This document shows, in pieces, positions 1-64,000 of a DNA stretch of 64,000 nucleotides (position 1 is the first letter of the stretch; each line of letters starts with the position of its first letter). Made by a program: the position numbers and the translations under genes. Below the pieces are notes generated by a model. The model searched no databases and had not been told where the DNA came from. It worked only from the letters and a program-made list of their open reading frames with translations. Origin of the DNA: Marinospirillum alkaliphilum DSM 21637 (GTDB lineage Bacteria > Pseudomonadota > Gammaproteobacteria > Pseudomonadales > Halomonadaceae); the NCBI RefSeq assembly GCF_900119735.1, contig NZ_FPJW01000002.1, forward strand, positions 124,001 through 188,000, written 5' to 3'.

Positions 1-9
1 GAGGACATC

Positions 10-1131
10 ATGGCTTTAAACACGATTGAAGAAATTATTGAAGACATCCGCCAGGGCAAGATGGTTATCCTGATGGATGATGAAGATCGCGAAAATGAAG
101 GTGATCTGATCATTGCTGCCGAAAAGGTCACTGCTGCCGATATCAACTTCATGGCCCGGCATGCCTGCGGTCTGATTTGTCTGACGCTGACGTCACAGCG
201 TTGTGAGCAACTGGACCTGCCGTTGATGGTGGATCGCAATGGCGCCCAGTTTTCCACCAATTTCACCCTGTCGATTGAAGCCGCTGAAGGGGTGACCACC
301 GGTATTTCTGCAGCCGATCGCGCCCATACCGTGCAGGTGGCCGTAGCACGTAATGCCAAGGCCGCTGATATTGTGCAGCCGGGCCACATTTTCCCGTTGC
401 GCGCGCAACCGGGTGGGGTGTTGCAGCGTGCCGGTCATACCGAAGCTGGTTGTGATCTTGCCTGGCTGGCGGGTTTTGAATCGGCATCGGTGATTGTTGA
501 GATCATGAATGATGATGGCACCATGGCGCGTCGTCCGGATCTGGAAAAGTTTGCTGAAAAACACAATCTGAAGATTGGCACCATTGCCGACCTGATTCAT
601 TACCGAGTGGTGAATGAGGCAACCGTGCGTCGTGGTGAATCCTACGACCTGCAGACGGAGCAGGGCTGTTTCCGAGTCACCTCCTTCCATGATGATGTGC
701 AGGGTGGCACCCATCTGGCGCTGGTGATGGGTAGTCCCAAACCTGAACAGCCGACTCTGGTGCGTGTGCACCAGGCCGATACTTTCCGTGATTTGCTGGA
801 TGCCCGCTTGCAGGATAAAAACAGCTGGAGCCTGCGCAAGTCGCTGGCACGTATTGCGGAAGCCGGTGAAGGCGTAGTGGTGTTGCTGGACAACACCAGC
901 GCCAAGCCCAGCCTGGAAGTGCAGTTGCGGCATTTCCTCGGCCTGGAGCGTGAAATCCGCACCAGTGCCAAGGATGGCGCAGGCACCTACCTGACCATCG
1001 GTACTGGCGCACAGATCCTGCGTGATGTTGGTGTTGGCAAGATGCGCCTGCTGTCTTCACCGCTGAAATTTGGTGCCCTGTCCGGATTTGATCTGGAAAT
1101 AGTGGAAACCCTGAGCGTAGACGATTACTGA
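10..1131 (+). CDS. ribBA: 3,4-dihydroxy-2-butanone-4-phosphate synthase with degenerate GTP cyclohydrolase II-like domain
   Basis: Converts ribulose 5-phosphate to 3,4-dihydroxy-2-butanone 4-phosphate for riboflavin synthesis. The N-terminal ~200 residues carry the acidic loop DDEDRENEGD and the HTEAGCDL motif of RibB. The C-terminal ~165 residues align with GTP cyclohydrolase II, beginning LVRVH, but the zinc-binding Cys-x10-Cys-x-Cys region is replaced by a cysteine-free stretch (residues ~250-275). That half is therefore probably not a cyclohydrolase, as in the RibBX variant known from Proteobacteria. A GAGG ribosome site lies at the very left edge of the window. The next gene is ribH, 27 bp downstream, so the two likely form an operon. 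RibB assignment is firm; loss of RibA activity is inferred from the missing ligands. Confidence 0.95.
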   Translation: MALNTIEEIIEDIRQGKMVILMDDEDRENEGDLIIAAEKVTAADINFMARHACGLICLTLTSQRCEQLDLPLMVDRNGAQFSTNFTLSIEAAEGVTTGISAADRAHTVQVAVARNAKAADIVQPGHIFPLRAQPGGVLQRAGHTEAGCDLAWLAGFESASVIVEIMNDDGTMARRPDLEKFAEKHNLKIGTIADLIHYRVVNEATVRRGESYDLQTEQGCFRVTSFHDDVQGGTHLALVMGSPKPEQPTLVRVHQADTFRDLLDARLQDKNSWSLRKSLARIAEAGEGVVVLLDNTSAKPSLEVQLRHFLGLEREIRTSAKDGAGTYLTIGTGAQILRDVGVGKMRLLSSPLKFGALSGFDLEIVETLSVDDY

Positions 1132-1158
1132 ACACGACTGACAGAAGAGATAACCAAG

Positions 1159-1635
1159 ATGCAAGAGATCAAACAGACCGAAGGTCAGCTGCAGGGTATC
1201 AGGGGCCAGTTTGTACTGGTGGTGGGTCGCTTTAACAGTTTTGTGGTGGAAAGCCTGGTCAGCGGTGCAGTGGATACCCTGCGCCGCCATGGTGTGGCTG
1301 CTGAGCAGATTGAAATTGTGCGTGCTCCCGGAGCCTGGGAATTGCCACTGGCAGTGAAAAAGGTATTGCAGACGCGTCAACCTGCAGCCGTGATTGTGCT
1401 GGGTGCAGTGATCCGTGGGGGTACACCGCATTTTGAATATGTGGCCGGTGAGTGTAACTCTGCACTGGGTCGTTTGATGATGGAATTTGAAACGCCGATT
1501 GCCAATGGTGTTTTGACCGTTAACTCGATTGAGCAGGCGATTGAGCGCTCCGGAACCAAAATGGGTAACAAGGGTGTGGAAGCGGCAGATGCGGCGCTGG
1601 AAATGGTCAATCTGCTGAATACCCTGGGGAACTGA
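1159..1635 (+). CDS. ribH: 6,7-dimethyl-8-ribityllumazine synthase
   Basis: Condenses 5-amino-6-ribitylamino-uracil with dihydroxybutanone phosphate, the penultimate riboflavin step, and normally forms 60-mer capsids. At 158 residues it has the usual length. Visible family motifs are [18 protein letters not shown] (nucleobase pocket), [17 protein letters not shown] (phosphate-binding and catalytic His region) and [19 protein letters not shown] at the C-terminus. It follows ribBA and its stop is one base from the nusB start codon, so translation is probably coupled. This ribH-nusB pairing is common in gammaproteobacteria. Confidence 0.97.
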
Positions 1636-1636
1636 C

Positions 1637-2146
1637 ATGGCTTCAGGCAAGAATGGTAAACCTTCTCGCAGTCAGGCTCGCAGCGCTGCCCGACAGCTGA
1701 CCTTGCAGGCATTATATCAGTGGCAGGTCAGTGGTAATGCCATGCACCAGGTGGAGGCTTACATCCGTGCAGCCCTGCCAGACGATGGCCTGGAACCTCA
1801 TGAAGACATCGCTGCAGTATTAAAAACCGCTGATCTGGCCTATTTCCATGAAATGGCCCAGGCGGTTGCTCGTCAGCAGACAGAGCTGGATGAGAGTTTT
1901 GCCCCTTTTCTGGATCGCCGGGTTAATGAGCTGGACCCGATCGAGCTGGCCATTCTGCGTCTGGGCAGTTATGAGCTGACTCAGCGGCTGGATGTCCCCT
2001 ACCGTGTGGTGATCAACGAAGCAGTGGAACTGGCCAAACGCTTTGGTGGCACCGACAGTCACAAGTACGTCAACGGCATTCTCGACAAGCTGGCGCAGCG
2101 TGCCCGTGCTGCCGAAATTCAGGCACGACGTAGTTCACAAGGCTAA
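1637..2146 (+). CDS. nusB: Transcription antitermination factor NusB
   Basis: RNA-binding component of the rRNA antitermination complex, where it pairs with NusE (S10) on boxA RNA. The 169-residue protein has the arginine-rich N-terminus (SRSQARSAARQLTLQALYQWQ) and the helical core ending in ELDPIELAILRLGSYEL and NEAVELAKRFGGTDSHKYVNGILD, both diagnostic of NusB. A GGGGAACTG ribosome site overlaps the end of ribH. The gene sits in a tight ribBA-ribH-nusB-thiL-pgpA run. Confidence 0.97.
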   Translation: MASGKNGKPSRSQARSAARQLTLQALYQWQVSGNAMHQVEAYIRAALPDDGLEPHEDIAAVLKTADLAYFHEMAQAVARQQTELDESFAPFLDRRVNELDPIELAILRLGSYELTQRLDVPYRVVINEAVELAKRFGGTDSHKYVNGILDKLAQRARAAEIQARRSSQG

Positions 2147-2150
2147 GTGA

Positions 2151-3122
2151 ATGGATGAATTTGCCCTGATCAACCGCTGGTTCACCGGTATTGGCCCAAA
2201 ACTGCCTGAAGTGGTGGCTGGAGTGGGTGATGACTGTGCCCTGCTGCAGTTGCAGCCAGGTGAACAGTTGGCCATCTCGGTGGATACCTCAGTGGTTGAT
2301 CGGCACTTTCCTGCCCAGGCTGATCCTTGGGCGATTGGTTGGCGTGCACTGGCAGTCGCCCTCTCGGACCTGGCTGCAATGGCCGCACGGCCGCTGGGTT
2401 TTACCCTTGCCGTGACCTTGCCGCAGGTGGATGAAACCTGGCTGGATGCCTTCAGTCAGGGGCTCAGAGCCCTGGCCGATCAGACCCGTTGTCCGTTGAT
2501 TGGGGGTGATACCACCCGTGGTCCCCTGAGTTTTTCCGTACAGGTGCATGGCGCTGTGGATGCTCAGCATGTCTGGCGACGCTCCGGTGCCCGGGCCGGT
2601 GACGTGATTGCCTTGCTGGGTCCGGTCGGATTGGCCAATGCCGGTCTGAGAAGCCTGCTGGAACAGCCGGAGCGTGGCAGCAGTCGCCAGCAATGGAGCC
2701 TTGCTGAACAGGCTTACATGTTGCCTCGGCCACTCATCCGGGAAGCCCTGCGATTGATGCAGGGATGCCGCATTCATGCTGCGATAGATGTCTCGGATGG
2801 CTTGCTGGCTGATCTGCAACACCTGTTAGCCGCTTCGGCGCTGGCTGCGGAACTGGATACTGAATCCCTGGTGCTGGCACCGGAGCTGATTGCTCAGTTG
2901 GGTGAAGTGGAAGCCCTTGAGGCAGCGCTGCAGGGTGGTGACGACTATGCACTGATATTGGCACTGGACGAGCAGGACTTTGATCTGGCACGTAACCTTT
3001 GCCCCGGCTTGCAGCAAATAGGGCGCTGTGTACCTGGTGCCGGTATTCGCACGCCACAGGGGCGGGTGCTGGAGCCGCGCGGTTACAATCATTTTGCCAT
3101 GACCAGTGCGGGGTATTCATGA
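2151..3122 (+). CDS. thiL: Thiamine-monophosphate kinase
   Basis: Phosphorylates thiamine monophosphate to the active cofactor thiamine diphosphate using ATP. The 323-residue protein belongs to the PurM/AIR synthase fold: N-terminal GVGDDCALL motif, the metal-binding stretch SDLAAMAARPLGFTLAVTLP, then IGGDTTRGPLSFSV, and IDVSDGLLADLQHL and GGDDYALILAL in the C-terminal half. The start is supported by AAGG eight bases upstream at the nusB end. Its stop overlaps the pgpA start as ATGA, which indicates coupling. Confidence 0.97.
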   Translation: MDEFALINRWFTGIGPKLPEVVAGVGDDCALLQLQPGEQLAISVDTSVVDRHFPAQADPWAIGWRALAVALSDLAAMAARPLGFTLAVTLPQVDETWLDAFSQGLRALADQTRCPLIGGDTTRGPLSFSVQVHGAVDAQHVWRRSGARAGDVIALLGPVGLANAGLRSLLEQPERGSSRQQWSLAEQAYMLPRPLIREALRLMQGCRIHAAIDVSDGLLADLQHLLAASALAAELDTESLVLAPELIAQLGEVEALEAALQGGDDYALILALDEQDFDLARNLCPGLQQIGRCVPGAGIRTPQGRVLEPRGYNHFAMTSAGYS

Positions 3123-3595
3123 ACAAGGCCCCGGCCAGTGTATGGCGTAACCCAGTGCATTTTCTGGCCTTTGGTCTGGGCAGCGGGGCTTCACCCTGGG
3201 CACCGGGCACCATGGGCACTGTGGCAGCGGTCCCACTTTATTTTCTGCTGGTGCAGTTGCCGTTGAGTCTTTACCTGTTGGTGTTGTTGATCACCTTTGT
3301 GGTTGGTTGCTGGTTATGTGAAAAAACCTCGGCTGATCTGGGTGTACATGATCACAGCGGTATTGTCTGGGATGAGTTTGTGGGTTACTGGCTGACCATG
3401 TTGGCCTTGCCTGTGAGTCTGGGTTGGGCGCTGGCTGGTTTTGTACTGTTCCGTTTTTTTGACATCATCAAACCCTGGCCAATCCGTTGGGTTGATCAAC
3501 GGGTGGGTGGTGGTTTTGGCATTATGCTGGATGACGTGCTGGCGGCGGTTTATGCCGGAGCAATCTTACATCTGGTATGGTATTTCTGGGGTTGA
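3119..3595 (+). CDS. pgpA: Phosphatidylglycerophosphatase A
   Basis: Inner-membrane phosphatase that dephosphorylates phosphatidylglycerophosphate to phosphatidylglycerol. The open frame extends further upstream, but the ATG overlapping the thiL stop (ATGA) gives the normal 158-residue protein. Motifs: GSGASPWAPGTMGTVAAVPLYF near the start (family form GSGxxPxAPGTxGS), VWDEFVGYW in the middle, and RFFDIIKPWPIRW with MLDDVLAAVYAG near the end, the acidic pair being the catalytic metal site. Three to four hydrophobic segments are visible. It is the last gene of the riboflavin/thiamine operon. Confidence 0.96.
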   Translation: MNKAPASVWRNPVHFLAFGLGSGASPWAPGTMGTVAAVPLYFLLVQLPLSLYLLVLLITFVVGCWLCEKTSADLGVHDHSGIVWDEFVGYWLTMLALPVSLGWALAGFVLFRFFDIIKPWPIRWVDQRVGGGFGIMLDDVLAAVYAGAILHLVWYFWG

Positions 3596-3650
3596 GCCTT
3601 TCCGTTCTGAATAGTCATCAACCCAGGGTTTTATCCAAAGGAGTGCAGGA

Positions 3651-4892
3651 ATGAAGAAGATTGGACTGATTGGCGCTCTGCTGTTGGTACTGTTGATTGG
3701 TGCCAGCATCATGACAGGACGCCTTTTTGATCAGCAGTTACACCAGATGACCGAAGAGTTGCTGCTTGACCCAAGGGTTGAGCTGCTGGGCATGCAAACT
3801 GAAAAAGGACTTTTTTCATCATCCGGTAGCCAGCAACTGGCCATGGATCTGGATGGCATGGCACAACTGGTGATTGAAACCCGTTGGCAAACCCGCCATT
3901 TCCCCGGCTGGCTGACTTACCAGGGTGATGTTCAGCTGTTGATGGAGGGTGCTGGTGAAACCTTTAATGTATTTGAAGAGTTAGGCATTCAGCCGCCAGT
4001 TTATCAAGGGCGGGCAGACTGGCGTAAAGCCACCTGGCAGATGAGCCTGGCGCCTTTTGAGTTTCAGGATGGCAGTCTGGTGTTCCAGACTACTGAACTG
4101 CAGATGCAGGGGGTTTATTACTATTCCGGGCAGCAGCAGGCCAGCTTTTCAGTGGCGCATATGACGCTGGAAGACAAGGGTTATCAAGCGACACGCCTGG
4201 ATTTGCATAACCTCGCGCTGAAAATGGACCAGTCAGGTTCTTACCCATGGGTTTCCGGTGATTTGTTGATGTCACTGGAGCGGGCGGAGTTTGCAGGCCC
4301 GCAGGGTCAATTGTTGATCAATAATCCTTCGTGGAGCCAGCAGTTGCATTTTGATGCCCGTGCATTTGATCTGGCGCTGCAACTGGATCTGGGTGAGATT
4401 TCTGCGCTGGGGCAGCCGCTGGCCAGTGGCAAGCTGGCGCTGAAAACGCGTGATGTAAACGGTCAGGCCATGGCGGATTTGTTGGAGCTGATGGGACGCA
4501 ACCCTGATCTGGCACAAGCCAGTGAGGCGGATCTGGAACAGGCGATGAATGCCCTCGACCGTTTGCTGGCAGGCTCTCCGGCCTTGCTGCTGGAAAGATT
4601 GGATTTCAGCATCAAGGCGCCTTTTGTGGTTGACCAGAAGGCAGTGGGTGAGCTGGCTTTTGATGGTCGTAATCTGCCAGTCAGCTATCTGCAGCAGATG
4701 GGTGAAGGTCAGCTGGATCCTGAGGACTTGTTTAACCGCATCCGTCTGGAGCTGACTTTTGATCAGATTCATCCGGGCTTGTTGATGATGGTGGGTATTC
4801 CACCCTTTATGGTGGACCCTACTCAACCGGAGCAGAAATTGGTGATGGAAAATGGTGAAGTCCGCTTGAATGGCCAACTGCTGCCTTTCTGA
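3651..4892 (+). CDS. DUF945 (YdgA-type) envelope protein
   Basis: A 413-residue protein with an N-terminal signal anchor (KKIGLIGALLLVLLIGASIM) followed by a long periplasmic part. The spacing of GLFSSSG and the later alternating strands resemble the DUF945/YdgA family, whose members look like AsmA-type envelope proteins; no enzymatic role is established. A Shine-Dalgarno AAGGAG lies 11 bases before the ATG. It is monocistronic as far as can be seen, 55 bp after pgpA and followed at once by a bidirectional terminator. Confidence 0.75.
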   Translation: MKKIGLIGALLLVLLIGASIMTGRLFDQQLHQMTEELLLDPRVELLGMQTEKGLFSSSGSQQLAMDLDGMAQLVIETRWQTRHFPGWLTYQGDVQLLMEGAGETFNVFEELGIQPPVYQGRADWRKATWQMSLAPFEFQDGSLVFQTTELQMQGVYYYSGQQQASFSVAHMTLEDKGYQATRLDLHNLALKMDQSGSYPWVSGDLLMSLERAEFAGPQGQLLINNPSWSQQLHFDARAFDLALQLDLGEISALGQPLASGKLALKTRDVNGQAMADLLELMGRNPDLAQASEADLEQAMNALDRLLAGSPALLLERLDFSIKAPFVVDQKAVGELAFDGRNLPVSYLQQMGEGQLDPEDLFNRIRLELTFDQIHPGLLMMVGIPPFMVDPTQPEQKLVMENGEVRLNGQLLPF

Positions 4893-4909
4893 GTGGTCAT
4901 CCATGAAAA

Positions 4910-4940
4910 ACAAAAAGCCGCCCATCAGGCGGCTTTTTGT
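4910..4940. terminator. Bidirectional Rho-independent terminator
   Basis: A perfect stem, ACAAAAAGCCGCC paired with GGCGGCTTTTTGT around a five-base loop, with an A run on one side and a T run on the other. It lies between convergent genes and can end transcripts from both the DUF945 gene and the small gene on the minus strand. Confidence 0.9.
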
Positions 4941-4951
4941 TTCAGAAGAAC

Positions 4952-5161
4952 TCAGAGTTCTTCATCATCAAAGTCAAAATCATCTTCGAGCTGTCGGCGC
5001 AGCCTGCGCTCTTCCAGCATGGCCTCGATCATACGGCGTTTGGCAATTGGCGAACCATCTCGGTTGGTATCCTTGCCGCCCAGATCAATTTCATACTCGT
5101 CATCATTGACAGCTGCATCAAAGACATCTTCATCGACATAAGAGGCGTCTTCACGACCCAT
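4952..5161 (-). CDS. Small PA3496-family protein (conserved hypothetical)
   Basis: A very acidic 69-residue protein ending in a run of Asp and Glu (DDFDFDDEEL) after a basic helix RRMIEAMLEERRLRRQL. This acidic, then basic-helical, then acidic layout matches the small family annotated in Pseudomonas after PA3496 as a putative envelope-integrity protein; the function is unknown. There is no signal peptide. It lies directly downstream of the LOV gene on the same strand (73 bp gap) and ends at the shared terminator. Confidence 0.7.
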   Translation of the reverse strand: MGREDASYVDEDVFDAAVNDDEYEIDLGGKDTNRDGSPIAKRRMIEAMLEERRLRRQLEDDFDFDDEEL

Positions 5162-5234
5162 GGCTCAGGCTACTCCAGCAGTTGTTGACCACAGCTGCTA
5201 TATAGGACTTTTTAACTCGGATGACAAGCAAAAT

Positions 5235-5657
5235 TTATCTGGAGGGCGAAGTTTCGCTGGCCTGGCGCAGTTGCATCAGTTCGGTGACATCCTTTTGAAC
5301 GCCGATAAAATAGGTCAGTTGATCTTCATCGTTAAACACTGGTGTGATGGAAAGCTCATTCCAGAACAGGCTGCCATCCTTGCGATAGTTGCGCAGTATC
5401 TCCCGGCAAGGGCGATTTTCACGAATGGCGGCACGAATCCGTTCCAGTGCAGGCTGGTCACGGTCATCACCTTGCAGAAAACGGCAATCTTGATAGAGGA
5501 TTTCGTCTGCTGAGTAGCCGGTCAGTTGCTCAAAGCCCTTATTCACATAGATAAGGATGTTTTCATCGCCTTCCTGCTCGGCAATCACGATGCCATCCTG
5601 CGACTCGTTAACAATGCGTTCGAGCAGGTCTGGGCTGATCATGGGCTTGGCTTTCAT
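5235..5657 (-). CDS. Short LOV-domain blue-light photoreceptor
   Basis: A 140-residue protein consisting of one PAS/LOV domain with short flanking helices and no output domain. The flavin-adduct motif appears as DCRFLQG with the photoactive cysteine at residue 58; family forms are NCRFLQG. Further LOV signatures are YVNKGFEQLTGY, LRNYRKDGSLFWNELSITPV and YFIGVQKDVTE. Overall it closely resembles the short LOV proteins of Pseudomonas putida, which bind FMN and dimerise through terminal helices. ATG at 5657 is preferred over an in-frame TTG seven codons upstream that has no ribosome site. It lies 127 bp downstream of the nsrR-like gene start-to-stop side, on the same strand. The biological output is unknown. 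Confidence 0.9.
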   Translation of the reverse strand: MKAKPMISPDLLERIVNESQDGIVIAEQEGDENILIYVNKGFEQLTGYSADEILYQDCRFLQGDDRDQPALERIRAAIRENRPCREILRNYRKDGSLFWNELSITPVFNDEDQLTYFIGVQKDVTELMQLRQASETSPSR

Positions 5658-5784
5658 AGTGTTCTTCTTTTTTGGCAAGAGGTTACAGCATCACTATGCA
5701 GGCAGTTGCCGCAAATTTCAATGCGCAAAAAAACAGGGCAGTGGCTGCAATGCAGTCTACTGCCCGGTCTGATGGATCAGTGGA

Positions 5785-6252
5785 TCAGGATACAGCCATG
5801 ACTCGCAAGGGAAGTGCGTCATCATCCTGAATGCCCAGCAGTGAGCGCATGTCAGCAGGATTACTGAGCAGGTTCTGCAGGGTGTATTGATCCAGTACAG
5901 CCAAAAAGGCTTCCTGAGCTTTCTGCATCATGGGCTTGAGTTCGCAGGCACCAGTGATCGGGCAGGTCAGTTTTTTGCAATCCACCACTTCCAGAGTGGT
6001 TTCAAAGTCACGCACCAGGTGGCCAAGGTTAACGCTGGCGGGGTCACGCTCCAGACGCAAGCCGCCGTATTTGCCCCGCACGGTCTGGATGTAGTCCATC
6101 TGTCCCAGCTTGTGGACAATTTTCATCAGGTGGTTGCGTGAAATATCGAAGTGGTAGGCAATGTCGCTGATGGTGACCAGACGGTCATCCTGCTGGATTC
6201 CCAGAAACATCATCACCCGGATGGCATAATCAGTTTGACGGGTAAGCTGCAT
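5785..6252 (-). CDS. nsrR: Rrf2-family nitric-oxide-sensing repressor (NsrR-like)
   Basis: A 155-residue winged-helix regulator. The N-terminus MQLTRQTDYAIR and the recognition helix SRNHLMKIVHKL match NsrR. Three cysteines at residues 92, 97 and 103 (CKKLTCPITGAC) have the NsrR iron-sulfur cluster spacing. The following ELKPMMQKAQEAFLAVLDQY is also NsrR-like rather than IscR-like. NsrR represses NO-detoxification genes until NO damages its cluster. No hmp or NO reductase gene lies in the window, so its targets are elsewhere apart from possible autoregulation at a palindrome upstream. Confidence 0.88.
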   Translation of the reverse strand: MQLTRQTDYAIRVMMFLGIQQDDRLVTISDIAYHFDISRNHLMKIVHKLGQMDYIQTVRGKYGGLRLERDPASVNLGHLVRDFETTLEVVDCKKLTCPITGACELKPMMQKAQEAFLAVLDQYTLQNLLSNPADMRSLLGIQDDDALPLRVMAVS

Positions 6253-6290
6253 GGTTTTTCCTCCGTGGATTACAGACCCAGAACCCTCTT

Positions 6291-6302
6291 ATCCTTAAGG
6301 AT
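6291..6302. promoter_or_regulatory. Candidate operator palindrome upstream of nsrR
   Basis: A perfect 12-bp palindrome ATCCTTAAGGAT centred about 44 bp upstream of the nsrR start codon in an AT-rich 253-bp intergenic region. Position and symmetry fit an autoregulatory site, but it does not clearly match the known NsrR consensus, so the assignment is tentative. The remainder of the 6253-6505 gap shows no gene. Confidence 0.35.
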
Positions 6303-6505
6303 TTCAGATCACAAAATTTGGTAAATCCATCATATAACAGGCAGCTGCTCCAGCGTTGTGAGTAATTACAGGGAAAAGGTTCCTGCTTTTAACATCATGT
6401 AAAGCTGAAGCCGGGGCGTATTTCTAAAGTTTACCCCTATTTGCCTTTTTGTTCACCAATATTAACAGCGCAGCAGTTTGCCTCCAGTGTCGTGTGCAAC
6501 CGACA

Positions 6506-7174
6506 TCAGCGCAGCAAGGGGTATAACTTTGGCCAGACGTTATCCAGAATGATCGCCTGGGCCTCGGCGGTGGGGTGGAGTCCATCCTGTTGCATCAGAC
6601 CTGGTTGGTCTGCAACACCTGCCAGCAGGAAGGGCACCAGTGGCAGTCGGTTTGCAGCTGCCAGCTCTGGATAAAGTGCTGCAAACTGATCGGTGTAACG
6701 TGGGCCGTAGTTGGGTGGCAGCAGGATACCAAGCAGCAGCACTTCAGCCCCCTGATCCCGGCTCATACGGATCATCTGGTTTAGATTGTTGTGGATGCGT
6801 GGAATTGGCTGGCCACGCAACCCATCATTGGCGCCCAGCTCCAGTAGAACAATCTGCGGTTGGTGTTGTCTCAGCAGGGCCGGTAGACGGGTGAGTCCAC
6901 CACTGGTGGTTTCACCGCTGACAGACGCATTAACCACCCGCCAGGGCTGGCCTTGATGGTTTAATCCCTGTTGTTGCAGGCGCTGCTCCAGCAGGCTGAC
7001 CCAGCCGCTATCGGCTGGAATATTGTAAGCTGCACTCAGGCTATCACCCATTACCAGCAGTACTGGACTGCGCTCAGCCAGTGCGGGAGCAGTAAAAAAC
7101 AGCAGCAGGACCACTGGCCACCAGCGGATTTTTTTCAGACTGGATTCTTTTATACCCGAGCATGGAAAACACAT
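6506..7174 (-). CDS. tesA: Multifunctional acyl-CoA thioesterase I / lysophospholipase (periplasmic)
   Basis: A 222-residue SGNH hydrolase. A signal peptide ends at ALA (residue 33), so the enzyme is periplasmic. The GDSLSAAY block has the nucleophile Ser45; GANDGLRG is block III and DGLHPTAEAQ carries the catalytic Asp-His. The start at 7174 is supported by AAGGAG nine bases upstream on the minus strand. That ATG and the ATG of the divergent ABC gene overlap inside the same CATG. In E. coli tesA is likewise divergent from ybbAP. Confidence 0.94.
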   Translation of the reverse strand: MCFPCSGIKESSLKKIRWWPVVLLLFFTAPALAERSPVLLVMGDSLSAAYNIPADSGWVSLLEQRLQQQGLNHQGQPWRVVNASVSGETTSGGLTRLPALLRQHQPQIVLLELGANDGLRGQPIPRIHNNLNQMIRMSRDQGAEVLLLGILLPPNYGPRYTDQFAALYPELAAANRLPLVPFLLAGVADQPGLMQQDGLHPTAEAQAIILDNVWPKLYPLLR

Positions 7175-7901
7175 GACAACAAACTCCTTGAACAGAACAT
7201 CCGACCTGAGTGAGACGGTGATACAGGCAAAAGGTTTAGGTTACCAGGTACAGCAACAAGACAAACCGCTGACCATTCTGCGCAATCTGGATCTGAACAT
7301 CCAGCATGGAGAGCGGGTTGCCATTCTTGGCCCTTCCGGTGCCGGAAAGTCAACGTTGCTGGCATTGCTGGCAGGCCTGGACACACCTACCGAAGGCGAG
7401 CTGCTGTGGAAAGGCGCACCTTTCAGCCGACTGGATGAAGATGCCCGTGCGGATGTCAGGGCCAGGGAAGTTGGTTTCATTTTTCAGTCTTTTCAATTGT
7501 TACCGGAGCTGACGGCACTGGAAAATGTCATGCTGCCGCTGGAGTTGCGCAATGAGCGGGATGCGCGCCAGCAAGCCCTGCAGTGGCTTGAACGTGTTGG
7601 TTTGTCACAACGCGCGGGCCATCGCCCGACCCAGTTGTCCGGTGGTGAACAGCAGCGAGTGGCCATTGCCCGCGCTTTTGCCTGTCGACCGCAGGTGCTG
7701 TTTGCAGATGAGCCAACCGGCAACCTGGATGAAGCCAATGGCCGCAAGGTGGCCGATCTGCTGTTTGATCTGAATGACAGTGCCGGGCAGGCCATGACAC
7801 TGATTCTGGTCACCCATGATCGCCAACTGGCAGCACGCTGTCAGCGTATTCTGCAGCTGGAGGCCGGGCAACTGGTGGATGAGGTTGCTGCGGATGAATG
7901 A
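7173..7901 (+). CDS. ybbA: ABC transporter ATP-binding protein (YbbA/LolD type)
   Basis: A 242-residue ATPase: Walker A GPSGAGKST (residues 53-61), Q-loop FQSFQLLP, signature LSGGEQQRVAIARAF, Walker B VLFADEPTG and H-loop VTHD. It resembles MacB/LolD-type ATPases that partner FtsX-like permeases. The permease gene follows with an 8-bp overlap. The ribosome site at the chosen ATG is weak (GGAAAA); an in-frame GTG at 7217 is a possible alternative and would remove the overlap with tesA. Confidence 0.93.
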   Translation: MTTNSLNRTSDLSETVIQAKGLGYQVQQQDKPLTILRNLDLNIQHGERVAILGPSGAGKSTLLALLAGLDTPTEGELLWKGAPFSRLDEDARADVRAREVGFIFQSFQLLPELTALENVMLPLELRNERDARQQALQWLERVGLSQRAGHRPTQLSGGEQQRVAIARAFACRPQVLFADEPTGNLDEANGRKVADLLFDLNDSAGQAMTLILVTHDRQLAARCQRILQLEAGQLVDEVAADE

Positions 7902-10401
7902 TCTATTGTTGTCATTCCGATTGGCATGGCGCGGTGTTCGGGCGGGTGAGTACCGCGTATTGCTGGCGGCACTGATGCTGGCAGTGGCCTGTGCCACCCT
8001 GTTGGGTGTGGTGGGTGAGCGCATGCAGGGGGCACTGGATCATGAGGCGGCCAGAATTTCCGGTGGTGACCTGGTGATTTCAGGCCGACAACCCGCTGAT
8101 CCCGCACTTGGTCAATGGTTAACCCAGGAGCAACTGCGTTGGTCGCAGCGAGTGGAGCTGACCAGTATGGCCGGGCTGGATGATACTTTTTTATTGATCA
8201 GCTTGAGTGCGGTGGATGATACCTACCCTTTGATAGGTCAGCTGCGAATTGCTTTTCCAGATGGTCAGGAACATCGGGTGCGTCGTCAGCCTCCTGTTGG
8301 TGAAGTGTGGCTGGAGCCGGGCTTGGCACTGCGACTGGATGCCAAGCCCGGCGACTGGATTGAAATCGGTGATCGTGAACTGCTGTTTTCCGCGTTATTA
8401 CTGGAAACGCCGGATCAGAGTGGTGGTTTTGCCAGCTTTTCTCCCCGTGCTCTGGTGCACCTGGATAGTCTGGAAGGCAGTGCACTGTTGGGACCCTTGA
8501 GCCGTGCACGCTGGCGCCTGGGTATGACGGGTGATGCTGCTGCGTTGGCGCGAGTCAGGGCAGAGTTGCCAGCGCGACTGGAAAATCACCAGCGCCTGCG
8601 GGATATGGAGGAAAGTCAGCCCGGAATTGCTCGTGCCATGAATGAAGGGCGACGTTATCTGGGTATGGCAGGATTGATTGCAGTGTTGCTGGCAGCCCTG
8701 GCTGTAGCCTTGGCTTCTCAGCGTCAGGCCCGACGCCAGGCGCGAGAAGTGGCGCTGTTACGTTGTCTGGGGCAGTCACGCGCCAGGGTGCAGCGCCTGT
8801 TCTTGCTGCAGCTGTTGTGGCTGGGTGTGGCCGGTGGTCTTGTGGGTGGTGCTGCCGGTTATCTGGCGCATTTGGGACTGGTACAGCTGCTGGCACCCCT
8901 GTTGCCACTGACATTGCCGCCTCCCACCTTCTGGCCAATGCTGGCAGCCTTGCTGCTGGCCATCTGGCTGCTGCTGGGTTTTTCATTGGCACCCCTGCTG
9001 AGTCTGGCGCGGGTCAGTCCATTGGCGGTATTGCAGTCCAGGCCCTGGCAATTGAGTTCATCAGCCTGGTTGACCTATGGGCTGGCGGCCTTGTCCACGC
9101 TGGGGCTGGGCATCTGGTTGTCGCGGGATCTGCTGTTGACCTTGTGGACGTTGCTGGGGCTGCTGCTGGCCGGGGTGCTGGTGGCCTTGCTGGGCTGGAT
9201 GCTGCTGCGCCTGTTAATGCGGCGTATTGAGCTGTTCCCCTGGCGCTGGCGGCAGGGATTGCGACGGTTGGGTCGTAACTCCGGGGAAACCCTGTTGCAA
9301 TTAAGCACCTTCACGCTGGCTTTTGCAGCTGTACTACTGGTGGCGCGTGGTGGTGATCAGCTGGTGGGTGATTGGCAGCAACAGTTGCCGGAACAGCGTC
9401 CCAATCAGTTTGCGGTGGATATTCAGCCGCATGAGCGTCAGGATTTTGAGCAGTTTCTGGATCAGGCTGGATTACAACACAGTCGTCTTTACCCCATTCT
9501 GCGCGGCCGATTGCTGTTGATTAATGGTGAGGAAGCAGAAACTCAGGTGCCGGAAGCTGCCCGTAATGACAACACCCTGCGGCGTGAACTGAATCTGACC
9601 TGGAGCAGCGAGTTGCCTGAAGGCAACCGGGTGATGGCGGGTCGCTGGTGGCAGGATGGTGACAGTGATGTCGATTCAGTGGATGCCGTGATGCCGGTTT
9701 CTGTAGAGTCAGGCATGGCGCGTCGCCTGGGGCTGGAGCTGGGTGACCGGATGACGTTCAATCTGGCCGGATCAGCGATTGAAACCCGCATCATCAGTTT
9801 GCGCGAAGTGCGCTGGGAAAGTTTCAATCCCAACTTTTATGTGATTTTCCCGCCGCAGTTGCTGGAAAATCAGCCGCATACCTTTCTGGCCAGTTTTACT
9901 CTGCCGGAAGACGAGGGAACATTTATCCGCTCATTAACCCGTCAGTTCCCCGGTGTGGCTTTTCTGGATGTGCGTGCAATTCTGGCTCAGGCGGAAGGCA
10001 TCCTGCGTCAGTTGAGTCTGGGCATTCAGTACCTGCTGGGTTTTGTGTTGCTGGCCGGACTGCTGGTGACCTGGGCATTGATGATGGCCAGCCTGGATGC
10101 GCGTCAGCGTGAACAGGCACTGTTAAAAGTGCTGGGTGCCAGACGAGGCCTGCTGGCTGGTCGCCAACTGGCAGAGTTTCTGTTGCTGGGTGGGTTGTCA
10201 GGACTCTTGGCAGCAGTTCTAGGTGAAGGTTTGTATGCACTGATGGCTGGTCAGTTATTCAACCTGCCCTGGTCTGCGGCCCCCTTGTTCTGGGTGTTGC
10301 CACCCCTGGCGGGTGCCTTGTTGTTAGCGGCTTTTGCTCATCTGGCATTACGCCCCTCATTACAGGCAGCGCCGCACCAGTTACTGAAGCGACTGGGCTG
10401 A
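7894..10401 (+). CDS. ybbP: FtsX-like ABC transporter permease (YbbP type)
   Basis: An 835-residue inner-membrane protein with an N-terminal transmembrane helix, a periplasmic domain, a block of about six hydrophobic segments in the middle (residues ~255-475), a second periplasmic domain and three C-terminal helices. The repeated QRQARRQAREVALLRCLGQSR and DARQREQALLKVLGARRG motifs are the coupling helices of FtsX-like permeases. The start at 7894 overlaps the ybbA stop. The role of YbbAP is not settled; the link with tesA suggests handling of lipid or hydrophobic compounds in the envelope. Confidence 0.92.
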   Translation: MNDLLLSFRLAWRGVRAGEYRVLLAALMLAVACATLLGVVGERMQGALDHEAARISGGDLVISGRQPADPALGQWLTQEQLRWSQRVELTSMAGLDDTFLLISLSAVDDTYPLIGQLRIAFPDGQEHRVRRQPPVGEVWLEPGLALRLDAKPGDWIEIGDRELLFSALLLETPDQSGGFASFSPRALVHLDSLEGSALLGPLSRARWRLGMTGDAAALARVRAELPARLENHQRLRDMEESQPGIARAMNEGRRYLGMAGLIAVLLAALAVALASQRQARRQAREVALLRCLGQSRARVQRLFLLQLLWLGVAGGLVGGAAGYLAHLGLVQLLAPLLPLTLPPPTFWPMLAALLLAIWLLLGFSLAPLLSLARVSPLAVLQSRPWQLSSSAWLTYGLAALSTLGLGIWLSRDLLLTLWTLLGLLLAGVLVALLGWMLLRLLMRRIELFPWRWRQGLRRLGRNSGETLLQLSTFTLAFAAVLLVARGGDQLVGDWQQQLPEQRPNQFAVDIQPHERQDFEQFLDQAGLQHSRLYPILRGRLLLINGEEAETQVPEAARNDNTLRRELNLTWSSELPEGNRVMAGRWWQDGDSDVDSVDAVMPVSVESGMARRLGLELGDRMTFNLAGSAIETRIISLREVRWESFNPNFYVIFPPQLLENQPHTFLASFTLPEDEGTFIRSLTRQFPGVAFLDVRAILAQAEGILRQLSLGIQYLLGFVLLAGLLVTWALMMASLDARQREQALLKVLGARRGLLAGRQLAEFLLLGGLSGLLAAVLGEGLYALMAGQLFNLPWSAAPLFWVLPPLAGALLLAAFAHLALRPSLQAAPHQLLKRLG

Positions 10402-10486
10402 CTGCGACGCTTGGGCACACCGGCTTGCGGTTCACCTTCGGCCATTGCATGATGTTCTGAAAAATCAATTGCCTGAAGGTGAATCC

Positions 10487-11848
10487 GTGACTGACTCAGC
10501 CGTGCCAACCGGCCTAGCAGCTGCCTTGCGTCCATCCTTGCCCCGTAACCTGCATCCAGCACGGGAAAGCCTTTATCACGAGCTGCATGCCCGCCCTTTC
10601 CCGGTGATTGGCAGTCCAGTACGAATTTCACATCTGGCCTTGCTGCTGGATGAGTCCGAGCGCAGCGCGGATTTTGAGCATCTTGGTGCTCTGTGCAGCC
10701 GTTATGGCGTGAATCCGCCAGCCGCTGGCGACAATAGTTTTTATCAGCGACTGGGTGATCTGGAGGTGCGTTGGGAAAGGCACCTGGAGTTTGTCACCTA
10801 CACCTTTGTGCGCCCTGGTTGTAACCAACAGCCTTTCACCCAGCAGGCCTTGTCATTATTGCCGCAGGACTGGCTGGAGGCTATTCCCGGACAGCTGGTG
10901 GCGGCCTTGCATCTGGAGGTGCGTTCACCAGAAGATGCAATGCTGGATCGGGAGCAACTGGCTTCCTGCTTTGAAGGTCAGCGACTGGTCAGTGGTCGCC
11001 TGATGGAGGGCGCTGCCACCCTGTGGAGTGCTTTTCGCCTGCACGGTGATGGTTGTGGCCGGGTGCTGCTGCACAATCATGGTTTGAATGACAACCAGAC
11101 TGGTCGTTTGATTCTGCGGGTGCTGGAACTGGAAACCTATCGTCTGATGGCCTTGCTGGGCGCGCGCCCGGCACGGGAATTGGCGCCGGTACTGCGGCAG
11201 CTGGATCAGCAGCTGGCAGGAATCATCACTGTCCTGTCTGATACAGAAGGTCTGGAAGAAGAGCGTGAATTACTCAAGCAGCTGACTGCCATGGCAGCCC
11301 AGATAGAACGGCACCGGGCCGATACCATTTCACGCTTTTCTGCGACCCAGGCTTATTACCGACTGGTCATGAAGCGACTGGAAGAACTCAAAGAGCGGGA
11401 AAGTGGTCCAAACTTCACGCTGGCGGCCTTTTTCAGTCGACGCCTGACACCAGCGGCCAATACCTGTGATTCGGTCAGTCAACGCCTGGAAGACCTTGCG
11501 CGGCGTATTGAGCGGGCCGGGGATCTGATCCGCACCCGAGTGGATCTGAAACTGGAGGAGCAGAATCGTCGCCTGCTGGCTTCGATGAATCGCCGTTCAC
11601 GTCTGCAATTGCGCATGCAGGAAACGGTGGAAGGCCTGTCGATTGCCGCCATCAGTTATTATGGCATCAGCCTGTTGCGTTACCTGTTCGGTGCGCTGGA
11701 GCCTTTGGGTGTGCCGCTGAACAAGGATATTGCCACTGCCGTTGCTGTCCCTTTGGTCATTGGCGGTGTCTGGTGGGTGACACACAGGATCAAGCGCTTT
11801 ATTGTGGAAGCCAGTGACCCGGAACGGGAAAATCAGCGCCCATTGTGA
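10487..11848 (+). CDS. DUF3422 membrane protein
   Basis: A ~453-residue protein recognised by RESLYHELHARPFP near its start, the hallmark of the uncharacterised DUF3422 family. The middle is helical and charged, and two hydrophobic segments occur near the C-terminus (around IAAISYYGISLLRYLFGA and VAVPLVIGGVWWVTH), so it is probably anchored in the inner membrane with a large cytoplasmic part. A GTG at 10487 preceded by GAAGGT is preferred to an ATG 14 codons upstream that lacks a ribosome site. Function unknown. Confidence 0.82.
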   Translation: MTDSAVPTGLAAALRPSLPRNLHPARESLYHELHARPFPVIGSPVRISHLALLLDESERSADFEHLGALCSRYGVNPPAAGDNSFYQRLGDLEVRWERHLEFVTYTFVRPGCNQQPFTQQALSLLPQDWLEAIPGQLVAALHLEVRSPEDAMLDREQLASCFEGQRLVSGRLMEGAATLWSAFRLHGDGCGRVLLHNHGLNDNQTGRLILRVLELETYRLMALLGARPARELAPVLRQLDQQLAGIITVLSDTEGLEEERELLKQLTAMAAQIERHRADTISRFSATQAYYRLVMKRLEELKERESGPNFTLAAFFSRRLTPAANTCDSVSQRLEDLARRIERAGDLIRTRVDLKLEEQNRRLLASMNRRSRLQLRMQETVEGLSIAAISYYGISLLRYLFGALEPLGVPLNKDIATAVAVPLVIGGVWWVTHRIKRFIVEASDPERENQRPL

Positions 11849-11865
11849 TTGAACAGGTAAACAAG

Positions 11866-12180
11866 ATGGCTCAGACAGAAACAGGCATCAGGAAAAAGCT
11901 GAATGCAGCGCTACAGCCTGAGTGGCTGCAGATCGAGAATGAAAGTGATCGGCACAGTGGTCCACCGGGGCGTGAGAGCCACTTTAAAATCACCTTGGTG
12001 TCCGAAGGTTTTGCCGGTCTGCTGCCGGTGAAACGCCACCAGAAGATTTATGCACTGCTGGCGGATGAGCTGGCAGGTCCTGTGCACGCCCTGGCACTGC
12101 ACCTGTACACACCTCAAGAATGGCTGGCGCGGGGTGAACAGCGCCCCGACTCACCGAACTGCAAGGGCGGTGGCAAGTGA
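11866..12180 (+). CDS. BolA family protein
   Basis: A 104-residue BolA-like protein: an N-terminal helix (IRKKLNAALQPEWLQIENES), ESHFKITLVSEGFAGLLPVKRHQKIYALL in the centre and HALALHLYTPQEW at the C-terminus. BolA proteins partner monothiol glutaredoxins and bind or traffic iron-sulfur clusters; the conserved His in KRHQKIY is a candidate ligand. ATG 11866 has AGG eight bases upstream; a GTG at 11845 that overlaps the preceding stop has no ribosome site. It is probably cotranscribed with the DUF3422 gene. Confidence 0.88.
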   Translation: MAQTETGIRKKLNAALQPEWLQIENESDRHSGPPGRESHFKITLVSEGFAGLLPVKRHQKIYALLADELAGPVHALALHLYTPQEWLARGEQRPDSPNCKGGGK

Positions 12181-12222
12181 GCACAGGCCAGGCAAGCGCA
12201 ATAAATAGCTAATCAGAGGTTT

Positions 12223-12450
12223 TCAGTAGTGAGGTGGGCGCTCATCGGTCAGGCTGGGCTGAGCTTCACCGGCATCATTGCTGCGTTGTAATTCACGAAA
12301 GCGTTGTGACAACAGGTGCAGCTGGTCTTGTAACAGCCGAATGTCTTCTGCTTGCAAGACCAGTTGTCGATTCAACTGCTCCAGCAGATCGTCCTGAAAG
12401 GCCAACTGGGTCTCCAGTCGTATCAGGCGTTGTTCATTTTCTTGTGTCAT
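12223..12450 (-). CDS. slyX: SlyX family protein
   Basis: A 75-residue coiled-coil protein: RLIRLETQLAFQDDLLEQLN then heptad-like leucines to LLSQRFRELQ, ending in a Pro-Pro-His-Tyr tail typical of SlyX. The cellular role is unknown. It is divergent from the membrane cold-shock gene across a 129-bp intergenic region and convergent with the BolA gene. Confidence 0.9.
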   Translation of the reverse strand: MTQENEQRLIRLETQLAFQDDLLEQLNRQLVLQAEDIRLLQDQLHLLSQRFRELQRSNDAGEAQPSLTDERPPHY

Positions 12451-12579
12451 ATCAATTCAAACCGGTTACTTGCGGGTTTCCATCCAAGCATTTCCATGCG
12501 GAGGTGGTTATAATGGCTGCGGCCCATCCATTTGGCCATTTTCCTTTTGTTCACAGATACCTGGATTCAGAGAAACTTT

Positions 12580-13035
12580 ATGCTCAATAATACACTGATA
12601 AGAAATATTCTGGTGAGTCTTGCTGTTGCACTGCTGGCGCCCTTGATTTTGCCCTTGCTGGCGATGAGTGCGGAATTTGAATTTACAACACTTGTCTTGG
12701 TTAAGTTGTACCTGCTGACCTTTGTGCTGCTGATGCTGGCCGCCACCCTGAATGAGATGCTGCGTCTGCGTGCAGTGAATGCTTCAGATGATGCGACCTA
12801 TGAAGAAGACCTTGGTGGTGATGACGGTCGTGAAGAAGGTGTGGTGAAGTGGTTTAATGTGAACAAGGGTTTTGGTTTTATCATTCGTGATGCCGGTGGT
12901 GAGGTGTTTGTACATTTTCGCTCCATTCGCGGTACTGGCCATCGCACGCTGCGTGAAGGCCAGCGGGTGAAGTTTGCTGCTGTGGATGGTGATAAAGGTC
13001 TGCAAGCTGAAGACGTATCCATTCTGAGCCGCTGA
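12580..13035 (+). CDS. Membrane-anchored cold-shock-domain protein
   Basis: A 151-residue protein with two N-terminal transmembrane helices (residues ~8-28 and ~38-56), a short acidic linker, then a complete cold-shock domain from residue ~85. RNP1 KGFGFI (96-101) and RNP2 VFVHF (109-113) are intact, so the domain should bind single-stranded RNA or DNA. Membrane tethering is unusual for this family, whose classic members are soluble ~70-residue proteins. ATG 12580 follows an AGAGAAA sequence; an upstream in-frame ATG would add 16 residues without better support. Confidence 0.85.
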   Translation: MLNNTLIRNILVSLAVALLAPLILPLLAMSAEFEFTTLVLVKLYLLTFVLLMLAATLNEMLRLRAVNASDDATYEEDLGGDDGREEGVVKWFNVNKGFGFIIRDAGGEVFVHFRSIRGTGHRTLREGQRVKFAAVDGDKGLQAEDVSILSR

Positions 13036-13072
13036 CACCGAGCCAAACAGCACTGAAAACAGGGAGCCCCCG

Positions 13073-14999
<1,927 letters not shown>

Positions 15000-15074
15000 T
15001 TAAAAATGGCTTAGCGTTGCGCTTGCAAGCGTGTAAGCTTACCTGATTTTGTTTAGCCTGTATGGATTTCTGCC

Positions 15075-15695
15075 TTGAAAAGTCTGATGTTTCGCAGCCT
15101 GATGCTGCTGGTTTGTGTCCAGGTGTTTGTGTCTTTGCCAGTATTGGCGGCAACCGATACCCGGTCAGTGGAAAGTCGCTTTGGGGTGGTGCTGCACCTG
15201 CCGACTGACTGGCGTCAACTGACAGCTGAAGAGCTGGCCGCAGTGGATGATGCCGATGCGGGGGAGCAACTGGAGCTCCCTCCTCAGGTGCGTGAGCGTT
15301 TGTCGCGTCAGGTGCGCGGTGGTGGCCTGGAGCTGATCTTTAATGCCGGTGAGAGCAAAAATGGCTTTTACGACAACATCACCCTGTTTGAAACCCGTGA
15401 TCAGGTCCCGGAAGCAGCCAGCCAGATCAAATCCACCTGCAGTGCCTTGCCGGGACTGCTGAGCCGCACTCTGGGCCGCAGCGTGCAACTGGAAGAGTGT
15501 CGTGGTCTGGAGTTGGGTGGTTACCCGGCTTTTGTGCTGGCTTACCCTGGTCATCCGGCGGATACACGCATTGTGCAGTACATGCTGCAGCTGGAGCAGA
15601 ACCGTAGCCTGGTGCTGACCTTGACTTACAGTCGTGAAAACCCCCAGTCCCTGCAGGATTTTGAGCAGTCGCTCAAGAGCATCCAGATCAACTAA
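15075..15695 (+). CDS. Secreted protein of unknown function
   Basis: A 206-residue protein with a clear signal peptide (MLLVCVQVFVSLPVLAA) and a mature domain with two cysteines about 26 residues apart, possibly a disulfide. No family was recognised. The start is uncertain: TTG at 15075 or ATG at 15087, neither with a strong ribosome site. It is divergent from dapE and convergent with the following minus-strand pair. Confidence 0.6.
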   Translation: MKSLMFRSLMLLVCVQVFVSLPVLAATDTRSVESRFGVVLHLPTDWRQLTAEELAAVDDADAGEQLELPPQVRERLSRQVRGGGLELIFNAGESKNGFYDNITLFETRDQVPEAASQIKSTCSALPGLLSRTLGRSVQLEECRGLELGGYPAFVLAYPGHPADTRIVQYMLQLEQNRSLVLTLTYSRENPQSLQDFEQSLKSIQIN

Positions 15696-15732
15696 GCAGT
15701 CTTCGAGGCCGCTTCAGAAGGGCCTGTGAGGT

Positions 15733-16203
15733 TCAGTAATAACAGCCTTGCGGGTCCTGCAGTTCAATGCGCCCGGTCAGCACCTGTTCTTCCACCTTGC
15801 GGTAAAAGGGGGCCAGTACTTGGGCCAGTTCATCCGCTGGTGGCAGGGTGCGGGCCAGGTACAAAGGCTCTTCTTCAATCTGGCTCAGGCGTCGCTGTGA
15901 CAGATTGCTGCGCAGTTGTTCTTCGGTCGGCTGACCGCGGAAGATGCGCAATAAACAGGCAGTGGCTTCAAGACTGGCTTCTTGCAGGAGCGTTTGCCGC
16001 TCTCTGGGTGATAACAGCATCAGGCTGTCCAGCAGGTTGCGGTAAAAACCTTCGATCAGTGTCTCTGAAAGTGATTCTTTCAGTTGCAACTGGCGATCCA
16101 GTTCCACTGCCAGTTGCAGTCCGTCATGCAGGCCCAGCTTCAGCGTCAGTGTCTGATCTTCCAGGTGCAGTTGACCATTGCGTACATAAGGCTCAAGGCT
16201 CAT
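15733..16203 (-). CDS. Hypothetical protein, partner of the upstream helical protein
   Basis: A 156-residue soluble, mostly helical protein, Leu- and Gln-rich, with no recognised domain and no signal peptide. It starts within the last codons of the 376-residue gene (4-bp ATGA overlap), so the two are almost certainly translated together and probably act together. It ends in a GCYY tail. Confidence 0.6.
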   Translation of the reverse strand: MSLEPYVRNGQLHLEDQTLTLKLGLHDGLQLAVELDRQLQLKESLSETLIEGFYRNLLDSLMLLSPRERQTLLQEASLEATACLLRIFRGQPTEEQLRSNLSQRRLSQIEEEPLYLARTLPPADELAQVLAPFYRKVEEQVLTGRIELQDPQGCYY

Positions 16204-17330
16204 GGCTGTGTCATCCTTCCTTGTGTTTCCCCTTCCTGCTGCAAGGATTTCAGGCGCTTCAGCTCCTGACTCATTTGTGTCATCAGGGATCGTAATTCAG
16301 CTGGCTGCAGGGCTGCCGGATGCTGCTTTTGCATCTGGTGAAAAAAACGCTCGGGCAGGATTTTTTCAAGCCGCTGGTACAGGCGCAGTGCTTTTAATTG
16401 CTGGCAGGCAGTGATCAGTTGTGCCAGGTTGTCGCGAGCCAGGCGTTTCAGCACCAGTTGCAGTAAGGGTGCAGGTAACTCACTGAAACTCTGCAGGAAA
16501 TTGCGGGCTTTTTCATCCAGTGCCGGGCTGGCGGCGGGTTCTGTCGGGGGTTGGGGCTGGCGCAGGTCAGTCAGGGTTTTAATGCGTTGAGCAAGCGCCA
16601 GCAGCACCCAGGCGGGCTGGGGTGGCAGGTTTTGCATTTGGGTGGTGAGCTGTTCTGCTTCCCCGGGTAAACGCGCCAGTAACCAGTGTTCCAGTGGTTG
16701 CCAGCCTTGATGATTTGCCAGCCATAACAGAATGAGCTGTTCATGGCTCTGAAGTTGCTGCAGGGTACGCTGGCTATTGGCTTCAGGTAACGATGGCAGT
16801 GCTTGCAGCAATTCGTGATGCTGCAGGAGCGCTTGCCGGGTTTGTTCCGGGTCAAGGTTGGCATCGGGCAGTGCTGCCAGCTTTGTACCCAGTTGTGCGG
16901 CAAGCAGGGGGTGTAATGCTTCCAGTGCGAGTGCGACCTGCTGCACTGGAATGGCACCACTCATGGCCAGCTCGTCTTCCAGTTGTTCGGCAGTGCGCCT
17001 GGGCAGCAGTTGCATCAGGCGGGCAGCCAGTTTGGGGTGTTGTTTGCGTGCATATTTAAACAACGCCACCCGGTGCGCCGGATCATAATCAACCAGTAAA
17101 TCAGCCAGGATATCCTTGTTCAGCCACTCAAGCACTTCAGCCAGCCAATCCAGATTGCGGACCCGGTTCTGGCGGATTTCCCAGTGACTGCGCGGTAGTT
17201 GCATGGAGTGCAACAGGATTTCTGCCAGACGGGCGCGTAATAAGCCGGCCTGCTCTTGTGTCAGATTGGCCTGACAGGGGCCAAGCTGCAGCAGTAGTTG
17301 ATCGCCGGTTGGTGTGATCTGGATCTGCAT
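16200..17330 (-). CDS. Hypothetical helical-repeat protein, weakly FliG/MgtE-N-like
   Basis: A 376-residue cytoplasmic protein rich in Leu and Gln. A stretch around residues 75-135 (HPKLAARLMQLLPRRTAEQL and what follows) has the right-handed helical repeat pattern of FliG middle domains or the MgtE N-domain, but the match is weak and there is no flagellar context here. An extended helix lies at the C-terminus. It is divergent from prfB across 219 bp. Function unknown. Confidence 0.6.
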   Translation of the reverse strand: MQIQITPTGDQLLLQLGPCQANLTQEQAGLLRARLAEILLHSMQLPRSHWEIRQNRVRNLDWLAEVLEWLNKDILADLLVDYDPAHRVALFKYARKQHPKLAARLMQLLPRRTAEQLEDELAMSGAIPVQQVALALEALHPLLAAQLGTKLAALPDANLDPEQTRQALLQHHELLQALPSLPEANSQRTLQQLQSHEQLILLWLANHQGWQPLEHWLLARLPGEAEQLTTQMQNLPPQPAWVLLALAQRIKTLTDLRQPQPPTEPAASPALDEKARNFLQSFSELPAPLLQLVLKRLARDNLAQLITACQQLKALRLYQRLEKILPERFFHQMQKQHPAALQPAELRSLMTQMSQELKRLKSLQQEGETQGRMTQP

Positions 17331-17549
17331 GAGTATTCAGAAACCCCTGTTTTTACATGATGCCTGGCGTCATTGTCAGGCCCTAGTGTAGCTGCTGGGC
17401 AGGGTGGTTGCAGCCTGAATTGGCAAAACCCCCGATGTTTTTTGTGCGACAGCGAACGGAGTGTGGAGTTGCATCGCCACCTTGGGTAAAATGCCCGGTT
17501 TATTCCGAACATCATTCACATCCTGGTAACGCTGGAGAAGGCCTTCCCC

Positions 17550-18648
17550 ATGCTGGAAATCAACCCGCTGGTCAACCTGATCAAGAACCTGCAAGAGCGC
17601 ACCGACGTTCTTAGGGGGTATCTTTGACTACGCTGAAAAGAAAGACCGTCTTGAAGAAGTAAACCGTGAACTGGAGCAGCCGGACGTGTGGAACGAGCCG
17701 GAGCGGGCGCAGGCACTCGGCAAAGAGCGCGCTCAACTGGACACCATTGTCACCACGCTGGATAACCTGAATCAGGGGTTGGGTGATGCAGCGGATCTGC
17801 TGGAGCTGGCTGCGGCAGAAAACGACGAAGACACCTTTAATGCGGTCAGTGCCGATCTGGATGAGCTGCAAAAGCAGTTGGAAGGTCTGGAGTTTCGCCG
17901 GATGTTTGCCGGTGAAATGGATGAAAACCACGCGTTCCTGGATATTCAGGCCGGTTCCGGCGGCACTGAGGCGCAGGACTGGGCCAACATGCTGCTGCGC
18001 ATGTACCTGCGCTGGGCCGATGCTCATGGCTTCAAAACCGAGATCGTGGAGCTTTCCGATGGCGAGGTGGCGGGCATCAAATCAGCCACCATTCGTGTGG
18101 AAGGTGATTATGCCTATGGTTGGTTGAGAACCGAAACCGGTGTGCATCGTCTGGTTCGCAAAAGCCCGTTTGATTCCGGTGGTCGCCGCCATACCTCATT
18201 CAGTTCGGTGTTTGTATCCCCGGAAGTGGACGACAGCTTTGAAATCGACATCAATCCAGCGGACCTGCGCACCGATGTGTATCGTGCCTCCGGTGCCGGT
18301 GGTCAGCACGTTAACCGGACCGAATCCGCAGTGCGGATCACCCACCTTCCGACCAATACCGTGGTGGCCTGTCAGACCCAGCGCTCTCAGCATGCCAACC
18401 GTGACTTTGCCATGAAGCAGTTGAAGGCCAAGTTGTGGGAGCTGGAAATGCAGAAACGTAATGCTGAAAAGCAGAAGTTGGAAGACTCCAAGGCCGATAT
18501 CGGTTGGGGCAGCCAGATCCGCTCTTATGTACTGGATGATGCCCGCATCAAGGATCTGCGCACCGGTGTGGAAACCCGTAATACCCAGGCTGTGCTGGAT
18601 GGCGACCTGGACAAATTCATCGAAGCCAGCTTGAAGCAGGGTTTATAA
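17550..18648 (+). CDS. prfB: Peptide chain release factor 2 (programmed +1 frameshift)
   Basis: Releases completed peptides at UGA and UAA codons. The coding sequence is 17550-17624 joined to 17626-18648: 25 codons, an in-frame TGA as codon 26, then a +1 shift into the main frame, giving 365 residues, exactly the E. coli length. The SPF stop-recognition motif is at residues 205-207 and GGQ at 250-252 in [20 protein letters not shown] ribosome site precedes the ATG. lysS follows after three bases, as in many gammaproteobacteria. Confidence 0.97.
17613..17628 (+). promoter_or_regulatory. prfB programmed frameshift site
   Basis: AGGGGG acts as an internal Shine-Dalgarno-like stimulator three bases before the slippery CTT; then comes TGA followed by C, a poor termination context. 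Low RF2 makes ribosomes pause at TGA and slip forward, restoring RF2 synthesis. All elements of the classic autoregulatory site are intact. Confidence 0.97.
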
Positions 18649-18651
18649 ATC

Positions 18652-20166
18652 ATGACAGAAGCAACCTCTCAGGGTGAAGTGACCAGCCGCCTGCTGGAAG
18701 AAGACAACAAGCTGATGGCCGAGCGCCGCGCCAAGCTGGCCGCCCGTCGTGAAAAGGGCAATGCTTTCCCCAACACCTTCCGTCGTGATGCTTATGCCGG
18801 TGACCTGCAGCGGGAACTGGCTGACAAGAGCAAGGAAGAGTTGGAAGTACTGGGGCGTCGAGCCAAGGTGGCCGGTCGCATCCTGCGTATGCGCGGTCCA
18901 TTCATTGTCATTCAGGACGTCAGCGGCCAGATTCAGCTGTATGTCGACAAAAAGGGACTGAGTACCGAGCTGGCTGATGACATCAAAACCTGGGATCTGG
19001 GCGACCTGGTGGCAGCCGAAGGTGTGGTGCACCTGTCCGGCAAGGGTGACCTGTATGTTTACATCGAACAGTGCCAGTTGCTGACCAAGAGCCTGCGCCC
19101 GCTGCCGGATAAATTCCATGGTCTGGCTGACCAAGAAATGCGTTACCGCCAGCGTTATGTTGACCTGATTGTGAACCCGGAATCCCGCAGTCGCTTTGAA
19201 GTGCGCTCACGCATCATCAGCGGCATTCGCCGCTTCATGGAGCAGCAGAACTTCATGGAAGTGGAAACGCCGATGCTGCAGACCATTCCCGGTGGTGCCA
19301 CGGCCCGACCTTTCATTACTCATCACAACGCGCTGGATCAGGACATGTACCTGCGCATTGCGCCGGAGCTGTTCCTCAAGCGTCTGGTGGTTGGTGGGTT
19401 TGAGAAGGTTTATGAAATCAACCGTAATTTCCGCAATGAAGGTCTGTCCACCCGCCATAACCCCGAATTCACCATGATCGAATTCTACTGGGCTTATGCG
19501 GACTACAATGACCTGATGGACTTCACCGAAGCCTTGCTGAAAACCCTGGCAGAAGACGTGCTGGGTCAGACCCAGGTGCCTTATCAGGGTGAAGTTTATG
19601 AGTTTGGTCAGCCCTTCCAGCGCCTGACCATGAAAGAAGCGGTGCTGAAATACGGTGAAGGCATTCAGGTCAGTGATCTGGAGACCCGTGAAGCGGCAGC
19701 TGCCGTGGCACAACGTCTGAAGATTGAAGTGAAACCCATCTGGGGTCTGGGGCGCATCATCACCGAGATTTTTGAAGCGGTGGCCGAACACCAGTTGCGT
19801 CAGCCGACCTTCATCACCGAATACCCGGCGGAAGTGTCACCGCTGGCAAGACGCAACGACAGCAACCCGGACGTGACCGATCGCTTCGAGTTTTTCATTG
19901 GTGGTCGTGAAATTGCCAACGGCTTCTCCGAGCTGAATGACCCGGAAGATCAGCGTGATCGTTTTCTGGAGCAGGTGGCCGAGAAGGAAGCCGGTGATGA
20001 CGAAGCCATGTTCTTTGATGCCGACTACATACGTGCACTGGAATACGGCCTGCCACCCACCGCTGGTGAAGGCATCGGTATCGACCGGCTGGTGATGCTG
20101 TTCACCGACAGCCCATCCATCCGTGATGTACTGCTGTTCCCGGCCATGCGCCCGGAAGCTGAGTGA
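18652..20166 (+). CDS. lysS: Lysyl-tRNA synthetase (class II)
   Basis: Charges tRNA-Lys with lysine. The 504-residue protein has an N-terminal OB-fold anticodon domain (around [17 protein letters not shown]), then the class II core: motif 1 near [21 protein letters not shown], motif 2 [18 protein letters not shown] and motif 3 [15 protein letters not shown]. It lies three bases downstream of prfB and is probably cotranscribed with it. Confidence 0.97.
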
Positions 20167-20201
20167 TACCAGCGACGAACCACTGCTGATTGGGTGCAAT
20201 T

Positions 20202-20238
20202 AAAAAAACCTGCTGATTCAGATCGGCAGGTTTTTTTC
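20202..20238. terminator. Bidirectional Rho-independent terminator
   Basis: AAAAAAACCTGC and GCAGGTTTTTTT form a stem around a short loop with T runs on both strands. It lies between the convergent lysS and ppx genes and serves both. Confidence 0.9.
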
Positions 20239-20254
20239 TTTCTGCTGGCGTCTG

Positions 20255-21766
20255 TCAGACGAAAATCAGCTCAAACCCCGCTGCCGCCTGCCAGGCCGCC
20301 TCCTGCTCCAGATCCGCACGCAGCAGCGGTTGATCCTGCAGCCAGCCTTCCGGGAAGGTGACCTGCATGCTCTCGCGGGTGGTGCTGTTGTTGATGCTGA
20401 TGCGAAAATCCAGCAAGGGTGTTTCCGGGCGGCTGTGGTGTAGTACCACGGCCAGACGCAGCAGGCGCGCCAGGCGTTGCAGCTTTAACTGATCCTCAGG
20501 GGTGAAAACCTTGAACTCAGTGACCGGGAACTTACGTCGATGGGCACGAATCAGCACTGCCAGCATTTGTTGTTGCAGGCGGGTGAAACCAGCCAGATCG
20601 GCATAACGCATCAAATAGGCGCCGTGTTTGTGATACTGGGTATGCGCCACACTCAAACCAATTTCATGCAGGCGGGCGGCCCACTCCAGCTTGTGTTGCC
20701 ATTTGGGTGCCATCAAACCCCAGGGCGAGGCTGTTTGTTCCAGTGCCTGTAATGCGGCTGTAGTGACAAAGTGACTCTGGTTCAGATCAACTTGAAAGCG
20801 CTCCTGCAACGCTCGCACGGTTCTTTCACGAATGTCTTCGTCGGTACCACTGCCCAGCAACTCATACAGCACCCCTTCACGCAGGGCACCATCGGAGTAA
20901 TGCATTTCGGTGATGCCGAGTGACTCAAAAAAGGCTGAGGTAATGGCCAGGCCGGCAGGAATCACGTTGACCCGATCCGCACGCATGCCGTAAGCCGTCC
21001 AGTGATGTGCCGAACCGGCTTTCAGCAGATCCTTCTCCAGTTCCTGAATGCCTTCCGGTGTCAGGGGAGCAAATTCACCCTTGCCAAGAATCTGGGATAG
21101 GGCTTTCAGGGTGCCAGAGCTGCCCTGAGCCAGTTGCCAGCCCATCTTCCGAAAGGGTTGCTGGATGTGCAGCAGTTCCCCCAGCGCAGCAGTGCGCGCT
21201 CGCTGATAACCGCGTTCGGTAACCTCGCCCCCGGGAAAATAACGTCCACCGTAACTGACACAGCCCATGTGCAGGCTTTCCAGTAATCGGGGTTCGGCAC
21301 CTTCACCGATGATGAATTCGGTACTGCCACCGCCGATGTCCACCACCAGTCGGTGGCCTTCCACGCGGGGTGTGGTGTGTACTGCACCGGCAAAAATCAG
21401 CCGGGCTTCTTCGCGGCCAGCGATGATTTCGATTGGAAAACCGAGAATGGCTTCGGCACGCGTAATAAATTCTTCGGCGTTATGAGCCGCACGCAAGGCG
21501 TTGGTGCCAACAATGCGAACCTGGTTTTCCGATAACCCCTGTAGAAAGGGAGCCATCATTTTCAGGCAGTCCAGGCCACGCTGCTGAGCTTCCTCGCTGA
21601 GCCAGTTGTTTTCATCAAGTCCGGCAGCCAGCTGCACTTTTTCACCCATGCGCCGCAGCAGGCTCAGTTCACCTTTAAGCCTGCGAGCCAGAATCAGGTG
21701 GAAGCTGTTGGAGCCCAGGTCTACGGCTGCCAGCATGGCGCCATCAGGAGGAAGTTCGTCGGCCAT
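20255..21766 (-). CDS. ppx: Exopolyphosphatase / guanosine pentaphosphatase
   Basis: Processively removes terminal phosphate from polyphosphate and may hydrolyse pppGpp. The 503-residue protein has the ASKHA phosphate-binding motifs DLGSNSFHLIL at the N-terminus and VDIGGGSTEFI near residue 150, the NALRAAHNAEEF stretch, and a C-terminal HD-like helical domain (ARLHEIGLSVAHTQYHKHGAYL). It is divergent from trxA over 173 bp, the same arrangement as in Pseudomonas. Confidence 0.95.
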   Translation of the reverse strand: MADELPPDGAMLAAVDLGSNSFHLILARRLKGELSLLRRMGEKVQLAAGLDENNWLSEEAQQRGLDCLKMMAPFLQGLSENQVRIVGTNALRAAHNAEEFITRAEAILGFPIEIIAGREEARLIFAGAVHTTPRVEGHRLVVDIGGGSTEFIIGEGAEPRLLESLHMGCVSYGGRYFPGGEVTERGYQRARTAALGELLHIQQPFRKMGWQLAQGSSGTLKALSQILGKGEFAPLTPEGIQELEKDLLKAGSAHHWTAYGMRADRVNVIPAGLAITSAFFESLGITEMHYSDGALREGVLYELLGSGTDEDIRERTVRALQERFQVDLNQSHFVTTAALQALEQTASPWGLMAPKWQHKLEWAARLHEIGLSVAHTQYHKHGAYLMRYADLAGFTRLQQQMLAVLIRAHRRKFPVTEFKVFTPEDQLKLQRLARLLRLAVVLHHSRPETPLLDFRISINNSTTRESMQVTFPEGWLQDQPLLRADLEQEAAWQAAAGFELIFV

Positions 21767-21939
21767 AAATTATCCGGAAAATTGTAGGAGTTGGCTGGAA
21801 AGCGAAAAGATAGCACCAAAAGCATTAAGTTTATATTTTTGCAGGCTTCAGGTGAGCAGAAGAGGGTGCTATGATAGTTTGCAATCAATTGATGAACGCG
21901 CATGCCTTAAGTTGTGCAAGTGCCCATGGAGAGCAGAAA

Positions 21940-22266
21940 ATGAGTTCCAACATCCTCAATACCACCGACGCCACCTTCGAGGACGATGTTCTCAAGTCTG
22001 AAATACCGGTACTGGTGGATTACTGGGCAGAGTGGTGTGGCCCCTGCAAAATGATTGCTCCGGTGCTGGAAGAAGTGGCCAGCGAATACGAAGGGCGGTT
22101 GCGGGTGTGCAAGCTGAATATTGATGAAAACACCGATACACCGGCCAAGTTTGGTATTCGTGGTATTCCGACCCTGATGATTTTTAAAGGCGGAAATACC
22201 GAGGCCACTAAAGTTGGTGCGCTGTCAAAATCTCAGTTGACTGCCTTTGTTGACGCCAATCTGTAA
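21940..22266 (+). CDS. trxA: Thioredoxin 1
   Basis: General cytoplasmic disulfide reductase. The 108-residue protein has the active site [13 protein letters not shown], the cis-proline segment [11 protein letters not shown] and the usual thioredoxin length. The open frame extends upstream, but ATG 21940 after GGAGAGCAG gives the standard N-terminus. It is located directly before rho, as in many gammaproteobacteria. Confidence 0.97.
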
Positions 22267-22282
22267 TCTTTCTTGTCATTCC

Positions 22283-22326
22283 GAACCCATGTGCAAAACA
22301 GGGATTAAAGTCTTGCACGTGGGTTC
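22283..22326. other. Long hairpin between trxA and rho
   Basis: GAACCCATGTGCAA pairs with TTGCACGTGGGTTC (13 of 14 Watson-Crick, one T-G) around a 16-base loop. No T run follows, so it is not a standard intrinsic terminator. It may stabilise the trxA 3' end or act in the rho leader. Confidence 0.6.
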
Positions 22327-22469
22327 AGTATCAGGCAAGATAGCTTTGCCTTGTGCAGTGTTGACACGATCAACACGGTTTTTCTCGGTACAATCACCGC
22401 ATCAGTCTGCATGAAGCAGATGTTACGGATACCGGCCTGCCCCGAATGCTTCAACAGCAATCAACTTGA

Positions 22470-22586
22470 ATGAACAGACAGCAAAACGCTCAGTCTACAT
22501 TTCCCGTGTGCAAGCCCGGTAAAAGCATCCACGCTCCGCCTCAACGGACATTACCTCTGGCAAGATCACCAAAACTACACACATGA
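22470..22586 (+). CDS. Candidate rho leader peptide
   Basis: A 38-codon frame starting [10 protein letters not shown] whose TGA overlaps the rho ATG as ATGA. It is preceded, with no gap, by the TGA of a 7-codon frame starting at 22446. rho itself has no visible ribosome site, so it could depend on coupling from this frame. E. coli rho also has a short leader frame (rhoL), but no sequence similarity is apparent and this frame too lacks a strong ribosome site. Treat as a hypothesis. The rest of the 22267-22582 region holds a hairpin and a short inverted repeat GTGTTGA/TCAACAC at about 22358. Confidence 0.35.
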
Positions 22587-23842
22587 ATCTGACCGAACTC
22601 AAGCAGAAATCCGTTTCCGAACTCATGGCCATCGCTGACGAGATGGGCATTGAAAACGTCGCCCGCTCCCGCAAACAAGACATCATCTTTGGCATTCTCA
22701 AACGCCACGCCAAAAGCGGTGAAGACATCTACGGTGATGGTGTTCTGGAAATCCTGCAGGATGGCTTTGGCTTTCTGCGCTCCGCCGACTCCTCTTATCT
22801 GGCCGGTCCTGATGACATTTATGTATCTCCAAGCCAGATTCGCCGTTTTAACCTGCGCAAGGGTGACACCATTTCCGGCAAGATCCGCCCACCCAAAGAA
22901 GGTGAGCGTTATTTTGCCCTGCTGAAAGTTGATTCCATCAACTTTGATCGTCCTGACAACGCCAAACACAAGATCCTGTTTGAAAACCTGACGCCGCTGT
23001 TCCCCAATCAGCGTCTGGTTATGGAAGTCGGTAACGGCTCCAGCGAAGATCTCACCGCCCGCGTGATTGATCTGGTTTCACCGATCGGTAAAGGTCAGCG
23101 TGGTTTGATCGTGTCGCCGCCAAAAGCGGGTAAGACACTGATGCTGCAGAATGTTGCCAACTCCATCAAACGCAATAACCCTGAATGCCACCTGATCGTA
23201 CTGTTGATTGATGAGCGCCCGGAAGAAGTGACCGAGATGCAGCGCACAGTCCGTGGTGAAGTGGTGGCTTCCACCTTTGATGAACCACCGGCACGCCATG
23301 TTCAGGTTGCTGAAATGGTTATCGAAAAAGCCAAACGCCTGGTTGAGCACAAGCTGGATGTCATCATCCTGCTGGACTCCATCACCCGTCTGGCGCGCGC
23401 TTACAACACGGTGATTCCCAGCTCCGGCAAGGTACTGACCGGTGGTGTGGATGCCAACGCACTGGAAAAACCCAAGCGGTTTTTTGGTGCTGCCCGTAAC
23501 ATCGAAGAAGGGGGCAGCCTGACCATTGTTGCTACCGCACTGGTGGATACCGGCTCCAAGATGGACGAAGTCATCTTTGAAGAATTCAAGGGCACCGGCA
23601 ACATGGAAGTGCACCTGGATCGTAAAGTGGCTGAAAAACGCATTTACCCGGCCATCAACATCCGTCGCTCCGGTACTCGCCGTGAAGACCTGCTGGCCAC
23701 CGAGGAAGAACTGCAGCGCATGTGGATTCTGCGCAAGCTGCTCAACCCGATGGAAGATGTGGCAGCCACTGAATTCCTGGTCGACCGTCTGAAAGACACC
23801 AAGACCAATATGGAATTCTTCGAGGCGATGAAACGCAAATAA
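22583..23842 (+). CDS. rho: Transcription termination factor Rho
   Basis: Hexameric RNA-dependent helicase that ends transcripts. The 419-residue protein has the N-terminal helical domain ([20 protein letters not shown]), the cold-shock-like RNA-binding domain (DGFGFLRS), Walker [13 protein letters not shown], Walker [17 protein letters not shown] with the Q-loop region, and the R-loop [17 protein letters not shown]. No ribosome site is visible immediately upstream. It is a very standard full-length Rho without insertions. Confidence 0.97.
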
Positions 23843-23891
23843 AGGCGGTGTTGTAATACGGGTCTGCTACGGCGGTGCCCGCAGACGAGGA

Positions 23892-23986
23892 CGGCGGCTT
23901 GGCACTGACAGGCTGTCTGCAACAAGGATGTTGCAGCAGAGCTTACAGGGATGTATTCACGCGTCCTGTTCAGTGACAAGCCGCTG
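23892..23986. repeat. Structured intergenic inverted-repeat element
   Basis: The outer arms 23894-23912 and 23965-23984 are complementary over about 19 positions with one mismatch and one bulge. Inside lies a perfect 7-bp hairpin (CTGCAAC/GTTGCAG, 23917-23936), then the unpaired segment 23938-23963 (GAGCTTACAGGGATGTATTC and the following CACG). I recall similar GAGC-TACA-GGA-GTATTCACG elements as scattered intergenic repeats in gammaproteobacteria, but only one copy lies in this window. Confidence 0.6.
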
Positions 23987-24060
23987 CCCAGCAGCCAGGG
24001 AATACTTTACGAGCGGCCTCTTGCCCGTATCCAGCACCTATCTTCAGAATCAGTACCATC

Positions 24061-24086
24061 AGGCAAGCCCGAAAGGCTTGCCTTTT
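24061..24086 (+). terminator. Rho-independent terminator before ubiD
   Basis: AGGCAAGCC and GGCTTGCCT form a perfect stem around a CGAAA-type loop, followed by TTTT. It probably ends rho transcripts 220 bp after the rho stop and just before ubiD. Confidence 0.8.
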
Positions 24087-24111
24087 GCACACCAAGAGGT
24101 CTGAAATCCCG

Positions 24112-25638
24112 ATGATTTACAAGGATTTGCGTGACTTTATTGATCAGCTCGAACAGCGAGGCCTGCTCAAGCGGGTGACGCAGGAAGTTGATCCCTATCT
24201 GGAAATGACTGAAATTGCCGACCGTACCCTGCGTGCCGGTGGTCCGGCGATTCTGTTTGAAAACCCCAGAGGCCATAAGATGCCGGTACTGGCCAACCTG
24301 TTTGGCACACCGGAACGGGTTGCTCTGGGGATGGGAGCTGAATCCACTGCTGCCTTGCGTGAAATCGGCAAGCTGTTGGCCTTTCTGAAAGAGCCTGATC
24401 CACCCAAGGGCATGCGTGATGCCTGGGAAAAACTGCCCATCTTCAAAAAAGTCCTGACCATGAATCCCAGGGTGCTGAGCAAGGCACCCTGTCAGGAGGT
24501 GGTGCTGGAAGGGGATGATGTTGATCTGTACCAATTGCCGATCATGCACTGCTGGCCGGGCGATGCGGCACCGCTGGTGACCTGGCCACTGGTGATCACC
24601 CAGAACCAGAAAAAAGGGCGTGAGAACCTCGGCATTTATCGCCAGCAACTGATCGGTAAGAACAAACTCATCATGCGTTGGCTGGCCCATCGTGGTGGTG
24701 CGCTGGATTATCAGAAATTCTGTCGTGAAAATCCCGGTCAGCGTTTCCCGGTGTGTGTAGCGCTGGGTGCTGACCCTGCAACCATTCTCGGCGCGGTTAC
24801 GCCGGTGCCGGACACCCTGTCTGAATATGCTTTTGCCGGTTTGTTACGTGGCAGCAAAACCGAGTTGGTCAAATCCATCGGTTATGAGCTGCGGGTTCCT
24901 GCTTCGGCTGAAATTGTGCTGGAAGGTTACATCGAGCCGGGTGAAACCGCGCCGGAAGGCCCGTTTGGAGACCACACGGGTTATTACAACGAAGTGGACC
25001 ACTTCCCGGTGTTCACCGTGGAGCGCATCACCCGTCGCAAGGATGCCCTGTATCACTCCACCTATACCGGGCGTCCACCGGATGAACCGGCCATTCTGGG
25101 TGTGGCATTAAACGAAGTGTTTGTCCCGATCCTGCAAAAGCAGTTTCCGGAAATCACAGATTTTTATCTGCCGCCGGAAGGCTGTTCCTATCGTATGGCT
25201 GTCGTGACCATCAAAAAGCAGTACCCCGGCCATGCCAAGCGTGTGATGCTGGGCGTGTGGAGCTTCCTGCGCCAGTTCATGTACACCAAGTTTGTGATCG
25301 TCACCGATGATGATATCAATGCCCGAGACTGGAAGGATGTGATCTGGGCCATCACCACCCGCATGGACCCGGCACGGGATACGGTATTGATTGAAAACAC
25401 TCCCATTGATTACCTGGACTTTGCTTCACCGGTTTCCGGTCTGGGCTCCAAAATGGGAATGGATGCCACCAACAAGTGGCCGGGTGAAACCACCCGTGAA
25501 TGGGGTACTGCCATCACCATGAGTGATGAAGTGAAGCAGCGCGTTGACAGCATCTGGGATCAACTGGGTCTGGATCAAGCAAGCCCGGATCAAGCAGGCC
25601 TGCAACAGCAAGGATCAGGGAGTAGTAACAAGTCATGA
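24112..25638 (+). CDS. ubiD: 3-octaprenyl-4-hydroxybenzoate decarboxylase
   Basis: Prenyl-FMN-dependent decarboxylase of ubiquinone synthesis; it needs the flavin prenyltransferase UbiX. The 508-residue sequence aligns end to end with E. coli Ubi[60 protein letters not shown] and the [15 protein letters not shown] region with the acidic catalytic residues. ATG 24112 is chosen over an upstream in-frame ATG because it matches the family N-terminus. The stop overlaps the fre-like gene as ATGA. Confidence 0.96.
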
Positions 25639-26393
25639 CACTGTCAACAACAGTGATGGGCAGTAACAAGGCACCGATCATCTGCACTGCACAGATCACC
25701 GACGTACAGCGCCTGGGGCTGGATGTGGATCGGGTGTTACTGAAACCGGATCAACCGCTGGATTGGCAAGCCGGACAGTATCTGGAAATTGCTGTGGGTG
25801 AATCCGTCTGGGCACCTTTTTCGATTGCCTGTGCGCCAGGTGCAGAGCAGCTGGAGCTGCATATCCAGTACCTGCCAGGCCGTGAAACCTCAGAAGCCAT
25901 TGCGGCACTGTTACAGCCAGGCCAGACCCTGCGTCTGCGTGTGGCTTCCGGTGACTGTTTTCTGGCGGGCACTGATCGCCCATTGTTGCTGGTGGCTGCG
26001 GGCACCGGTTTTGCACAGATGAAAGCCATTGTTGAAGCGGCCTGGCAGCAAGGTTGGCGCTCACCGATTACCCTCTACTGGGCTGCGCGTAATGCTGCGG
26101 GTTTGTATGCCTTGTCCCAGGCGCAGGCCTGGCAACAGGAGCACCCGGGCTTTACCCTGATCCCGATGGTGGAGCTGGCCGATGCCAGGTGGCAGGGCCG
26201 TGTTGGCCGCATTACCGAAGTGCTGGCGGCTGATTTTATCGGCAGTGATGTTGCTGCCCGGCTGGAAGGCTTTATCAGTGGCTCACCGGCCATGGTGTAT
26301 GCGGTGGAGGATCTGCTGATGAGTCGTGGCATGGCCCCCAAAGCCCTGCACAGTGATGTGCATGCTTATGCACCACGGGACTATTTATCGTGA
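25635..26393 (+). CDS. fre: NAD(P)H-flavin reductase (Fre-like)
   Basis: A ferredoxin-reductase-fold enzyme of 252 residues that uses NAD(P)H to reduce free flavin or a partner protein. It has [11 protein letters not shown] and PFSIACAP (flavin-binding region), [19 protein letters not shown] (nucleotide binding) and a C-terminal [13 protein letters not shown]. In E. coli fre likewise follows ubiD. There is no iron-sulfur domain, so it is reductase only. The ATG overlaps the ubiD stop. Confidence 0.9.
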
Positions 26394-27121
26394 CAGTGCC
26401 AGGCCCGGTATTGATCACTGGTGCTGCCCAGCGTAGCGGTCTGCACCTGGCCAAGGTGCTGTTGGCACAAGGCCAGCCGGTGATTTTCAGTTATCGCACT
26501 CACAAACCGGGTGTGGATGAATTGCTGGCGCTGGGGGCGGTGGGCATCCAGGCGGACTTTGCCTCGGATGCCGGTATTCTGGCACTGGCCACTGCAGTGA
26601 AACAGCAGGCTTCCGGCTTGCGAGCCGTCATTCACAACGCATCAGACTGGGCGTTGGATGGAGAGGATGCCCAGGCAGCAGCAGCGGTGTTCCGGCAGAT
26701 GTTTCAGGTGCACCAGCAGGCGCCGTTTCTTCTGAACCTTGAATTGCAACCCTTGCTGCTGGCTGAAGTTGAACGCAGTGGCCAGATGACGGACATCCTT
26801 CACATCACTGATGATGTGGTGCGCCGAGGTTCTGACCAGCATGCCGCTTATGTGGCCAGTAAGGCTGCCCTGCAAAACCTGACATTGTCTTTTGCCAGCC
26901 GTTTTGCCCCTCACATCAAGGTGAATGCCATTGCACCGGCTTTGCTGGCTTTTAATGCCGGTGATGATGCCGCTTACCGTGCCAGAACCCTGGCCAAATC
27001 CCCGCTGGGCATCGAACCGGGTTTTGCCGTATTAAGCCAGACGGTGTTGTTTCTGCTGCAACAGCCTTACATGACAGGTGCCATTCTGCCGCTTAATGGC
27101 GGACGGCATGTGAAAGCATGA
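26390..27121 (+). CDS. folM: Dihydromonapterin reductase FolM (SDR family)
   Basis: A 243-residue short-chain dehydrogenase that reduces dihydromonapterin (and weakly dihydrofolate) with NADPH. The cofactor motif is modified to LITGAAQRSGLHLAKVLL; PVIFSYRTHKPGVDEL, AVIHNASDW, YVASKAALQNLTLSFA (catalytic Tyr-x3-Lys) and [10 protein letters not shown] match E. coli FolM closely. The start overlaps the end of fre by ATGA-type coupling. The 3' end overlaps the convergent TraX-like gene by 29 bp. Confidence 0.93.
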   Translation: MTVPGPVLITGAAQRSGLHLAKVLLAQGQPVIFSYRTHKPGVDELLALGAVGIQADFASDAGILALATAVKQQASGLRAVIHNASDWALDGEDAQAAAAVFRQMFQVHQQAPFLLNLELQPLLLAEVERSGQMTDILHITDDVVRRGSDQHAAYVASKAALQNLTLSFASRFAPHIKVNAIAPALLAFNAGDDAAYRARTLAKSPLGIEPGFAVLSQTVLFLLQQPYMTGAILPLNGGRHVKA

Positions 27122-27890
27122 CCACCAACAACAGATGGCCGGGATAAAAACTCAGCCATAACCAGCGGGGCAGGGGTGGCATATAGCCCTTCATTCTCTG
27201 CAGTCGACCACTATTTTTTACGCCCAGCAGGATGAAAGCCAAAGCCAGCAGGCTACTGAAGGTCGGTAATCCAAAACTGTTCAGCCCCAATCCCACAAAT
27301 CCGGTCAATACCACACTGCCAATCAGGCTCTGCGAGCTGCTTGCCGGTTGCTGCATTAGCCAGAACACCAGCACCAGACAGGGTACCAGAAGGATACCTG
27401 GCAGGCCGTAATCCAGCCAGGGAGCAACCAGCCAGGCCAGCAGCAATGCCAGCGCCATTCCCAGCCAGTGCAACAGGTCCGGCCGCCAGCCGGGTTGTTG
27501 TGCAAGAGCCAGCAGGTGTTTCAGACCACTGCCCAGCAACAGGCCAGCGGCCAGGGTGAAACACACGTTCAGCCAGGGGTAACTCAGCGGAATGCCAATC
27601 ATCAGGGCATAAACCGGTTGTGCCACCAGCCCGATCAGCAGGATGCGTCCGGCGTACAGCAGAGGACTGCGGGTATGAAACAGCAGGTGCCAGGCCAGCA
27701 TGGCCGCAAAGAGTGGGAAGGCCAGGCGACCAAAGGTGGCGGCCAGCCAGTAATGATCAAGATTGCCTGGATGCAGGTAACGGGCCAGGTGGTCAGCCAG
27801 CATGCTACTGATGGCCAGCCAGCGAGCGGGATGAATCCAGTGGCTTTCAGGTGGTTTCGGGATTGCTGTCAGCATGGGATGAGTGTACAT
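27093..27890 (-). CDS. TraX family integral membrane protein
   Basis: A 265-residue protein with seven to eight hydrophobic segments and the TraX-type N-terminal signature [13 protein letters not shown] followed by [17 protein letters not shown]. The family is named for the F-plasmid pilin acetylase but is common on chromosomes with no conjugation genes, as here; acyl transfer is possible but unproven. ATG at 27890 or 27875 is equally plausible. It is divergent from the PAS chemoreceptor. Confidence 0.8.
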
Positions 27891-27943
27891 TCAGACGCTT
27901 GTCGTTCCCTACCTTTATATTCTACCCGGATAGGTTTTTTACC

Positions 27944-28642
27944 ATGAGTTCAGAAGAATATCTGCAGGACACGGATCAGCTTGCCTCTGATGACACTGCC
28001 CGTATCTATGAAAGTATTGCCAATCGGATGAACGGCTTTCTCTATCGTTGCCGCAGTGACAAGAGTTACACCATGGTAAATATTGCCGGTGCTGTGAAAA
28101 AGGTAACCGGCTACTCTGAAAAGGATCTGCTGGGCAACCAGCGTTTGTCCTATATGTCTTTGATCCATCAGGATGATACTGCTGCCGTGGATGCTGCCGT
28201 GGAGCAGGCCATCAAGAGCAAGGGCAACTGGAATGTTGACTACCGCATCAAGCGGGCTGATGGCAGCATCCAGTGGGTCAACGAGCATGGTGGTCCGGTA
28301 TATGAAGCATCCGGCGAGCTGGCCTATCTGGAAGGCATCATTGCTGATATCGGTGATCGCAAGGCTCAGGAAAGCATTCGCCGCCAGAAGATGGAAAGTG
28401 TGGGTGGCACCAGTAACCAGATCATCAGTCAGACCCAGAAAATCCTGCAGGTTCTGAAAACCCTGAAAATGCTCAGCCTGAATGCCAGCATCGAAGCGGC
28501 GCGTGCCGGTGAAGCCGGACGTGGTTTTGCAGTGGTGGCGGATCAGGTCAAGGAACTGGCTGATGAAACCGGCAAATCAGCCCAGTCCATCACCCAACTG
28601 ATGGGTGAACTGGAAGCCAAGCTGTCAGAAGCCAGCGAATAA
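27944..28642 (+). CDS. Soluble PAS-domain chemoreceptor (mini-MCP)
   Basis: A 232-residue cytoplasmic protein with a PAS domain (residues ~20-145, including [21 protein letters not shown] and a PAC end [14 protein letters not shown]) joined to a very short methyl-accepting signalling tip ([20 protein letters not shown] then [18 protein letters not shown]). There is no transmembrane helix. The tip is the conserved CheA/CheW contact hairpin, so it should report to a chemotaxis cluster located elsewhere. Shine-Dalgarno ATAGG precedes ATG 27944. Confidence 0.88.
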
Positions 28643-28680
28643 CCGACAAGGTTATCCACTGGCTCATTACCCGTAGGTTG

Positions 28681-31344
28681 TTACTGGGCCAGTGACTTTT
28701 CAATCACTTCAAACAGGTCCGGGCTGAGTTTCTCTGCCCGGATACGCTCCAGCTCATTCTTCATCAAACCCTTGCGGTAATCATCCATGCGCCGGAAACG
28801 GGTCAGTGGAATCACCAGACGTGCAGCAATCTGTGGGTTGATGCGGTTGAGTTCAATCACTGTATCGGCCAGCAGGGCATAACCGCTGCCATCACGACGA
28901 TGGAAGTTGTGGCGGTTCTGGTTCACAAAAGCACCAATCAAGGCGCGTACCTTGTTGGGGTTTTTCAGTGAAAAGGCCGGGTGAGCCATCAGTAGTTTCA
29001 CCCGTTCCAGTGCATCCGGATGAGGGCGCGTGACCTGAGCACTGAACCAGCTGTCCATCACCAGTGGATCATGAGCCCATTGCAGGGCAAAGGCTTTGAG
29101 TGCCGGATCGCCACTGGTGGTATCTTCCGCGTGAGCCAGGCAAATCAGGGCGGCCAGCTGGTCGGTCATGTTGTCGGCCTGCTCAAACTGTCGCTGAGCC
29201 AGTTGCAGCGCTTCTTCTGATTCAGTGGCCACCAACCAGCCCAGACAGGTGTTTTTCAGTCGGCGTCCAGCCACTGCCGCAGCTTCTGCGGACCAGGCCT
29301 GGTTTTTGGCAAACTGCTGATAAAGTTTCAGAAAGGCTGGATAAAGTGCCGTGGCCAGGGTTTTGCGGGCATAGTCCCTGGCCAGATGGATGGCATCCAC
29401 ATCCACCTGATCATACTGTTCTGCAATGTAGGCTTCAGAAGGCAGTTGCAGCATCTCGGCCAGAATGGCCGGATCAGTCACCTGAGCATCCAGTAATTGG
29501 CGGTAAGCCTGAATCAGTGCTGGGTTCAGCATCATGGCTGCACCGCACTGTTGCTGGTTGATCAGCTCACGAATGGCCAGCAGGGCCAGTTGTTGTCCGG
29601 CATCCCAGCGATTAAAACCATCAGAGTCAGCGGTCATCAGGAAAGCCAGTTGCTCCGGACTACGATCCAGCAGCAGTCGCACCGGTGCCGAGAAACCACG
29701 CAGCAGCGAAGGGACCGGTTCTGCATCCAGATTGTGGAAGGTCCAGGTTTGTTCCTGCTCTTTCAGGTGAACCACCCGTTCCTGCCCCCACAGCTCACCA
29801 TTCACTTCCATCGGCAGGTCTTGCCCGGAAGGCCCCACCAGCCCCAACTTGACTGGAATCAGCAGCGGTTCCTTGAGATCCTGGCCTGGTGTAGCCGGTG
29901 TGTGTTGGCGCAGGGTCAGGGTGAAGGTGCGGGCCGTGGGGTTGTAATGGCTTTCAGCAGTCAATTGCGGGGTGCCCGCCTGGCTGTACCAACGCATGAA
30001 CTGGCTCAGGTCCAGCCCGGACACTTCAGCCATGCAGGCCACAAAGTCTTCCACCGTCACGGCCTGGCCATCAAAACGCTCAAAATACAGGTCGCTGCCT
30101 TTGCGGAAGGTGTCGCGCCCGACCAGCTCACTGAGCATACGAACCACCTCAGCACCCTTTTCATAAACCGTCAGGGTGTAGAAGTTATTGATTTCAATGT
30201 AACTCTCGGGGCGTACCGGGTGAGCTGTGGGGCCTGCATCCTCGGCAAACTGGGCGGTGCGCAGCATCGCCACCTGCTGGATGCGCTCCACTGCCGGGGA
30301 ATGTTGATCAGCACTGAACTGCTGATCACGAAACACGGTGAAACCTTCTTTCAGGGATAACTGGAACCAGTCGCGGCAGGTGACCCGATTGCCCGACCAG
30401 TTATGAAAATACTCATGGGCGACCACACTTTCTACCCGGTGAAAAGCCATGTCGGTTTCACTGCGGTGATCGGCCAGTACACAGGAGGAGTTGAAGATGT
30501 TCAGTCCCTTGTTTTCCATTGCGCCCATGTTGAAGTCATTGACCGCGACAATCATGTAGATGTCCAGGTCATATTCACGTCCATAGGTCTGCTCATCCCA
30601 CTGCATGGCAGCTTTTAATGAGCGCAGGGCATGGTCACACTTGTGCAGATTTTCCTTTTCCACCCAGACTTCCAGCGCCACCTGGCGGCCACTGAGGGTG
30701 GTGTAGGTGTCTTTCACCGGGTGCAACTGACCAGCCACCAGTGCAAACAGATAGGCGGGTTTGGGGAAGGGGTCCTCCCAGGTCACAAAATGATGCCCAT
30801 CGGGCAGTTCGCCGCGCTCAATCGGGTTGCCGTTGGACAGCAGCACAGGGAAGCGTGACTGATCAGCTTCAATGCGGGTGGTGAAACGGGCCAGTACATC
30901 CGGGCGATCGGGATAAAAGGTGATGCGCCGAAACCCTTCCGCTTCACACTGGGTGCAGAAGTTGCCGCTGGACTGGTAGAGGCCTTCCAGTGCGGTATTG
31001 CTCAGTGGATCAATTTCAACCTCGGATTCCAGCACCAGGGAATCCGGTACACCGGTCAGGGTGAGTTGTTCATCGGTCAGTTCATAATCACTGCTGCTCA
31101 GGGTGCGACCATCCAGCTTCAGCTCAATCAGTTGCAGTTGCTGGCCTTGCAGCACCAGCGGCAGATCATGTTCCTTGCGCGCCGGGTTACGTTGCAATTG
31201 CAGGCGGCTGATCACGCGGGTGTGATGATCATCCAGACGAAAACACAGATCCACCTGCTGCACCAGAAAAGCCGGTGGTAAGTAGTCTTTCAGGTGAATG
31301 GCTTTGGGTGCCTGAAGGGAAGGTGAGCTGATGGCCTGATTCAT
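28681..31344 (-). CDS. pepN: Aminopeptidase N
   Basis: An 887-residue zinc M1 aminopeptidase for peptide turnover in the cytoplasm. The exopeptidase motif GAMEN is at residues 274-278. The zinc site HEYFH is at 310-314, with the third ligand Glu333 in LKEGF. Length and the C-terminal helical domain match E. coli PepN (870). It is divergent from the DHH gene across 245 bp that contain one of the covarying hairpin repeats. Confidence 0.97.
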   Translation of the reverse strand: MNQAISSPSLQAPKAIHLKDYLPPAFLVQQVDLCFRLDDHHTRVISRLQLQRNPARKEHDLPLVLQGQQLQLIELKLDGRTLSSSDYELTDEQLTLTGVPDSLVLESEVEIDPLSNTALEGLYQSSGNFCTQCEAEGFRRITFYPDRPDVLARFTTRIEADQSRFPVLLSNGNPIERGELPDGHHFVTWEDPFPKPAYLFALVAGQLHPVKDTYTTLSGRQVALEVWVEKENLHKCDHALRSLKAAMQWDEQTYGREYDLDIYMIVAVNDFNMGAMENKGLNIFNSSCVLADHRSETDMAFHRVESVVAHEYFHNWSGNRVTCRDWFQLSLKEGFTVFRDQQFSADQHSPAVERIQQVAMLRTAQFAEDAGPTAHPVRPESYIEINNFYTLTVYEKGAEVVRMLSELVGRDTFRKGSDLYFERFDGQAVTVEDFVACMAEVSGLDLSQFMRWYSQAGTPQLTAESHYNPTARTFTLTLRQHTPATPGQDLKEPLLIPVKLGLVGPSGQDLPMEVNGELWGQERVVHLKEQEQTWTFHNLDAEPVPSLLRGFSAPVRLLLDRSPEQLAFLMTADSDGFNRWDAGQQLALLAIRELINQQQCGAAMMLNPALIQAYRQLLDAQVTDPAILAEMLQLPSEAYIAEQYDQVDVDAIHLARDYARKTLATALYPAFLKLYQQFAKNQAWSAEAAAVAGRRLKNTCLGWLVATESEEALQLAQRQFEQADNMTDQLAALICLAHAEDTTSGDPALKAFALQWAHDPLVMDSWFSAQVTRPHPDALERVKLLMAHPAFSLKNPNKVRALIGAFVNQNRHNFHRRDGSGYALLADTVIELNRINPQIAARLVIPLTRFRRMDDYRKGLMKNELERIRAEKLSPDLFEVIEKSLAQ

Positions 31345-31454
31345 GGTGTAAAAACCCCTGATCTTAACTTTTGAATTGGCAACAAGAGTGGTATGTTTAC
31401 TCAGTGTAACTTAAGAAACCTCTGGTTAACTATTCCGCTTGACCATGTGGCGTT

Positions 31455-31513
31455 GAAATCGACCTCAAAATGCTCATTTACTTTATGTAAACTCCGCTTT
31501 TTCAGTCAATTTC
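31455..31513. repeat. Covarying hairpin repeat, copy 1
   Basis: Outer arms GAAATCGAC (31455) and GTCAATTTC (31505) pair at 8 of 9 positions; inner AAAA/TTTT and TTTAC/GTAAA also pair. The core, AATGCTCATTTAC then five bases then GTAAACTCCGCTT, is shared with the copy at 56055. It lies between the divergent pepN and DHH genes, so it is not a terminator for either. Confidence 0.75.
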
Positions 31514-31589
31514 GCCTGACCTGGTCTGCGCTCATCACGTTAATCAGAGTCTTCTAGACCGATTCAGGATTATTACCGGGAGTGAATTT

Positions 31590-32519
31590 ATGTCGGAAAA
31601 ATATCGTCTGGTGACGCGCAGTGACTTCGACGGTCTGGTGTGTGCCGCTCTGTTGAAACACCTGGATCTGATTGATGACATCCAGTTTGTGCACCCCAAG
31701 GATATGCAGGATGGCAAGATCGAGATCGGGCCACGCGATATCACCACCAACCTGCCTTATGTTCCCGGTTGTTATCTGGCTTTTGACCACCACCTGAGTG
31801 AAACCCTGCGCAATGAAAATCGCGCCGACAATCACATCATTGACCCGGAAGCTCCTTCTGCTGCACGCGTGGTCTGGCAGCATTATGGTGGTTATGATGC
31901 CTTTCCGCAGCGCTGGGATGACATGATGGAAGCGGTGGACAAGGGTGACTCGGCTCAGTTCAATGAAGACGAAGTGCTGAATCCGGAAGGCTGGGTGTTG
32001 TTGAACTTCATCATGGATGCCCGTACCGGTCTGGGTCGTTTCCGCGATTTCCGTATTTCCAACTACCAGTTGATGATGCAGTTGATTGATTACTGTCGCA
32101 ATCACTCCATTGATGACATTCTGAAACTGCCGGATGTAAAAGAACGCACCGATCTTTATTTTGAGCATGACAGCAAGGCGCGTCAGCAGATTCAGAAGTG
32201 TGCAAAAGTTCATGGTAATCTGGTGGTGCTGGATCTTCGTAACGAAGAAACCATTTACGCCACCAACCGCTTTACCTTGTATGCACTCTATCCCAACACC
32301 AATATTTCAATCCATGTGATGTGGGGCCTGAAGCAGCAGAACACCGTGTTTGCCATCGGCAAATCCATCCTCAATCGCAGCTCCAACACCAATGTTGGTG
32401 AACTCTGCCTGCAGTACGGCGGCGGTGGCCACCTGAATGCGGGCACCTGCCAGGTGGACAACGACCAGGCAGAAGCCGCATTGCAGGCGATTGTTCAGAA
32501 GATCAACGCTGACGGCTGA
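31590..32519 (+). CDS. DHH-family phosphoesterase
   Basis: A 309-residue protein of the DHH superfamily. Metal-binding motifs are RSDFDGLVCAALL near the N-terminus and AFDHHLSE, from which the family takes its name; GGGGHLNAGTC near the end is the DHHA1-type substrate loop. Relatives include nanoRNases, RecJ and exopolyphosphatases; the substrate cannot be told from sequence. GGGAGTGA lies before the ATG. Confidence 0.85.
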   Translation: MSEKYRLVTRSDFDGLVCAALLKHLDLIDDIQFVHPKDMQDGKIEIGPRDITTNLPYVPGCYLAFDHHLSETLRNENRADNHIIDPEAPSAARVVWQHYGGYDAFPQRWDDMMEAVDKGDSAQFNEDEVLNPEGWVLLNFIMDARTGLGRFRDFRISNYQLMMQLIDYCRNHSIDDILKLPDVKERTDLYFEHDSKARQQIQKCAKVHGNLVVLDLRNEETIYATNRFTLYALYPNTNISIHVMWGLKQQNTVFAIGKSILNRSSNTNVGELCLQYGGGGHLNAGTCQVDNDQAEAALQAIVQKINADG

Positions 32520-32522
32520 TCC

Positions 32523-32915
32523 TCATGAAGCCGGTGTGGACCCTGCCGGACGTTGACGGCGGGGTTCCGGGCGTCCGGACTCACTGATCTGGTGGGTCCG
32601 CACCGTTTCACCGGCAGCATTTTTCATCTCCACCTGATAGCCCCCTTCATTCAGGGGCGTTACGGTTGCAGTGGCACCGCTGCCCAGCATCATCAGGGCA
32701 CGAGCCTGTGCCATTACTTCGATTTCCTGCAAGTTCAGGGGTGACTGTTCTTGTTGGCGGGCAGCACGGCGTTCCTGCCAACCCTGTCTTTTTTCGCCCC
32801 GTTCACAGGTTTTTCCGGCAGCTTCAGCCCGGGTCTCAGCCAAAGCTGTCAGTGGCAAAGCAGTTAAAGGCAGAGCCAGGGCCAGAGCAAGTGCACTCAG
32901 TGTCATTCGGTTCAT
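32523..32915 (-). CDS. Small periplasmic protein divergent from a two-component system
   Basis: A 130-residue protein with a signal peptide (ALALALALPLTALPLTALA), then a charged Arg/Gln/Glu-rich mature part (EKRQGWQERRAARQQEQ) and a small C-terminal domain. No family was recognised. Its position, divergent from an OmpR-type regulator, recalls the periplasmic accessory proteins (Spy/CpxP, PepSY-like) next to envelope-stress systems; that role is inferred from position only. Confidence 0.6.
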   Translation of the reverse strand: MNRMTLSALALALALPLTALPLTALAETRAEAAGKTCERGEKRQGWQERRAARQQEQSPLNLQEIEVMAQARALMMLGSGATATVTPLNEGGYQVEMKNAAGETVRTHQISESGRPEPRRQRPAGSTPAS

Positions 32916-32950
32916 GGTGTATCTCCCCTTAAGGTATTCTGGAAAAGCTA

Positions 32951-33094
32951 CTTTCGCTTATCGAAAGCATGGGCCCATTACACCCGCCGGATGTCTCACA
33001 AGTGTGCTGGCAAGCGAAAAAATTGTCACAAAGTGTCCCATTCATGGGGTTTGATACACTTTGCGACGCCTGTTCTGGTTGTGGCTCGTATAAT
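32951..33094. promoter_or_regulatory. Palindrome-rich divergent regulatory region
   Basis: Three symmetric sites lie between the divergent genes: CTTTCG-N5-CGAAAG (32951-32967), ATGGGCCCAT (32969-32978) and CAAAGTGT-N19-ACACTTTG (33029-33063), the last enclosing CCCATTCATGGG. A good -10 hexamer TATAAT sits at 33089-33094, with no good -35, which suggests an activated promoter for the response-regulator gene. Confidence 0.5.
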
Positions 33095-33120
33095 GGTGTC
33101 ATTGCATCAAGGAGCAAGTT

Positions 33121-33861
33121 ATGGAATCCAGTCCGCATCTGCTGGTGGTGGATGACCACCGCGACATTCGTGAGCTGTTGGCTCGTTATCTGCGTGAGCA
33201 GGGCATGCGTGTGACCCTGGCGGCTTCCGGTGAAGAGCTGCGCCGCCTGATGAAAACCACCAGCCCGGACCTGGTGGTGCTGGATATCATGATGCCCGGT
33301 GAAGATGGCTTGTCCCTGTGTCGTTTTCTGCGGGAACACCATGCCTCACTGCCAGTGATACTGCTGACTGCCCTCGGTGAAGATACCGACCGGATTGTTG
33401 GCCTGGAGATGGGTGCTGATGATTACCTTACCAAACCCTTTAACCCGCGTGAATTGCTGGCGCGTGTGAAGGCGGTGCTGCGACGGACCCGTCAGCTGCC
33501 GGGTGAAAGTGAGCAGCGTGAAGGGTTGAAATACCACTTTGCAGACTGGGTGCTGGATACTGATCGTCGTTCACTTTTTACTTCAGATGGTGTGGAGGTG
33601 GCCTTGTCCACTGCCGAGTTTCGCCTGTTACTGGTATTCCTCCGGCATCCGCGCCGGGTATTAAGCCGTGATCAGTTGCTGGATCTGACCGCCGGCCGTG
33701 AAGCTCAGCCTTTTGACCGTGCCATCGACAATCAGGTCAGTCGCCTGCGGCGCAAGATTGAGGCTGATACCCGCAACCCGGCGTTGATCAAGACCGTCTG
33801 GGGTGGTGGTTACCAGCTTAATGCTGATGTCAGCCAGACGGGTGTGGTGAGTCAGTCATGA
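33121..33861 (+). CDS. OmpR-family response regulator
   Basis: A 246-residue protein: receiver domain with acidic pocket VVDDH, phosphoacceptor Asp55 in VVLDIMMPGEDG, the switch Thr in LLTA and Lys in YLTKPF, then an OmpR-type winged helix (LSTAEFRLLLVFLRHPRRVLSRDQLL to VWGGGYQL). FNPRELLARVKAVLRR resembles OmpR. AAGGAGC precedes the ATG. The gene overlaps its histidine kinase by four bases. Target genes are unknown; the divergent periplasmic gene is a likely one. Confidence 0.93.
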   Translation: MESSPHLLVVDDHRDIRELLARYLREQGMRVTLAASGEELRRLMKTTSPDLVVLDIMMPGEDGLSLCRFLREHHASLPVILLTALGEDTDRIVGLEMGADDYLTKPFNPRELLARVKAVLRRTRQLPGESEQREGLKYHFADWVLDTDRRSLFTSDGVEVALSTAEFRLLLVFLRHPRRVLSRDQLLDLTAGREAQPFDRAIDNQVSRLRRKIEADTRNPALIKTVWGGGYQLNADVSQTGVVSQS

Positions 33862-35246
33862 GGCTGCTGCTGCCAAAAGGCCTGGCCGGTCAATTGATCC
33901 TGGCGGTGTTGCTGGCGCTATTGGCAGGACAGCTGATCAGTTTCTGGATTCTGGCGGATGAACGCCGTGAACGGTTGGATGAGGCTAATCTGCGATTAGT
34001 CACCCATCGCCTGGTTACCACCTGGGAGCTGGTTAACGAATTACCGGAATCCAATCGCCAGCAACTGTTACGGGCCATGTCCTCACCGGGTCAGCATTAT
34101 CGCCTGAGTGCTCAACCGTTGCTGCAGCCAGGCAGTGAGGGGCAACTCACTGGACGTTTCCAACGGCGCTTGCTGGATGCCTTTCCAGACCCTGCCCCCC
34201 CTGCTGTTTTCAGGTTGCTGCCCTCCAGTCGCCCGGAATGCAAGGAACTGGAGCAAACCCGCCCTGATCGTGAAGATCGTCGGCGCTTATGGCAGCAGTG
34301 CCAGCCGCGACTGGAAGCCAGTTTGCAGCTGCGGGATGGTCAATGGTTGAACCTGCAAGTGGTGACACCGGACGCCAACCCGCCCTGGGCTGGTCGCATC
34401 TGGCTAAGTCTGCTGGTCACCGGTTTGCTGGTGGCGCTGGCGGTGACCTTGTTGGTACGTCAGCTGGTGCGACCTTTAAGGGCATTAACCGCAGCTGCTG
34501 TCAGTTTTGGTGAGGGAAGACCGAGCCCCTTGCAACCCAGTGGCCCGGATGATCTGCAGCAGGTGATTCATGCCTTCAACCGCATGCAGCAGCAGGTTGG
34601 TAAACAACTGGAAGAGCGGGCCAGAGTGCTGGCGGCCTTGTCACATGACCTGCGCACTCCACTGACCCACATGCGCCTGCGGGTTGAGTTACTGCCAGAC
34701 AGTGAAGATCGTCAGCGGTTGCTCGACAGCCTGCAGGAAATGCAGTCACTGGCAGAAACCACTTTGGATTTTGTGCGGGGTAGCAAGGGCGAGGTCGCCC
34801 GTGATTTTGATCTGGCCGCACTGGTGCAGAGCCTGTGTGATGACTATGAAGATCAGGGTCAGCCAGTGCATTACAGCGGTTTGTCGCGCTGTGTGTTTCA
34901 CGGGCGCAGCCAGGCTTTACGTCGTGCCCTTCAGAACCTGATCGATAATGCCCTGAAGTATGGTAATAAAGCGGAAGTCAGCCTGCAGCTTGATCAGGGC
35001 GTTCCCTGTATCTGCATTGAGGATGAAGGGCCGGGTATCCCTGAAGCTGAGCGGGAAAAGGTTTTTGAGCCTTTTTATCGTATGGAAGAATCCCGCTCAC
35101 GCCATACTGGCGGCACTGGTTTGGGATTAGCCATTGCCAGAGATTTGCTGCTGCAGGAGGGTGGGTGTTTACTGCTGGAGTCACGCACCACAGCTCAGCC
35201 GGGGTTGCGGGTGAAGGTTTTGTTGCCCGCCAGTGGCAGGGTCTGA
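33858..35246 (+). CDS. EnvZ-like sensor histidine kinase
   Basis: A 462-residue kinase: transmembrane helix 1 (LILAVLLALLAGQLISFWIL), a periplasmic domain of about 155 residues, transmembrane helix 2 (LSLLVTGLLVALAVTLLV), HAMP, H-box ALSHDLRTPLTHMRLRVE with the phosphorylated His, N-box LIDNALKY and G boxes EDEGPGIP and GTGLGLAIA. The H-box is EnvZ-like. The periplasmic part contains two Cys (PECKEL and WQQCQP) that could form a disulfide. The last codons run into a 13-bp tandem repeat. Confidence 0.92.
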   Translation: MRLLLPKGLAGQLILAVLLALLAGQLISFWILADERRERLDEANLRLVTHRLVTTWELVNELPESNRQQLLRAMSSPGQHYRLSAQPLLQPGSEGQLTGRFQRRLLDAFPDPAPPAVFRLLPSSRPECKELEQTRPDREDRRRLWQQCQPRLEASLQLRDGQWLNLQVVTPDANPPWAGRIWLSLLVTGLLVALAVTLLVRQLVRPLRALTAAAVSFGEGRPSPLQPSGPDDLQQVIHAFNRMQQQVGKQLEERARVLAALSHDLRTPLTHMRLRVELLPDSEDRQRLLDSLQEMQSLAETTLDFVRGSKGEVARDFDLAALVQSLCDDYEDQGQPVHYSGLSRCVFHGRSQALRRALQNLIDNALKYGNKAEVSLQLDQGVPCICIEDEGPGIPEAEREKVFEPFYRMEESRSRHTGGTGLGLAIARDLLLQEGGCLLLESRTTAQPGLRVKVLLPASGRV

Positions 35247-35276
35247 AATCCGGGTCTGAAATCCGGGTCTGAAATC
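35239..35276. repeat. 13-bp tandem repeat, three units
   Basis: GGGTCTGAAATCC is repeated almost three times without a gap. The first unit contains the kinase stop codon and the last reaches the stop of the convergent barrel gene, so the array fills the space between the two genes. Copy-number change would not alter either protein. Confidence 0.85.
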
Positions 35277-35889
35277 AGAGACTGGCACTTAACCCCAGCA
35301 GCACACCCGCTTGCCCGGCAAAATAGTCCACCTCCAGTAACAGCGCCAAACGATGGCTCTCACCGGAAAGCCGAGTGCCAAGGGAGTAACCTTTAATGGC
35401 CTCATCCGTATGCATGTAGCGAAAGGTTGCATAAAACTCGGCCTGGGGTGTGTACTGATCACGGATGCCAACCCGAAAAGTTGGCAGGCTGCGCTCATCA
35501 ATCCAGCTTGTCAGCTCTGAATCATAACGGTCATAACCGACACCAATCCAGACCTCGGTCATCATATCGACTGGAGCATGGTATCCCAGTCCCAGATACT
35601 GCCATTTTACCCGTTGATCATCTTCCAGCTGTTGGTGACCACCGTAGAGAAACAGGCTGGGATCCAGCATGTCGAGTTGCAATGAACCGCGCACCAGGTA
35701 CCCGGTTAAATCCAGTTGATCTACATCCGGGTAATACACCAGCGCTGTTTCAACCTGGGTGTAACTCACAATCTGAGCGGATAGGTTTTGAGGTATGAGG
35801 TGGCTGAATATCAGCAGTGCAAAAAATAGCCCAGGGCTGATGTTTAAGCATCTTTTGTTGCTGTGATCGTTGGTTCGCGTATTGGTCAT
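35275..35889 (-). CDS. Outer-membrane barrel protein, paralogue of the 36.65-kb gene
   Basis: A protein of about 204 residues with a signal peptide after an unusually long N-terminal region, then beta strands. The start of the mature part (YTQVETALVYYPDVDQLDLT) and FLYGGHQQL match the gene at 36651 (YNYVEGGLVMYSDIDGEDLT and FVYGGYTLM), so the two are diverged paralogues. It ends in SASL rather than the usual aromatic residue. The start is uncertain: ATG 35889 without a good ribosome site, or TTG 35928. Confidence 0.65.
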   Translation of the reverse strand: MTNTRTNDHSNKRCLNISPGLFFALLIFSHLIPQNLSAQIVSYTQVETALVYYPDVDQLDLTGYLVRGSLQLDMLDPSLFLYGGHQQLEDDQRVKWQYLGLGYHAPVDMMTEVWIGVGYDRYDSELTSWIDERSLPTFRVGIRDQYTPQAEFYATFRYMHTDEAIKGYSLGTRLSGESHRLALLLEVDYFAGQAGVLLGLSASL

Positions 35890-36028
35890 CTGAATGGGCA
35901 GCCAGCTGGAAAACTTGATTCCGATCAAGTGTTTCAGTAAATTTACATTTGTAAAAAATTAAATAACAGAAAGCAGGAGTGATATCAAGCATCATTTGAT
36001 TCCCTCCGAAAGTTAAAAGGACTTGAGA

Positions 36029-36598
36029 ATGAAAAAAGCAGTTATGGTTGTGGGTCTTTCCTTGGTGCCAATGATGGCTGCAGCAGAGAGTCGGACCGCT
36101 ATTGAGGTATTGGCAGGCAGTGCAACGCATCAAATAAGTTATGCCAGCTTCTCTCATAAGTTAGGTAGTGATACATCCATGGGGTTGAGACTCGCCTTTC
36201 ATGCCAACGATCGTTTTGCAGTTGAACTGGGTTATACCGATTACGGTAAGGTTACAGATACCTATTATGATGCGGGTGATCGTATTGATGAAAGCGCTGA
36301 AGCTACTTCAATCAACCTGGGTGTGAAAGGGGTTTACCCCATGAGCGAGCAGTTTGGTCTGGTAGGCCGAATTGGCTTTGCAATGTGGGATTTTAAATAC
36401 TTAGAAGAAGATGAGTATTTTGGCAACTCCTCCTTCAGTAAATCCGGCACAGATCTTTATCTGGGGTTTGGTTTTGAGTATCGCGTGACGCGTGACTTCC
36501 ATCTTGGTCTTGATTATAACTATGTATCTATGGATCTTGGTAGTTCGGTTTCTTATGATGTTGGAAGCTTTGCACTTTATGCCGGTATGAGCTTTTAA
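36029..36598 (+). CDS. OmpA-like eight-strand outer-membrane barrel protein
   Basis: A 189-residue protein with a signal peptide ending AAA/ES. It has Tyr/Gly-rich strands typical of the OmpA-like porin domain (FAVELGYTDYG, YLGFGFEYRVTRDFHLGLDYNYVSMD) and a C-terminal Phe. AGGA lies seven bases before ATG 36029. The gene and its upstream region are visibly more AT-rich than neighbours, which may indicate recent acquisition. It sits between two paralogous barrel genes on the other strand. Confidence 0.8.
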   Translation: MKKAVMVVGLSLVPMMAAAESRTAIEVLAGSATHQISYASFSHKLGSDTSMGLRLAFHANDRFAVELGYTDYGKVTDTYYDAGDRIDESAEATSINLGVKGVYPMSEQFGLVGRIGFAMWDFKYLEEDEYFGNSSFSKSGTDLYLGFGFEYRVTRDFHLGLDYNYVSMDLGSSVSYDVGSFALYAGMSF

Positions 36599-36608
36599 TC
36601 ATTATAGA

Positions 36609-36638
36609 TAAAAAAGGCCGGAAATTCCGGCCTTTTTT
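36609..36638. terminator. Bidirectional Rho-independent terminator
   Basis: AAAAAAGGCCGGAA and TTCCGGCCTTTTTT form a perfect stem between convergent barrel genes, with T runs on both strands. Confidence 0.92.
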
Positions 36639-36650
36639 ATTGGTTTCAGA

Positions 36651-37220
36651 TCAGAAACCGTAATGCACACCGGCAATAAAGCCGATATCACCGTCAAACG
36701 AGTCGATTTCACCCAGCAAGGACAGCTGCTCATTCAGGCGCTGACGCACAGTAAAGGCAAAACCTGTGTAATCATAATCGCCGGTGACAATGCGCATGGT
36801 TGCTGCCAGTTCGGTGTCTTCAGTCAGTTGATGACGCACACCACCGCGCAGTGCCAGGGCAGTATCACTGTCACTGAAAGTACCGAGGCCGGAAATTTTC
36901 ACTTTGACTTTGGTGGAATCAAAGCCAGCACCAGCCCAGGCTTCGGTCTGGTTGTTGATCTCAAAGCGATAACCGGCTCCGAAGTGTAACTGGGTGACGT
37001 CTATATTATCTGACATCAGAGTGTAACCACCATAAACAAAGGCTTTGGGGTCCACCTGCTCCAATTCATAAGAAGCACGAACACCAAAACCTGTTAGATC
37101 CTCACCATCAATGTCGGAGTACATCACCAGACCACCTTCTACATAGTTGTAGTTCAGGGCCTGGGCGGTTGTAGCAAAGGGAAGGGCGGCAAAAGCCAGT
37201 GCGATAGCATATTTCTTCAT
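36651..37220 (-). CDS. Outer-membrane barrel protein (hypothetical)
   Basis: A 189-residue protein with a standard signal peptide (MKKYAIALAFAALPFATTAQA) and about eight beta strands ending in VHYGF. AAGGAG is well placed upstream of ATG 37220, which overrules the much longer open frame. It is paralogous to the gene at 35275. No known family was assigned; the strand pattern (AFTVRQRLNEQLSLLGEIDS) resembles small OmpW/OprG-size barrels. Confidence 0.75.
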   Translation of the reverse strand: MKKYAIALAFAALPFATTAQALNYNYVEGGLVMYSDIDGEDLTGFGVRASYELEQVDPKAFVYGGYTLMSDNIDVTQLHFGAGYRFEINNQTEAWAGAGFDSTKVKVKISGLGTFSDSDTALALRGGVRHQLTEDTELAATMRIVTGDYDYTGFAFTVRQRLNEQLSLLGEIDSFDGDIGFIAGVHYGF

Positions 37221-37308
37221 GAAAAAAATCTCCTTGTGTTTTGGATTTTGTATTTTAGGTGAGCAATGGTTGATGAAACAATCAGCTTTATGTTGGTTTC
37301 TTGTTGTA

Positions 37309-37725
37309 TCAGCGGAATAGCTCACCAGCTGCTTCCGGTTGGTGCAGGATTTCTTCAACCACCAGCGCTGCATCCTTGCCATTGGGCAGTTGCCAGTGAA
37401 CTTCCTGGCCCACACGGGCACCCAACAGCGCTGCGCCCAGCGGGGCCAGTACGGATAACTGGTCAGTGGCTTTCGGGTCAAGGTTGTGGGGATAAACCAG
37501 CTCCTTTTCCAGTTGCAGGTCAGCCTTCAGGTCGCGAAAACGCACCCGACTGTGCATGCTGACCAGGTCTGCCGGAATGGCTTCAGGCTCCACCACATCA
37601 GCATTTTCCAGGCGTTCAATCAGAGCTTCTGCCACGGGCATGCGGGCGTATTCAGGCTTTTCCAGCAGGCGCTCCAGGCGTGCATGGTCCAGTTCGTTCA
37701 TCAGCAGGTGTAATTTGGCAATCAT
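37309..37725 (-). CDS. rnk: Regulator of nucleoside diphosphate kinase (Rnk)
   Basis: A 138-residue protein of the GreA/GreB C-terminal family: a short N-terminal coiled coil (HARLERLLEKPEYARMPVAEAL) and an FKBP-like domain with SVLAPLGAALLGARVGQEVHW. Rnk binds RNA polymerase in the manner of Gre factors but lacks the acidic coiled-coil tip needed for cleavage, and affects nucleoside diphosphate kinase levels. It is monocistronic, downstream of a strong terminator. Confidence 0.92.
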   Translation of the reverse strand: MIAKLHLLMNELDHARLERLLEKPEYARMPVAEALIERLENADVVEPEAIPADLVSMHSRVRFRDLKADLQLEKELVYPHNLDPKATDQLSVLAPLGAALLGARVGQEVHWQLPNGKDAALVVEEILHQPEAAGELFR

Positions 37726-37745
37726 GGTTTGAACCTCTTAAAAAC

Positions 37746-37778
37746 ACACACCCCCGCAACCAGGGTTGCGGGGGTGTT
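37746..37778 (-). terminator. Rho-independent terminator of the lipoprotein gene
   Basis: A GC-rich stem (ACACCCCCGCAACC with GGTTGCGGGGGTGT) followed on the minus strand by a TGTGTTTT tail. It separates the lipoprotein gene from rnk. Confidence 0.85.
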
Positions 37779-37809
37779 GGGAATATCTCATTTCGGGTTA
37801 GATTAGCCT

Positions 37810-38508
37810 TTAAAAACTCTGACCGCAACCCCGGTATTGATGCCCCTGATATTCAAGGGTGACTCGATGCGGAAAGGGTTCACCGGTTCCGACCTCCACA
37901 CAGAGGATGTTTTCCACAGTGTATTCAGCGGTCTGGCCCTGTTCATCCTGGATCCTGTACTGGCGACGGATCAGATCCTGATGCACTTGTTCGGCTTTTT
38001 TCAGGCTGGTGCGTCGAGTGCCGAAGTTGTGCAGCAGCTCACCAGTGCCATTCTGGCGGATGATCAGCGTCCAGCCGGGGTTGTGGCCACTGGCGCGTAG
38101 TGTGACAGCTTCCGGAGAGGTGTTGCTGCCGGGAATAAAGGGCAATTCAAGGCTGCCAACTTCCCCCGTGGCCTGCAACTGGCAGTTCAGCCACTCCCTT
38201 TCCGGGGTGGTGACACGGGCACGCTCGTCCCGATTCCAGAAGCTGCTGCCCTGGCCATTGCTGTACAGGGCGCCAGAGGCCGCACGTGCCTGGGGCAGTT
38301 CCAGCCAGTCTTCACTGCCCGGCAGTTGCAGCCAAAGCTTGTTTACGGCACTGCGAGTCTGCATCACATCCATGCCATCACACAGCCACAAGCTGGCTTG
38401 TTGCACCGCTTCAGGTTGTTGCGCCTGCGGGTTGCTGCTGCAGGCGGCAAGGCCCAGCAGCAACACGGCAGCAGCCAGGCCTTTAACCTTCCAGCTTGCT
38501 GAGATCAC
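37810..38508 (-). CDS. Lipoprotein with MliC-like and COG3650-like domains
   Basis: A lipoprotein of about 232 residues: signal peptide with lipobox LAAC followed by SSNPQ. The next domain ([10 protein letters not shown] to [11 protein letters not shown]) resembles the membrane-bound C-type lysozyme inhibitor MliC. The second domain ([20 protein letters not shown]) resembles the uncharacterised COG3650 proteins, which often sit beside MliC. The start is uncertain: GTG 38508 with AAGG upstream is preferred; an ATG at 38547 lies deeper inside ilvD. It overlaps the ilvD end by 26 bp and is probably cotranscribed. Confidence 0.75.
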
Positions 38509-40318
38509 GCACGGCACCCTTGTCTGCTGAGGTGGCCAGCAGTGCATAGGCTTTCAGTGCTGCAGACACCTTGCGAGGACGGGGTTTGGCTGGCTTCCAG
38601 CCTTTTTTGTCCTGCTCGGCACGGCGTGCGGCCAACACTTCATCACTGATGTCCACCTTGATGGTGCGGTTGGGGATATCAATCAGGATGGAGTCGCCAT
38701 CCTGCACCAGACCAATGGCACCACCGGCAGCTGCTTCCGGTGAAGCATGACCGATGGACAGGCCGGATGTACCACCGGAAAAGCGCCCGTCCGTCAGCAG
38801 GGCGCAGACCTTGCCCAGCCCCTTGGATTTGATGTAACTGGTTGGGTAAAGCATTTCCTGCATGCCGGGGCCACCTTTCGGGCCTTCATAACGCACAATC
38901 ACCACATCACCGGCCTTGACCTTGCCTTCCAATACATTGGCTACAGCTTCATCCTGTGATTCAGTGACGTGAGCTGTGCCACGGAATACCAGCAGCTCAT
39001 CATCAACCCCGGCGGTTTTCACCACACAACCATCTTCGGCGAGGTTGCCATAAAGCACTGCCAGACCGCCTTCTTTGGAGAAAGCGTGTTCCAGATTGCG
39101 GATGCAACCATTTTCGCGATCACCATCCAGGGTGTTCCAGCGGGTGGACTGGCTGAAGGCATGCTGAGTGGGGATACCTGCTGGCCCGGCGCGATAGAAC
39201 TCCAGCACTTCCGGCGTGGGTTTACGCAGGATGTCCCAGGTTTCCAGTGCTTCAGCCAGGGTGTTGCTGTGCACGGTCGGCAGGCTGGTATCCAGCAGAC
39301 CGGCACGATCCAGTTCACCCAGCAGGCCAAAGATGCCACCGGCACGGTGTACGTCTTCAATGTGGTATTTCTGGGTGTTGGGTGCCACCTTGCACAGCTG
39401 GGGTACTTTTTTCGACAGCAGGTCGATGTCCGCCAGGGTGAAGTCGACTTCGGCTTCCTGAGCCAGTGCCAGCAGGTGCAGAATGGTATTGGTGGAGCCG
39501 CCCATGGCAATGTCCAGTGCCATGGCGTTGTAGAAGGCACCTTTATTGGCAATGGAGCGGGGCAATACCGAGGCGTCATCCTGCTCGTAATAACGGCGGG
39601 CCAGCCCGACGATGCGCTGACCGGCTTCTTCAAACAGGCGGCGGCGATCCGAGTGGGTGGCCAGGGTGGTGCCGTTGCCCGGCAGGGACAGGCCCAGGGC
39701 TTCGGTCAGACAGTTCATGGAGTTGGCGGTGAACATGCCGGAGCAGGAACCGCAGGTCGGGCAGGCGGAGCGTTCGTATTCGGCCACGGTTTCGTCATCC
39801 GCATCCGAAGCGGCAATCACCATGGCATCCACCAGGTCCAGGCCGTGTTCACTGAGTTTGGTTTTACCGGCCTCCATCGGGCCACCGGAAACAAAAATCA
39901 CCGGAATGTTCAGGCGCATGGCGGCCATCAGCATGCCGGGGGTGATCTTGTCACAGTTGGAAATGCACACCAGCGCATCGGCGCAGTGGGCATTCACCAT
40001 GTATTCCACCGAGTCGGCAATCAGGTCACGGCTGGGCAGGGAATAGAGCATGCCGTCGTGGCCCATGGCAATGCCGTCATCCACTGCAATGGTGTTGAAT
40101 TCCTTGGCCACACCACCGGCTTTTTCAATTTCACGCGCCACCAGTTGCCCCATGTCCTTCAGGTGCACATGCCCCGGTACAAACTGGGTGAAGGAGTTGG
40201 CCACGGCAATGATCGGCTTCTGAAAGTCTTCATCCTTCATGCCGGTGGCACGCCACAAGGCGCGGGCACCGGCCATGTTACGACCGGCAGTGGTGGTGCG
40301 GGAACGGTAGGTGGGCAT
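38483..40318 (-). CDS. ilvD: Dihydroxy-acid dehydratase
   Basis: An iron-sulfur enzyme of valine and isoleucine synthesis that dehydrates 2,3-dihydroxy-3-methyl acids to 2-oxo acids. The 611-residue protein begins [20 protein letters not shown] as in E. coli IlvD. Cluster cysteines lie in [11 protein letters not shown] and [17 protein letters not shown]; the C-terminal signature is [17 protein letters not shown] 40318 has GAGG upstream; longer starts are less likely. Confidence 0.97.
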
Positions 40319-40426
40319 GGCTGACCTCATCATTATTCTTGCGGGAATCTTGAATGAGGCATTCTACAGTGGATGCCAGCCAACTGCCTACCTGCAGTTG
40401 GTTGCTTTAAGGTTGTGCTGTCAGGA

Positions 40427-41299
40427 TCAGGCTGTTTTTTCTTTACGGGCCTGTTCCTTGAAGCGGGCAGGTTCCAGCGCGTGTTTGTTGAGCAGTTTGT
40501 AAAAGTCGGTGCGGTTGCGTCCGGCCAGTTTGGCTGCTTCAGTCACCTTGCCTTCAGCCAGTCGCAGCACTTTAATGAGATAAGCCTTTTCAAATTCTGC
40601 ACGGGCTTCGTTCAGCGGTGGCAGGCCCTGTTCACCATTTTGCAGGATGCTTTGCACCAGTTCAGCGGAGATCAGTGGTTGATCACTCATTTCTGCACAC
40701 TGTTCAATAACCCCCTGCAACTGACGCACACTGCCCGGCCAGGGGGTGGCGGCCAGCACTTCCAGCGCTTCCGGTGCAAATCCGGTGACCTTGCTATCCA
40801 GCTTTTCACTGGCCTGGGTCAGTAACTGGCGTGCCATCAGCTGTACCAGCAGGGGACTGCGCTCCAGCAGATCAGCATTGCTGCCTTCGTCAGTTTTTTC
40901 ACTGCGGCTGACTTTCAGTTCTTCTATCAAGGCAAACAGCTGCTGTTTGTCGACCGGTTTGGTGAGAAAGCCGGAAACCCCCTGACGGGTGGCTTCCACT
41001 GCATCGGGAATGGTGCCGTGAGCGGTCAGAATGATCACCGGCAAGCCGGGGTGCAGTTGCTGTATTTCGTCAAACAGGGTCAGGCCATCCATGCCATCCA
41101 TGCGCAGGTCAGACAACACCAGGTCGGGCAGATAGTGTTTCAGGTGCTCCAGTGCCTCAGCACCACTTTCGGCGGTGACCACCTCATGACCGGCGGTTTC
41201 CAGTCGCAGGGACAACAGCTTCAACAGGCTCAGGTCATCATCCACCAGCAGGATGCGGGCGGGATGTTCGCTGGGTCGGATTTCCGGTATCAGTTTCAT
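40427..41299 (-). CDS. glrR: GlrR-like response regulator lacking the AAA+ ATPase core
   Basis: A 290-residue protein that aligns with GlrR (about 440 residues) except for one internal gap. Residues 1-130 are the receiver (phosphoacceptor Asp64, Thr92, Lys114). Residues ~145-157 (LLERSPLLVQLMA) match the start of the AAA+ region, and ~158-205 (RQLLTQASEK to ATPWPGSVRQLQGVIEQC) match its very end. Walker A, GAFTGA, Walker B and sensor segments, roughly 155 residues, are absent. Residues 230-283 (EARAEFEKAYLIKVL to AGRNRTDFYKLLNKH) are the intact Fis-type DNA-binding domain. The frame is open and the flanks are well conserved, so a functional sigma54-independent regulator is more likely than a dead gene. 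It is last in the argA-glrK-qseG-glrR run. Confidence 0.9.
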   Translation of the reverse strand: MKLIPEIRPSEHPARILLVDDDLSLLKLLSLRLETAGHEVVTAESGAEALEHLKHYLPDLVLSDLRMDGMDGLTLFDEIQQLHPGLPVIILTAHGTIPDAVEATRQGVSGFLTKPVDKQQLFALIEELKVSRSEKTDEGSNADLLERSPLLVQLMARQLLTQASEKLDSKVTGFAPEALEVLAATPWPGSVRQLQGVIEQCAEMSDQPLISAELVQSILQNGEQGLPPLNEARAEFEKAYLIKVLRLAEGKVTEAAKLAGRNRTDFYKLLNKHALEPARFKEQARKEKTA

Positions 41300-41301
41300 T
41301 T

Positions 41302-41601
41302 TCAGTCACTCTGACGTTGCATGCGTTCGTGCAGGCTGCGTTCAATGGCAGTCAGGGCTTCCAGCTTGGCTTCAAGATCCGCTTTTTCCGTTTCCAGTTG
41401 GCGAATGCGTTGTTCAGCCTGGCTCAGTTCCGCTTCCAGTGTTTCCATGCCCTGCTCCAGATGCAGGATGCGCTCAGCCGTTTGAGGCTGGTTACTGGTT
41501 GCTTCACCCTGAGGATCTTCCGGTTGCAGCACTGCACAGCCTGCCAGCAGTGTAGTCAGGATCAGCGGGATAAAAAAATGTTGGTATCTGGACACAGTCA
41601 A
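41302..41601 (-). CDS. Short QseG-like lipoprotein
   Basis: A 99-residue lipoprotein: lipobox LLAGC with the acylated Cys at residue 22, followed by a coiled coil (ERILHLEQGMETLEAELSQA onward). Its position between glrK and glrR is that of qseG, whose outer-membrane product contacts GlrK in E. coli, but this one is less than half the usual length. It is 16 bp after glrK and 2 bp before glrR. Confidence 0.75.
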   Translation of the reverse strand: MTVSRYQHFFIPLILTTLLAGCAVLQPEDPQGEATSNQPQTAERILHLEQGMETLEAELSQAEQRIRQLETEKADLEAKLEALTAIERSLHERMQRQSD

Positions 41602-41617
41602 TTCCTGGTGGTGTCGA

Positions 41618-43021
41618 TCAGCGACTTGCCAGTGGCCATTCTAGCCGAAAGATGATGCGGTTGTTTTCGCTGCTGATGAGTTTTAATGTGCCGTTTTGTG
41701 CTTTCATGCAATCGGCTGCAATGGAAAGCCCCAGACCAGACCCCTTGACCGGACCGCTGCGGCGACTGCTGCCCTGAAAAAAGGGTTCAAACAGGCGCTG
41801 CTGCTCATCCTTCGGGATAGGCCCGCCGGCATTCTCCACTTCCACCCACTGTTGTTGATGGTCCTGGCCGGCGCGGATGAGCAGTGGTTGGTCAGGCGCA
41901 CCATAATGCAGTGCATTGGACAGCAGATTATCCAGGCAGGTGCGTAACAGCGATGAATCACCCTGCAAGATCAGCCCTGCATCCGGCAGTTGCACGGACT
42001 GCTGGCGCTGAGCCAGTAGCGGCTGCCAGGGGGCCAGCAGTTTGTTCAGCAGCGGCCGCAGGGGAACTTCGGTATAGGTGGCCTGTTTTTTTCCCTGCAG
42101 CAGGTTGTAATCCAGCAGTTGTTCGATGAGTTGTTGCAGGCGCTCACTATTTTGTTGCAACAGGCCGGTCACTTCTTTCTGAGCGGGTGTCAACTGGCCC
42201 AGCAGCTCTTCATGCAGCAGATCACCCGCCTCGCGAATACTGGCCAGGGGGGTTTTTAATTCATGCGAGATATGGCGCAGGAATTGTTGTTTTTGCTGTT
42301 CGATGTCATTCAGCTGCTGCTCCAGCCAGTTCAGTTGCCGGTTCAGCATCACCAGCTCTGCAGGGCCGCTGGTGATCTGGCGTTGTCGGCGTGTTTTGCC
42401 TGGTGTGGCCAGTGAGCGGATGCGTTGTTGTAGCTCACCGATCGGACGCAGCAGACGCCAGGTGAAAAACAGTACCAGCAGCAGTGACAAGCCTGCCAGT
42501 AATAAAAACTGCCAGGCCAGTTTTTTCTGCAAGCGGTGCATTTCCTGCTGCAGGGCATTCAGGCGCTGATCCACGATGCGCTGGGTCTGGCCGGTCATGT
42601 CCATGGTCAGGCGGGTCAGTTGTTCCAGGCGTTCGGGGCTGAGCAGGGTTTGCCCGGCATCCGTCAGCAGCAATTCTTCGAGGCTGTGCTGGGCTGCCGG
42701 TGGTGGAAACAGCACAAAAGGTTGCTCCAGCAGCTGTTGGAAGCGCTGCTGTTGACTGTTGAGCAGTTCCAGCAGATCAGGGTTTTCCACCACCTGAAAC
42801 TGGCGACTGGTGCGCTCCATGTCCAGTGCCAGGGTTGCCAGTGACTGGGAGCGACGGGTGAAGGATACAGCCTCGCGAGCCGTCAGACTGGCCTGGGTGG
42901 ACAGTTCGCGGTAGGTGCTGGAGGTTTCAAACACCAGCACACCCAGCGGCAGGATCACCAGCACAAAACCCAGCAGCACCAACTGCATCAGGGTCAGGTT
43001 GGCTGTTCGTAACAGAGCCAT
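41618..43021 (-). CDS. glrK: Sensor histidine kinase GlrK (QseE)
   Basis: A 467-residue kinase with transmembrane helix 1 (LMQLVLLGFVLVILPLGVLV), a helical periplasmic domain, transmembrane helix 2 (FLLLAGLSLLLVLFF), HAMP, H-box LRHISHELKTPLASIREAGD, N-box NLLSNALHYG and G boxes ENAGGPIP and GSGLGLSIA. Together with the flanking lipoprotein and regulator genes this identifies GlrK, which in enterobacteria responds to envelope cues and drives the sRNA gene glmY. No glmY-like gene was seen here. The start is 12 bp after argA. Confidence 0.9.
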   Translation of the reverse strand: MALLRTANLTLMQLVLLGFVLVILPLGVLVFETSSTYRELSTQASLTAREAVSFTRRSQSLATLALDMERTSRQFQVVENPDLLELLNSQQQRFQQLLEQPFVLFPPPAAQHSLEELLLTDAGQTLLSPERLEQLTRLTMDMTGQTQRIVDQRLNALQQEMHRLQKKLAWQFLLLAGLSLLLVLFFTWRLLRPIGELQQRIRSLATPGKTRRQRQITSGPAELVMLNRQLNWLEQQLNDIEQQKQQFLRHISHELKTPLASIREAGDLLHEELLGQLTPAQKEVTGLLQQNSERLQQLIEQLLDYNLLQGKKQATYTEVPLRPLLNKLLAPWQPLLAQRQQSVQLPDAGLILQGDSSLLRTCLDNLLSNALHYGAPDQPLLIRAGQDHQQQWVEVENAGGPIPKDEQQRLFEPFFQGSSRRSGPVKGSGLGLSIAADCMKAQNGTLKLISSENNRIIFRLEWPLASR

Positions 43022-43033
43022 GAACTGGGAACC

Positions 43034-44362
43034 TCAGATGTTTTTACAGAAAACCCGCGAGTTACGCTGCCAGTTGTAGAGTGCCTGACGGGCTGCGGGT
43101 AAGTGTTCCACCCTGGCCGGCACAAACCCCCGCTCCAGAAACCAGTGGGCGGTGTGGGTGGTCAGTACAAATAACTGATGAATGCCTGCCGCCTGCGCCT
43201 GCTTCTGGATGCTGTCCAGCAATTGGTCGCCGCGCTGACCGTGGCGATAATCAGGGTCCACCACCACACAGGCCAGTTCTGCCTGACGCTGATCCGGGTA
43301 GGGATAAAGGGCAGCACAACCAATGATGGCACCGTCCAGATCAATCACCGTGAAGCGTTCGATTTCAGCTTCCAGCAGTTCACGGGAGCGGCGTACCAGC
43401 ACCCCGGTTTCTTCCAGCGGGCGTAATAAAGCCAGCAGCCCTGCAACATCCTCAATGCGTGCCTGCCGCAGGGTTTCATAACGCTGCTGGGTGATCATGG
43501 TGCCATCACCCTCGCGGGTGAACAGGTCCTGCAGCAGTGCACCATTGCGCCGATAGCTGAGCAGGTGGGCGCGCGCCACACCGCGACGGCAGGCCTGGCA
43601 GGCGGCTTGCAGATGACGTTGCAGGGTGGGTTGCTGCTGCAGTTGTGGCAGCAGCAGCTCGGCATCCCTGGGTGTCAGATCACGAATCAGGCGGCCACTT
43701 TCATCCTTCAGGCCCTCTTCATCACCCAGCAACAGCAGTTTTTCCGCACCCAGATGAATGGCAGCGGCGGTAGCCACTTCTTCAGCATCCAGATCAAAGG
43801 CTTCTCCGGTGGCGGAGTAACCCAGCGGGGGCAAGAGTACCATGCTGCCCTGGTCCAGCAGTGCCTGAATGCTTTTCACCTGAATGCGGCGCACCTCACC
43901 GGAAAAGTGCATGTCCACGCCGTCGCGGATACCCAGCGGGCGGGCAGTGATCAGATTGCCACTCATCACGCGCAGCCCGGCACCATGCATCGGTGAATTG
44001 GCCAGCCCCATTGAAAGCCGGGCTTCCAGCTCAATGCGCAAGGTGCCAATGCAGGCGGTCAGTGCCTCCAGGCGCTCTGCATCCACCAGTAAGCGGCCCT
44101 GGTGTTCATGCCAGTCCAGCCCGCGACGCTGCAACTCCTGCTGCATCTGCGGGCGGGCACCAAAGGTGATCACCAGTCGCACACCCAGCGAGTTCAGCAA
44201 TGCCAGATCGGCAATCAACTCATGCAGACCATCACAGCGTAACGCTTCGCCATCCAGATGAATGACAAAGGTGCGGCCGCGATGGGCATTAATGTAGGGC
44301 GAGGTGTGGCGAAACCAGTTTACAAAAGGCTCCGCATTGGAATCCTGCAAGATATCGCTCAC
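43034..44362 (-). CDS. argA: Amino-acid N-acetyltransferase (N-acetylglutamate synthase)
   Basis: First enzyme of arginine synthesis: acetylates glutamate with acetyl-CoA and is feedback-inhibited by arginine. The 442-residue protein has an amino-acid-kinase domain (from FVIHLDGEALRCDGLHELIADLALLNSLGVRLVITFG; regulatory) and a C-terminal GNAT domain (IIGCAALYPYPDQRQAELACVVVDPDYRHGQRGDQLL). The length is normal. It leads a tight minus-strand run with glrK, an unusual neighbour for argA. Confidence 0.96.
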   Translation of the reverse strand: MSDILQDSNAEPFVNWFRHTSPYINAHRGRTFVIHLDGEALRCDGLHELIADLALLNSLGVRLVITFGARPQMQQELQRRGLDWHEHQGRLLVDAERLEALTACIGTLRIELEARLSMGLANSPMHGAGLRVMSGNLITARPLGIRDGVDMHFSGEVRRIQVKSIQALLDQGSMVLLPPLGYSATGEAFDLDAEEVATAAAIHLGAEKLLLLGDEEGLKDESGRLIRDLTPRDAELLLPQLQQQPTLQRHLQAACQACRRGVARAHLLSYRRNGALLQDLFTREGDGTMITQQRYETLRQARIEDVAGLLALLRPLEETGVLVRRSRELLEAEIERFTVIDLDGAIIGCAALYPYPDQRQAELACVVVDPDYRHGQRGDQLLDSIQKQAQAAGIHQLFVLTTHTAHWFLERGFVPARVEHLPAARQALYNWQRNSRVFCKNI

Positions 44363-44507
44363 TTTTACCGGTGGTTGATACCAGTGAGTTTAACCAAAGC
44401 AAGCGCATCAAAAAAGGACTATTAACAGGCAGACACTTGCGTTCAGTCATGGCAAGGCAGTGATGGCTTGTTAGGCTTTTCAGGGTGATCAATGCAAGGA
44501 GGCAGGT

Positions 44508-45503
44508 ATGTCGCGTTACCATGATAAGGCTTACAAAGAACTGTTCAGCTACCCTGAGTTTGTACAGCAGTTGATGGAAGGGTTTGCGCCGCCGGAAATC
44601 AGTTGCAGGCTGGATTTTTCGACACTGGAAAATCTGCCGGGAAACTACATCACACCCCTGATGGATGAAAGATTCGAAGACGTGGTCTGGTCTGTGCAAT
44701 TCAAGCCGGAAGTGGGAGAGCAAACACCTGCTACGCTGTACCTGTGCATCCTGCTGGAGTTTCAATCCAGCATTGACCGCACCATGCCCTTGCGGATGCT
44801 GCACTATGTTGCAGCCTTTTATCATCAGCTGTTAAAACATAAAAGGGCCAGCTTGAAGGAAGGCTTGCCACTGGTTTTTCCTGTCGTGCTTTACAATGGC
44901 AGCAGACCATGGAATGCAGCAGAGGAAATGCAAACACTACTGCAGCCGGTGCCTGCTTATCTGAAATCCTATCAGCCGCAGTTGCGTTATTACCTTGTGG
45001 ATGAGAGTCGTTATACCACGGAAGAGCTGGAGCAGCGCAATACGCCTTTGAGCAGTCTGTTCACCATTGAAAACTCCCACAGCCCGGAAGCTTTGCAACA
45101 ATCAGTGCAGCGACTGGTCTCAGTATTGCAACAACACCCCGACAAACAGCGACTGGACAAGCTCTTGTTGCGCTGGTTCAAGCAGCATTTGCACAACCGC
45201 AAAGTCAGGGTTAACCTTGAACCATTAACCAGCCTGATGGAGGCACCGGATATGCTGGCAGAAAATCTGGAAAGAATGGTCAAAGAGTGGAAACAGAAAG
45301 GTTATGAGCAAGGCATGGCAGAAGGCATTGCTGAAGGCGTCGAAAAGGGCATCGAGCAGGGCATCGAAAAAGGCATCGCAACAGCCCGCACCCAGATGGC
45401 TTCAAGACTGCTGCAGCGTGGCCTGAGTGATGCTGAAGTGGCGGAACTGCTGGAGCTGGACTTGCAGCAGGTCCAGACCATCAAGGCACAGCAGCTTCAC
45501 TGA
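44508..45503 (+). CDS. Rpn-family PD-(D/E)XK nuclease / putative transposase
   Basis: A 331-residue protein of the Rpn (recombination-promoting nuclease, YhgA-like) family, opening MSRYHDKAYKELFSYPEFVQ. Candidate catalytic residues are Asp58 in FEDVVWSVQF and Glu84-x-Gln86 in ILLEFQSS. The C-terminus carries four-residue Gly repeats (EGIAEGVEKGIEQGIEKGIA) and a helical end. Rpn proteins stimulate recA-independent recombination and some act in phage defence, with toxicity curbed by a small protein made from an internal start; a matching internal start is present at 45252. AAGGAGG precedes the ATG. No insertion-sequence ends are visible. Confidence 0.88.
   Translation: MSRYHDKAYKELFSYPEFVQQLMEGFAPPEISCRLDFSTLENLPGNYITPLMDERFEDVVWSVQFKPEVGEQTPATLYLCILLEFQSSIDRTMPLRMLHYVAAFYHQLLKHKRASLKEGLPLVFPVVLYNGSRPWNAAEEMQTLLQPVPAYLKSYQPQLRYYLVDESRYTTEELEQRNTPLSSLFTIENSHSPEALQQSVQRLVSVLQQHPDKQRLDKLLLRWFKQHLHNRKVRVNLEPLTSLMEAPDMLAENLERMVKEWKQKGYEQGMAEGIAEGVEKGIEQGIEKGIATARTQMASRLLQRGLSDAEVAELLELDLQQVQTIKAQQLH
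45252..45503 (+). CDS. Candidate intragenic small protein (RpnS-like) inside the Rpn gene
   Basis: An in-frame ATG at codon 249 of the Rpn gene is preceded by GGAGG (45239-45243) with an 8-base spacer, ideal for initiation. The product would be the last 83 residues, beginning MLAENLERMVKEW and containing the Gly repeats and C-terminal helix. Intragenic C-terminal antitoxins are documented for E. coli Rpn genes; here it is inferred from the ribosome site. Confidence 0.5.
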   Translation: MLAENLERMVKEWKQKGYEQGMAEGIAEGVEKGIEQGIEKGIATARTQMASRLLQRGLSDAEVAELLELDLQQVQTIKAQQLH

Positions 45504-45523
45504 CCTTATCTCATGATTCACTC

Positions 45524-45556
45524 AAACCCCGCCTGTTGGTTTCAGGTGGGGTTTTT
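45524..45556 (+). terminator. Rho-independent terminator after the Rpn gene
   Basis: AAACCCCGCCTG and CAGGTGGGGTTT pair around a short loop, followed by TTTT. It also shows that the next gene cannot start at the upstream ATG 45513, which lies before the hairpin. Confidence 0.88.
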
Positions 45557-45593
45557 CTTTGGTGCAGCAGTATTTCTGAGCAGGAGACAAGAC

Positions 45594-47057
45594 GTGGCCA
45601 GTGAAACGGAACTTAAACTGCTGATACAAGAGGCCGACCAGCAGCGGCTGGAGCAGCTGATGAATCGTCTGTCAGCAACATTTGAAGGCAGCAAGCGGCT
45701 GGAGAATACCTATTTTGACACCCCGGATTTGCAGCTGAATCAGGCGCGTATTGCTTTGCGACTGCGTTTTACCGGGCAAGGCTGGTTGCAGACTTTAAAA
45801 ACCTCTGGCCAGAAGCTGGGCGCTTTAAGTCAGCGAGGTGAATGGGAAATGCCGGTGGCTGATGCACAGCTGCAACCGGAGCTATTGCCGCAGGGGGTTC
45901 TGAAACCTGAATGGATAGATCAACTGCAACCCCTGTTCACCACCCATTTCACCCGCCGTACCTGGCTATTGAAGGGGAAGGATGAACCAGCTGATGGTGG
46001 GTCATCCCAGCCCTGGGCAATTGAGGTAGCGGCAGACCTCGGTGAAGTGGCGCTGCCGCAGCGTCATGCAAAAGAGGCAGCCAAAGACTCCATCAGCGAG
46101 TTGGAGCTGGAGTTAAAGGCGGGTGATCCACAACACCTGTTTGATCTGGCGCATCAGTTGGCAAACGAACTGGTGCTGCATCCCGGCCTGGCCAGCAAGG
46201 CGGCGCGGGGTTTACGATTACTGAGCAGCCAGCCGACCAACCGGAAACCGTCACGAAAATACCCCATGCCACAGCTGGTACAGGCTGGGGTGGCCGTTAC
46301 CTTTGCCGAGCTGAATCAACTGGCACAACATCAGTTGAATGCCTGGATTGAATGCCATGAAAGCTGGGCCTTTAATGCCGATGAAGCCGAGCTGCAGGAG
46401 GCCCAGCGTTGTCTGTTGCGCCTGCATGCCCTGTTGGTGATGCAGCAGCGGCTTTGTCCTGCTGCAAAACTCACGCCTTTGCGCAGGGGTGTGAAACGCC
46501 TGTTGCAAGCCTTTCAGCCGCTGGTGGAAGGCTGTTGGCAAGACCGGGCCTTGCAGCAGTTACCCCTGGATCATTTGCCGGACAGAACGGCAGCAGACTG
46601 GCGTTATCAGCAACTGGCTTATGCTGCACGCCGTCAGCAATACCGCCACTGCTGGCATCAACCCTGGGTCGGTCAGGTGGCCCTGCAACTGGTGGAAAGC
46701 CTGTGGCAAAACCACCACTTGCAAGCCTGTGCCGCAGCAGATGCACCGGAAAAACTCTTGCAGGCAGCCTGTGAGCACCTGCGATTTCCGCGTCAGCCGA
46801 TGGATGCCGGGGTCTGGTTGCAGCGTTACCCGGCACTGATTCGGTTGCAGCTGCTTCTGCAGCAGGTTCAGCCCGATAACCAGACGGATGCAGCAAGGGC
46901 AGAAACCCTGCGGGAAGGCATTGAGACCCTCAATGGTTACTGCCATTTGTTGCAGCGCAAGGATTTACCACAAGGCTTGCAGCAACAGTTGAAGCGGCAG
47001 CAGCAAGACCTGCTGTTGCAACTGGGCAGAACGGCCCAGGCCTTGTGGACGCAATGA
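45594..47057 (+). CDS. CYTH-CHAD domain protein (inorganic triphosphatase-like)
   Basis: A 487-residue protein. The CYTH domain opens with ETELKLLI (the ExExK signature) and continues through QTLKTSGQKLGALSQRGEWE; the family hydrolyses inorganic triphosphate in a tunnel. The C-terminal CHAD domain is helical and rich in His, Gln and Arg (AYAARRQQYRHCW) and is expected to bind polyphosphate. E. coli YgiF has the same two-domain layout. GTG 45594 is chosen because AGGAG lies seven bases upstream and the longer frame crosses a terminator. Confidence 0.87.
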   Translation: MASETELKLLIQEADQQRLEQLMNRLSATFEGSKRLENTYFDTPDLQLNQARIALRLRFTGQGWLQTLKTSGQKLGALSQRGEWEMPVADAQLQPELLPQGVLKPEWIDQLQPLFTTHFTRRTWLLKGKDEPADGGSSQPWAIEVAADLGEVALPQRHAKEAAKDSISELELELKAGDPQHLFDLAHQLANELVLHPGLASKAARGLRLLSSQPTNRKPSRKYPMPQLVQAGVAVTFAELNQLAQHQLNAWIECHESWAFNADEAELQEAQRCLLRLHALLVMQQRLCPAAKLTPLRRGVKRLLQAFQPLVEGCWQDRALQQLPLDHLPDRTAADWRYQQLAYAARRQQYRHCWHQPWVGQVALQLVESLWQNHHLQACAAADAPEKLLQAACEHLRFPRQPMDAGVWLQRYPALIRLQLLLQQVQPDNQTDAARAETLREGIETLNGYCHLLQRKDLPQGLQQQLKRQQQDLLLQLGRTAQALWTQ

Positions 47058-47389
47058 AATTGACTGAGTTATCCATGGGGTTTATGTGCGGCGCAGCAGA
47101 AGAATGTGCTGTTTAACTTGTGTTCACAGTTATATTTCCGGAATGCGGCTGTTGGTTCCATGAATTATCCCAAAAACAACAGAAAAAAATATGGGAAGTG
47201 ACTCAAATCAAGGTTTCATGCAGGTTACAGTGGTGTAATACTTTGGTCGCACGCAGCTATTTCAGGTCATTGACAAGGCATGAAAAAGCATGCGAGTCTG
47301 CGTCACAGCGGTGAAGGAAAGCCGGAGCCGCAAACCTGAACCTGAACGAAATGATTTCGATCGATAATTAAAAGAAGGTACCTATCGCT
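47058..47389. other. Intergenic leader of the porin gene, no gene seen
   Basis: 332 bp, AT-richer than average, between the CYTH-CHAD gene and a porin. No convincing coding frame, terminator or RNA gene is visible; a possible -10 TAATAC occurs near 47237 without a good -35. A strong AAAAGAAGG ribosome site precedes the porin ATG. A long 5' untranslated region is plausible. Confidence 0.4.
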
Positions 47390-48385
47390 ATGAAACTGCG
47401 TACAAAAATCGCTGGCACCGTTGCCCTGCCGCTCGCCCTTGCAATCGCTTCTGCTTCCCAAGCTGCCACCATCGTTGACAACGAACAGCACCGTCTGAAC
47501 ATTGGCGGTTTCGTAGCTGCCAGTGCCAACTGGACCATCTATGACGATGCTGGTGCTGACCATGATAGCGACGTTGATTACGGCATGAGCCTGGGTACTT
47601 CTCGTCTGAACGTAACCCACACTGCCAAGACTGATGCTGGCAATGTCACCATCATGTACGAAAATGACTGGGCTGGTGCTGCTACCACTGCAAGCGGCTA
47701 CCGTCTGCGTCACGCTGCCATCATGTGGGATGGCTGGGTTGCAGGTTTCACCTGGAACGGTTTTGCCAACCTGACTGGTCTGGCTGAGACCATTGATGCT
47801 GCTGGTACTGCAGGTGCAAGTGGTTCCGCACCCGCTGGCCGTAACGCAGTGCTGGGCCGCAATATCGCTGTTGGTGATGGTATGAGTGTTGGTGTATTCA
47901 TCGAAGATCGTGGTGAGACAACTTACCGTGCAGTTCCAGACCTGACTGCCAACTTCAAGGGTGCATTTGGTGATACCTCTGTCTTTGTAGGTGCCCAGAT
48001 GTTGCAAGTTGAAGATGAAGATGATACCACCAAAACAGAGGCTCAGTTGGACCTGACCTTTGGTCTGAATCAGAAGATTTCTGATGAGCTGTCTCTGAAA
48101 GCGGCCCTGACCAACTACAACGGTGATAACACTGCGGTATCTGTTGCTGCCCAGTTCAAAGTTTCTGACCAGCTGCGCACCAACCTGGTTGTTCAGCAGC
48201 AAATCATGGATGCTGATGACAGCGATGCCACCGCTGTGTGGGTTAACGCCTTCCTGAAAACAGCCTCTGGCTGGGAATGGGGTGGTGAAGTTCGCATGGT
48301 CAGTGCAGACGACTTGGCTGTTGCTGTCAACGGTCTGGGCGACAGCGACATGCGTGTCAGCCTGCAGGCCAAATACGCTTTCTAA
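47390..48385 (+). CDS. Outer-membrane porin, DcaP-like
   Basis: A 331-residue protein with a signal peptide ending SASQAA, then Gly/Asp/Asn-rich beta strands and a C-terminal Phe (SLQAKYAF). The opening of the mature part (LNIGGFVAASANWTIYDD) resembles trimeric DcaP-type porins, which pass small acids, but the assignment is weak. Codon use is biased toward common codons, as for an abundant protein. A strong terminator follows. Confidence 0.75.
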   Translation: MKLRTKIAGTVALPLALAIASASQAATIVDNEQHRLNIGGFVAASANWTIYDDAGADHDSDVDYGMSLGTSRLNVTHTAKTDAGNVTIMYENDWAGAATTASGYRLRHAAIMWDGWVAGFTWNGFANLTGLAETIDAAGTAGASGSAPAGRNAVLGRNIAVGDGMSVGVFIEDRGETTYRAVPDLTANFKGAFGDTSVFVGAQMLQVEDEDDTTKTEAQLDLTFGLNQKISDELSLKAALTNYNGDNTAVSVAAQFKVSDQLRTNLVVQQQIMDADDSDATAVWVNAFLKTASGWEWGGEVRMVSADDLAVAVNGLGDSDMRVSLQAKYAF

Positions 48386-48440
48386 GTTCCTGGTTTAATC
48401 CAGCCGAACACTTTCGCAAAGCGTAAAGGCAGTAAAAACA

Positions 48441-48471
48441 AAACCCCGGTCAGGAATGGCCGGGGTTTTTT
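48441..48471 (+). terminator. Rho-independent terminator of the porin gene
   Basis: AAACCCCGG and CCGGGGTTT form the stem (ACCCCGGTC/GGCCGGGGT region), followed by TTTTT. The remaining 190 bp before the antitoxin gene contain a small hairpin (CCAGGC/GCCTGG at 48534-48550) but no gene. Confidence 0.9.
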
Positions 48472-48658
48472 GTCTTATGGAAGCATCAGGCAGTGACTAT
48501 CGCTAAAGCCGTTCAGGGTTTCTGTAAGTCTGTCCAGGCTTGAAGCCTGGTACGGAAGTGCTGTTGGCTCAAAATTCAAACGCTGGTGTGCGTTTGTAAA
48601 AGTAAGGGTTTTATCCTGGTCTCTGTGATGACACTTGTTAGCATAGGCGGAGGTATTT

Positions 48659-48931
48659 GTGGAGGCACGTATTCAGTTTCGTGTGGATGAGGAAACAAAG
48701 CATCTGGCGCAGATGATGGCAGCAAGCGAGGGGCGTACGCTGAGTGATGCCTGCCGAGAGCTGACTGAGCAGTTGGCTGAGGAGCAAAAAAAGAAAATGT
48801 TGCACGATGCATGGCTCAGTGAGCAGGTTGCTGCCGCTTTTTCAAAACTTGAATCCAACCAGGCAAGCTTTATTTCACATCAAGCAGCTAATCAGCGGAT
48901 GGCTGAGCATAAGGCCCGAATCTACCGCTAA
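48659..48931 (+). CDS. Ribbon-helix-helix antitoxin (RelB/DinJ-like), probably orphaned
   Basis: A 90-residue protein: RHH region IQFRVDEETKHLAQMMAASE and RTLSDACRELTEQL, then a C-terminal toxin-binding tail (ANQRMAEHKARI). GGAGG five bases before the GTG fixes the start. Family members usually end a few residues later and are followed at once by a RelE/ParE toxin; here the stop comes two residues after KARI, at the deletion junction that also removed the toxin's N-terminus. Confidence 0.8.
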   Translation: MEARIQFRVDEETKHLAQMMAASEGRTLSDACRELTEQLAEEQKKKMLHDAWLSEQVAAAFSKLESNQASFISHQAANQRMAEHKARIYR

Positions 48932-49115
48932 TCACATCATTCAATCCCGGGTCGAAAATCTGCAGGATCACCCTTTAATGGGTGTTGAGCGTCCGGGTAT
49001 TCCGGGTCGGTTGCTGATTATCCCGGATGTGTCAATGCTGGTTTCTTACTGGGTGGATGAATTGGATATACGGGTCATGCGTGTTTTACACCAGAAGCAG
49101 CAGTTTCCCGCTTAA
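48927..49115 (+). pseudogene. Truncated RelE/ParE-type toxin
   Basis: The frame ANHIIQSRVENLQDHPLMG and onward through LLIIPDVSMLVSYWVDELDI to MRVLHQKQQFPA matches the C-terminal ~62 residues of RelE/ParE toxins paired with this antitoxin type. The first ~30 residues, including the start codon, are missing, and no start with a ribosome site exists in this frame. A single deletion joined the antitoxin tail to the toxin interior. Confidence 0.8.
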
Positions 49116-49117
49116 AA

Positions 49118-49137
49118 AACTGTAATTAAATACAGTT
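49118..49137. promoter_or_regulatory. LexA (SOS) box upstream of the second Rpn-type gene
   Basis: AACTGTAATTAAATACAGTT contains CTGT-N8-ACAG with an AT-rich spacer and a 7-bp symmetric arm, matching the gammaproteobacterial LexA consensus. It is 69 bp upstream of the ATG at 49207. No T run follows, so it is not a terminator. Confidence 0.75.
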
Positions 49138-49206
49138 CTACTTCTGGTCTTGTGTTAGGCTTTCAGTGTCGCTTCCATTCAGTAATCACCCACAGGACGG
49201 GATGCC

Positions 49207-50100
49207 ATGACACAGACCGCCAGCCATGACCAGAACTTCAAAAACCTGATTCTTGATTACCCCCGCCAGGCACTTGAATTATTTGCTGCTCAAGAAGCCC
49301 AGGATATTCTGTCCGATGTGCGTATCACCCCTGTCCGGCAGGAACAACTCAAGGAACGCCTCGGTGATCGCTTTTTTGAGCTGGATATTCCGCTGCTGGT
49401 GGAATGGCCGGATCAGCGTCGAGAAGCTCTGCTGTTTGTGATTGAACAAGAAACAGATCCACGGCGTTATTCCCTGCACCGCATGGCGCATTATGTTTTG
49501 CACCTGAGCGAGTTATGCAACACCGAGCGTGTGGTGCCGGTGGTGATCATCCTTCACGGCCAGCAGTCCCTGGCTGACCAACTGCAACTCGGTAGTGAGC
49601 GCCATATCTACCTGCAATTTAACATCCTCAAAACCCAGTTGGCCGGGTTGCCTGCAAGTGATTATCTGGACAGCAGCAACCTGGTGGCGCGGCTCAACCT
49701 GCCGAACATGAATCACCGAAACACTGACAAGGTTGAAACTTACGCCAAAGCCATGGAAGGGTTGGTCACTCTGGAACCCGACATGGAAAAACAACTCAAA
49801 TACATTGACTTTGTCGACATATACAGCAATCTTACCCCACAAGAACGACTGGACTACCAGCGCCGCTACCCACAGGAGGAACGCGCCATGGCCGGACTCT
49901 CAGAAAGACTTCGCAGTGAAGGAATGCAGCAAGGAATGCAGCAAGGAGAAATCCGCATCCTGAAAAAACAGATTCAGCTGAAATTCGGCACGCTGCCTGA
50001 TTGGGCTGAGGACATCATCAGCACTGCCAGCACCGAACAACTGGAACACTGGGCAGAGGGTATTCTTACTGCTGCCAGTATTGAAGCCTTGTTGAAATAA
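49207..50100 (+). CDS. PD-(D/E)XK nuclease-like protein (Rpn/transposase-like, second family)
   Basis: A 297-residue protein of a widespread gammaproteobacterial family related to Rpn and DUF4351 proteins. Candidate catalytic residues are Asp60 in FFELDIPLLVEW and Glu80-x-Glu82 in FVIEQET, followed by HRMAHYVLHL. The C-terminal part has a doubled GMQQ unit (12-bp repeat) and a helical domain (LKFGTLPDWAEDII). It is preceded by a LexA box and has a strong internal ribosome site at 49874. Nuclease activity is inferred from the fold pattern only. Confidence 0.78.
   Translation: MTQTASHDQNFKNLILDYPRQALELFAAQEAQDILSDVRITPVRQEQLKERLGDRFFELDIPLLVEWPDQRREALLFVIEQETDPRRYSLHRMAHYVLHLSELCNTERVVPVVIILHGQQSLADQLQLGSERHIYLQFNILKTQLAGLPASDYLDSSNLVARLNLPNMNHRNTDKVETYAKAMEGLVTLEPDMEKQLKYIDFVDIYSNLTPQERLDYQRRYPQEERAMAGLSERLRSEGMQQGMQQGEIRILKKQIQLKFGTLPDWAEDIISTASTEQLEHWAEGILTAASIEALLK
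49888..50100 (+). CDS. Candidate intragenic small protein inside the second Rpn-type gene
   Basis: An in-frame ATG at codon 228 is preceded by a perfect AGGAGG (49874-49879) with an 8-base spacer. The predicted 70-residue product begins MAGLSERLRSEGMQQG and spans the repeat and C-terminal helical domain. It parallels the internal start at 45252 in the other Rpn gene and could be an antitoxin; this is inferred. Confidence 0.48.
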   Translation: MAGLSERLRSEGMQQGMQQGEIRILKKQIQLKFGTLPDWAEDIISTASTEQLEHWAEGILTAASIEALLK

Positions 50101-50122
50101 AAAAGGCAGCCTTGCGGCTGCC
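50099..50122 (-). terminator. Rho-independent terminator of the minus-strand porin
   Basis: GGCAGCC/GGCTGCC hairpin; the A run at its left becomes a T run on the minus strand, so it ends porin transcription. It overlaps the stop codon of the convergent nuclease gene. Confidence 0.85.
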
Positions 50123-50158
50123 TGGGTCTGGGCGTCCTTGCTCAGTCTGTTGGTGCGA

Positions 50159-51091
50159 TTACCAGCTGTAACGAGCGCCAACGGTGAAGGTGCTGTCTTC
50201 GTACTTGTCACCGGCAGCAACTTCAGCATAAGCAAACATGGGTTTGCTGAACTTGTAGGTGGCACCCACAAGAATGGCGCTTTCCAGGTCTGTGTACTTG
50301 CCTTCTGCTTCAAAGTCTTCAGAAGTTACACTGAAAGCAGCGTAAACATCGGATACACCCAGGTTGTACTTGGCACCCAGTGCAAAGCGGGTTTCACCAT
50401 CTTCCATTTCAGCCAGGGCGTGAGCGGTCAGGGCATCCAGTTTGTAGGTAGCGCCTACACCGATACGTGCATTGCCAGTGCCACCTACAGCGTCTTCATC
50501 GCTGTTCTGGTCAAAAGCCACAGCCAGGTTCAGATCACCCAGATTAAAAGAAACAGCGGCCTGCAGGTTAAATGCTTCTTCTTCTGCTGCCACATCGACA
50601 TAGTGCTTGGCCATCACGGCAAATTTCAGATCACCGGCCTTGTATTCATAAGCCAGGCTGTCAGCACGGCCATTCTTGCTACCACTGGTGTAGTCTACGC
50701 CATCACGCTGTTGTAATTCGATGCGACCGGAAACATAGTCAAAGTAGATGGAGTCGAAGTTACCGACCCAGAATTTACCCCAGTCACCCTGAGCGCCAAA
50801 AAAGGAGTTGCGTGGAGTGATATTCTGGCCGGAAGCTTCGTCAGGCTTGAAGCGGAATTCCAGATTGGCAAAAACGGTCAGGTTTTCAGTTTCTTTATGG
50901 CTGGCGCGGAAGCCGATACGTGAGCCATTGTCCTGGATCTGGTTGACGGTGCCATTGTTGTAAAGCTCCATCTGCAGGCGACCATAAACGTCAACCTTGG
51001 TGCCATCCTGATCAATAATGTTGGCGGCTTGTGCACCAGTGGTGGCCAGGGTGGCAGCTACGGCAGAAGCTAACAGCGTCTTTTTCATCAT
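50159..51091 (-). CDS. Gram-negative general porin
   Basis: A 310-residue porin with a signal peptide (MKKTLLASAVAATLATTGAQA) and the classic opening DVYGRLQMELY. RIGFRASHKETENLTVFANLEF and NSFFGAQGDWGKFWVGNFDSIYFDYV (eyelet region) are typical of OmpC/OmpF-like 16-strand porins, and the chain ends in Trp (TVGARYSW). It forms water-filled channels in the outer membrane. The 51092-51293 stretch upstream holds no gene. Confidence 0.9.
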   Translation of the reverse strand: MMKKTLLASAVAATLATTGAQAANIIDQDGTKVDVYGRLQMELYNNGTVNQIQDNGSRIGFRASHKETENLTVFANLEFRFKPDEASGQNITPRNSFFGAQGDWGKFWVGNFDSIYFDYVSGRIELQQRDGVDYTSGSKNGRADSLAYEYKAGDLKFAVMAKHYVDVAAEEEAFNLQAAVSFNLGDLNLAVAFDQNSDEDAVGGTGNARIGVGATYKLDALTAHALAEMEDGETRFALGAKYNLGVSDVYAAFSVTSEDFEAEGKYTDLESAILVGATYKFSKPMFAYAEVAAGDKYEDSTFTVGARYSW

Positions 51092-51293
51092 GATTTACCT
51101 TTTGCTTTCTTCAGGTTCCGTTACAAACGGGTGAAAAGGTCGGGTGGGTTGCACGTTTTTTTATCTTGCAGTGCAGCACCAGCCTCAACTCCCGGCCGAT
51201 ATTGGCAGCAGAAAATGACAGAAAAAGGTCAGTCTGATGAATCGGGGATGAAAACAGGTTTTTTTCGGTATGACTAAGCTGATGAAAAGCCAT

Positions 51294-51325
51294 AAAAAAA
51301 CCGGCCTGCAAGAGGCCGGTTTTTG
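51294..51325 (-). terminator. Rho-independent terminator of the 51.4-kb barrel gene
   Basis: AACCGGCC/GGCCGGTT stem around a TGCAAGA-type loop with an A run at left and TTTTT at right; on the minus strand it ends the barrel gene at 51366. Confidence 0.88.
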
Positions 51326-51365
51326 AGTCAGCGCGAAAGAAGTTTTCGCAGCTTACACCCTCAAC

Positions 51366-52034
51366 TTAGAAGTTGTAGGTGTAGGTGAACTTCAGGTAGC
51401 TGAAGTCAGACTCTTCCAGATCAGCTACAAAAGAAGCGGTAGCAACTTGCTGGGGCAGGAACTCTTTGCCAACACCGATTTCCAGAGATTTGTTCTCGGC
51501 ATCTTCCAGGCCCAGGGCCAGTTCAGCAAAGATGTCAACCACTTCTACGCCGGTGTAGTCAGCACGCAGTTCCAGCTGGCTGTCTTTAGCGTCAGAGTCC
51601 AGGTTCTTTTCAAAGTAAGCACCTAGAGTCAGGTCGGCGTCAACAGTAAAATCAACGCCCACAAACAGCCACTGGCTGTCAAAATCCATACCAACATTGT
51701 CACGGTAGGAGATACCAGCATAGTAGCCCAGCTGTTCGTTAACAGCACCGGCATAACCCAGGTTCAGTTCAATGGCGCTGTTATCAGAGAAATCAGCGTC
51801 GGAGTCCAGCAGATCCATGGTGGTCAGGATGAACTCACCGTAAACACCGGTTTCGTGCTGGTAGGAAGCACCAGCTTCGAGAACCATTGCGGTGTCCAGG
51901 TCGGAATCAGTCGGCTGGTACAGTTCAGCAGCAACGTAGGCTTCAACGCCTTCCGGCAGTTGGGCAAAAGCAGGAGCAGCTACAAAGCCAGCAGTCAGGG
52001 CGGCTACAGAGGCAGCGATCAGTGTTTTTTTCAT
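51366..52034 (-). CDS. Outer-membrane barrel protein (hypothetical)
   Basis: A 222-residue protein with a signal peptide (KKTLIAASVAALTAGFVAAPAFA), an acidic mature part with regular beta strands (YGEFILTTMDLLDSDADFSD, YFEKNLDSDAKDSQLELRAD) and a C-terminal aromatic (FTYTYNF). No family was recognised; the size suggests 8-12 strands. ATG 52034 follows AGGAAG; the longer open frame is not supported. Codon use is that of an abundant protein. Confidence 0.75.
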   Translation of the reverse strand: MKKTLIAASVAALTAGFVAAPAFAQLPEGVEAYVAAELYQPTDSDLDTAMVLEAGASYQHETGVYGEFILTTMDLLDSDADFSDNSAIELNLGYAGAVNEQLGYYAGISYRDNVGMDFDSQWLFVGVDFTVDADLTLGAYFEKNLDSDAKDSQLELRADYTGVEVVDIFAELALGLEDAENKSLEIGVGKEFLPQQVATASFVADLEESDFSYLKFTYTYNF

Positions 52035-52174
52035 CGATTTACTTCCTATTTCGTGGATTAATCCAGTTGGAACATCCGTCCGTTTGCAGTCATTGCACAC
52101 GGTCCAGAACTCTTTCGCAGTGCAACCTTAATAATTCTTCCATCAAATTGCAATGCTTTGGTGGTTGATACCGC

Positions 52175-52225
52175 CGCAAATCCTGTTTCATTCAGTAAAA
52201 TCATCGACCTGTATCAGGATTTGCG
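52175..52225. promoter_or_regulatory. Inverted repeat in a divergent intergenic region
   Basis: CGCAAATCCTG (52175-52185) and CAGGATTTGCG (52215-52225) are perfectly complementary with a 29-bp gap. They lie in the 349-bp region between a barrel gene and the Rieske gene, which also has a -10-like TATACT at about 52315. Nothing else is apparent in this gap. Confidence 0.45.
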
Positions 52226-52383
52226 ACCCCTGTCCTCTGGTGCAATGCAGCGTTCGTGCCAGTTTTACACAGTGTTTTGCAAACCAGTGACAGGCTGTTG
52301 AATGTTGTGTGAAGTATACTGCGCGGCAGAATTTCATCCTGTTGTAGTCAGCAGGCGACATTAATCATTGGGGGTTATAAAAA

Positions 52384-52692
52384 ATGCTGTGGATTCAGGT
52401 GTGTAAGGATGATGAGTTGGTGGATGGCCAGTTTCGTATTGTTGAAAACGAAGACGGTGATGAGGTGTTGGTGGCTCGTGCCGAGGGTGAGTTGTTGGCT
52501 GTGCTGAATGAATGCTCCCATGACCGCAGGGGTTTTGATGGGGGTTGTATTGAGGCAGGGCTGCTGGTTTGTCCCCGTCATGGTGCACGTTTTTGTCTGC
52601 GCACCGGAAAGGCGCTGACACCTCCGGCTTATACAGACATTGCCACTTTTCCGGTGAAGGTGGAGAAAGGCATCATCTATGTGCAGGCCTGA
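52384..52692 (+). CDS. Rieske [2Fe-2S] ferredoxin
   Basis: A 102-residue stand-alone Rieske protein. Cluster ligands are Cys44-x-His46 (ECSHD) and Cys63-x2-His66 (CPRHG), in the order and spacing of NirD- and BphF-type ferredoxins. There is no signal peptide, so it is cytoplasmic. It is not next to an oxygenase or nitrite reductase, so its partner is unknown. GGGGGTT precedes the ATG. Confidence 0.92.
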   Translation: MLWIQVCKDDELVDGQFRIVENEDGDEVLVARAEGELLAVLNECSHDRRGFDGGCIEAGLLVCPRHGARFCLRTGKALTPPAYTDIATFPVKVEKGIIYVQA

Positions 52693-52699
52693 GGCTGGT

Positions 52700-54361
52700 T
52701 CATGATATTAAGCCGAAACTTCTTAAGTCGTCATGGCCAATGTTTTCCAGGCTGAATTGCTGAAATTCACCGGGGCTGCTGAGCAGTTCGGCCAGACGTG
52801 CGCGTTGTACGCCCTGGGGTTTGCTGCTGACTTCGACTTTTTGCCCTTCTTTAAAGGGTAGCAAAGGTGTGATAACGCTGGCGGGGACACCGAGCACCTT
52901 GAGTTCAGGCAATAAAAAGCCGGGCAGGTAGTCTGCAGGAGGGCCAATTTTGATGACCGGTTTGATGGCACAAGGTTGCAGGCGGCCGCCGAGCCGTTCT
53001 ATGCCCAGTTGCTGGCCTTCTTTGACATCCCTGATCCAGCGAATCATGCCCGGTTGCCAGGGGGTGCCTGTGCGCTCCTGCAGGGCAATCAGTTCGCCGG
53101 TGCGTAGTTGGGGTGGTGCCTGACCCGGCCAGAGCAGGCAATAGCCAGTGGCGCTGGTATTAACCAGCTGCAGTTGGTGGATGGGGTAGCGGCGATCCAG
53201 AGCGTTTTCAACGCTGGTGCTGACTTCGGTGTCCAGTTCTATGATGGCAAGTGTGCCAATACTCTTGTTCTCTACTGCATCAGGTGCAGAGGCCCAGGGG
53301 TCGGGCTGATCTTCCTTGATGAAGGGGTTGTTCTGAGTGTTGACTTTGAAGTTTTGTCCAGCGATCAGGGTTTCAAAGGGTTGGCGATTGTTCAGGTGGT
53401 AGTGCACGCTGCGTAAACCCAGTGCCAGCTGGATGTCGCCGCTGGATGCCACTCTTGGGCTGCTGCGCTCCTGGGGTTCACCCAGACAGGCCAGCAGGTG
53501 CTGAATCAGACGATTGCCCAGTGGATCATTACCCTGTTGCAGGTGTTCGCTGAGTTGGCTGGTTAGTGCGAGCGTATTCAGGCCCAGGTCCCGCTCGGTG
53601 GGTTGTTGCTCCAGTGGCTGGCTGCGCTGGGGTTGCCATCCATTATTGGTGACCACTTGAAACAAGCGCTCAGGTGCATCAGCAGGCAATATTTGCACCA
53701 ATGCAGCCCAACTGGCGAGTAATGGCCAGAGTTGCTGCAGTTCATCCGGTCGTAGGGTTTCAGCCTGAATCAGCCCAAGTAACACCACTTGCAGGTAGGC
53801 TGCCTCACAGGTATTCGGTTGTTGTTGCTGGATTTTTTTATGCTGCAGGCGGCTTTGGCTGGCAATGTGATACAGCAGGTTGAGCTCTGGCCAGCTGTAC
53901 TCCGGGGCTGCAACACTCAGCTTGCAGGCGCGCAGGATCAACGCACCACCATGCAAGAGTGCTGCATGCAGGGATGCAAGCAGGCTGCGAGCCAGGATGG
54001 GGGTAGGGAGTTGATCGCGCAGGGCCAGCAGGTCGTTGATGCAGCGTTTGTAGCTTTGGGCCAGCTGTTCCTGTAGCTGCTGGCTGAGCTCACCTTCCTG
54101 GTGCAGGTGTGGTCCCTGATCCAGTTCTCCCAGAGTATGAACAGCAACCGGGGCAATTTTATCCAGCCATTCCAGTCGGCGCGGTGGCAATAACCTGAGT
54201 TGATTAAACTCTTGCAGCAGGGTGTTGAGCTTTTCAGCGCTGGCAGGTGGATGGGCCAGGGGGAGGTGTTGTAGCCACTGTTCTACTGCTTCCAGTCGGG
54301 TTTCACAGCAGTTCAGCTGATCCCGGGTGAGTTCTGGAAAATGCAGTGGCAAGGGGTTCAT
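52700..54361 (-). CDS. PilZ-like protein (possible c-di-GMP receptor)
   Basis: A 553-residue cytoplasmic protein. The first ~370 residues are helical and Leu/Gln-rich. The C-terminal ~170 residues begin DRRYPIHQLQLVNTSATGYC, where NTSATG fits the (D/N)xSxxG half of a PilZ motif; the usual RxxxR partner is not clear. The size and layout recall FimW-type surface-attachment proteins of Pseudomonas, but this is tentative. It is in a run with epmB (18 bp gap). Confidence 0.55.
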   Translation of the reverse strand: MNPLPLHFPELTRDQLNCCETRLEAVEQWLQHLPLAHPPASAEKLNTLLQEFNQLRLLPPRRLEWLDKIAPVAVHTLGELDQGPHLHQEGELSQQLQEQLAQSYKRCINDLLALRDQLPTPILARSLLASLHAALLHGGALILRACKLSVAAPEYSWPELNLLYHIASQSRLQHKKIQQQQPNTCEAAYLQVVLLGLIQAETLRPDELQQLWPLLASWAALVQILPADAPERLFQVVTNNGWQPQRSQPLEQQPTERDLGLNTLALTSQLSEHLQQGNDPLGNRLIQHLLACLGEPQERSSPRVASSGDIQLALGLRSVHYHLNNRQPFETLIAGQNFKVNTQNNPFIKEDQPDPWASAPDAVENKSIGTLAIIELDTEVSTSVENALDRRYPIHQLQLVNTSATGYCLLWPGQAPPQLRTGELIALQERTGTPWQPGMIRWIRDVKEGQQLGIERLGGRLQPCAIKPVIKIGPPADYLPGFLLPELKVLGVPASVITPLLPFKEGQKVEVSSKPQGVQRARLAELLSSPGEFQQFSLENIGHDDLRSFGLIS

Positions 54362-54379
54362 ATTTTATCCTTGTAATGG

Positions 54380-55423
54380 TTACCATCCCAGCGGTGTTTT
54401 GGATGGCTGATCCGGTTGTTCCCGAACCAGCCGAGGTACCAGATAGCCGGGTAATCTGGCCAACAGCTGTTGGTAGATTCTTTTTGCTTGCTGATCATCT
54501 ATTGCAAAGTGGGCGGCACCTGCTACGGGATCAAAAGCATGAAGATAATACGGCATAACTTTCTGTTCAAATAATCTTTCAGAAAGATTGCCAAGAGTTA
54601 CAGGATTGTCGTTGACGCCGCGCAATAAAACACTTTGGTTCAGAAGAATTACACCCCTTTGATGCAGGCGTGCCAGGGCTTTTTCGAGTTCCGGGCTGAT
54701 TTCCTGTGGGTGGTTGATATGCAGTACCATCAGGGTTTGCAGGCGGGTGGCACTTAACCAGGTTAACAGCTCGTCATTGATGCGTGATGGGATCACCACC
54801 GGCAGGCGGGTGTGAATGCGCAGGCGCTTGAGTTGAGGCAGTTGTTCCAGTTGCCGGATGCGTTTTGCCAGCCGGGCATCCGGGGTAGCCAGTGGATCAC
54901 CGCCGGACAGGATGATTTCATTCACCTGTGGGTGTTGCTGCAGGTAATGGATGATCTGTTCGGTGGCAGCCTCACTGAGGCTGTTGTCGGCATAGGGAAA
55001 ATGCCGCCGGAAACAATAGCGGCAGTTGACGGCACAGGCACCGCTGGTGGTGAGCAGTACCCGTGAGGTGTATTTGTGGATCAGGCCCGGCAGTGGGTTG
55101 GCCTGTTGTTCTTGCAGCGGGTCGGTGACAAAGCCCGGCTGTGGCTGGTTTTCACTGCCCAGTGGCAGTACCTGCAACAACAAGGGGTCTTGCGGGTTAC
55201 CCGGTTCCATCAGTTGTAAAAAAGGCTCTGGCACCAGAGTACGAAATAACCCATGGCCCTGCTGCAAACCTTGCCGCCCACCGGGCAGTTGATCTGGATC
55301 CAGTCCCAGTCGATCACAGAGTTGCAGTGGATCACGAATGGCGTGTCGGAGTGTTTCGCTCCAGTGGTCGCCTGCCGTGCTTTTCGGTATGATTGGCGAC
55401 CAGCTTTTTAATGTCTGTTCCAT
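54380..55423 (-). CDS. epmB: EF-P beta-lysylation protein (lysine 2,3-aminomutase-like)
   Basis: A radical-SAM, PLP-dependent enzyme that converts (S)-alpha-lysine to (R)-beta-lysine for EF-P modification. The 347-residue protein has the cluster motif [15 protein letters not shown] (Cys-x3-Cys-x2-Cys), the SAM segment [12 protein letters not shown] and the PLP region near LLRGVNDN. It is divergent from efp with only 27 bp between start codons, so both promoters must extend into neighbouring coding DNA. Confidence 0.95.
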
Positions 55424-55450
55424 GGTTTTAATTATTCAGAGATCCGAGTT

Positions 55451-56017
55451 ATGGCGAATTTCGCAACCAATGAGTTCAAAGGCGGCCTCAAGTTCATGCT
55501 GGAGGGTGATCCCTGCTCCATGATGGACATCGAGCACATCAAACCCGGTAAAGGCCAGGCCTTCACTCGTGTGAAGTACCGCAACCTGATGACCGGCCGT
55601 GTCGGTGAAAAAACCTTCAAGTCCGGTGACTCGGTGGAAGGTGCTGATGTGATGGACATCGACATGGAATACCTCTACACCGACGGCGAATTCTGGCATT
55701 TTATGAAAACCGACGGTTCGTTTGAGCAGGTGGGTGCTGATGCCCGTGCGCTGGGTGAAACCAGCAAGTGGCTGAAAGAGCAGGAAGTGTACATGGTTAC
55801 CCTGTACAACGGTGCGCCGATCAGCGTGACTCCGCCGAATTTTATCGTACTGCCAGTGACTGAGACAGACCCGGGCGTGAAAGGTGATACGGCTCAGGGT
55901 GGTTCCAAGCCGGCAACCCTGCCGACCGGTGCAGTGGTGCGGGTGCCTTTGTTTGTGAATGAAGGCGACCTCCTGAAAATCGATACGCGTACAGGTGAAT
56001 ACGTCAGCCGCGCCTGA
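55451..56017 (+). CDS. efp: Elongation factor P
   Basis: Rescues ribosomes stalled at polyproline. The 188-residue protein has three beta-barrel domains; the modified lysine is Lys34 in [10 protein letters not shown], the form used by the EpmA/EpmB beta-lysylation pathway. The C-terminus [15 protein letters not shown] is typical. Both modifying enzymes are encoded alongside. The start codon is followed by [16 protein letters not shown] as in other gammaproteobacteria. Confidence 0.98.
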
Positions 56018-56054
56018 TCTGGAAAAATCAGCTGTGCGTCGGATCTGCTTTGTT

Positions 56055-56113
56055 AGAAACAGGCTCAGAATGCTCATTTACCACTTGTAAACTCCGCTTC
56101 TTCGCCTGTTTCT
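56055..56113. repeat. Covarying hairpin repeat, copy 2
   Basis: AGAAACAGGC (56055) and GCCTGTTTCT (56104) pair perfectly; inner AGAA/TTCT and TTTAC/GTAAA also pair. The core 56069-56098 equals that of copy 1 (31469-31498) except for four loop bases, whereas the arms differ completely yet still pair. It lies between efp and epmA and has no T run. Confidence 0.75.
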
Positions 56114-56176
56114 GCCTCGCATATCACTAGCTCGCAAGATTTTTTGCAGTCAGTCAGATGCTACTTGAGTAAACAG

Positions 56177-57130
56177 ATGACCGATAAAGTGAATAGTCTA
56201 TTGCTCAAGCGTGCCGGGTTGTTGAATGTAACCCGGCTTTTTTTCGCCCGGCGTGGGGTGTTGGAGGTGAATACACCCGTGCTGGGACCCGGTGGATCAA
56301 CCGATCCGTTGCTGGATTCTTTTGTGACTCAGTTGGAAGGTGGCTCGGCGCAGTCGCAGACGCTGTACCTGCAGACCTCTCCCGAGTTTTACATGAAACG
56401 GTTGCTGGCGGCAGGCAGTGGACCGATTTATCAGCTGGGGCCGTGTTTCCGTAATGGTGAGGTGAGCCGCAGGCATAACCCTGAGTTTCTGATGCTGGAG
56501 TGGTATCGCCCCGGTTGGTCACTGGTTGAACTGGAGCATGAATGCTGTGCGCTGGTGGATGAGCTACTGGGTGCTGCGAGTTATACGCGCCTGACCTATC
56601 GGGAAGCCTTTTTGCAGCAGGTCGGGCTGGACCCTTTTGCTGCCAGTCTGGATGCCTTGCGTGCCGCCTGTGTGGCTTGTTCCGGCATAAATGCCGAGCA
56701 GTTGGACCGGGATGCCTGTCTGGATCTTTTGATCAGTCATCAGGTGGAGCCGGGGTTCAAAAAACTGGGTCGGGTGGTGTTGTATGAGTTCCCGGCCAGT
56801 CAGGCAGCGCTGGCGCAGGTGCATCAGGATGCTTATGGTCATGCCGTGGCCAGTCGTTTTGAGCTGTATGTGGATGGGCTGGAGCTGGCCAATGCCTATC
56901 AGGAGCTGACGGCAGCGGATGAGCAGGCAGCACGTTTTCAGGCGGATAATGCCCAGCGCCGGGCACTGGGCAAAGAGCAAATCTCTCCCGATACCAAGCT
57001 GATTGAAGCCTTGCAACAGGGCTTACCAGAATGCAGTGGTATTGCGCTGGGATTTGATCGGCTGGTGATGCTGGCCCTGCAGGCCGAGTCACTGGATGAG
57101 GTGCTGACCTTCAGTGCGCTGCGTTGGTGA
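56177..57130 (+). CDS. epmA: EF-P--(R)-beta-lysine ligase
   Basis: A truncated class II lysyl-tRNA synthetase paralogue (GenX/PoxA) that attaches beta-lysine to EF-P Lys34. The 317-residue protein has the catalytic core only: FFARRGVLEVNTPVLGPGGSTDP (motif 1), FRNGEVSRRHNPEFLMLEWYR (motif 2) and SGIALGFDRLVMLAL (motif 3), with no anticodon domain. ATG 56177 is preferred to a TTG 11 codons upstream. Its 3' end overlaps the convergent higA by 20 bp. Confidence 0.95.
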   Translation: MTDKVNSLLLKRAGLLNVTRLFFARRGVLEVNTPVLGPGGSTDPLLDSFVTQLEGGSAQSQTLYLQTSPEFYMKRLLAAGSGPIYQLGPCFRNGEVSRRHNPEFLMLEWYRPGWSLVELEHECCALVDELLGAASYTRLTYREAFLQQVGLDPFAASLDALRAACVACSGINAEQLDRDACLDLLISHQVEPGFKKLGRVVLYEFPASQAALAQVHQDAYGHAVASRFELYVDGLELANAYQELTAADEQAARFQADNAQRRALGKEQISPDTKLIEALQQGLPECSGIALGFDRLVMLALQAESLDEVLTFSALRW

Positions 57131-57557
57131 CGGGCTTGCTGGAAGCAAAAAATAATGCCGGGCTGATCTGAAAACGCTGGCTGAGTTGTTCGATGTGTTT
57201 ACGGGTCAGGCTGCGCTCTCCCTTCAGGATGCGAGATACCAGTGACTTGCTGCCAATTTCGGGTAGCTGGCTCATATCCAGTTGATGCTGCTCCATCAGG
57301 GTTTTCAGCAGGTCGATGGCTGGGTCGGCTTGAGTGCAGGCCTGATTAAAAGCAGTAAACTCGCTTGCGGTGTTTTCCCATTGCTCAATGCGAGTGGACA
57401 GGAGTTCTATCAGGGGGCGTTGATTTTCATAATCGACCATCAATTCATCCAGCAAGGCGAGCGCTTCCAGATAGTCGGACTCGGTCTGGATTTCATAAAA
57501 AAAGGGTGCACTCTGGAACAGGTCGCGAGCCTTGCTTCTGATCAGATCAAAATTCAT
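57111..57557 (-). CDS. higA: HigA-type antitoxin
   Basis: A 148-residue antitoxin with an N-terminal toxin-binding region (PFFYEIQTESDYLEALALLDEL) and a C-terminal helix-turn-helix (LPEIGSKSLVSRILKGERSLTRKHIEQLSQRF). It matches the E. coli YgjM (HigA) arrangement. The start overlaps the higB stop by ATGA. It should neutralise HigB and repress the operon. Confidence 0.93.
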   Translation of the reverse strand: MNFDLIRSKARDLFQSAPFFYEIQTESDYLEALALLDELMVDYENQRPLIELLSTRIEQWENTASEFTAFNQACTQADPAIDLLKTLMEQHQLDMSQLPEIGSKSLVSRILKGERSLTRKHIEQLSQRFQISPALFFASSKPVTNAAH

Positions 57558-57868
57558 GTTTCAGGCTCCTGTGCGTAGTGTTTGCAGAGTTTGTCGTATT
57601 CGGCATGATTGCCCAAGTGTTTGACATACATGCGGTTGTCCCGAAACTCAATGAATGCAATCAACCGCAGACTATTGCCATGAATATCGATAACCCACCA
57701 TTTATCCCTGTACCTGAAATTATCCAGTGAAGGAAAAACCCTTCGCATTTCATCGGGTGAGCTGAAATCACTGTTTCGCAGAACCCGGTAAGTACGCTCT
57801 ATGGCAGTGGACGCGCCAGGGTAGCGTTTGCAGGCATCGTTAAAAGGCTTTCTGGAAATGATGTGCAT
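57554..57868 (-). CDS. higB: HigB-type mRNA interferase toxin
   Basis: A 104-residue RelE-fold toxin that cleaves translated mRNA. MHIISRKPFNDACKRYP, VFPSLDNFRYRDKWWVIDI, LRLIAFIEF and MYVKHLGNHAEYDKL match E. coli YgjN. AGGG nine bases upstream supports ATG 57868. As usual for hig loci, the toxin precedes the antitoxin. All key regions are intact, so it is probably active. Confidence 0.92.
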   Translation of the reverse strand: MHIISRKPFNDACKRYPGASTAIERTYRVLRNSDFSSPDEMRRVFPSLDNFRYRDKWWVIDIHGNSLRLIAFIEFRDNRMYVKHLGNHAEYDKLCKHYAQEPET

Positions 57869-57918
57869 GGCAGTTTCCCTTCTGCTTGTCGTGATTCTCG
57901 CTGTGAGTTGACAAAATG

Positions 57919-58308
57919 TCAACCGACCAAGTGCTCAGCCAGTTCCTGATACTGTTTAAAAGCCTGGTCAAGGCTGATTAAGGGCAGGTTATGGATCAAG
58001 CTGGTGGCGATGATAAATCGGTCGGCGGGGTCGCGATGGTGTTCCGGCAGGTGGGCGGCCAGTTCAGCGATGCCACGGTCAACTGGAATCACCTGGATAC
58101 CTTCGCAAGCCAGATTCAGCCATTGCTCCATCGGCATTTGCAATCTTAAACGGTTACGTTTGACCAGTTGACCCAGCTCCCAGCAGGAAATGGCACTGAT
58201 GGCCAGCGTTGGCGACAGCTCAATCTTTTCAACTAAATGCCCAGGTAAGGCTTGTTCCCCGTTTGAGGCAGTCAGCCAGCGAATCCAGATATGGGTATCC
58301 AGCAGCAT
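57919..58308 (-). CDS. vapC: VapC-like PIN-domain toxin
   Basis: A 129-residue PIN ribonuclease. Acidic active-site residues appear in MLLDTHIWIRW (Asp4), SCWELGQLV (Glu) and HRDPADRFIIAT (two Asp). The sequence is of the COG3744 type. Its start overlaps the stop of the small upstream gene by one base. It lies 50 bp upstream of higB on the same strand. Confidence 0.9.
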   Translation of the reverse strand: MLLDTHIWIRWLTASNGEQALPGHLVEKIELSPTLAISAISCWELGQLVKRNRLRLQMPMEQWLNLACEGIQVIPVDRGIAELAAHLPEHHRDPADRFIIATSLIHNLPLISLDQAFKQYQELAEHLVG

Positions 58309-58532
58309 CAGTGCGCATCCCAGTCGCTTTCCGGTACGGCCGGTGCAATCAGATCGTCTGACAGTTCCAGGCTATCCATTAATAACGGGTTGGGTTTGCG
58401 CCGCTCATGCACTTTTGTCTCGTTGGCGGGTAAAACGATGACTTCAAGCTGTTCGATATTGGCCAGTGCCGCTGGCAGACGAACGATCACTTGTCCATCT
58501 ACGGGCTGGGTATAAAAACGCACGGCTTCCAT
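58308..58532 (-). CDS. Antitoxin partner of the PIN toxin
   Basis: A 74-residue protein: an N-terminal beta-rich part (VDGQVIVRLPAALANIEQLEVIVLPA), possibly AbrB-like or DUF2281-like, then an acidic C-terminal tail (LELSDDLIAPAVPESDWDAH) that should wrap the toxin. One-base overlap with vapC and size support the antitoxin role. The exact VapB family is not certain. Confidence 0.75.
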   Translation of the reverse strand: MEAVRFYTQPVDGQVIVRLPAALANIEQLEVIVLPANETKVHERRKPNPLLMDSLELSDDLIAPAVPESDWDAH

Positions 58533-58598
58533 CAGAATCCCCTCAATAGCTACTGTCTGTTGTCAGCATAGTGCCTGGGTAAGTATGAAGGCAAGGCT

Positions 58599-59213
58599 TC
58601 AACTCACGCCCTGGTAACGTCCCGGTTTGTGATTGAGGGTGAGGATCAGGTTGAGGATGGCGGCACCGGCGATGGAGAGCAGTACTTTGTCGACCGGTAG
58701 AACCAGCAGGGCGGCCAGTACAATCACCAGATCAACACTCATCTGGAATTTGCCGGCGCTGATGTTGAAGCGATCTTGCAGGTAGAGTGCCAGGATGTTG
58801 ACGCCGCCTAAGCTGGCGCGGTGGCGGAACAGCATCAGCATGCCCAGCCCCATGCACATGCCACCCAGCAGGGCGGCATACACCGGGCTGAGTTGGTGAA
58901 AGCTCACCCATTGCGGGGTGAGTTCCGCAAACAGCGAGACCAGTCCTACCGCACAGAAGGTGCGCAGGGTGAATTTCCAGCCCATGCGCAGAAACGCCAG
59001 CAGGTAAAACGGCAGGTTGAGTACAAAAAACACCGGGCCGAAGCCCCATTCCGTCAGGTACTTGATCAGAAAGGCCAGCCCTGCGGTACTGCCGGTCAGC
59101 AGTTCGGCATGGCTGTAGAAGGTGACCCCGAGTGCCACCAGGGGCGTGGCAGTGATCAGGGCCAGCGCATCTTCAATCAGGCTGTGCTGGCGGTGTTTGT
59201 TGTCTTCAATCAC
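58599..59213 (-). CDS. YitT family membrane protein
   Basis: A 204-residue inner-membrane protein with five to six hydrophobic segments and the YitT motif [20 protein letters not shown] plus FRHRASLGGVNILALYLQDRF. The transported substrate or role of the family is unknown. It begins with GTG ten bases after valS and so may be cotranscribed with it. Confidence 0.85.
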   Translation of the reverse strand: MIEDNKHRQHSLIEDALALITATPLVALGVTFYSHAELLTGSTAGLAFLIKYLTEWGFGPVFFVLNLPFYLLAFLRMGWKFTLRTFCAVGLVSLFAELTPQWVSFHQLSPVYAALLGGMCMGLGMLMLFRHRASLGGVNILALYLQDRFNISAGKFQMSVDLVIVLAALLVLPVDKVLLSIAGAAILNLILTLNHKPGRYQGVS

Positions 59214-59223
59214 GGCTGTGTGC

Positions 59224-62076
59224 TCACAGGGCTTTCAGCTGTTCCTGTTGTTCCTGCAGTTTGTTGCAGGCCAGACGGTTTTCTTCGATTTTGGCTTTTT
59301 CCTTTTCCACCACGGCAGCCGGTGCCTTGCTGACAAAGGCTTCGTTGCCCAGCTTGGCTTCGGTGCGCTGAATATCCTGCTGCAGGCGGTCGATTTCCTT
59401 CTGCAGGCGGGCAATTTCAGCATCCTTGTCGATGAAACCGGCCAGCGGCAGGTGCACTTCCATCTGCCCCACCAGCTGCATGGCGCTCATTGGCAGGGTG
59501 TCGGCCAGTTCAATACTTTCCAGTTTGGCCAGTTTCTGCAGGAACAGGCGGTTGGCTTCCAGGCGTTGCTGATCTTCGGTGCTGGCGTTGTGGATCAGAA
59601 TCGGCAGGGGTTTGCCCGGTGCCAGATTGTTGGCGGCACGCAGTTCGCGCACGGCAAGAATCACACCCTTCACCCATTCGATGTCGCTGACTGCTGCAGC
59701 ATCCATGCGTGACTCATTCGGCACCGGCCACTGGGCCTGCATCAGGGTATCCCCTTCCACACCGGCCAGCCCTTTCACACGCTGCCAGATTTCTTCAGTG
59801 ATGAACGGCATCATCGGATGGCCGAGGCGCAGGATGACTTCCAGCACTCGCACCAGTGTACGGCGAGTGCCGCGCAGGGCTTCAGGACTGGATTCTTCGT
59901 TCCACAGTACCGGTTTGGACAGTTCCAGATACCAGTCGCAGTAGTCGTTCCAGACAAACTCGTAATAGGTGTTGGCAGCCAGGTCAAAGCGGTAGCTTTC
60001 CAGATGCCGGGTGATGGCTGCTTCGGTTTCCTGCAGACGGGAGATGATCCAGCGGTCGGCCAGGGTCAGTTCCACTGCTTCGTTCTGGGTGCCGCAGTCT
60101 TCACCTTCGGTGTTGCTGAGCACATAGCGGGCGGCGTTCCAGATTTTGTTACAGAAATTCCGGTAACCTTCCAGGCGTTTCATATCCCAGTTGATGTCAC
60201 GGCCGGTGGTGGCCATCGCCAGCAGGGTGAAACGCAGGGCATCCGTGCCGTGGGCACCGATGCCTTCCGGGAAGGCTTTGCGGGTTTGTCTGGCAATTTT
60301 TTCTGCCAACTGGGGCTGCATCATGCCGCTGGTGCGTTTTTCCAGCAGGCTGTCCAGATCAATGCCGTCAATCATGTCCAGCGGGTCGAGTACGTTACCC
60401 TTGGATTTGGACATCTTCTGGCCGTTGTCATCACGGATCAGGCCGGTGACATACACGGTCTTGAAGGGCACCTGATCGGTGAATTTCAGGGTCAGCATGA
60501 TCATGCGTGCCACCCAGAAAAAGATGATGTCAAAACCGGTCACCAGCACACTGGTGGGGTGGAAGGTTTTGAGTTCGTCAGTCTGTTCCGGCCAGCCCAG
60601 GGTGCCAAAAGTCCACAGACCGGAGCTGAACCAGGTGTCCAGTACATCGCTGTCCTGCTCCAGGCTGACGTCCTGTCCCAGATTGTATTTGCGGCGGGCG
60701 GCTTCTTCACTTTGTGCCACATAGATGTTGCCGCTTTCGTCATACCAGGCCGGTACCCGGTGACCCCACCAGAGCTGGCGTGAAATGCACCAGTCCTGAA
60801 TGTCACGCATCCAGGCAAAGTACATGTTTTCATACTGTTTCGGCACAAACTGGATGTCACCGTTTTCCACCGCCTTGATGGCCGGTTCGGCCAGTGGCGC
60901 AATTTTCACGAACCATTGATCGGTCAGCAGTGGCTCAATCACCACACCGGAGCGGTCGCCGTAGGGCAGGGTGTTGTTGATGGCTTCCACCTTCTCCAGT
61001 AGCCCGAGGGTGTCCATTTCGGCCACCAGCAGCTTGCGTGCTTCGTAACGATCCAGACCCCGGAACAACTCAGGCAGGGTGGGGTCCACGGCTTCATTGA
61101 TGGTGCCGTCCAGATTAAAGACTTCAGCCTGATCGCGGATGGCGGCATCCAGTGTCATCACGTTGATCAAGGGCATGTGATGGCGTTTGCCGACCTGATA
61201 GTCATTAAAGTCGTGGGCTGGGGTGATTTTGACGCAGCCGGAGCCTTTTTCCATGTCGGCATGGTCATCGGCTACCACTGGAATGCGGCGACCGACCAAC
61301 GGCAGGATCACGTCCTTGCCGATGATGGAGGCATAACGCTCGTCTTTGGGATTGACCGCCACACAGGTATCACCCAGCAGGGTTTCCGGGCGGGTGGTGG
61401 CAACCACCAGATAATTCTTGCCGTCAGCTGTTGTGACGCCATCCGCCAGCGGGTAACGGAAGTGCCAGAAGTTGCCCTGCTGGTCCTTGTTTTCGACTTC
61501 CAGATCGGAAATGGCGGTATGGAGTTTCGGGTCCCAGTTGACCAGGCGTTTGCCGCGATAAATCAGGCCTTCGTCATACAGGCGAATAAACACTTCCTGC
61601 ACGGCTTTGTAAAAACCTTCATCCATGGTGAAGCGCTCACGATCCCAGTCCACCGAGGCACCGAGGCGACGCAGCTGGCGGGTGATGGTGCCGCCGGATT
61701 CTTCTTTCCATTCCCAGACTTTTTCCAGAAACTTGTCACGCCCCAGGTCGTGGCGGGTTTTGCCTTCTTCAGCGGCCAGTTTGCGCTCCACCACCATCTG
61801 GGTAGCGATACCGGCGTGATCCGTGCCCACTTGCCACAGGGTATTTTTCTGCTGCATGCGCTGCCAGCGGGTGAGGGTATCCATGATGGAATCCTGGAAG
61901 GCGTGGCCCATGTGCAGACTGCCGGTGACATTCGGCGGTGGAATCATGATGCTGTAGGCTTCACCCTGACCGGATGGACGAAAGTACCCTTTGTTTTCCC
62001 ATTCCGTGGCCCAGCGCTGTTCAATATCGGCAGGCTGATAAGTCTTGTCGAGGGAGGCTTCTGGCTTGCTGGTCAT
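59224..62076 (-). CDS. valS: Valyl-tRNA synthetase
   Basis: A class I synthetase of 950 residues, essentially the E. coli length (951). The HIGH-type motif is in [14 protein letters not shown], the KMSKS loop in [16 protein letters not shown], the editing domain carries [14 protein letters not shown], and a C-terminal coiled coil ([20 protein letters not shown]) is present. It belongs to the pepA-holC-valS neighbourhood, here interrupted by a small divergent gene. Confidence 0.98.
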
Positions 62077-62267
62077 GGATTTTCCGTTGCGTTTTCGGTT
62101 GTTCTGGACAAAAGTATGAGTTGCGCGGGATTATAGCTTTTTGCTTGTGCGGCTGCATCGTCAAAAACCCCAATGCTGTTGGCTGCAAAACAGGGCCATT
62201 CAGGTTATGCTTACCAGATGTTGCCTTTTTTACCATTTGAAACAATCTTCTGGGTGAAGACTCAACC

Positions 62268-62645
62268 ATGCATGAAGCCAGTGTAGTGCTCACCATTCAT
62301 CCGCCTGCTCTCACCCGGGGCGCGGTGCGTGTGGAAATCAGCCAGCTGACAGCGGTGATCCTGCAGCGTTTACTCAAGGAAGATCCGATGGTGGCTTTAC
62401 CGAATGAGCAACTGAAACTTTATCTGAATGGTGTTGGAATGGATTTTCCAGATCCGCTGCAGCTTCGTGCGTTGATCAAGCAATTGCGTGAAGACATGCG
62501 CCTGGTGGGTGTGGATAATCCAGTGTTGCAGGTAGGTGGCGGCTTGATGTTAAACCGCCATGTGAAAGTGATCTGTGATGAGGAGGATGGTCCGGATCTG
62601 CTGGATGTGATTTATACGGGATTGATGCCTCCGCAGCGCCACTAG
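62268..62645 (+). CDS. Stand-alone winged-helix protein (hypothetical)
   Basis: A 125-residue protein. Residues ~22-105 (VEISQLTAVILQRLLKEDP through ALPNEQLKLYL and LRALIKQLREDM to VLQVGGGLMLN) follow the helix-helix-helix-wing pattern of OmpR/ToxR C-terminal DNA-binding domains, but with no receiver or membrane segment. The match is by pattern only. It is divergent from valS and convergent with holC. Confidence 0.55.
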   Translation: MHEASVVLTIHPPALTRGAVRVEISQLTAVILQRLLKEDPMVALPNEQLKLYLNGVGMDFPDPLQLRALIKQLREDMRLVGVDNPVLQVGGGLMLNRHVKVICDEEDGPDLLDVIYTGLMPPQRH

Positions 62646-62681
62646 AAAGACCCTGCTGATAGCATTAAATCAGGGGCTTTC
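62645..62681. terminator. Weak hairpin between convergent genes
   Basis: GAAAGACCCTG and CAGGGGCTTTC pair at 10 of 11 positions around a 15-base loop; no clear T run follows on either strand. It may slow transcription between the winged-helix gene and holC. Confidence 0.4.
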
Positions 62682-62684
62682 GGC

Positions 62685-63112
62685 TTATTTCTGGCGCATG
62701 TCGTTGGTGCGAACCGGATAACCCCTTTCCTTGTAAAACTTCCAGTCGGCCCGCTTGGGCTCTCGCACTGCTTCGCTGTCATCAATGATTTCTGCCACTC
62801 GCTGAAAGCGTGAAAAATGCATGGGCACTTTCAGGTCCAGGTTCAGCAATACATCATGGTGATCACCGGGATCTTCCTGCCAGCCGATTTCGACCGGTGA
62901 TGGCGGTTGATTGCCAATTAACCCGTGAGGAATAAAAGCATCGGGTTTAAAGCTCCAGAGCTTTTCATCCAACGCACGGGCCTGCTGTTCATCACCGGTG
63001 TGGATGTACAGTCGGTGGCCCTTGCGCCAGATGGTCTCAGCCAGGCGGCAGGCAAAATCAATGCGGTTACTCTCGTTGCCTTCCGGGAGCAGGTAGAAGT
63101 CCACCTGGGTCA

Positions 63113-63113
<1 letters not shown>
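62685..63113 (-). CDS. holC: DNA polymerase III subunit chi
   Basis: A 142-residue clamp-loader accessory subunit that links the psi subunit to single-stranded DNA-binding protein. TQVDFYLLPEGNESNRIDFACRLAETIWRKGHRLYIHTGD and the C-terminal WKFYKERGYPVR match HolC. The start overlaps the pepA stop by one base. Order pepA-holC-valS as in E. coli. Confidence 0.94.

Positions 63114-64000
<887 letters not shown>

Follow-up and report, generated by a model that had tools for sequence, protein, structure and literature searches.

Activators of sigma54 promoters are defined by their ATPase motor, and the exceptions found in the literature have lost only the sigma54-contact loop. The glrR (qseF) gene of Marinospirillum alkaliphilum DSM 21637, located in the 64,000-nucleotide stretch analysed here (contig NZ_FPJW01000002.1, positions 124,001–188,000; hereafter the window), encodes a GlrR protein lacking this motor. 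This raises the question of whether the gene is an artefact, a relic or a regulator with an altered mode of action.

Architecture of the core-less GlrR and its locus

The open reading frame encodes a GlrR/QseF orthologue without the AAA+ core. Pfam searches identified Response_reg (residues 16–125), AAA_lid_14 (residues 152–225; 52 bits against a cut-off of 27) and HTH_8 (residues 233–268), while Sigma54_activat, representing the AAA+ core, is absent from the matches. Among the hallmarks of bacterial enhancer-binding proteins, the core with Walker A, Walker B and GAFTGA is missing and the lid is present. The best NCBIfam model is GlrR (NF011695) with 311 bits, below its cut-off of 763, as expected since the AAA+ core is missing. 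Assignment to GlrR is based on this best family, the adjoining glrK and lipoprotein gene in the qseG position, the receiver residues and the Fis-type HTH. The acidic pocket D20–D22, phospho-acceptor position D64, T92 and K114, as well as the HTH segment RNRT-FYKLL, are invariant among 37 GlrR sequences.

A preliminary description of the locus had placed the gene and its reading frame correctly (Table 1), and the in-frame loss of the AAA+ core that it proposed is borne out by the missing Sigma54_activat match and the gap in the alignment. The deletion, beginning after ERSPLL/RSPLLVQ, is larger than the 155 or so residues estimated there, comprising about 170 residues relative to Halomonadaceae GlrR and 165 relative to that of M. 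celere. Likewise, the WPGSVRQLQ tail is present as described, but it is not all that is left of the module, since the entire lid subdomain is kept.

In the predicted structure (mean pLDDT 75.8) the receiver is complete and the lid helices (residues 149–167, 176–184, 191–204, and 212–221) and HTH are folded; the first of these, one continuous predicted helix, crosses the deletion junction. The pTM of 0.53 means that the relative placement of the domains in this model is not reliable. The best structural match is the crystal structure of Brucella NtrX (5m7n), which, however, keeps its AAA+ domain, and the two superpose poorly over the whole length (TM 0.40 by query). Encoding of the AAA+ core elsewhere was rejected: the genome contains no second GlrR-like protein, and its other activators, of which seven of nine were read, are distinct proteins.

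Table 1. Coordinates of the core-less glrR, its domains and neighbouring features in the window, with examples of the ncRNA locus in Halomonadaceae (locus coordinates).
Feature	Coordinates	Strand	Evidence or remark
AAA+ core-less glrR/qseF, 290 aa	40427..41299	(-)	ORF, translation, Pfam/NCBIfam domains; architecture common to four other Marinospirillum assemblies
Receiver domain, residues 13–128	40916..41263	(-)	Pfam Response_reg; full alpha/beta fold in structure model
Deletion junction, residues 150–156 (LLVQLMA), first AAA+ helix joined to first lid helix	40832..40852	(-)	Alignment gap; predicted continuous helix
Retained AAA+ lid subdomain, residues 152–225, with WPGSVRQL	40625..40846	(-)	Pfam AAA_lid_14; model helices
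Fis-type DNA-binding domain, residues 226–284, recognition segment RNRTDFYKLL	40448..40624	(-)	Pfam HTH_8
Short lipoprotein in qseG position, 99 aa, LLAGC lipobox, coiled coil	41302..41601	(-)	Position and lipobox
glrK/qseE sensor kinase	41618..43021	(-)	Pfam HisKA and HATPase_c intact; orthologues in five other Marinospirillum
argA–glrK junction, 12 bp	43022..43033	(.)	In most Halomonadaceae about 0.5–1 kb with sigma54 promoter and ncRNA gene here
argA, N-acetylglutamate synthase	43034..44362	(-)	ORF; argA–glrK order common to other Marinospirillum and many Halomonadaceae
ncRNA in argA–glrK interval, Halomonadaceae examples	L079 7049–7790; L089 6978–7867; L113 7108–7892

The neighbours had been described as intact. 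This holds for glrK, with both of its kinase domains; the lipoprotein gene has been kept, though in a shortened form. In the window it gives only weak matches (QseG NF007997, E = 0.017; YfhG lipoprotein, E = 0.029), and in Marinospirillum its product comprises 99–111 residues versus 176–191 in three Halomonadaceae, the 99 residues of the window protein being about half the length seen there. argA is likely in one operon with glrK. Directly upstream of argA the window carries an ORF resembling Rpn-family transposases (44508–45503, named by eye from the sequence), in place of which other Marinospirillum have pit and DUF47.

Distribution and age of the deletion

A search of relatives, proposed in the preliminary description, revealed the same gap in four other assemblies: M. 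minutulum, M. insulare, a Marinospirillum MAG and a MAG labelled Pseudomonadaceae. Their proteins are 72–75% identical to that of the window and have the identical junction, so that five of the eight Marinospirillum species, including the window species, carry the deletion. A junction common to five assemblies is due neither to chance nor to misassembly, and the probability of an assembly or sequencing artefact is negligible given this sharing between separately assembled, diverged genomes.

In 275 genomes of the family, matches spanning the whole core-less protein were found, among those listed, only in Marinospirillum. At the level of the class (369 genomes) the matches listed included no AAA+-less GlrR other than that of the window genome; weaker cases could be missed in this sample. 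In the GlrK tree the five species with core-less GlrR group together, and M. celere is sister to this clade (99/98), a topology that fits a single deletion.

Selection on the truncated gene

The core-less GlrR is under strong purifying selection, with omega values of 0.02–0.05. The G002/G007 pair differs by dN 0.027 at dS 1.47; omega is 0.034–0.047 for the other measurable pairs, among them M. minutulum/G002 (0.045) and M. minutulum/M. insulare (0.035). All these values refer to the four other core-less species, dS being saturated for the window species. Together with the invariant receiver and HTH residues they confirm that the remaining parts of the protein are well conserved, as previously noted.

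A relic, in which loss of the ATPase followed that of the ncRNA target and the remainder is slowly decaying, would agree with the shortened lipoprotein and with loss of the whole cassette in one Marinospirillum. Such a fate is very improbable in view of the omega values, the absence of in-frame stops in glrR of all five species and the invariance of the receiver catalytic residues. The other objection that had been foreseen, a full-length GlrR in close relatives together with decay here, does not apply either: the truncated genes are free of decay, and the M. celere copy has itself lost GAFTGA.

GlrR of M. celere and loss of the cassette

The GlrR of M. celere is full-length (455 aa), but alignment revealed deletion of GAFTGA. 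Its Walker B motif is altered from LFLDEIGD to LYLEDLDC, and YYRL is changed to YYLI with loss of the arginine. Compared with Halomonadaceae GlrR, its core is 44% identical, the receiver 70% and the HTH 67%; among Halomonadaceae themselves the core is 87% identical and thus conserved to the same degree as the HTH. Judging from these sequence changes, the M. celere protein is likely an intermediate state. The loss of GAFTGA may go back to an ancestor of the core-less clade, or it may be confined to M. celere.

Another Marinospirillum, G001, has no glrK, qseG or glrR after argA. In the argA tree it is sister to M. celere (96/99); the position of the window species is not resolved there. Neither glrK nor glrR was found in G003, the assembly of which is only 77% complete. 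The glrK-qseG-glrR cassette is dispensable within the genus, with real loss of the whole of it in one species.

The sigma54 promoter and ncRNA gene beside glrK

In E. coli, QseF binds upstream activating sequences (TGTN12ACA) and activates the sigma54 promoters of glmY and rpoE, glmY being located just upstream of qseEGF (PMC6075780). The argA–glrK interval of Halomonadaceae is mostly 0.5–1 kb long. Among 72 loci in which GlrR is intact, most from Halomonadaceae and some from Rahnella, a sigma54 promoter match upstream of glrK was obtained for 71, versus 9% of shuffled sequences, and in many, not all, of these loci it is preceded by GlrR-type sites. In Halomonadaceae the promoter is followed by a conserved ncRNA of about 450 nt. 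This has hairpins of the GGCAAGGATGCC type, its conserved 3' part reads ACCCTTCAGTTCCCTGCGTA, and it carries a Rho-independent terminator; the 3' part CTTCAGTTCCCTGCGTA was found in 65 of the 72 loci. This ncRNA matches no Rfam family. It parallels GlmY of Enterobacteria in position, and in Rahnella GlmY itself occupies this position.

In a comparison of 58 genomes the ncRNA motif occurs in 21 genomes outside Marinospirillum, every one of which belongs to the family and has a GlrR match, and in none of the GlrR-negative family members; G019 is the sole GlrR-positive member outside Marinospirillum without it. GlrR probably drives this ncRNA in Halomonadaceae via the sigma54 promoter. Additional copies of the ncRNA 3' part with terminators are located elsewhere in three Halomonadaceae genomes, G020, G029 and G025 (loci L187, L188, L189, and L190), and those of L187 and L189 have sigma54-like sites 176–177 bases upstream. 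Together, the copies possibly represent a GlmY/GlmZ-like pair.

In none of the eight Marinospirillum genomes was the ncRNA motif detected in a genome-wide search. In all six GlrR loci of the genus, including that of M. celere, hardly any sequence separates argA from glrK, and the 1.6 kb preceding glrK gave no sigma54 promoter match. Sigma54 itself remains, as the window genome contains rpoN, and GAFTGA is intact in at least seven of its other activators. Both the probable target of sigma54 and the machinery that activates it have thus been lost.

Proposed mechanism and search for targets

The most probable explanation, at roughly 70%, is that the sigma54 machine of GlrR was lost stepwise in Marinospirillum, with retention of signal input and DNA binding, leaving a regulator of sigma70 promoters. 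It is based on the architecture, conservation and selection described above, on the M. celere intermediate and on the absence of the ncRNA locus. Reading the order of events from the three present-day states, the sigma54-controlled ncRNA gene beside glrK would have been lost first. Relaxed constraint on the ATPase would then have allowed the loss of GAFTGA, the state of M. celere, and a single in-frame event would finally have removed about 170 residues of the AAA+ core, fusing the first AAA+ helix with the first helix of the lid. That natural, stepwise loss of the motor once the ncRNA target had disappeared turned an activator of sigma54 promoters into an ATPase-independent two-component regulator of sigma70 promoters, with disappearance of the target, a crippled intermediate and a clean deletion all visible within one genus, stands at about even odds.

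The resulting protein should still receive phosphate from GlrK at D64 and use its Fis-type HTH to bind palindromic DNA. It can neither form an ATPase ring nor open sigma54 complexes, and most likely controls sigma70 promoters depending on phosphorylation. With input and DNA binding kept and the motor gone, such a phosphorylation-dependent regulator is the best reading. The conversion to an ATPase-less, sigma54-independent regulator suggested in the preliminary description is supported to this extent; the sign of its action and the promoters are what we infer.

Repression is slightly favoured over activation, because it needs no contact with the polymerase. Direct activation of sigma70 promoters, as by NtrC of Rhodobacter capsulatus, would be a sub-case of the stepwise loss with the opposite sign. 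It is a tentative possibility: activation of sigma70 promoters has been reported for NtrC proteins without GAFTGA (PMC10274813) and the M. celere GlrR is in a comparable state, but no surface for contact with RNA polymerase can be named from sequence and no target promoter was found.

A genome-wide search showed no enrichment of TGTC-N10-GACA sites in Marinospirillum, their counts being lower than those of the reversed-pattern control, and no regulon was recovered from them. A single GlrR-like site, TGTTAAAANNNTGTGACA, is conserved in Marinospirillum; it lies upstream of DUF47-pit-argA and precedes a TATAAT box (L074 ~4900, L077 ~4870, L078 ~4030, and G001:C18:204440–204457). Its role as an autoregulatory site of GlrR before DUF47-pit-argA-glrK was rejected: it is kept also in G001, which has no glrKR, and therefore belongs to another regulator or to a -35 region.

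The lack of a conserved target site would suit a core-less GlrR that serves as a phosphate sink or signalling partner of GlrK, its HTH being a remnant without action on DNA. VspR, which also lacks GAFTGA, needs no phosphorylation and senses phosphate through the conserved aspartate (PMC10274813). This role is improbable, since the HTH is among the best-kept parts of the protein: it is 84% identical between the truncated forms and M. celere GlrR, its dN in the G002/G007 pair is 0.014 (receiver, 0.008), and the recognition segment is invariant.

Relation to known regulators and implications

Response regulators of the RegA/PrrA/ActR type, a separate family, consist of a receiver and a Fis-type HTH without an ATPase, and have no AAA+ lid between the two. 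The window GlrR has a similar layout, attained here by deletion from a sigma54 activator. Membership in that family was rejected: the corresponding model (NF033791) scores 70.8 bits against a cut-off of 250 and covers residues 16–143 only, compared with the higher score of the GlrR model.

The GlrR/QseF of Enterobacteriaceae, on the other hand, has an orthologous receiver and HTH, an adjoining cognate kinase and the same kinase-lipoprotein-regulator order. The window locus differs from it in the absence of the AAA+ core, of the sigma54 promoter and of an sRNA gene beside the operon, and in its short lipoprotein. NtrC of R. capsulatus and Caulobacter and VspR of V. cholerae are devoid of the sigma54-contact loop and control sigma70 promoters (PMC10274813). 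The GlrR of M. celere matches this state, with the AAA+ domain kept and the L1 loop lost; unlike these proteins, the window GlrR has lost the whole core and only the lid is left. No precedent for a sigma54 activator with loss of the whole AAA+ core was found in the titles and abstracts retrieved from the open-access literature.

The comparison has also exposed a GlrR-linked ncRNA of Halomonadaceae in a GlmY-like position. In Marinospirillum the motor was removed and the regulator nevertheless kept under selection, with a crippled relative and the loss of the likely ncRNA target still visible. The intact, GAFTGA-less and core-less forms of GlrR make this change in the mechanism of a transcription factor directly testable.
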